Below, piece after piece: positions 1 to 20,591 of a stretch of DNA of 20,591 nucleotides (the stretch's first letter is position 1; the number at the start of each line of letters is the position of its first letter). Made by a program: the position numbers and the translations under genes. The DNA is from a virus. The stretch is from positions 1 to 20,591 of the IMG/VR virus record IMGVR_UViG_3300017706_000834; one strand, given 5' to 3'. The notes under the pieces were generated by a model that saw nothing but the letters and a program-made list of their open reading frames with translations, did no database searches and was not told the DNA's origin.

Positions 1-1728
1 CAACACTCGAACCCCATCATAATTTCGTGTTTGTCCTTCGAGTCGAGCGCCCAGGTTGACGGCATCTCCGATAACGGAATAGTCAAATCTAGATTCTGAT
101 CCCATGTTTCCGACGATACATGTACCGGTGTTGATACCAATGCCAATATCAATCCTAGGTAAACCTTGTTCTTCAAGTTCTTGTATAAGTACATCTGCAG
201 CCTCGCATATTTCTATAGATGTTTGCACAGCTTTAAAGGCATGGTCTTCGCATTCAAGCGGAGCATTCCAAAAAGCCATGATACAATCACCCATAAATTT
301 ATCTATGGTTCCACCGTTCTTTAAAACGATTTTTGTCATAGTATCTAAATAATTATTTATAAGAATTACTAACCCTTCTGGGTCGTCATTGTTTTTATAA
401 TGTTCTGATATTGGAGTAAAGCCACATATATCCATAAACATAAAGGTCATTTCTTTTCTTTCACCGCCAAGTTTAAGTAGTGATGGGTCCTTTTGTAATT
501 GTTTAACTAAGTCAGGAGATACGTATGTACCAAATTGTTTCTTTACTTGTTGTCTTAATACGAACTGTTTGTAAAAATTATTAAAACTCGATGAGGTGAG
601 TAAAAGTATATATATTATTAGAGTAGCTGATAAATCGAGGAGTATAGAAAATTCGTACCAGGCGTAATAAGAAGCAAAGCTTACAGCGAATGCAGAGCCG
701 ACGAAGGATACAGCACCGACCCATATCGGAAGATAGTATACTGATAGAACAATCAAAAGAGAACCAAACAGAATCATTGCAAGTTCAGCAAGATAAGTCC
801 ATTGAGGCCGTGATATAGGATTATCTGATATTATTGTTTGTAATGCATTTGCTTGAATCTCATGAGGATATAATAAACCAGCTGGCGTAGATACTTGAGG
901 AACAATACCTTTCGCTGTTACTCCTACAATAACTGTCTTTCCTTTTAAATCTGGTAATGGTTGGCCATCATAATCAATTGATTCAAACTGTGTATTCCAT
1001 TTTAACCATATACTTCCTCTCTCATCTGTTGGTATTATAAAAGGTCTTAATATAATAGATTCTATTCCTGATTCGTTTAATTTAACTGTATAAGATTTCT
1101 TTCCTTGCATTGCTCGTACTGTTTCTAAAGCAAATGATGGATATAAATCTCCGTTAACTTGAGACATTAATGGTATTCTTCTTGTAAGGTTATCAACTTC
1201 AGGAGCTCCATTTAATAATCCTGCTCCCCAAGCTTCTGATTCCAGTATATCGATATTAGTTATTAATCCATTATAACGATATGTTAAATCTAATACATCT
1301 CCTGAATAACCAAACGTTGCGTAACCAACATAAGGAGCCTTTGATGACCTACCATTACTATCTGCGTCTTGAGAAAGTATAACACCGTTATCTTTTATCC
1401 ATGATGCAAATATTTCATCTCCACCAAACCTATCTTCCTCTGGAAACATTATAGTGAACCCTATCATACCAGCATTCGAGTTTCGTAAATCAGATATCAC
1501 TGCTGCGTGATTCTGACGTGGCCAAGGGTATTGTCCATAAGCTTCGAGTGAAGACTCGGATATGTTAATCAACACTATATCGTTTGATTGCTCTACTGGT
1601 ATTGATTGTATATATTGGTCAAATATACTGAGTCTAAATTGTTCTAATAACTGAGGGTCTGATATTCTTACTCCTAAAAGTGTAATACCAATTACTATAG
1701 TAGTCCATATTGAAGTTAAATATTTCAT
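1..1728 (-). CDS. CHASE2-domain class III nucleotidyl cyclase, 3' end beyond window
   Basis: 576 codons are visible and the frame is open to the window edge, so the C-terminus is missing. The ATG at 1728 begins with a hydrophobic segment (about residues 3-20). A periplasmic CHASE2 sensor region follows to about 285, then about three transmembrane helices (about 295-385), then a linker reading KKQFGTYVSP. The cyclase domain starts near 428. Its catalytic residues are all present: metal-binding D433 (in FMDICGFT) and D481 (in FMGDCIMAF), purine-specifying K477 and D555, and transition-state N558 and R562 (in GDAVNLGAR). The Lys/Asp pair favours ATP, so adenylyl cyclase making cAMP at the inner membrane is the best reading. 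The gene lies 14 bases after a curlin gene and is last in the curli cassette. In bacteria CHASE2 cyclases are often found near FecR-domain genes, as here. A class III cyclase is unexpected in a phage. The host signal sensed is unknown. Confidence 0.93.
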   Translation of the reverse strand, partial: MKYLTSIWTTIVIGITLLGVRISDPQLLEQFRLSIFDQYIQSIPVEQSNDIVLINISESSLEAYGQYPWPRQNHAAVISDLRNSNAGMIGFTIMFPEEDRFGGDEIFASWIKDNGVILSQDADSNGRSSKAPYVGYATFGYSGDVLDLTYRYNGLITNIDILESEAWGAGLLNGAPEVDNLTRRIPLMSQVNGDLYPSFALETVRAMQGKKSYTVKLNESGIESIILRPFIIPTDERGSIWLKWNTQFESIDYDGQPLPDLKGKTVIVGVTAKGIVPQVSTPAGLLYPHEIQANALQTIISDNPISRPQWTYLAELAMILFGSLLIVLSVYYLPIWVGAVSFVGSAFAVSFASYYAWYEFSILLDLSATLIIYILLLTSSSFNNFYKQFVLRQQVKKQFGTYVSPDLVKQLQKDPSLLKLGGERKEMTFMFMDICGFTPISEHYKNNDDPEGLVILINNYLDTMTKIVLKNGGTIDKFMGDCIMAFWNAPLECEDHAFKAVQTSIEICEAADVLIQELEEQGLPRIDIGIGINTGTCIVGNMGSESRFDYSVIGDAVNLGARLEGQTRNYDGVRVL

Positions 1729-1742
1729 AAAGTGTAATACTA

Positions 1743-2501
1743 TTATTGTTGTGTTACTGTCGTATTGCATCCACCAACTGTCATACAGTTAACAGATAAA
1801 TTATATGTTTGGTTAGTCGTACTCATTTGTTTTAAAATTAAATCAGTTCCATAGAGACCATCAAGAGTTATATTTGCATTATGAGTAGCACCATTACCTT
1901 TTTGACGAATGAATACATCGTTATAGTCATTGTAAATTGTAAGACCTATATTTTTTGCACCGTTACTTTGTTGTTTTATTTTGACCTCATTATAATCTCC
2001 AGCTAAATGTAAATCAAAGTTATGACCGTCAAGCGCACCTGTCTGATTTGTTTGTTGAACTGCTAAATTATTATAATCACCATACATTGTAATACCTATG
2101 TCATGACCACCTGTTTCATAGCTATCACCATACCAATCTAAATTAGTTTCTGACTCAAGAACATCCCAAGCAACACCTTGAGCAAGTTTCATTTGATTAC
2201 CAGTACCAGTTATTTCATCGAATACAATACTATTAGTGAGCACTGAAGTACCGGTATTATATTGAACTAAGTACATATTTAAACTTGATGATGATATAAA
2301 TGAATTAGTATCAAACATACCAATTTCATTATCTTGGCCAATTTGTTCTATACCTAATTGAAATGTATCGCCAGTTTGTTCTATTGCAATAACATTATCC
2401 TCTGCTTTTGAATCAAATGCTACCATCATTAAGAACATAATAAGCGATACAGCTAATAATGGTGCCATGTTAATTAAAAAGTTTTTATCGTGTTTATCCA
2501 T
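1743..2501 (-). CDS. Curlin-like secreted repeat protein (CsgA/CsgB type)
   Basis: 252 residues. I start it at the ATG at 2501; the frame extends to a TTG at 2543. An N-terminal hydrophobic segment (about residues 12-30) ending near SKA resembles a signal peptide. The mature part is rich in N, Q, G, T and D and has degenerate curlin-type repeats. GDYNNLAVQQ (141), GDYNEVKIKQ (168) and NDYNDVFIRQ (191) are each followed by an NG or QTG turn, and an N-terminal unit reads IEQIGQDNEIG. This matches the strand-turn-strand units of amyloid curlins, with Q and N at ladder positions. It aligns along its length with the 4411 gene (for example EQIGQDNEIG against DQVGYGNKMG), so the two are paralogs. 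Both end with a Cys pair (here C239/C245). A late box at 2598-2605 could give it extra transcription. The likely route is export through CsgG. Assignment as major or minor curlin is not possible. Confidence 0.8.
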   Translation of the reverse strand: MDKHDKNFLINMAPLLAVSLIMFLMMVAFDSKAEDNVIAIEQTGDTFQLGIEQIGQDNEIGMFDTNSFISSSSLNMYLVQYNTGTSVLTNSIVFDEITGTGNQMKLAQGVAWDVLESETNLDWYGDSYETGGHDIGITMYGDYNNLAVQQTNQTGALDGHNFDLHLAGDYNEVKIKQQSNGAKNIGLTIYNDYNDVFIRQKGNGATHNANITLDGLYGTDLILKQMSTTNQTYNLSVNCMTVGGCNTTVTQQ

Positions 2502-2574
2502 TATGATGAGTATACCTTTATTGTTTTTCTGCCATTTGTCCAAATTGATACAAGAGCTTTTCTTTTCTTTTTCA

Positions 2575-3738
2575 TTAGTTTACCTGCCTTATGTAAATAT
2601 TTATATCGTCTCCACCGTTCATTGTGATTGTTCCTTCATATCCATCAACTACAGTATTTAAATTAACAGCTGCTCCTGCTTCAAATGTAAGACTTATAAC
2701 ACCATTAATATCTCTATAGAATACAATACCTGCATCTTCTAAAAATATATTATATTGACTATCTTTATTCAGCCCAAGTTTAGCTCCTTCAAGTTTAAAC
2801 GCTGCGGTTCCACCAGTCGCTCCTTGTTTATCTCCAAGTACAACAGTAGTTTTAATTAATTCTTCTACAACATCTAAAAGGTCAGGTAAAAACTCACCAG
2901 CTAAAAAATCAACATCAATCCTACCATTTCGAGCGTCATAATCAGGATCGTTAGCATAGTCATCAAAGTCTTTTTCTAATTCATTATATTCAAGAAAATC
3001 TATATCAAGTATTCCTTTGTCTTTATTCGAATCATCATTTACCTGTTCTTCTATTGCTTCTCTTACTTCTGTTGGTGGATTAACAATAAACATATTATCA
3101 ATCATTGAGGGTGTAATACCTCCGATAGTAACAGGTTTAGTTGGCATTGTATTTAACGAAGATACCATTGTTGCTTGATAAGCTTGATTAAGTGTTATTA
3201 CTCCAGCTTCGTTTGTAACTGTAATCTCTCCTGATGGATCGCCATTTACATCAGGGAGTAACATAATTAATGACCTTCCAAGTTCATCAATAGTTGTTGT
3301 AAAATCTGTACCACGAATACCTATCGTGGCTGTTGGTGTTTGTATATCTATATTCGCTTTGTTCACTAATCCTAGAGAACCTGAAGCAAATCTTGCTGTT
3401 CCCATAGTAAACTTCATTGACATTTTAGAGAGTGATGGGTCTGGGTCATAATATATTTCATCAATTAACACTTCACTATGTTCTTTGATATCTAATTGAG
3501 CATCATCTAAAAACTTTATCTTAAGTTTACCATTTGCTGTTTCAGCCACATCATTTAACTGAATATCAGGTTGTACCTCATCAGTTATTTTTATTTGTTC
3601 TTGTTGTCTTTTAATTTGCGTAGAACCGGACTGCTCTACAATAGAACCTATAGGGTCTGCCGAAACAAACCCCACAAGTATAAGATTAAGTATCGTTAGC
3701 TGAATCTTTTTGATTGATTTGAATTGTTGCATTTTCAC
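2575..3738 (-). CDS. Exported FecR-domain protein
   Basis: 387 residues with an N-terminal signal peptide (LTILNLILVGFVSA, cut near residue 28). A FecR domain follows at about 30-200. It has the usual layout: an SGSTQIKR strand, VAETANGKLKIKFLDDAQL, a YYDPD turn, GTARFASG, and the hallmark TPTATIGIRGTDF near residues 135-147. The C-terminal half is acidic (about 220-290) and ends in a beta-rich region close to the stop. In iron regulation FecR is a periplasmic transducer, but stand-alone exported FecR domains often sit beside CHASE2 cyclases and surface polymers, as here. The gene lies between two curlin genes. Its start overlaps the upstream curlin by 53 bases with no strong ribosome site, suggesting translational coupling. 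A role as periplasmic sensor, or as partner for the curlins or CHASE2 domain, is inference. Confidence 0.85.
   Translation of the reverse strand: MKMQQFKSIKKIQLTILNLILVGFVSADPIGSIVEQSGSTQIKRQQEQIKITDEVQPDIQLNDVAETANGKLKIKFLDDAQLDIKEHSEVLIDEIYYDPDPSLSKMSMKFTMGTARFASGSLGLVNKANIDIQTPTATIGIRGTDFTTTIDELGRSLIMLLPDVNGDPSGEITVTNEAGVITLNQAYQATMVSSLNTMPTKPVTIGGITPSMIDNMFIVNPPTEVREAIEEQVNDDSNKDKGILDIDFLEYNELEKDFDDYANDPDYDARNGRIDVDFLAGEFLPDLLDVVEELIKTTVVLGDKQGATGGTAAFKLEGAKLGLNKDSQYNIFLEDAGIVFYRDINGVISLTFEAGAAVNLNTVVDGYEGTITMNGGDDINIYIRQVN
2598..2605 (-). promoter_or_regulatory. T4-type late promoter box TATAAATA
   Basis: An exact TATAAATA on the minus strand lies within the last codons of the FecR-domain gene, about 97 bases before the ATG of the curlin gene at 2501 (55 before the TTG at 2543). 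In T4-like phages this octamer is the -10 of late promoters read by the gp55 sigma factor. AT-rich sequence can produce it by chance, so it is moderately supported. Confidence 0.5.
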
Positions 3739-4411
3739 TATCTACATCAAGTGTAATAATACCTTTACAAGTGTTAACACCTGTAGGACACGTACCAGAA
3801 ATCTGGTTAATGTCTACATCAGCTCCGGAACCATCGAGAATAAAATTAATCTCATTATAGTATCCATCTTTTTGTAAAGTATTAATATTATTTGTGCTAC
3901 CTGTAACATCAAAGTTCCATATAACATCATCAGTTTCTATGTCAACATCAAATACGTTTGAACTACCTAAAACTGTTAAATCAAAATTTAATCTTTCCGC
4001 GCTAAACGCTGCACCTTGGTCTAGGTCCATAGTATTAGAGTCACCAGTTATATCAACTAAATAGTTTGAACTATCAGCTGAACCAGTTTCTCCAATCATC
4101 CAATCCCAAACATTACTATCACCAGTCCACTCTAAAGTGTATGATGATGAGTCGGCTGTAACTTTACCGAAAAGTAAATTGTTATTACCTATTTGGTCGA
4201 TATTGAAAGTTAACGATGACCCAGTAATTGGCATAGCGGCTGAACTACTTTCAAAGTTATTCAGTCCCATTTTGTTACCATATCCTACCTGGTCAATATA
4301 CAAAGTAAGTGTATCACCTACTTGTGCAATATTAATTTCATTATCATCAGATGCTGCTGCGAAAGAATTTAAACTAAAAAATAAACTTAGGCCTAAAATA
4401 TATTTTGTCAT
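3686..4411 (-). CDS. Curlin-like secreted repeat protein, paralog of the 2501 gene
   Basis: 241 residues from the ATG at 4411, which overlaps the csgG stop as ATGA and is preceded by AAGGA. A clear signal peptide (MTKYILGLSLFFSLNSFAAA) is cut near residue 20. Curlin-type units follow: NEINIAQVGD (24-33), LYIDQVGYGNKMG (37-49) and FNIDQIGNNN (69-78). Weaker GDSN/GSTN turns occur at about 97, 123, 149 and 171, and an NEINF strand near 186. Cys208 and Cys215 form a pair near the C-terminus, as in the other curlin. The protein is acidic, with low lysine in the mature part. Being directly after csgG and coupled to it suggests it is a CsgG substrate, either fibre subunit or nucleator. The repeats are more degenerate than in enteric CsgA, so amyloid formation is inferred. 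Confidence 0.8.
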   Translation of the reverse strand: MTKYILGLSLFFSLNSFAAASDDNEINIAQVGDTLTLYIDQVGYGNKMGLNNFESSSAAMPITGSSLTFNIDQIGNNNLLFGKVTADSSSYTLEWTGDSNVWDWMIGETGSADSSNYLVDITGDSNTMDLDQGAAFSAERLNFDLTVLGSSNVFDVDIETDDVIWNFDVTGSTNNINTLQKDGYYNEINFILDGSGADVDINQISGTCPTGVNTCKGIITLDVDSENATIQINQKDSANDT

Positions 4412-5325
4412 TTTACTTTTCCTTCTATTTTCCAAAATCCTCTATCATGACCTTGGTTGATTAATTCCAATACTCCGGCCTCAATGGCTGTTCGTACTGC
4501 GTATGTCACTGACTCATTTTTACCCACTCCGTCTTCATACTCTATCAATTGTGTACCTTCTTCGATAAATCGAAAAATATCGCCGCCACTACCGTAAGAT
4601 AGGATAGTCTTCTTACTTTGGACGTTTAATAAAACTTCTCCAGTTAGAACAGATACTGCTCTAATTGAAACTGTTACAACATCTTTACGATATTGTCTGC
4701 TTATTCCTATACCTAAAGTTCTAGCGCCACGGCCGCCGGATAGGATGTTTGTATCATAACCAATTATACCACCTTCTATTATCATTCCAGCAAATAATAA
4801 TGGTTGAATACCCTTTGCTTCTTCTTCACCTTTTGCTTTTGCTATATCTTGTCGTGCACTTCGTATAATTTGTCGTTCTCTTACTAGGTTATCTAATCCT
4901 TGTCTCTCTACAACTCTAAACCAACTTCCATTACCAGCACTCTTTAAAGCATCAATTAACATTTCAGTACTACCTTGAGTAACTGCTGTTGAAAAATCTG
5001 CAATACCTTCTCTTGCTTTTCTTTGTCCTGTTTTATCTGCAAATGCATATACCGCAACTACAGGTTTAGATTCAGCTGGTGGTAATTGTAATAACTTTAT
5101 AAATGATGGTAACTTAACAACTTCTGGTTCATCGACACATATAAATGGCATTGCTCTTTCAAATGTTCTACCTGAAGCTTTTGCATAATTCCATAGGTCA
5201 TGGTTATACTCTTCTCCCCATGTATCTTTATTACAATCCTGTGGATTTTCTGAGTATCTTGGTACAGCTGCACAGCTAGAAAGTAGTGCTATTACAAGAC
5301 TAACCGCCGTCAGTTGACGTACCAT
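4408..5325 (-). CDS. csgG: CsgG-family curli secretion lipoprotein (outer-membrane pore)
   Basis: 305 residues. The ATG at 5325 is chosen because GGGAG lies about 5 bases upstream. A short signal ends in a lipobox, ALLSSC, with acylated Cys18. The body follows CsgG closely: AVYAFADKTGQ, FSTAVTQGST, WFRVVERQGLDNLVRERQ, GMIIEGGIIGYDTN, SGGRGARTLGIG, KTILSYGSGGDIFRFIE, AIEAGVLELINQGHDRGFW. CsgG forms a nonameric outer-membrane channel that exports curlins. In the constriction loop the Phe before STAV is kept, while the enteric Tyr is replaced and the loop appears one residue longer (KAREGIADF against KPYPASNF). It is slightly longer than enteric CsgG (277), partly through extra N-terminal sequence with Cys residues. 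It sits between csgF (overlap) and a curlin (ATGA overlap). Confident family call; activity not shown. Confidence 0.96.
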   Translation of the reverse strand: MVRQLTAVSLVIALLSSCAAVPRYSENPQDCNKDTWGEEYNHDLWNYAKASGRTFERAMPFICVDEPEVVKLPSFIKLLQLPPAESKPVVAVYAFADKTGQRKAREGIADFSTAVTQGSTEMLIDALKSAGNGSWFRVVERQGLDNLVRERQIIRSARQDIAKAKGEEEAKGIQPLLFAGMIIEGGIIGYDTNILSGGRGARTLGIGISRQYRKDVVTVSIRAVSVLTGEVLLNVQSKKTILSYGSGGDIFRFIEEGTQLIEYEDGVGKNESVTYAVRTAIEAGVLELINQGHDRGFWKIEGKVK

Positions 5326-5839
5326 AATCGCTCCCAAAGTTACCAGTACCTATTGGTATCTCAATAATTGTTTCAGTACCATTTGCATCAATTATAGACA
5401 TTTTAATATATTCTGAACCATCTTCATTGGTTATCACTTCATATGTAACAACCGATCCTTCTAATGTAAATGAACCGAATCTTACTGCACCATCATTTTG
5501 AAACATACTTTCAACAAGTTGTTTAGACATTTGAGCATATATTCTACTTTCCAAGTTTCTTATAAACTTAGCAAGAGTAGTATTCTCTGCTTCTCTTTGC
5601 GCTGCCTTTTCTGCTGCAGCTAATGCTTCTTCTATAGATTTCTTACGAGAAAACTCTTGATTCTCTACAGTAAGATAATGTGAAGCAGTACCTATTCCAC
5701 TAAAGGAAGGATTTTTAAATTTGTGTACTATCTCTGTAGCACTTACACCAAGACTTGATATTGATAAAATAAAGATACTCATTAAAGCAAATGCTTCTGC
5801 TTTATACTTCATCTTTTCCATTTTGTTTTTTCTTTTCAT
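5300..5839 (-). CDS. csgF: CsgF-family curli assembly protein
   Basis: 179 residues from the first ATG; starts at 5821 or 5812 are also possible and would give a more typical signal peptide (ALMSIFILSISSLGVSA). The mature N-terminus has the CsgF signature FKNPSFSGIGTASHYL. In characterised CsgF this is the part that inserts into the CsgG vestibule. An Ala/Glu-rich helix (EALAAAEKAAQREAE) follows, then a beta-rich C-terminal region (YEVITNEDGSEYIKMSIID) and a Gly/Ser/Thr tail. It is longer than E. coli CsgF (138), mainly through the middle helix. The gene overlaps the preceding coiled-coil gene by 38 bases and csgG by 26, indicating coupled translation. CsgF normally caps CsgG at the cell surface and links curlin nucleation to the pore. 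Confidence 0.9.
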   Translation of the reverse strand: MKRKNKMEKMKYKAEAFALMSIFILSISSLGVSATEIVHKFKNPSFSGIGTASHYLTVENQEFSRKKSIEEALAAAEKAAQREAENTTLAKFIRNLESRIYAQMSKQLVESMFQNDGAVRFGSFTLEGSVVTYEVITNEDGSEYIKMSIIDANGTETIIEIPIGTGNFGSDYGTSTDGG

Positions 5840-6071
5840 TTTCTTTATATTCCAATATTGTATCTACTTTTTGTTGTAATCTTATAAGATCTTGGTCAAG
5901 CATTCTCATCTGGTCAATCACTTTTATTAATTGAAAATGCATTTTTTCTGTTGCAGGGTCTAAATGTTCTTGTATAAAGTTATAAACAAAATATACAAAA
6001 TATCCTAAACCTACAACCATGACAGTTGGAAAACCATACTTGGTTACAATCTCTGTTATTTCAAATTCCAT
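5802..6071 (-). CDS. Small single-TM, coiled-coil membrane protein (holin-like layout)
   Basis: 89 residues, with AAGAG 7 bases upstream of the ATG. Residues about 10-33 (YGFPTVMVVGLGYFVYFVYNFI) form one transmembrane helix. Residues 40-75 form an amphipathic coiled coil with L/I/M heptads (LIKVIDQMRMLDQDLIRL), and the tail is highly charged. It shares the pattern I-x-x-x-G-x-P-x-x-x-x-V-x-G-Y-F with the gene just upstream, so the two are tandem paralogs. One TM helix plus coiled coil is the shape of BhlA/UviB-type holin-like proteins, and the endolysin lies about 1.1 kb upstream. It overlaps csgF, so a role in the curli apparatus is also possible. No function can be assigned from sequence alone. 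Confidence 0.75.
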   Translation of the reverse strand: MEFEITEIVTKYGFPTVMVVGLGYFVYFVYNFIQEHLDPATEKMHFQLIKVIDQMRMLDQDLIRLQQKVDTILEYKENEKKKQNGKDEV

Positions 6072-6072
6072 A

Positions 6073-6369
6073 CTAATCTCTTCTTACGTCGAGCTTCCCG
6101 TCTTCAATAAAGTTTTCTGCCCGAGCTATCCTTTCGATATCGGGTCTTAATTCTAATGCGCTACTTACAAGTAAATCTATTTTAATCATTTCGTTACTCA
6201 TTGTTCTTGCTCTATTTTCTAATGAGGTACAAAACATTGTAAGCGTATTGATATCATCAACCACGCCTTCGAGTATTTGTTTTATTATAACAAATATAAA
6301 ATATCCCATTACTAAAGCACCCGCAATAGGTAACCCTAGATCGGATATGAGCGTAAATATTTCACCCAT
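6073..6369 (-). CDS. Small single-TM, coiled-coil membrane protein, paralog of the 6071 gene
   Basis: 98 residues. A transmembrane helix spans about residues 12-35 (LGLPIAGALVMGYFIFVII). A predicted cytoplasmic or periplasmic helical region follows (INTLTMFCTSLENRARTMSNE), then a charged C-terminus ending DVRRD. This type of protein is, from memory, conserved in T4-like marine phages. The start codon shares one base with the stop of the 6620 gene (TAATG), and the stop is one base from the next start, so it is co-translated in the late cassette. Holin or holin-regulator is a reasonable hypothesis because of the layout and the nearby lysozyme, but nothing in the sequence proves it. Confidence 0.75.
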   Translation of the reverse strand: MGEIFTLISDLGLPIAGALVMGYFIFVIIKQILEGVVDDINTLTMFCTSLENRARTMSNEMIKIDLLVSSALELRPDIERIARAENFIEDGKLDVRRD

Positions 6370-6620
6370 TACTTAGTGTATGCTACTTTTACTGCTAATG
6401 ATGTTGCAGCTCCTGAAAGCGTATCTGTTGCTGTTTTTTCAACTAATTCTACTGAATTAGGTAGCATTGTAAAGTTTCCAATTACTGCTCCATCTTTATC
6501 AGCATGTACTATTACTTGAATAGTTGTTTTGTTATTTACTACTCTTACAAGTGTTGCAAAATTCACGTTAGTTGGTGAACTTAAATTAAGTTCTGAGCCT
6601 TTAAGTTTTACTGTTGCCAT
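6369..6620 (-). CDS. Small beta-rich protein, probable minor virion protein
   Basis: 83 residues, no signal peptide or membrane segment, no cysteine, and rich in T, V, S, A and N. Alternating hydrophobic strands such as TLVRVVNNKTTIQVIVHAD and SLAVKVAYTK suggest a small beta-sandwich. Similar short proteins are, from memory, common in T4-like marine phages and are usually unannotated or structural. It is the first gene after a TATAAATA late box (34 bases from box to ATG) and has an AGGA ribosome site. It is therefore expected to be made late, together with the curli cassette. Its relation to curli is only positional. Confidence 0.7.
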   Translation of the reverse strand: MATVKLKGSELNLSSPTNVNFATLVRVVNNKTTIQVIVHADKDGAVIGNFTMLPNSVELVEKTATDTLSGAATSLAVKVAYTK

Positions 6621-6653
6621 GTTATTATTATCCTATAAATTAACTTACATGGT

Positions 6654-6661
6654 TATTTATA
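6654..6661 (-). promoter_or_regulatory. T4-type late promoter box TATAAATA for the curli cassette
   Basis: Exact TATAAATA on the minus strand in a true intergenic gap, just after a terminator and about 34 bases before the ATG at 6620. Placed between an upstream terminator and the first gene of the 6620-to-1 operon, it is the best-positioned late box in the window. It predicts gp55-dependent late transcription of CsgF, CsgG, the curlins, the FecR protein and the cyclase. Confidence 0.75.
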
Positions 6662-6684
6662 ACAATCAGGAAGCTAAGACACAT

Positions 6685-6708
6685 AAAAAAGGGACTTAAT
6701 TAAGTCCC
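6685..6708 (-). terminator. Rho-independent terminator
   Basis: A perfect inverted repeat GGGACTT-AATT-AAGTCCC (6691-6708) makes a 7-bp stem with a 4-base loop. On the minus strand it is followed at once by TTTTTT (6690-6685). On the plus strand no T-run follows. It ends transcription of the 7032 gene, whose stop is 25 bases upstream, and insulates it from the curli cassette, whose late box starts about 24 bases further on. Confidence 0.88.
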
Positions 6709-6732
6709 CTCTTATAAAAACTAATTTGCAAA

Positions 6733-7032
6733 TTATTTTTTTGTCGTAGTTTTCTTTGCCCTAGGTTTTCTCGCTGGAGCTTTCTTAGCTACTGTTTTCT
6801 TAGCTGCAGGCTTTTTAGCCGCTGGCTTTTTCTTGACCGGAGCTTTCTTTTTCTTAGCTGGTGTTTTACCATCTACGAAAGCTTCGTTCTTAGCAGTAGT
6901 AGGGTCATCTTTTATATAATGTCCCTTTTCATTTCTTGCTCTAACTCCTGAACCGGGTTTCATTGAATCGTATATTGCATAACCAACTATGGCTACCACG
7001 ACTCCAACAATCACTATGAATGATATATCCAT
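6733..7032 (-). CDS. Membrane-anchored protein with histone-H1-like Lys/Ala/Pro tail
   Basis: 99 residues. The ATG at 7032 is chosen because GGAGG sits 8 bases upstream; the frame also has ATGs up to 7050. An N-terminal transmembrane helix spans about residues 4-22 (FIVIVGVVVAIVGYAIY). A short polar region follows, and the last ~40 residues are almost entirely K, A, P, R and T in repeats of the type KKPAAKK and AKKAPARK. Such tails occur in histone H1-like and nucleoid proteins and bind nucleic acid or acidic polymers. The pairing with a membrane helix is odd. It has its own late box (7057-7064) and its own terminator, so it is a monocistronic late gene. Tethering DNA to the membrane, membrane disruption during lysis, or binding acidic curlins are all guesses. 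Confidence 0.85.
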   Translation of the reverse strand: MDISFIVIVGVVVAIVGYAIYDSMKPGSGVRARNEKGHYIKDDPTTAKNEAFVDGKTPAKKKKAPVKKKPAAKKPAAKKTVAKKAPARKPRAKKTTTKK

Positions 7033-7046
7033 AATATTTACCTCCA

Positions 7047-7196
7047 TCATTTATTATATTTATAGTTAACGAATTCTTTCCAAGGGAAAAAATCCTTTCT
7101 CTCATGGCAATAGAAACGTCCTTTATAGTTCGCTTCTATACCTCTTCGAGTCTTTTCATCAGCCTTTCGGCTCTGTTTGTTACTTGCTTGTACCAT
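7047..7196 (-). CDS. Possible small overlapping ORF after the endolysin
   Basis: A 49-codon frame starts at an ATG inside the lysozyme gene and runs 89 bases beyond the lysozyme stop. The part outside the overlap is rich in aromatic residues (YKGRFYCHERKDFFPWKEF), which is unlike random translated sequence. Its last codons (NYKYN) contain the late box for the next gene, the same nesting seen at 8968-8975. The start has only a weak ribosome site, and the overlap with lysozyme is about 60 bases. It could equally be untranslated leader. No family is recognised. Confidence 0.35.
   Translation of the reverse strand: MVQASNKQSRKADEKTRRGIEANYKGRFYCHERKDFFPWKEFVNYKYNK
7057..7064 (-). promoter_or_regulatory. 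T4-type late promoter box TATAAATA
   Basis: Exact TATAAATA on the minus strand, 25 bases before the ATG at 7032 and followed by a strong GGAGG ribosome site. Together with the terminator at 6685-6708 it defines a single-gene late transcription unit. Confidence 0.72.
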
Positions 7197-7576
7197 CTTG
7201 AATCTCTGCCTTCTATAGCAGCCTCCTTCCAATCACCACACTGCAGCGCTGCATTGTGTTTATTAAATTTACTTAAGCGCGTAAGTCCCATATTGAACAT
7301 CATGTTCGCAATGACTTGTTTTACTTCTTCAGGGTAACCATCCCATCCGTCGTGTAATTTTTTGCAATCACCTATAACTGTTTCTACATCCTTTTCGAAG
7401 CATGCATCAACTCTATCCTCTGAGACTGAAGTACCCACCGATAACCCATGTTCTGGTTCTCCATCAAGGACGAGGTGACCAATTCCAAATGTTGGATAGC
7501 CAAGATGATCATGATATATTTCATAAACCACTCCTTCATCTATTTTTAATGTTTCTTTTAATTGTTCTATATTCAT
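7136..7576 (-). CDS. T4-type lysozyme (endolysin), glycoside hydrolase family 24
   Basis: 146 residues against 164 for T4 gpe. The catalytic triad E14, D23 and T29 has exactly the spacing of T4 E11-D20-T26, within KIDEGVVYEIYHDHLGYPT and FGIGH. The second lobe keeps IANMMFNMGLTRLSKFNKH and DSRWYKQVTNRAERL, matching T4 NMVFQMG and SRWYNQTPNRAKR. It hydrolyses the MurNAc-GlcNAc bond of peptidoglycan. There is no signal peptide, so a holin is needed for access to the wall; the two small membrane proteins at 5802-6369 are candidates. AAGGA lies 7 bases upstream of the ATG. The C-terminus stops about 10 residues earlier than in T4. Confidence 0.95.
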   Translation of the reverse strand: MNIEQLKETLKIDEGVVYEIYHDHLGYPTFGIGHLVLDGEPEHGLSVGTSVSEDRVDACFEKDVETVIGDCKKLHDGWDGYPEEVKQVIANMMFNMGLTRLSKFNKHNAALQCGDWKEAAIEGRDSRWYKQVTNRAERLMKRLEEV

Positions 7577-7589
7577 ATTTTTTTCCTTT

Positions 7590-7766
7590 TTATTTAAGTC
7601 TTGGTATTAAACTCCACATAAATGTTTCTGCTTCTTGTAGAGATTTAAATCTACCCATTACTTTATCAGTGCCTATTTGCATAACAGTATATATATTGTT
7701 TAAACTGTGAATTTGATAGGGGACATTCTTTATTTCACCGAGGCGCTTTTCTTTTCCAATAATCAT
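7590..7766 (-). CDS. Small conserved-looking protein, 58 residues
   Basis: The ORF reads MIIGKEKRLGEIKNVPYQIH..., has no signal or membrane segment, and ends in SLIPRLK. A central TVMQIGTDKVMGRF followed by helix SLQEAETFMWSL gives a compact beta-beta-alpha look. It fills the gap between the tail-fibre-like gene and the endolysin and stays open through it with balanced amino-acid composition. No ribosome site is obvious; the start lies 9 bases after the upstream stop. Function unknown. Confidence 0.65.
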   Translation of the reverse strand: MIIGKEKRLGEIKNVPYQIHSLNNIYTVMQIGTDKVMGRFKSLQEAETFMWSLIPRLK

Positions 7767-7775
7767 AATTTAAGC

Positions 7776-8678
7776 TTAAAAAGGTCCGCCTCCACCGCCG
7801 CCACCAGGACCGCCACCAGGACCGCCAGGAGACGCTGTTGTTCCACGAGTAAGAATCAGGGATATAGTACTTCCTTGACTTCTATAATATTGATTACCAT
7901 CATAGCCATCAGCAGCACTTGGATATGTTGTACCGCCTAAAGTCGCTCTATTATAGAAATGAAAATTGCCTCCACCCGGACCAGTAGTTCCTGTAGAATA
8001 AATCGAACCTGTTCCATAGTTACCACCAGATGGATTTGTAATACTAAAATCCCATCTTGGTGAATATGCACCTGAGGTTGTAGATACATTTGTCCAAGTG
8101 TTTGTTGCTGGAGAATATGATGCTGGGTCTTGAAATGTCATCAAATTTGTTGTTCCAGTACTTGTGGATATAGTATATGTTGCTTTTGCTTGAATTGTAG
8201 CGCTATCTAATCCTGTATAATCTTGATATGCGTACTGGTATATTGTAGCAGCTGTACTATTTGATGTATGCCATCTATGAGCAATTCTATCATTTGCAGT
8301 ATCGTGGTTCTGTCCATATCCACAAGATACTGATATAAACCCTATGCCAAAATGACTCTCCTGTCCCCATTGATTGTCTGGAACTTTAGTTAAACCACCA
8401 TTTAATTCTGGCCATCCATCTAATGCAGCTTGAACATAACCATGAAACTCTGACATAGCATGCGGAGCTGCTTGATCTGGAGAACTTCCTGCTACAGGAA
8501 AATCTACGCCTGCTCCACCTGTATATTGAAAATCATTTACGCTATCGACTGATAATCCTCGTAATGATACGTTTTGAACTGCTGATGGAGTACCAGTATC
8601 AGTACCTGCTTTTACTTGAGCAATACTATTAGTACCTGTTCCACCCATTTTTATTTCGCCTGAACTTGGTATACCCAT
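7776..8678 (-). CDS. Tail-fibre or adhesin-like virion protein with polyglycine C-terminus
   Basis: 300 residues. The N-terminus (MGIPSSGEIKMGGTGTNSIAQ, then MSEFHGY near residue 82) is of a type seen at the start of many tail-fibre-like proteins in marine T4-like phages. The middle is rich in S, T, G, Y and N with beta-strand character (TTSGAYSPRWDFSITN, STGTTGPGGGNFHFYNRATLGG), like receptor-binding beta structures. The last residues are almost all Gly and Pro (positions 283-300), resembling the glycine-rich motifs of T4-type fibre-tip adhesins. The start overlaps the 8944 gene as TAATG, and a late box at 8968-8975 precedes the pair. Role in host recognition is inferred. Confidence 0.75.
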   Translation of the reverse strand: MGIPSSGEIKMGGTGTNSIAQVKAGTDTGTPSAVQNVSLRGLSVDSVNDFQYTGGAGVDFPVAGSSPDQAAPHAMSEFHGYVQAALDGWPELNGGLTKVPDNQWGQESHFGIGFISVSCGYGQNHDTANDRIAHRWHTSNSTAATIYQYAYQDYTGLDSATIQAKATYTISTSTGTTNLMTFQDPASYSPATNTWTNVSTTSGAYSPRWDFSITNPSGGNYGTGSIYSTGTTGPGGGNFHFYNRATLGGTTYPSAADGYDGNQYYRSQGSTISLILTRGTTASPGGPGGGPGGGGGGGPF

Positions 8679-8944
8679 TACTTAATAATCTCCGATATCA
8701 TATCTTCAAATGCTTCTACTTTTTCAGTTCTTCCTGGCCAGTAGATATAATCTTTTTCTGGATTTGCTTTTAAATTGCTAAGTAAAGGTAATATAGCGTT
8801 ATATAGTTTATTTAATTTCTCTTCAGTTTGTTCTGCAGATTCTGATACTGCAGAAGCTTCAGTTGATAACTTTTGTACTGCTTCAAGTTCATTTTCATCT
8901 ACAGCTGTAAAGCCAAAATCAAATTGTTCTATATCTATACTCAT
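8678..8944 (-). CDS. Conserved T4-like marine phage protein, 88 residues
   Basis: An acidic, mostly helical protein. It has an N-terminal SIDIEQFDFGFTAVDE, a coiled-coil-like stretch rich in A, E and S, and a C-terminal DYIYWPGRTEKVEAFEDM. From memory the motif YIYWP-x-R-x-x-K-x-x-x-F recurs in small proteins of cyanophages and pelagiphages located near structural genes. GAGGA lies about 6 bases before the ATG, and a late box is 24 bases upstream. It is coupled to the fibre-like gene (TAATG). A chaperone or minor structural role for the fibre is possible but unproven. Confidence 0.8.
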   Translation of the reverse strand: MSIDIEQFDFGFTAVDENELEAVQKLSTEASAVSESAEQTEEKLNKLYNAILPLLSNLKANPEKDYIYWPGRTEKVEAFEDMISEIIK

Positions 8945-8945
8945 A

Positions 8946-9167
8946 TTATTCCTCTAACTTATACTTATATTTATAATGTCTTGGTATCACTTTTGAATTA
9001 TCTGTGTGTATTTGTGTATCAGCATGTTTAGGTGTTTCTTTACGAACTTTAATTTCTGGTTTCTTTTTACCAAATATCTTATCCCAGTTATCTGCATAGG
9101 CACTATCGTCTGCAGTACTTCTTCTACCAGAACCTTTTCCACCATGCCATTGTTTTTTACTATCCAT
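8946..9167 (-). CDS. Small basic conserved phage protein, 73 residues
   Basis: Starts MDSKKQWHGGKGSGRRST and continues with YADNWDKIFGKKK, a pattern I recognise from unannotated small proteins of T4-like marine phages. The rest is charged with no membrane segment, ending YKYKYKLEE. The start overlaps the end of the 51-residue membrane ORF (stop within ATGGATAG), indicating coupling. A second frame across the same bases (8987-9178) lacks these conserved features and was discarded. The late box for the next gene is embedded in the final Tyr/Lys codons. Function unknown. Confidence 0.8.
   Translation of the reverse strand: MDSKKQWHGGKGSGRRSTADDSAYADNWDKIFGKKKPEIKVRKETPKHADTQIHTDNSKVIPRHYKYKYKLEE
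8968..8975 (-). promoter_or_regulatory. T4-type late promoter box TATAAATA
   Basis: Exact TATAAATA on the minus strand, 24 bases before the ATG at 8944 and nested in the HYKYK codons of the 9167 gene. It would drive the 8944 gene and the tail-fibre-like gene late in infection, as expected for virion proteins. Confidence 0.68.
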
Positions 9168-9315
9168 AATATATCCAATATGTTACTGCACCACCAATTA
9201 ATATAAGTGCTAAAAGCGTACTTAGAATTTTCTTTCTAAATTCAGTTTTCTGCTTTTTATGATATTCTTCTAGATTAAGAACTTCTTTAATTCTATCTAA
9301 TTTCTTGGAAGACAA
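9160..9315 (-). CDS. Small membrane protein, 51 residues (TTG start)
   Basis: From a TTG at 9315, with AGGAG 8 bases upstream; a GTG at 9321 is also in frame but too close to that site. The product has a charged N-terminal helix (KKLDRIKEVLNLEEYHKKQK) and one transmembrane helix (about residues 31-48, LSTLLALILIGGAVTYW). It overlaps the end of the 9496 gene by 23 bases and the start of the 9167 gene by 8, a typical packed phage arrangement. It explains what would otherwise be a 125-base gap. Function unknown. Confidence 0.6.
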   Translation of the reverse strand: MSSKKLDRIKEVLNLEEYHKKQKTEFRKKILSTLLALILIGGAVTYWIYYG

Positions 9316-9496
9316 CTCCACCTCTCCTAACTAACTCGTTCTTAATCTTTTGCTTATCTCTTTTACGTGTATTAGCATTATTAAACTTTTCAATTAATTC
9401 TTTTATTGCAATCATCTTAATGTATGAATGTTCAGTTGTTAATTTACCAGTATTTCTATCTTTTATTGTTACGCTTTTGCCTAATTTTATTGCCAT
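9293..9496 (-). CDS. Small basic phage protein, 67 residues
   Basis: Lys/Arg-rich, with an N-terminal beta hairpin-like region (IKLGKSVTIKDRNTGKLTT) and a C-terminal helix (ELIEKFNNANTRKRDKQKIK). It has no signal peptide or membrane segment. Its ATG shares a base with the stop of the HAD gene (TAATG), so the two are co-translated. Similar small proteins beside the HAD gene occur, from memory, in marine T4-like phages. Function not recognised. Confidence 0.75.
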   Translation of the reverse strand: MAIKLGKSVTIKDRNTGKLTTEHSYIKMIAIKELIEKFNNANTRKRDKQKIKNELVRRGGVVFQEIR

Positions 9497-10101
9497 TATT
9501 TTACCCTCTTTACGCTTCCTTTTAAATCTGCTAAATAAGCAAACATTTCTACTGTAGGAAACTCTTTTTTCAAATCAAGTAATGCAGTTAAGTTTTCTTT
9601 GTGGTCATCAAATAATCTTATTCTCGCATACTCACCAGTTTTTAAATACTTTCTAAATATTACTTTCTTATTTTCAGCGCTACTACCGCTCATATTACCA
9701 GCTCTCTCTACGTATACATTTTTCATTGGTATACCATGAGCTTCAAAAGTTTTGATAAAGAGATTCTTATCATCCATATCACTTCTTGCAGTTACAACAA
9801 TAACCTTTGAACCTTTTTTGGTTGCGTTACTTATAATTGCTTTTGCCTTTTGTACCATACGAGCAATTGGAGTTGCTGTTTGATAGAATATTTTAGCTGA
9901 TCTAAATTCACCAAAGTCATATTCTTCGTTCTTACGTAGTTTATAACTGTTAAACTCCATTGGAGTAAGCGGTTTACTTTGTCCAGTATTTTTGTTTTTT
10001 ACGATTACACGAGCTTTAGACACGAACATAGTATCATCAATATCAAATATTGTTAATCCTTTGCCTGCTCTTTCAGCTAAAAACTCGTTAAACTTTTTCA
10101 T
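9496..10101 (-). CDS. HAD-superfamily phosphatase-like protein
   Basis: 201 residues. HAD motif I is FDIDDTMF (nucleophile D20, acid/base D22), motif II is VVTARSD (T104), a Lys near 145 fits motif III, and motif IV is RLFDDHKEN (D165, D166). The layout is like the phosphatase half of T4 polynucleotide kinase and related phage nucleotidases, but no kinase P-loop is present. A role in removing 3'-phosphates or acting on nucleotides is plausible; the substrate is unknown. It lies directly under one of the four sigma70-type promoters with only 6 bases between the -10 and the ATG, and a late box lies further upstream, so it may be read both early and late. Confidence 0.85.
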   Translation of the reverse strand: MKKFNEFLAERAGKGLTIFDIDDTMFVSKARVIVKNKNTGQSKPLTPMEFNSYKLRKNEEYDFGEFRSAKIFYQTATPIARMVQKAKAIISNATKKGSKVIVVTARSDMDDKNLFIKTFEAHGIPMKNVYVERAGNMSGSSAENKKVIFRKYLKTGEYARIRLFDDHKENLTALLDLKKEFPTVEMFAYLADLKGSVKRVK

Positions 10102-10107
10102 AGATAT

Positions 10108-10136
10108 ATTATACCATACTTTTTTATAAATGTAAA
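10108..10136 (-). promoter_or_regulatory. Sigma70-type promoter (TTTACA-17-TATAAT), leaderless
   Basis: -35 TTTACA at 10131-10136, 17-base spacer ending TATGG, and -10 TATAAT at 10108-10113. TGG before the -10 gives an extended -10. Only 6 bases separate the -10 from the ATG at 10101, so the expected start site is at or next to the A of ATG. It is one of four matching promoters in the window. Confidence 0.85.
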
Positions 10137-10140
10137 TATC

Positions 10141-10148
10141 TATTTATA
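10141..10148 (-). promoter_or_regulatory. Possible late promoter box TATAAATA upstream of the sigma70 promoter
   Basis: Exact TATAAATA on the minus strand, 40 bases before the ATG at 10101 and 5 bases upstream of the -35 of the sigma70-type promoter. If used, the HAD-to-9167 genes would have both an early and a late start. Confidence 0.5.
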
Positions 10149-10160
10149 AGAATTTTACAT

Positions 10161-10367
10161 TTACAGATGCTTTTCTACCATATCTAATACGTCTTGATAT
10201 TTAGCTGCTTCCATTAATTCTTTCTCAATGGTCTCAATTAAATCCGGATGTTCAGCAACACCGACATGAGAACCCAAAAGAATGTTAGCATTCATTATAT
10301 GTTTCTGTACATGAGCAGCAGCATGAACTTTAAGTGTATGTATTATTTTATCTTTATAGTTTGCCAT
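10161..10367 (-). CDS. Conserved small phage protein, 68 residues
   Basis: An all-helical, His-rich small protein (HTLKVHAAAHVQKHIMNANILL, then VAEHPDLIETIEKELMEAAKY). The VGVAEHPDLIETIEKEL segment is, from memory, well conserved in cyanophage and pelagiphage hypotheticals. GGGAG lies 7 bases upstream of the ATG, inside the end of the nuclease gene. It is the last gene of the operon that begins at 13207. No catalytic motif is seen; function unknown. Confidence 0.8.
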   Translation of the reverse strand: MANYKDKIIHTLKVHAAAHVQKHIMNANILLGSHVGVAEHPDLIETIEKELMEAAKYQDVLDMVEKHL

Positions 10368-10369
10368 TT

Positions 10370-11044
10370 TTATCTCCCGAATAGTTTTCTACGTTTATAT
10401 TCATTTATAGTATTAATTAAATCTTTTGTCCAATTATCTCTATCTTCAACAAAGACTTGAGAACCTTCATCACCAGCAATACAAACAACTAATTGTTTTA
10501 TTGGCATGCCAGTTCTTTCTTCCCACATAATTGCGTAAGCTGCGCATTGCATAAAGTATGAACTAATCCATTCTTTCTTTTTTAACTTACGTGATGTCTT
10601 CCAATCAATAATAGAATCTACGCCTTTCCACTGACCAACCAGGTCAACTCTTCCAGCTAAACCTAAATGCTTAGAATAAAGTGGAGCTTCTTGTTGATAT
10701 ACCTTTGTAACACTCTCATCTAGGACAGGTTGTATATCCTTAAAGGTCTGTACGTTATGTGGCATTTCTCCTTTGATAAAGTCAGGGTCATTTGCTACAT
10801 ATTTTTCTATTATGTTATGGACTGTTGTTCCACGTGAACTTGCTTGACGAGATATCCTATTGGCTTCTTCTTCGCCAACTCTTGCTCTCCAAGCTTGTAT
10901 TGCTTCTTCTGATAGTATTGAAAGGACTGTAGTAACTGAAGCGTACTTATTTCCTTCGGGATCTGAATAAAATCGTCCCTTGTCGCCTGTGACGGCTTCT
11001 AAATCGTTGTAACCTAAATCTTTAGGTTCATGTATAAATTTCAT
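10370..11044 (-). CDS. RecB-like PD-(D/E)XK exonuclease
   Basis: 224 residues. The motifs of the RecB/Cas4-like nuclease fold appear in order: RGTTVHNIIEKY (H76), GRVDLVG (D134), IIDWKTSRK (D147 and K149) and QCAAYAIMW (Q166, Y170). No cysteine cluster of the Cas4 Fe-S type is visible. Such nucleases are widespread in marine T4-like phages and probably act in recombination, DNA repair or host DNA breakdown. The start is 3 bases after the stop of a small membrane protein gene in the PhoH operon. Confidence 0.88.
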   Translation of the reverse strand: MKFIHEPKDLGYNDLEAVTGDKGRFYSDPEGNKYASVTTVLSILSEEAIQAWRARVGEEEANRISRQASSRGTTVHNIIEKYVANDPDFIKGEMPHNVQTFKDIQPVLDESVTKVYQQEAPLYSKHLGLAGRVDLVGQWKGVDSIIDWKTSRKLKKKEWISSYFMQCAAYAIMWEERTGMPIKQLVVCIAGDEGSQVFVEDRDNWTKDLINTINEYKRRKLFGR

Positions 11045-11046
11045 AA

Positions 11047-11211
11047 TTAATTAATAATGTAATATGTTCCTGCAATTAATACGAATATTATTCCTAAAAA
11101 TATTGAACCTACTATAAAGGCAGTCATCATAATGTTAAGTGGCGTAATTTTATATTCTTCTATTGAGCCCACGCCAAGTAAGAGCTTAAAATATACTTTA
11201 AAAAAAGACAT
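11047..11211 (-). CDS. Small membrane protein, 54 residues
   Basis: The product MSFFKVYFKLLLGVGSIEEY... has one strongly hydrophobic C-terminal helix (about residues 28-52, IMMTAFIVGSIFLGIIFVLIAG). The gene overlaps the 11380 gene by 14 bases and its stop is 3 bases from the nuclease start, so it fits the operon exactly and fills the gap. No ribosome site stands out. Function unknown; together with its neighbour it makes a pair of small membrane proteins after phoH. Confidence 0.65.
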   Translation of the reverse strand: MSFFKVYFKLLLGVGSIEEYKITPLNIMMTAFIVGSIFLGIIFVLIAGTYYIIN

Positions 11212-11380
11212 TGTTAAATTTAAATACTAAAAGCATCGATCCAAACATAAATATTTGTACAATTGTTGGTATTACTACAAAGAGTTGTAATGGGTCAAAA
11301 TCGCCTTTCATAAAATAATCTGTGTTTTGCCACTCTTCTACTTCTTCTGGAGTAGCATCTCTGTATTCTTCGTTTATCAT
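11198..11380 (-). CDS. Small membrane protein, 60 residues
   Basis: An acidic N-terminal half (NEEYRDATPEEVEEWQN) is followed by one transmembrane helix (about residues 32-53, LQLFVVIPTIVQIFMFGSML). The start overlaps the phoH stop as ATGA, a sign of coupled translation. It contains no recognisable domain. A membrane partner for PhoH or a superinfection or lysis factor are possibilities without direct support. Confidence 0.7.
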   Translation of the reverse strand: MINEEYRDATPEEVEEWQNTDYFMKGDFDPLQLFVVIPTIVQIFMFGSMLLVFKFNNVFF

Positions 11381-12069
11381 AGTTTATTATTCTCTAACAT
11401 TTCTTTTGTCATTATAAAGTCTCTTACTAAACCACTACGTACAATATCTTTCCATTCAAATTCTATGTGGTCAAAGCTCTTCATATTATTTAATATATTT
11501 ATAAACTTATATAAACCGCTTTTATCATTCTGTTTAACAAAATCGCTTTGGTAATAATCACCTGATATAATTAACCTACAATTATCGCCAAGCCTTGTGA
11601 TAACACTACAGAGTTCATGAAAGTTGCAGTTTTGAGCTTCATCAATAACAACTACAGCATCGTGTATTGTAATACCACGTATAAATGACGTTGTTAAGAA
11701 CTCAATGTTTTTAAACTGTTCCATCTTTTTATATGCATCGATATCTCTAAATAACTCATTAACAATTGCTGTATATGGCGCTTTATAAGCATCTTCTTTT
11801 TCTTCTATTGTACCTGGTAAGAATCCCATATCTCTTGTAGGGACTGCACTTCTTACAACTACAACTTTCTGTTGTTTTTGATTCTTATCTAAAGCTGCAC
11901 TGATACCAAAGTATAATGATAAGAATGTTTTACCAGTACCAGCTGATCCACTAAGTATAAGATTCTGATTATTATTCCATGAATCATAAACCTTTTCTTG
12001 ACTCAAAGTCAATGGTTTATATTTAGCTATATGATCGAGACGTAATTTGCTTGGTTTCTTTTGTTGCAT
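11377..12069 (-). CDS. phoH: PhoH-like ATPase
   Basis: 230 residues. Walker A GSAGTGKT at 41-48, PhoH motif RSAVPTRDMGFLPG at about 73-86, Walker B VVVIDEAQN with D143/E144, and RLIISGDYYQSDF near the sensor region. Strong match to the PhoH family, whose phage members are common in marine viruses. The cellular role is unsettled; RNA- or phosphate-stress-related ATPase/helicase activities have been proposed. The start shares a base with the stop of the FmdB-like gene. There is no Pho box-like promoter directly before it, so expression appears to follow the operon promoter at 13215-13243 and not phosphate control. Confidence 0.93.
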   Translation of the reverse strand: MQQKKPSKLRLDHIAKYKPLTLSQEKVYDSWNNNQNLILSGSAGTGKTFLSLYFGISAALDKNQKQQKVVVVRSAVPTRDMGFLPGTIEEKEDAYKAPYTAIVNELFRDIDAYKKMEQFKNIEFLTTSFIRGITIHDAVVVIDEAQNCNFHELCSVITRLGDNCRLIISGDYYQSDFVKQNDKSGLYKFINILNNMKSFDHIEFEWKDIVRSGLVRDFIMTKEMLENNKL

Positions 12070-12314
12070 TATTTAGACTTAATTAATCCTCTATCTTTAG
12101 GTGGTAGACCTGATTTAATTCTTTCTTGTACTTCTTTCCAACCTCCACCAGCTCTTGTAAGAACTGACTTACCACCATCATGGTCTATATTCAATGTTGT
12201 ATAGTGTGACTTAACATCTGGATTATCTTCTAAGAATTTAACTTTATTATCATAAGACATAAACTTTTCGAATACTTCGCCTGTCTTTGTATTTTTAAAT
12301 TCATATGTAGGCAT
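12069..12314 (-). CDS. FmdB-like small protein lacking the zinc-binding cysteines
   Basis: 81 residues. It opens MPTYEFKNTKTGEVFEKFMS, the N-terminal pattern of FmdB-type zinc-ribbon proteins, but no cysteine occurs anywhere, so the usual CxxC knuckles are gone. The remainder is basic and Gly-rich (DHDGGKSVLTRAGGGWKEVQ) and ends KDRGLIKSK. Similar proteins are, from memory, common in marine T4-like phages. It sits directly between the 12890 gene (stop adjacent to the ATG) and phoH (TAATG). Function unknown. Confidence 0.78.
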   Translation of the reverse strand: MPTYEFKNTKTGEVFEKFMSYDNKVKFLEDNPDVKSHYTTLNIDHDGGKSVLTRAGGGWKEVQERIKSGLPPKDRGLIKSK

Positions 12315-12890
12315 TTATACTACTCCTAGTTTTTTAACTGTAAACCATTCTGGTATTGGTCTTTTTGTCCAATCCATTTTGAATCGATCTTGCTTTGTAT
12401 GATAAAAGTTTCTGTATGATTCAACTGCATCAGTTCCGCCAAGTCCAGTAACAACGCATTCAGGATTTGAACCCATTGCAAGTTTGAATGATGTTTTGCC
12501 TGTTTTAATATTGTTAGGCTGATGTTTAAGTGCTTCACGTAGTTTAGTATCAGTTGAATGTATTTTACCATACCTATATGTATACTCATCGCAAAGTGCA
12601 ATAAAATGATTGTAATGCCAGGTGTAATTACAACAGCCTTCACGAGTCCATATAGTTGATGGATGATTAAAATGGCATGCTTTGTATAAGACATCTTCTC
12701 TTTCATCGAGTAGTTTCCAATACTGTAACATTGCGCCTGATTTAGATGGCCTTCTTTCCATTACACCATCTAGCATACGATGAACTGTTGATAGCATTTG
12801 AGCTGATTCAACAATCATTTTGACAACATGTTTGTCGCATTGGTCTTGAGCAGCAATCACTGGGTCATTATCGAGTACGAATATATTCAT
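12315..12890 (-). CDS. Conserved T4-like marine phage protein, 191 residues
   Basis: Soluble protein with no signal peptide and many conserved-looking His, Cys, Trp and Asp residues: DNDPVIAAQDQCDKHVVKMI, ACHFNHPSTIWTREG, CCNYTWHYNHFIALCDEY. The C-terminus reads SYRNFYHTKQDRFKMDWTKR. The His/Cys richness hints at metal binding or catalysis but matches no enzyme I can name. I recall the family as a common hypothetical of cyanophages and pelagiphages. It overlaps the SWIM gene as ATGA. A second frame at 12326-12706 is a shadow. Confidence 0.82.
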   Translation of the reverse strand: MNIFVLDNDPVIAAQDQCDKHVVKMIVESAQMLSTVHRMLDGVMERRPSKSGAMLQYWKLLDEREDVLYKACHFNHPSTIWTREGCCNYTWHYNHFIALCDEYTYRYGKIHSTDTKLREALKHQPNNIKTGKTSFKLAMGSNPECVVTGLGGTDAVESYRNFYHTKQDRFKMDWTKRPIPEWFTVKKLGVV

Positions 12891-13207
12891 GCTACTTTCT
12901 CCATATGTTTACAACTGCCTCTGAATTTAAAGCCAGGACATGAGCATTTGTTATTGACAATAGTATATGTATTACCATTGCTACCTTTAACAGTGATTGC
13001 TCCATCTGGCAATTCTTCTGGCCATTCGCCAATAAGTTTGAATTTGCGTCTTGATTTCGAAAACTGCTTCATAGGAGTTTTAAACTCTTTGTAAGCGCCA
13101 CCTTTAGGCATATAACCTATAAGGTATCCGTGGCTGTTAACGTAGTAGTCGCCGTTTGATATTTGCTGGTCATTCCAGTCTGTTGTTTCGCGTAGTATTT
13201 GTATCAT
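12887..13207 (-). CDS. SWIM-type zinc-finger protein
   Basis: 106 residues. The C-terminus carries a SWIM signature C88-x-C90-x8-C99-x-H101 (KCSCPGFKFRGSCKHMEK). SWIM fingers bind DNA or mediate protein contacts, usually inside larger proteins; here the finger ends a small protein with a beta-rich N-terminal part (GDYYVNSHGYLIGYMP, NGNTYTIVNNK). It is the first gene of the phoH operon and lies 7 bases from a -10 element, so its mRNA should be leaderless. As an early-type DNA-binding candidate it could act on host or phage transcription; that is inference. Confidence 0.82.
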   Translation of the reverse strand: MIQILRETTDWNDQQISNGDYYVNSHGYLIGYMPKGGAYKEFKTPMKQFSKSRRKFKLIGEWPEELPDGAITVKGSNGNTYTIVNNKCSCPGFKFRGSCKHMEKVA

Positions 13208-13214
13208 AATATAT

Positions 13215-13243
13215 ATTATACCATAGTTTCAATCAAATGTAAA
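13215..13243 (-). promoter_or_regulatory. Sigma70-type promoter (TTTACA-17-TATAAT), leaderless
   Basis: -35 TTTACA at 13238-13243, 17-base spacer ending TATGG, and -10 TATAAT at 13215-13220 with an extended-10 TG. Seven bases separate it from the ATG at 13207. Shares AAACGTTTACA with the promoters at 15143 and 19978. Confidence 0.88.
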
Positions 13244-13256
13244 CGTTTTTTTGGGT

Positions 13257-13406
13257 TTATTTCATTTCATTTAAAGTATGAGACATGTAGTCAATTTTTT
13301 TACCTATTTTATAAGCTAGGTTATGCTTGCCTTTTTTTAATAATCTCTTCTGATAGTATATTGCTTCTGAAATATCTTTCTTTAGCCTTTCAATTTGTAA
13401 AAACAT
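13257..13406 (-). CDS. Small basic helical protein, 49 residues
   Basis: The ATG at 13406 is chosen because AAGGAG lies 7 bases upstream; the frame also opens at 13445, after an AGGAGG that is 14 bases away. The product is Lys-rich and helical (FLQIERLKKDISEAIYYQ, KRLLKKGKHNLAYKIGKK), without a membrane segment. It is the last gene of the 15133 operon and ends 14 bases before the -35 of the next promoter. Function unknown; a nucleic-acid-binding role would fit the charge. Confidence 0.65.
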   Translation of the reverse strand: MFLQIERLKKDISEAIYYQKRLLKKGKHNLAYKIGKKIDYMSHTLNEMK

Positions 13407-13463
13407 AGGTAGTCTCCTTGTGATATTAAAATTAAATTCTATCATAACGAAAGTGTTAACCTC

Positions 13464-13892
13464 CTATTTAACTATCAAATTTGGAAATGCATCGTTAACT
13501 AATCTTTTAGTGATGCCCTTGTATTTCATACTTTTGTCTTTTGCTGCAACAAGTAGAGCAGCTTCTTCTGGATTAAGAGTTTCGAGCAAATTGAGAAAAA
13601 GGCCTTCTCTCTTAAGTGGTTTCATACCATTTGCTACTGGTCCTTTAAAGAAATACTTGAATTGAGTATATGCTTTATTTAAGCGAGTATATTCATATCC
13701 TTTTGGAGCATCGTCTTTACTATAATTTGGAGCTCCTAAAGGAAGTGCAGATACTACTGTATCATCATAATTGATTCTAAGTATATCGGTAAGACCGGGT
13801 GTTTTATTGAGTTGTAGAAACTTGATTCTGTCATCACGTTTTACGATTTTGCCTGCTTCAGTCAGGACTTCTGATATTAATTTTCTAGCCAT
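13464..13892 (-). CDS. Conserved T4-like marine phage protein (DUF6433-like)
   Basis: 142 residues from the ATG at 13892, which has GGAGG 9 bases upstream within the end of rnh; the frame extends to 13916. Mostly helical: ARKLISEVLTEAGKI, DDRIKFLQLNKTPGLTDIL, LKREGLFLNLLETLNPEEA, and a conserved end KYKGITKRLVNDAFPNLI. I recall this pattern as a phage-only family (DUF6433, name from memory) found in marine T4-like genomes near replication genes. Coupling to rnh suggests a replication or transcription accessory role; no catalytic motif is present. Confidence 0.8.
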   Translation of the reverse strand: MARKLISEVLTEAGKIVKRDDRIKFLQLNKTPGLTDILRINYDDTVVSALPLGAPNYSKDDAPKGYEYTRLNKAYTQFKYFFKGPVANGMKPLKREGLFLNLLETLNPEEAALLVAAKDKSMKYKGITKRLVNDAFPNLIVK

Positions 13893-14739
13893 TGTAAAAT
13901 TCCTCCACGACTTCAATCAAATGATTACATCTTTTCTTTATTAAATAGTTCAATACTTTCATATTTGGTGTTTTTGTTTGACCATTAAAATTATTTATAA
14001 TAGTTTCTTGTATAGTTTCTGGTATATCAGTTAAATCAATAAGTTTTTTATTACGTTGATAATTACGGTATGTATCATCATCCATTGATTCTCTTAGATT
14101 ATCAGAGTTTTCTAGCCAAGCATCTATCTTTGTTTGTCTTAAAGGTGTTTGACTTTTTTCAGATATAAATGTATCATCATCAGATAAAACGTTTGGTATA
14201 CCATCTCCACTATCGCCTCTCATAATATGATTAAATAGATATGTTCTTGGATTAGCATCTTTTACGAATTTCTTTTGTATAGGACTAAACTGTTTTACGT
14301 TCTTATACTTTTGTAATTGTATAAAGTCTTTATCAGATGATATAATCATAACAGGTTCAGCTTGACCAAACTCTTGAGTTTCCATTGTTAATGTACCTAT
14401 GACATCATCAGCTTCTACGCCTTCTAAATGTACAACTTTATATGGTAGATAATCTCTTATTTCATCTCTTACAGTTTGTAATATTCTAAAGATTTCTTGC
14501 CAATCTAAGCCAGAACTATCTCTACCTTTTTTACGTGAAGCTTTATATTCAGGAAAGAACTCTTTTCTCCAAGTGTTCATACCGTCAGCGCATATAACAA
14601 CTTGGCCATATTCATCTCTGTAACGCTTATTATACATACGAATACTATTTAGTATCATATGTCTTATCATTTGTTCATCATTAAGTTTTTGAACTATTAT
14701 ATTAGACAGCGCTATTTGGCTGTAATCAATCAATATCAT
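13885..14739 (-). CDS. rnh: T4-type RNase H / 5' nuclease (FEN family)
   Basis: 284 residues from the ATG at 14739 (GAGG 6 bases upstream); T4 RNase H has 305. The acidic active-site residues of the FEN family are in order: D5 (ILIDYSQ), D52 (CADG), D111/D112 (VEADDVIGTL), D136/D138 (SSDKDFIQL) and D176/D179 (RGDSGDGIPN). The helical arch carries WRKEFFPEYKASRKKGRD. The enzyme removes RNA primers and flaps during phage lagging-strand maturation. It overlaps both neighbours. The C-terminus ends in a basic helical region, where T4 RNase H contacts the single-strand binding protein. Confidence 0.95.
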   Translation of the reverse strand: MILIDYSQIALSNIIVQKLNDEQMIRHMILNSIRMYNKRYRDEYGQVVICADGMNTWRKEFFPEYKASRKKGRDSSGLDWQEIFRILQTVRDEIRDYLPYKVVHLEGVEADDVIGTLTMETQEFGQAEPVMIISSDKDFIQLQKYKNVKQFSPIQKKFVKDANPRTYLFNHIMRGDSGDGIPNVLSDDDTFISEKSQTPLRQTKIDAWLENSDNLRESMDDDTYRNYQRNKKLIDLTDIPETIQETIINNFNGQTKTPNMKVLNYLIKKRCNHLIEVVEEFYNG

Positions 14740-15133
14740 CTGGGTCCTCTGGTGTAAATTCAATTTCTGGCTCAAATACATATTCTGCAAGTTCATGGTT
14801 TGCTTGCTCGTTTATAAGAATCATCTCTTTTATCTTAACATAAGCACTGTCCATCGTTTGATGTAATCCATGTGGAATTCCATAATAACGATTTAACATA
14901 CCATTAATCATATTAACTATGACATACATATCTCTTGACTCTTGATTAGTTTCATCTCTGAAATCCATATCCATAAAGTCTTCTGATACTTCGCCTGCAT
15001 TAATAAATTCTTCTAATACTTCAAAAAGAAAATGAGAACTATCGACACATGTCTCACTTGCTTTATCAAGTGTTACTTCATCTTGTTTTTGTTGTAGTTC
15101 CTGTGGTGTAGGAAATTTAAGTATTTTTGCCAT
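14726..15133 (-). CDS. Acidic phage protein, 135 residues, unknown function
   Basis: Opens MAKILKFPTPQELQQKQDE, an N-terminus I recognise from hypotheticals of marine T4-like phages. The middle is helical (SHFLFEVLEEFINAGEVSED, MYVIVNMINGMLNRYYG) and the C-terminus strongly acidic (EFTPEDPDDID). No motif or membrane segment. It lies directly under a strong sigma70-type promoter with a 2-3 base predicted leader and overlaps rnh by 14 bases. Size and acidity would fit a small transcription or replication co-factor, but there is no direct match I can defend. Confidence 0.75.
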   Translation of the reverse strand: MAKILKFPTPQELQQKQDEVTLDKASETCVDSSHFLFEVLEEFINAGEVSEDFMDMDFRDETNQESRDMYVIVNMINGMLNRYYGIPHGLHQTMDSAYVKIKEMILINEQANHELAEYVFEPEIEFTPEDPDDID

Positions 15134-15142
15134 TATATATCT

Positions 15143-15171
15143 ATTATACCATACTTTTGAGCAAATGTAAA
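15143..15171 (-). promoter_or_regulatory. Sigma70-type promoter (TTTACA-17-TATAAT), leaderless
   Basis: -35 TTTACA at 15166-15171, 17-base spacer ending TATGG, and -10 TATAAT at 15143-15148 with extended -10. Nine bases separate it from the ATG at 15133. The -35 and A-rich upstream region are identical over 26 bases to those of the nrdA promoter. Confidence 0.9.
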
Positions 15172-15191
15172 CGTTTATTTTAAGTTTTTTA
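15166..15191. repeat. 26-base promoter-upstream repeat, copy 1
   Basis: Identical to 20001-20026. It begins with the -35 hexamer (minus strand TTTACA), includes the palindrome TAAACGTTTA, and extends upstream through an A/T-rich tract like an UP element. In this copy it also encodes the last codons (KNLK-stop) of the GIY-YIG-like gene. Confidence 0.9.
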
Positions 15192-15600
15192 CTGCGTTTC
15201 CGCCTATTCTACAATTGATAATACCATTGTAATAGTCTTCTGTTAATAACACTTCTCTTTCGAATTGCTCTTTTGTTTCCATATAAGCGCATTCGCCTTT
15301 TGTCTTACATAGGTGTATAATCTCTCTATGGAAAAAGTCTTCTCCCATTTTGATAACATCTTCTTGTAAGTGTTTATTTGAACCGTAATATGTGCGCCAA
15401 TCTGACTCTACTTTAAGTCTTTGACGTCTCTTTCTTTTCTTTGTAATTGGTAATGTCTTTGCTTTCCAGAAGAATTTCTTTCCAACATACTTTTTATTTT
15501 TTGCTCTGTTTGTTATACAATAGACAAATCCATACCATACATCAGGTGTAAATTCTTCTGGTGGTTCGAATGTTCTACCTTGGTATAACCAATTGTTCAT
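15175..15600 (-). CDS. GIY-YIG-like nuclease-family phage protein
   Basis: 141 residues. WYGFVYCITNRAKNKKYVGKK at about 22-42 resembles the GIY...YIG core strands (GFVY and YVGK). SDWRTYYGSNKHLQEDV and FHREIIHLCKT fit the following helix and strand, and ETKEQFEREVLL ends in a Glu-rich helix where the catalytic Glu is expected. A basic loop KKRKRRQRLK could contact DNA. Similar proteins in T4-like marine phages are usually unannotated. It could be a homing-like or host-DNA-degrading nuclease (T4 endonuclease II is GIY-YIG). It is last in the nrd operon; the start overlaps the zinc-ribbon gene as ATGA. Confidence 0.7.
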   Translation of the reverse strand: MNNWLYQGRTFEPPEEFTPDVWYGFVYCITNRAKNKKYVGKKFFWKAKTLPITKKRKRRQRLKVESDWRTYYGSNKHLQEDVIKMGEDFFHREIIHLCKTKGECAYMETKEQFEREVLLTEDYYNGIINCRIGGNAVKNLK

Positions 15601-15725
15601 TCATTGAAATCCAGTTCATCTGAATCTTCTGTAGGTTCGCCACAGTGAGGACAAAAATTTATTTTGATTGGTTCATCAGGTTTAATTACAATACGTGAAT
15701 AGCAGTGCTCGCATTCTAAAATCAT
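15597..15725 (-). CDS. 42-residue zinc-ribbon protein
   Basis: Begins MILECEHCYSRIVIK and holds two CxxC knuckles, C5-x2-C8 and C25-x2-C28 (FCPHCGEP), spaced as in rubredoxin-like zinc ribbons, followed by an acidic tail (EDSDELDFNE). It overlaps both neighbours as ATGA: the ATG sits in the glutaredoxin stop and its stop in the nuclease start. This arrangement and the four cysteines strongly support a real gene. Possible redox or nucleic-acid-binding adapter in the nrd operon; exact role unknown. Confidence 0.8.
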   Translation of the reverse strand: MILECEHCYSRIVIKPDEPIKINFCPHCGEPTEDSDELDFNE

Positions 15726-15949
15726 AGCTCTAGGTCCGTAAGTTCTTTAAGTTCTGTATATCCACCAATATTACTACCATCAACTATGATTTGTGGAAAG
15801 GTCCTTGCGCCTGGAAATTTTTCTAGCATTTCTTCTCTTGTAAAATCAAATGATAATAATTTATATTGATAATCCATTTTCTTTTGTTCACATAAAGCTT
15901 TTGCCATATCGCAATATGGACATTGTTTCTTACCCCAAATCTCTATCAT
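15722..15949 (-). CDS. Glutaredoxin
   Basis: 75 residues. Active-site CPYC at 10-13 (GKKQCPYCDMAKALCEQKK), a TFPQIIVDG segment with the cis-Pro near residue 52, and IGGYTELKEL near the C-terminus that binds glutathione. Corresponds in role to T4 nrdC: it reduces the ribonucleotide reductase encoded upstream. Starts inside the stop of the cytochrome gene (ATGA). Length is normal for short phage glutaredoxins. Confidence 0.93.
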   Translation of the reverse strand: MIEIWGKKQCPYCDMAKALCEQKKMDYQYKLLSFDFTREEMLEKFPGARTFPQIIVDGSNIGGYTELKELTDLEL

Positions 15950-16389
15950 TTCATTGTCTCCTCTATGAATTTACCGATTGTTGTGATATCACTATCTGAT
16001 AACATACCTGCTTGAGCCCACATTGTTGAACTCATAGGTCCGACTTGTTCTCTATTTTGATATGCATATAATCTACTTACAATGTAATCTGAACTCTGAC
16101 CTGCAAGTTTAGGGAAAGGACCATTACCTTGTCCTTCTGTTCCGTGACATGCTGCGCATCCAGCCCATAATCCTTTTATAGAACTGAATTCGTCTTCAGC
16201 TGCTAATGCTTTTTTCCTTTGTTCTATTTCTGGTGCAGTACCATTTAATGCTACATATTCTTCGAAGCATTCTCCAGTACACGAATGTCCACCGCCATAT
16301 CCACTATACGCCATGTTTGGCATAATCATTATCATAAAAAATATTCCGATTGCTGAGCAACCTAATAAAACCTTTCCTAATTCTCTCAT
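15946..16389 (-). CDS. Exported class I c-type cytochrome
   Basis: 147 residues. An N-terminal hydrophobic segment (about 7-28, VLLGCSAIGIFFMIMIMPNMA) is a signal peptide or membrane anchor. A short linker with C37 and C41 follows, then a cytochrome domain. Heme attachment C78-AA-C81-H82 (GCAACHGTEGQGNGPFPKLAGQ) and a likely axial Met119 (REQVGPMSSTMW) with LSDSDITTIGKFI fit the cytochrome c553/c4 type. It would carry electrons in the periplasm, dependent on host heme-lyase machinery. It is translationally coupled to nrdB (ATGA) and to glutaredoxin (ATGA), so it is a fixed member of the nrd operon and not an assembly artefact. Such a gene is unusual in a phage and suggests support of host respiration during infection. 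Confidence 0.92.
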   Translation of the reverse strand: MRELGKVLLGCSAIGIFFMIMIMPNMAYSGYGGGHSCTGECFEEYVALNGTAPEIEQRKKALAAEDEFSSIKGLWAGCAACHGTEGQGNGPFPKLAGQSSDYIVSRLYAYQNREQVGPMSSTMWAQAGMLSDSDITTIGKFIEETMK

Positions 16390-17459
16390 AAACTTAATCC
16401 TATTAATGTTTTGTTATCTACGTCTTGCTTTACTCCACCAACAACATAAGAACTTATCTCTGTTTCTTGAGGAGCTACCTGTACATTACCACCAGATATC
16501 CATTTCTCCGTCCAGGGGAGTGGATTCATTTGTGGAACTGTATATGGACAAGGTAAACCTAATGCTCTCATTCGTTTACATCCTATCCATTCTACATAAT
16601 TTTCTAATATGGTTTCATTTAAACCAATCATTGAACCATCTTTAAATAAGTATCTTGCCCATTCTTTTTCTTGTTCAATAACATCTACAAAGAGTTTGAC
16701 TGCATCATCTTCGCATTTCTTAGCGATCTTTGCAAAGTCTTTATCTTCTTTGATAAGATTTCTTATCATAACTGTAGTTGCTGCTAAATGTGTATTCTCA
16801 TCTCTTGCTATAAACTTAATGATTTTAGCGTTACCTTCCATTTTCTTTAATTCAGCGAATGCCCAACTGCAGGCGAAGGATACATAAAAACGAATTCCTT
16901 CTAGGGCATTGGCTGAAAGCATACACATATATAAAGATCTTTTATGGTCCATTTTATTTGTAGCATAATTATTATCTGCTATAAGGTCATCGTAGTATTT
17001 TGCGATATCAGAACCGCATTTTGTTATTTCTTTAATATCTAACATTGTATCAAATACTTCTGATGGATTTGGATATATATTTCTTATTATGTGCGTGTAC
17101 GATCTTGAATGTATCGTTTCAAAAAACGACCAAGTTTCAATCCAATTTTCAACTTCGGGTAACGAAGAGATAGGAAGGAAAGCAAGGTTAGGGGCCCGGC
17201 CTTGAACAGAGTCCAATAAAATTTGCCTTTTGAGGTTTGAGGTAAAGATGTGTTTTTCATGAGCAGTTAAATCTCCAAAGTCTTTTTTATCTTTTGATAC
17301 ATCTACCTCTTCTGGTCTCCAGAAAAAGCCTAATTGCTTATCAGTAATTTTTTCTAATTGTGGGTATTTGACTTGATCGTATCTTGCGATGTCAACTCCA
17401 CTATCAAAAAACATGTTACGTGTTAAATGTGATTTTTTATTCTTTTCCAGTACTGACAT
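16386..17459 (-). CDS. nrdB: Ribonucleotide reductase class Ia, beta subunit
   Basis: 357 residues. Diiron and radical residues by family alignment: D83 (LLDSVQGR), E114 and H117 (FFETIHSRSYTHI), radical Y121, E187 (NALEGIRFYVSF), and E221/H224 (ARDENTHL). All are present, so a tyrosyl-radical diiron enzyme is expected. The C-terminus ends KTLIGLSL, the tail that docks on NrdA. It supplies deoxynucleotides for phage replication. The start overlaps the 77-residue ORF by 23 bases and the stop overlaps the cytochrome start. Confidence 0.97.
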   Translation of the reverse strand: MSVLEKNKKSHLTRNMFFDSGVDIARYDQVKYPQLEKITDKQLGFFWRPEEVDVSKDKKDFGDLTAHEKHIFTSNLKRQILLDSVQGRAPNLAFLPISSLPEVENWIETWSFFETIHSRSYTHIIRNIYPNPSEVFDTMLDIKEITKCGSDIAKYYDDLIADNNYATNKMDHKRSLYMCMLSANALEGIRFYVSFACSWAFAELKKMEGNAKIIKFIARDENTHLAATTVMIRNLIKEDKDFAKIAKKCEDDAVKLFVDVIEQEKEWARYLFKDGSMIGLNETILENYVEWIGCKRMRALGLPCPYTVPQMNPLPWTEKWISGGNVQVAPQETEISSYVVGGVKQDVDNKTLIGLSL

Positions 17460-17670
17460 CAGGTCTCCATGAAATTGTTGATTTTGTTTCTATTGCATCT
17501 TGTGCGCATTGTATATATTCTCTATCTTCTTCAGAAAGTACTGACCAAAATTTACTTATACTTAAGGTATGGTCATATACCACTTCAGGTCTTTTTAAAT
17601 GATAATCTTGCTCCATCCAATCTTGTAGGATGTCCATTCTTTTATTTATCTTATCTTTTAAATCTTGCAT
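17437..17670 (-). CDS. Small protein between nrdA and nrdB, 77 residues
   Basis: I start it at the ATG at 17670; the frame opens with TTG at 17679. It overlaps the nrdA end by 13 bases and nrdB by 23. It is charged and helical: DLKDKINKRMDILQDWMEQD, then FWSVLSEEDREYIQCAQDAIE. GAGGA occurs about 10 bases upstream. It has no known domain. Small linkers at this place are, from memory, seen in other marine T4-like phages; an RNR accessory role is possible from position only. Confidence 0.75.
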   Translation of the reverse strand: MQDLKDKINKRMDILQDWMEQDYHLKRPEVVYDHTLSISKFWSVLSEEDREYIQCAQDAIETKSTISWRPDVSTGKE

Positions 17671-19967
17671 GAATCGCAATCCTCGTCATCAACAAATGTT
17701 TCGCTTTGGCCATCATAGGCATGATGCGTTTCTCCATCAGTCATTTCTCCAGCTCCATCAAAGGTGTTGAAGTAATATAATTGCTTTAATCCATACTTGT
17801 ATGATGTTACTAAATCCTTTATCATTACTGACATTGGAACCTTATTATCCTCAAAGTGTTCAGGATTATAAGATGTATTTACAGAGATTCCTTGGTCAAT
17901 ATATTTTTGTAATATACCACATATTGCAAGATATCCCTCCGGAGACTTTTGGTCCCAGAGTAAATCATATTTATTTTTAAGATGATGATAACCAGGTACG
18001 ACCTGAGCCATCACTCCATCTTTACTTTGTTTGTACGATACCAATGCTCTTGGTGGTTCAATACCATTCGTACTATTACTTATCTGAGCGCTTGTTTCAG
18101 CGGGCATCAAGGCCATTAGCGTAGAGTTTCTAATACCAGTTTCTCTGAGTTGTTCTCTTAACTCTTCCCACGGTAAACGCTCTCTATGCACTATAAGATT
18201 ATCTATCGCTCTCTTATAAGTATCAATAGGAAGTATTCCTTTAGAATATTTCGTATCTGTATTATATATCAATTTTCCTCTTTCAGCTGCAAGGTTTGCT
18301 GAACTTTTTAACAAATAATATGACCATGCTTCTGCATATTGGTCAACTATTTCGTAAGCTGATTCATCGTATTTAAGTCCTCTCTTCGCTAGAAAATAGG
18401 CAAGATTGATAATTCCAACACCCAATGGTCTTCTATTAAGAGTCCCTTGTTTAGCTGCTTCGATTGGATAGCCTTGGTAGTCCAATAACTCATTAAGAGC
18501 ACGTACTGTAAGGTCACAATATTTTTCAAATTCATGTGTTTCATTTATAAGTCCCCAGTTAATTGCTGATAAAGTACAAAGAGATATTTCTCCATCTGTA
18601 TCATCATTACTTTCTAATGGTGTTGTAGGTAAATCAATTTCACAACAGAGATTACTCATTTTGATAGGAGCTTTCTCTGGTATAAATGAACTATGATCGT
18701 TAGCATGGTCTACATTCATAAGATATATCCTACCAGTATCTTTTCTTTCTGTTAAGAATGATTGAAATACTTCTAAGGCTGGTAATGTTTTCTTTCTTAC
18801 GCTATGAGCTCTTTCGTACTTTTCATATAACTCTTGAAACTTATCTTGGTCTACAAAGAATGCATCATATAAACCAGGTACATCATTTGGATCGAAAAAT
18901 GTTATGTTACCGCCCGATAAAAGTCTTTCATACATAAGTTTGTTAAACTGAAATGCATAGTCCATATGACGAACTCTATTTTCATCAGTACCTTTATTGT
19001 TTTTAAGTACAATGAGATCTTCAAATTCATAATGCCATAAAGGTAGATATACCGTGGCTGCTCCACCTCTTACGCCACCCTGTGAACATGATTTAACTGC
19101 TGACTGAAAGTATTTTAAGAATGGTATAAGTCCTGTATGAACTACTGAACCATCTCCTACCTTTGCGCCATTTGCTCTGATAGAACCAGCTCCTATTCCT
19201 ATACCTGCTTTTTTACTTATATATTTAACAATAGATGAAGCAGTAGCATTAATAGAATCAAGGGAATCTCCTGATTCAATAAGAACACAAGAACTGAATT
19301 GTCGAGTTGGTGTTCTAACTCCTGCCATGATTGGCGTAGGGAGTGATATATAGAAGAGAGATGTTGCATCATAATAGTCCTTAACATATTTTAGTCTGTT
19401 TTCTTTGTATTTACCGAATAAAGTCATTGCAATCATCATATACAATACTTGTGGAGTTTCAAAGAGTTTTTTAGTTCTTCTATCTTGAACTAGATACTTA
19501 CCTCTGAATTGTTCCATACCTGCATATGTAAATGTATCGTCTCTATCATGTTTGATATAATCACTGAGTTCTGATATTTCTTCTTGAGTATATGTTTGAG
19601 TTACTTCACTGTCATATACACCCATTTCTATATTTCTATCTATGATATCATTAAGCTTTGGTGGCGTGTATTTACCATAAGCTTCTTTTCTCATCTTATA
19701 AGATATAAGACGAGCTGCAACAAATTGATAGTTTGGAGTATGCTCTGATATAAGCTCAGCAGCTGATTTGATTAACAACTCATGTATATCATAAGCTTCT
19801 ATCTTATCATATAGTTGTATATTCGCTTTGAGTTCTATTTCAGACATTGATACGCCTGATATATCTTCAACCGCCCATTCAAGGACTTTGTGGACTTTAT
19901 CTAAATCGAATGGTTGATTTGAACCATCTCTTTTAGTGACATTAATTGTAGTGTTTTCTTTATTCAT
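17658..19967 (-). CDS. nrdA: Ribonucleotide reductase class Ia, alpha subunit
   Basis: 769 residues, close to E. coli NrdA (761). An N-terminal ATP-cone (about 5-95, VTKRDGSNQPFDLDKVHKVL) suggests allosteric activity control is kept. Catalytic residues by alignment: C227 (FSSCVLIE), N439, C441 and E443 (SNLCCEIDLP), and C464 (ISLCTLSAIN). The radical-transfer pair is Y731/Y732 (LYYFNTFDGAG). The C-terminal shuttle cysteines are C764 and C767 in DCDSCKI, a CxxC where the E. coli enzyme has four residues between the cysteines. It reduces ribonucleotides for phage DNA synthesis with NrdB and the glutaredoxin downstream. A strong promoter with a 3-4 base leader precedes it. Confidence 0.97.
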   Translation of the reverse strand: MNKENTTINVTKRDGSNQPFDLDKVHKVLEWAVEDISGVSMSEIELKANIQLYDKIEAYDIHELLIKSAAELISEHTPNYQFVAARLISYKMRKEAYGKYTPPKLNDIIDRNIEMGVYDSEVTQTYTQEEISELSDYIKHDRDDTFTYAGMEQFRGKYLVQDRRTKKLFETPQVLYMMIAMTLFGKYKENRLKYVKDYYDATSLFYISLPTPIMAGVRTPTRQFSSCVLIESGDSLDSINATASSIVKYISKKAGIGIGAGSIRANGAKVGDGSVVHTGLIPFLKYFQSAVKSCSQGGVRGGAATVYLPLWHYEFEDLIVLKNNKGTDENRVRHMDYAFQFNKLMYERLLSGGNITFFDPNDVPGLYDAFFVDQDKFQELYEKYERAHSVRKKTLPALEVFQSFLTERKDTGRIYLMNVDHANDHSSFIPEKAPIKMSNLCCEIDLPTTPLESNDDTDGEISLCTLSAINWGLINETHEFEKYCDLTVRALNELLDYQGYPIEAAKQGTLNRRPLGVGIINLAYFLAKRGLKYDESAYEIVDQYAEAWSYYLLKSSANLAAERGKLIYNTDTKYSKGILPIDTYKRAIDNLIVHRERLPWEELREQLRETGIRNSTLMALMPAETSAQISNSTNGIEPPRALVSYKQSKDGVMAQVVPGYHHLKNKYDLLWDQKSPEGYLAICGILQKYIDQGISVNTSYNPEHFEDNKVPMSVMIKDLVTSYKYGLKQLYYFNTFDGAGEMTDGETHHAYDGQSETFVDDEDCDSCKI

Positions 19968-19977
19968 TATATTATAT

Positions 19978-20006
19978 ATTATACCACAAAACGCGGCATT
20001 TGTAAA
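19978..20006 (-). promoter_or_regulatory. Sigma70-type promoter (TTTACA-17-TATAAT) for nrdA, near-leaderless
   Basis: -35 TTTACA at 20001-20006, 17-base spacer ending TGTGG, and -10 TATAAT at 19978-19983 with extended -10. Ten bases separate it from the ATG at 19967. The GC-rich hexamers CGCGGC (19992-19997) and GCCGCG (20027-20032) flank the -35 as an inverted repeat, unusual in this AT-rich setting. Confidence 0.9.
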
Positions 20007-20026
20007 CGTTTATTTTAAGTTTTTTA
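20001..20026. repeat. 26-base promoter-upstream repeat, copy 2
   Basis: Identical to 15166-15191. It starts at the -35 hexamer of the nrdA promoter and ends in the stop codon of the lipoprotein gene. It contains TAAACGTTTA. Shorter shared parts occur at 13238 onward. Confidence 0.9.
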
Positions 20027-20533
20027 GCCGCGGATTTCTGATACAGATTCAGGAGTTTTGATACCAACTCCTACACCTTTATCACCATTAGGCATAGTAA
20101 CACTTCGATAGTAGATTACTACTTCGCCTAATTGTTTAATGTATCTTTTTAATTCTTGCATGTCTTCTGCCATGACTTTATAGTCACCAACTGATGTGGC
20201 AACAAATACAATTTCACCGTTATTCTGATCTTTCATATCATCTAAAAATCTATCAAGATATGTATAACCTTCAGGCCAATCTGGATTTTCTCTTTCTGAT
20301 AAATCACAAGCCTTAGGTCTTTTATCATCTACCTTTTTACATGGATTAGTTATTCTTGCTTCAGATACAACATACCATTTAGGTGCAGTAAGTTCCACTG
20401 GTCGTGGCAAATCTGGTTGCATAATATCTATCTGCACCGGCTTAGATACTATATCTATTTGTTTAGTAGGTAATAAACTACAACTACTAATTACTAGGAT
20501 TAGTGCTGAGATTGTACAATACTTCTGTATCAT
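20024..20533 (-). CDS. Predicted lipoprotein of unknown function
   Basis: 169 residues. A signal peptide with a lipobox-like end, LILVISSC (Cys18), is followed by a Pro/Ile-rich linker (VSKPVQIDIMQPDLPRPVEL). A globular domain with WYVVSEARI, a Cys pair (C63, C75), IVFVATSVGDYKVMAEDMQE and a C-terminal YYRSVTM-containing strand follows. GGAGG lies 8 bases upstream of the ATG. I recall similar lipoproteins in marine T4-like phages without assigned function. It is longer than typical outer spanins, so lysis is only one option; superinfection exclusion is another. It ends at the nrdA promoter. Confidence 0.8.
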   Translation of the reverse strand: MIQKYCTISALILVISSCSLLPTKQIDIVSKPVQIDIMQPDLPRPVELTAPKWYVVSEARITNPCKKVDDKRPKACDLSERENPDWPEGYTYLDRFLDDMKDQNNGEIVFVATSVGDYKVMAEDMQELKRYIKQLGEVVIYYRSVTMPNGDKGVGVGIKTPESVSEIRG

Positions 20534-20591
20534 CTTCGAGTCCCTCCATTACGCCTTCACTTGCTTTATTAAATCTAAGTTCAATGAGACC
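20487..20591 (-). CDS. C-terminal fragment of an upstream gene (uncertain frame)
   Basis: An open frame enters from the window edge, reading ELRFNKASEGVMEGLEDD and stopping at TAG (20487-20489), inside the lipoprotein gene by 47 bases. The composition is plausible for a protein end, but the overlap is long. Another frame entering at the edge stops earlier at about 20549, just before the ribosome site of the lipoprotein gene. With only 105 bases visible, neither can be confirmed. Confidence 0.35.
   Translation of the reverse strand, partial: GLIELRFNKASEGVMEGLEDDTEVLYNLSTNPSN

Follow-up and report, generated by a model that had tools for sequence, protein, structure and literature searches.

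A CHASE2-linked nucleotide cyclase closes a phage curli operon

The analysed stretch of DNA, hereafter the window, is a linear virus record of 20,591 bases carrying the T4-like genes NrdA, NrdB, PhoH, RNase H and lysozyme. This T4-like marine phage carries a curli (amyloid-fibre secretion) operon in the order csgF-csgG-curlin-FecR-curlin-cyclase, in which the cyclase comes last (Table 1). The succession csgF, csgG, curlin-like, FecR and AC is that of the pelagiphage curli (T8SS) clusters, and the Pfam matches of the neighbouring genes bore out the original prediction that the cyclase lies at the end of a curli operon. The second curlin-like protein had no Pfam match; it has relatives of 31-73% identity in most loci. 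Phage relatives of the FecR-domain protein begin with an N-terminal stretch resembling an export signal, and the structure model of this protein was of low confidence (pLDDT 66). Elsewhere in the window, positions 15946-16389 (minus strand), adjoining NrdB, encode a probably exported cytochrome c-like protein (Pfam, 1.7e-8). A small Lys/Ala/Pro-rich protein encoded at 6733-7050 (minus strand) gave a weak histone-like HC2 match, below the cut-off.

Table 1 Features of the cyclase gene and of the operon that it closes (positions in the window)
Feature	Position	Strand	Basis
CHASE2 - three TM - class III (IIIb-type) nucleotide cyclase	1..1728	-	ORF, Pfam, AlphaFold2 model
CHASE2 sensor domain, residues 14-327, predicted periplasmic	748..1689	-	PF05226; model
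Three TM-length helices, residues 310-399	532..801	-	AlphaFold2 secondary structure of homologue L005
Catalytic domain, residues 421-576, incomplete	1..468	-	PF00211; alignment with CyaB
Active-site codons D433 (430-432), K477 (298-300), D481 (286-288)	within 43..432	-	
Active-site codons S551 (76-78, purine-selecting), N558 (55-57), R562 (43-45)	within 43..432	-	
Exported curlin-repeat-like protein, second copy	1743..2543	-	Placed as the Melnitz 'curlin associated repeat protein'
Exported FecR-domain protein	2575..3738	-	PF04773, E=3.1e-7
Exported curlin-repeat-like protein, first copy	3686..4435	-	Position and similarity to HTVC008M 'curlin-associated protein'
CsgG outer-membrane pore lipoprotein	4408..5337	-	PF03783, E=3.6e-53
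CsgF	5300..5839	-	PF10614, E=3.1e-15
Two small paralogous proteins, probably single-TM	5802-6071, 6073-6369	-	Both match phrog_18771, no assigned function
TATAAATA, candidate T4-type late promoter of the operon	6654..6661	-	Position conserved in relatives

The cyclase open reading frame starts at position 1728 (alternative start 1770) and runs to the window edge, beyond which about 36 C-terminal residues are missing. It matched CHASE2 (PF05226, E=1.2e-41) and, over the incomplete catalytic domain, Guanylate_cyc (PF00211, E=1.8e-15); the latter match reached E=2.2e-19 on a complete homologue. In the 80 viral relatives, the frame stays open past the position of the window edge. In near homologues, 35-38 further residues continue through a conserved VKGK motif to a stop at 611-614 amino acids, indicating that the cut is the contig end only and not a frameshift or truncation. 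A truncated or decayed gene was ruled out by these open frames together with the purifying selection described below. The cyclase belongs to phrog_35576, a PHROGs family listed without function.

Domain order was examined on an AlphaFold2 model of L005, a complete homologue 94% identical to the window cyclase (mean pLDDT 82.5). The model comprises an N-terminal helix (residues 7-23), CHASE2, three TM-length helices (310-399) and a class III catalytic fold. In both sequence and model, CHASE2 is thus framed by an N-terminal TM segment and a TM bundle, and the architecture proposed originally, CHASE2 with a TM bundle and a class III cyclase, held in Pfam and in the model. The window gene is a genuine inner-membrane CHASE2 sensor fused to a class III nucleotide cyclase. 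Among the structure matches listed, none was a solved structure for the CHASE2 part, which is no evidence of absence.

The active site resembles that of class IIIb and is kept by selection

The two metal-binding Asp, the Lys, the Asn and the Arg of class III cyclases are all present. Five of the six key residues named in the original prediction (D433, K477, D481, N558 and R562) stood where predicted; the sixth, D555, is not catalytic and fell on an Arg in a profile alignment with CyaB of P. aeruginosa. The purine-selecting position is Ser551, 7 residues before N558 and aligned with the CyaB Thr. Class IIIa enzymes would have an Asp at this site, whereas class IIIb enzymes combine a Thr or similar residue with a Lys; the window cyclase has Ser and Lys, which comes close to the Lys/Thr combination of class IIIb adenylate cyclases. 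Judging from this likeness, the substrate would be ATP. As judged from its sequence, the enzyme is likely to be active as an adenylate cyclase.

The catalytic residues were invariant in 82 of the 83 phage copies and common to 80 bacterial relatives. Ser551 was found in the same proportion of phage sequences (82/83), the sole exception being Methylophilales phage Melnitz, and in the bacterial relatives the position was always Ser (70 of 80) or Thr (10). In the Melnitz homologue (L003, 10001-12049), position 551 is Asp, the transition-state Asn558 is replaced by Ser and there is a C-terminal extension; this enzyme may be impaired or specialised.

The catalytic part of the model was closest to CyaB (Z 24.3, rmsd 1.6 over 176 residues), followed by Spirulina CyaC (Z 23.1). 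The window cyclase shares with these class IIIb enzymes the catalytic fold and the Lys plus Thr/Ser purine site; it differs from them in its sensor domain. In class IIIb, Thr or Ser at the purine site goes with a response to bicarbonate. The enzyme might then mainly answer intracellular bicarbonate/CO2, with CHASE2 as a secondary input, and the proximity to CyaB and CyaC, the latter crystallised with bicarbonate (1wc5, 1wc6), speaks for this. We give this explanation only a slim chance, as Ser stands in place of Thr and the operon context points to the envelope.

Comparison with eleven relatives at 84-95% identity gave a dN/dS of 0.09-0.14, indicating that the cyclase is under purifying selection. 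For the catalytic domain, the proportion of amino-acid-changing differences was 0.003-0.047, compared with 0.029-0.143 for CHASE2, and the catalytic domain had the lower value in 9 of the 11. These data bear on whether the cyclase is a passenger, moved with FecR in a mobile envelope module and having a structural or assembly role but none in signalling. Such a role would fit the observation that some curli clusters lack the cyclase gene or have it elsewhere (PMC9599517), as well as the loss of the transition-state Asn in Melnitz. It is very improbable given that the other 82 phage copies keep the catalytic residues and that conservation is higher in the catalytic domain than in CHASE2.

The operon is conserved, mosaic and probably expressed late

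Conservation of the operon was assessed in the 40 viral loci whose upstream sequence extended over 5.5 kb or more. Of these, 37 had the two small TM-type genes, CsgF and CsgG, and 38 had the curlin-like and FecR genes. In the 37, the two small genes lie directly upstream of csgF and open the conserved block; their products may act in a holin-like or pore-associated way. A 1,499-base 'Salmonella phage' record with a CsgG-like gene (OR851715.1) is probably bacterial DNA.

Identities between the window and the relatives L004 and L007 varied along the operon, from 93-96% by domain in the cyclase to 73-74% in CsgG and 61% in the first curlin-like protein, a mosaic pointing to recombination within the operon. 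In the same two relatives, FecR is strongly diverged (about 80% identity in the FecR domain and 52-53% in the C-terminal rest) while CHASE2 remains at 93-95%, which argues against a tight co-adaptation of FecR and CHASE2. The divergence of FecR correlated with that of CHASE2 (r = 0.67, compared with 0.51 between CHASE2 and its own catalytic domain), a value that is not independent evidence because of shared ancestry and recombination within the operon.

The motif TATAAATA, which we take to be the T4-type late-promoter motif, is present at the operon head in most relatives. Across the viral operon regions, in counts that are not independent because many loci are related, it occurred 89 times on the operon strand versus 9 times on the opposite strand, and 24 of 36 loci had a copy 10-44 bases ahead of the sequence matching the first conserved gene. 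In four near relatives of the window, it lies about 290-300 bases ahead, before an extra small gene. In the window taken alone, the number of copies is unremarkable (8 versus 5 expected), but all 8 are on the gene strand. Late expression of the operon, as first proposed, is likely in view of the strand bias and the conserved position of the motif. A second copy of the motif was found at 2598-2605 (minus strand), some 55 bases upstream of the gene for the second curlin-like protein, with a similar arrangement in near relatives; the second curlin-like gene and the cyclase may thus have a late promoter of their own.

The cyclase is paired with FecR in bacteria, away from curli genes

In a quick tree with a midpoint root, the phage copies all grouped together, separate from 36 bacterial sequences (SH-aLRT 99). 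The nearest bacterial relatives were mostly from Alphaproteobacteria. At least 22 of 63 bacterial cyclase loci had a FecR-domain gene no more than 1.5 kb away, a lower bound since giant frames run off the fetched stretch in several other loci; FecR adjacency is therefore common but not universal. Profiles built from the phage genes detected no CsgG, CsgF or curlin gene in any of the bacterial loci. On the simplest reading of these sequences, the FecR-cyclase pair would be an older bacterial signalling unit, and its position among curli genes would stem from the phage lineage or from an unsampled donor.

Clustering of a CHASE2 cyclase with a FecR-domain protein has been reported independently in Campylobacterota (PMC9239204). 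The CHASE2 cyclases of Alphaproteobacteria and Campylobacterota resemble the phage enzyme in domain order, catalytic residues and FecR neighbour, but are about 100 residues longer, often have very large FecR proteins beside them and lack curli genes nearby. In Sinorhizobium, CHASE2 cyclases raise cAMP in response to a signal for which the outer-membrane protein NsrA is the sensing route (PMC13001267).

The likely hosts have almost no known machinery to read or make cAMP

Pelagibacter phage HTVC008M was the nearest isolate for the cyclase (45% identity), CsgG (53%) and RNase H (47%), and was not the nearest one for PhoH and NrdA. From isolates only 45-53% identical, a SAR11-type host is suggested. 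A host family of 117 genomes, partly incomplete, was assembled around a 1.2-Mb genome on a single contig. Of the two SAM-V riboswitches in this genome, one precedes a metY-like gene, as has been described for Ca. Pelagibacter ubique (PMC6061858, PMC2704228). SAM-V was detected in 66 of the 117 genomes versus 7 of 289 drawn from the class, and the family was taken as SAR11-type on this account.

The cNMP-binding domain PF00027 was found in 5 of the 117 genomes, some of these matches probably being contaminants. One has FNR-like cysteines, one lies in an ABC-transporter-like frame and three are in long frames. None of the 117 contained a class I cyclase. Class III cyclases scored above the cut-off in two, and both were rejected as host genes, since each sits on a phage contig that carries the curli block; the bins concerned (L182 and L183) thus hold phage contigs with the curli-FecR-cyclase block that give rise to false host cyclases. 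The class III search works on such genomes, as another AT-rich marine family yielded these enzymes in 26 of its 32 genomes. Seven phage records, including the complete HTVC008M and Melnitz, gave no match to a cNMP-binding domain. For the host of Melnitz, OM43 genomes were sought by way of methanol dehydrogenase and hexulose-phosphate synthase; the resulting family, which may be Methylophilaceae, had PF00027 in 54 of 57 genomes, the three negative ones being of 1.1-1.5 Mb, and its identity is too uncertain for a conclusion.

The original prediction suggested that the phage-made cAMP might act on CRP-like regulators of the host, which would reprogram host transcription. The enzyme looks active, with its invariant residues and purifying selection, and marine bacterial genomes carrying related cyclases had cNMP-binding proteins in 6 of 6 cases. 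The host of this exact phage is itself a prediction. The claim is nevertheless weakened: the inferred host family lacks class I and genuine class III cyclases and has almost no cNMP-binding proteins, and this undercuts the route through a host CRP, which we consider improbable if the host is SAR11.

Another explanation is that the host has no CRP and that cAMP is read by a non-CRP receptor, or that the cyclase serves a direct metabolic end. The strong conservation of the active site is consistent with this, as is the scarcity of PF00027 in the likely hosts and its absence from the phages. No candidate receptor emerged from a search limited to PF00027, and absence of this domain from partly incomplete genomes is no proof; we hold this explanation to be somewhat unlikely, with a better claim than the CRP route. 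With equal reserve, the phage may install a cAMP-making envelope sensor in hosts devoid of cAMP synthesis and of standard receptors, its product being read by an unfamiliar kind of receptor or used directly.

Relation to known systems and proposed model

The original prediction saw in such a cyclase a new way of sending second messengers during infection. Its novelty is not supported, since HTVC008M and Melnitz carry annotated cyclases, and a 2022 report (PMC9599517) describes AC and FecR in pelagiphage curli clusters, with an alphaproteobacterial origin and transfer between phage families; it also places phage curli clusters across the ocean, expressed at sea. The HTVC008M cyclase (AGE60353.1) is 45% identical over 98% of the query and lies in the order csgF-csgG-curlin-FecR-hypothetical-cyclase; its sequence is diverged and sits on another branch of the phage group. 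The Melnitz cyclase (QZI94833.1) shares architecture and operon but is only 36% identical and differs by Asp551, Ser558 and the C-terminal extension. Two further papers discuss phage CsgG/CsgF genes, and the cyclase is absent from both (PMC7029224, PMC9004378). Our literature search found no paper on CHASE2 cyclases in phages. CHASE2 is not mentioned in PMC9599517, nor are the active site and the missing cAMP machinery of the hosts described in its accessible part. Relative to the accessible parts of these papers, the present analysis adds the CHASE2 architecture, the cyclase-FecR pair in curli-free bacterial loci, the arrangement of late-promoter motifs and the almost complete lack of known cAMP machinery in the likely hosts.

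We propose that the operon would be transcribed late in infection, that CsgG and CsgF would form an outer-membrane pore, and that the curlin-like and FecR-domain proteins would go into the periplasm. There, CHASE2 would read the state of the FecR/curlin secretion step, and the cytoplasmic domain would turn ATP into cAMP. Secretion of FecR or curlin is plausible as the CHASE2 signal, if just short of an even call; the original suggestion that the cyclase might report curli assembly is likewise plausible. The model as a whole, a functional envelope-regulated class IIIb adenylate cyclase that came from bacteria together with its FecR partner and was built into a phage curli-secretion operon, is in our judgement evenly balanced between right and wrong.

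Collectively, conservation of the cyclase indicates that the phage curli module has a signalling function besides secretion. With almost no known cAMP machinery in the likely hosts, this raises a pointed question that experiments can address: what reads the cAMP?
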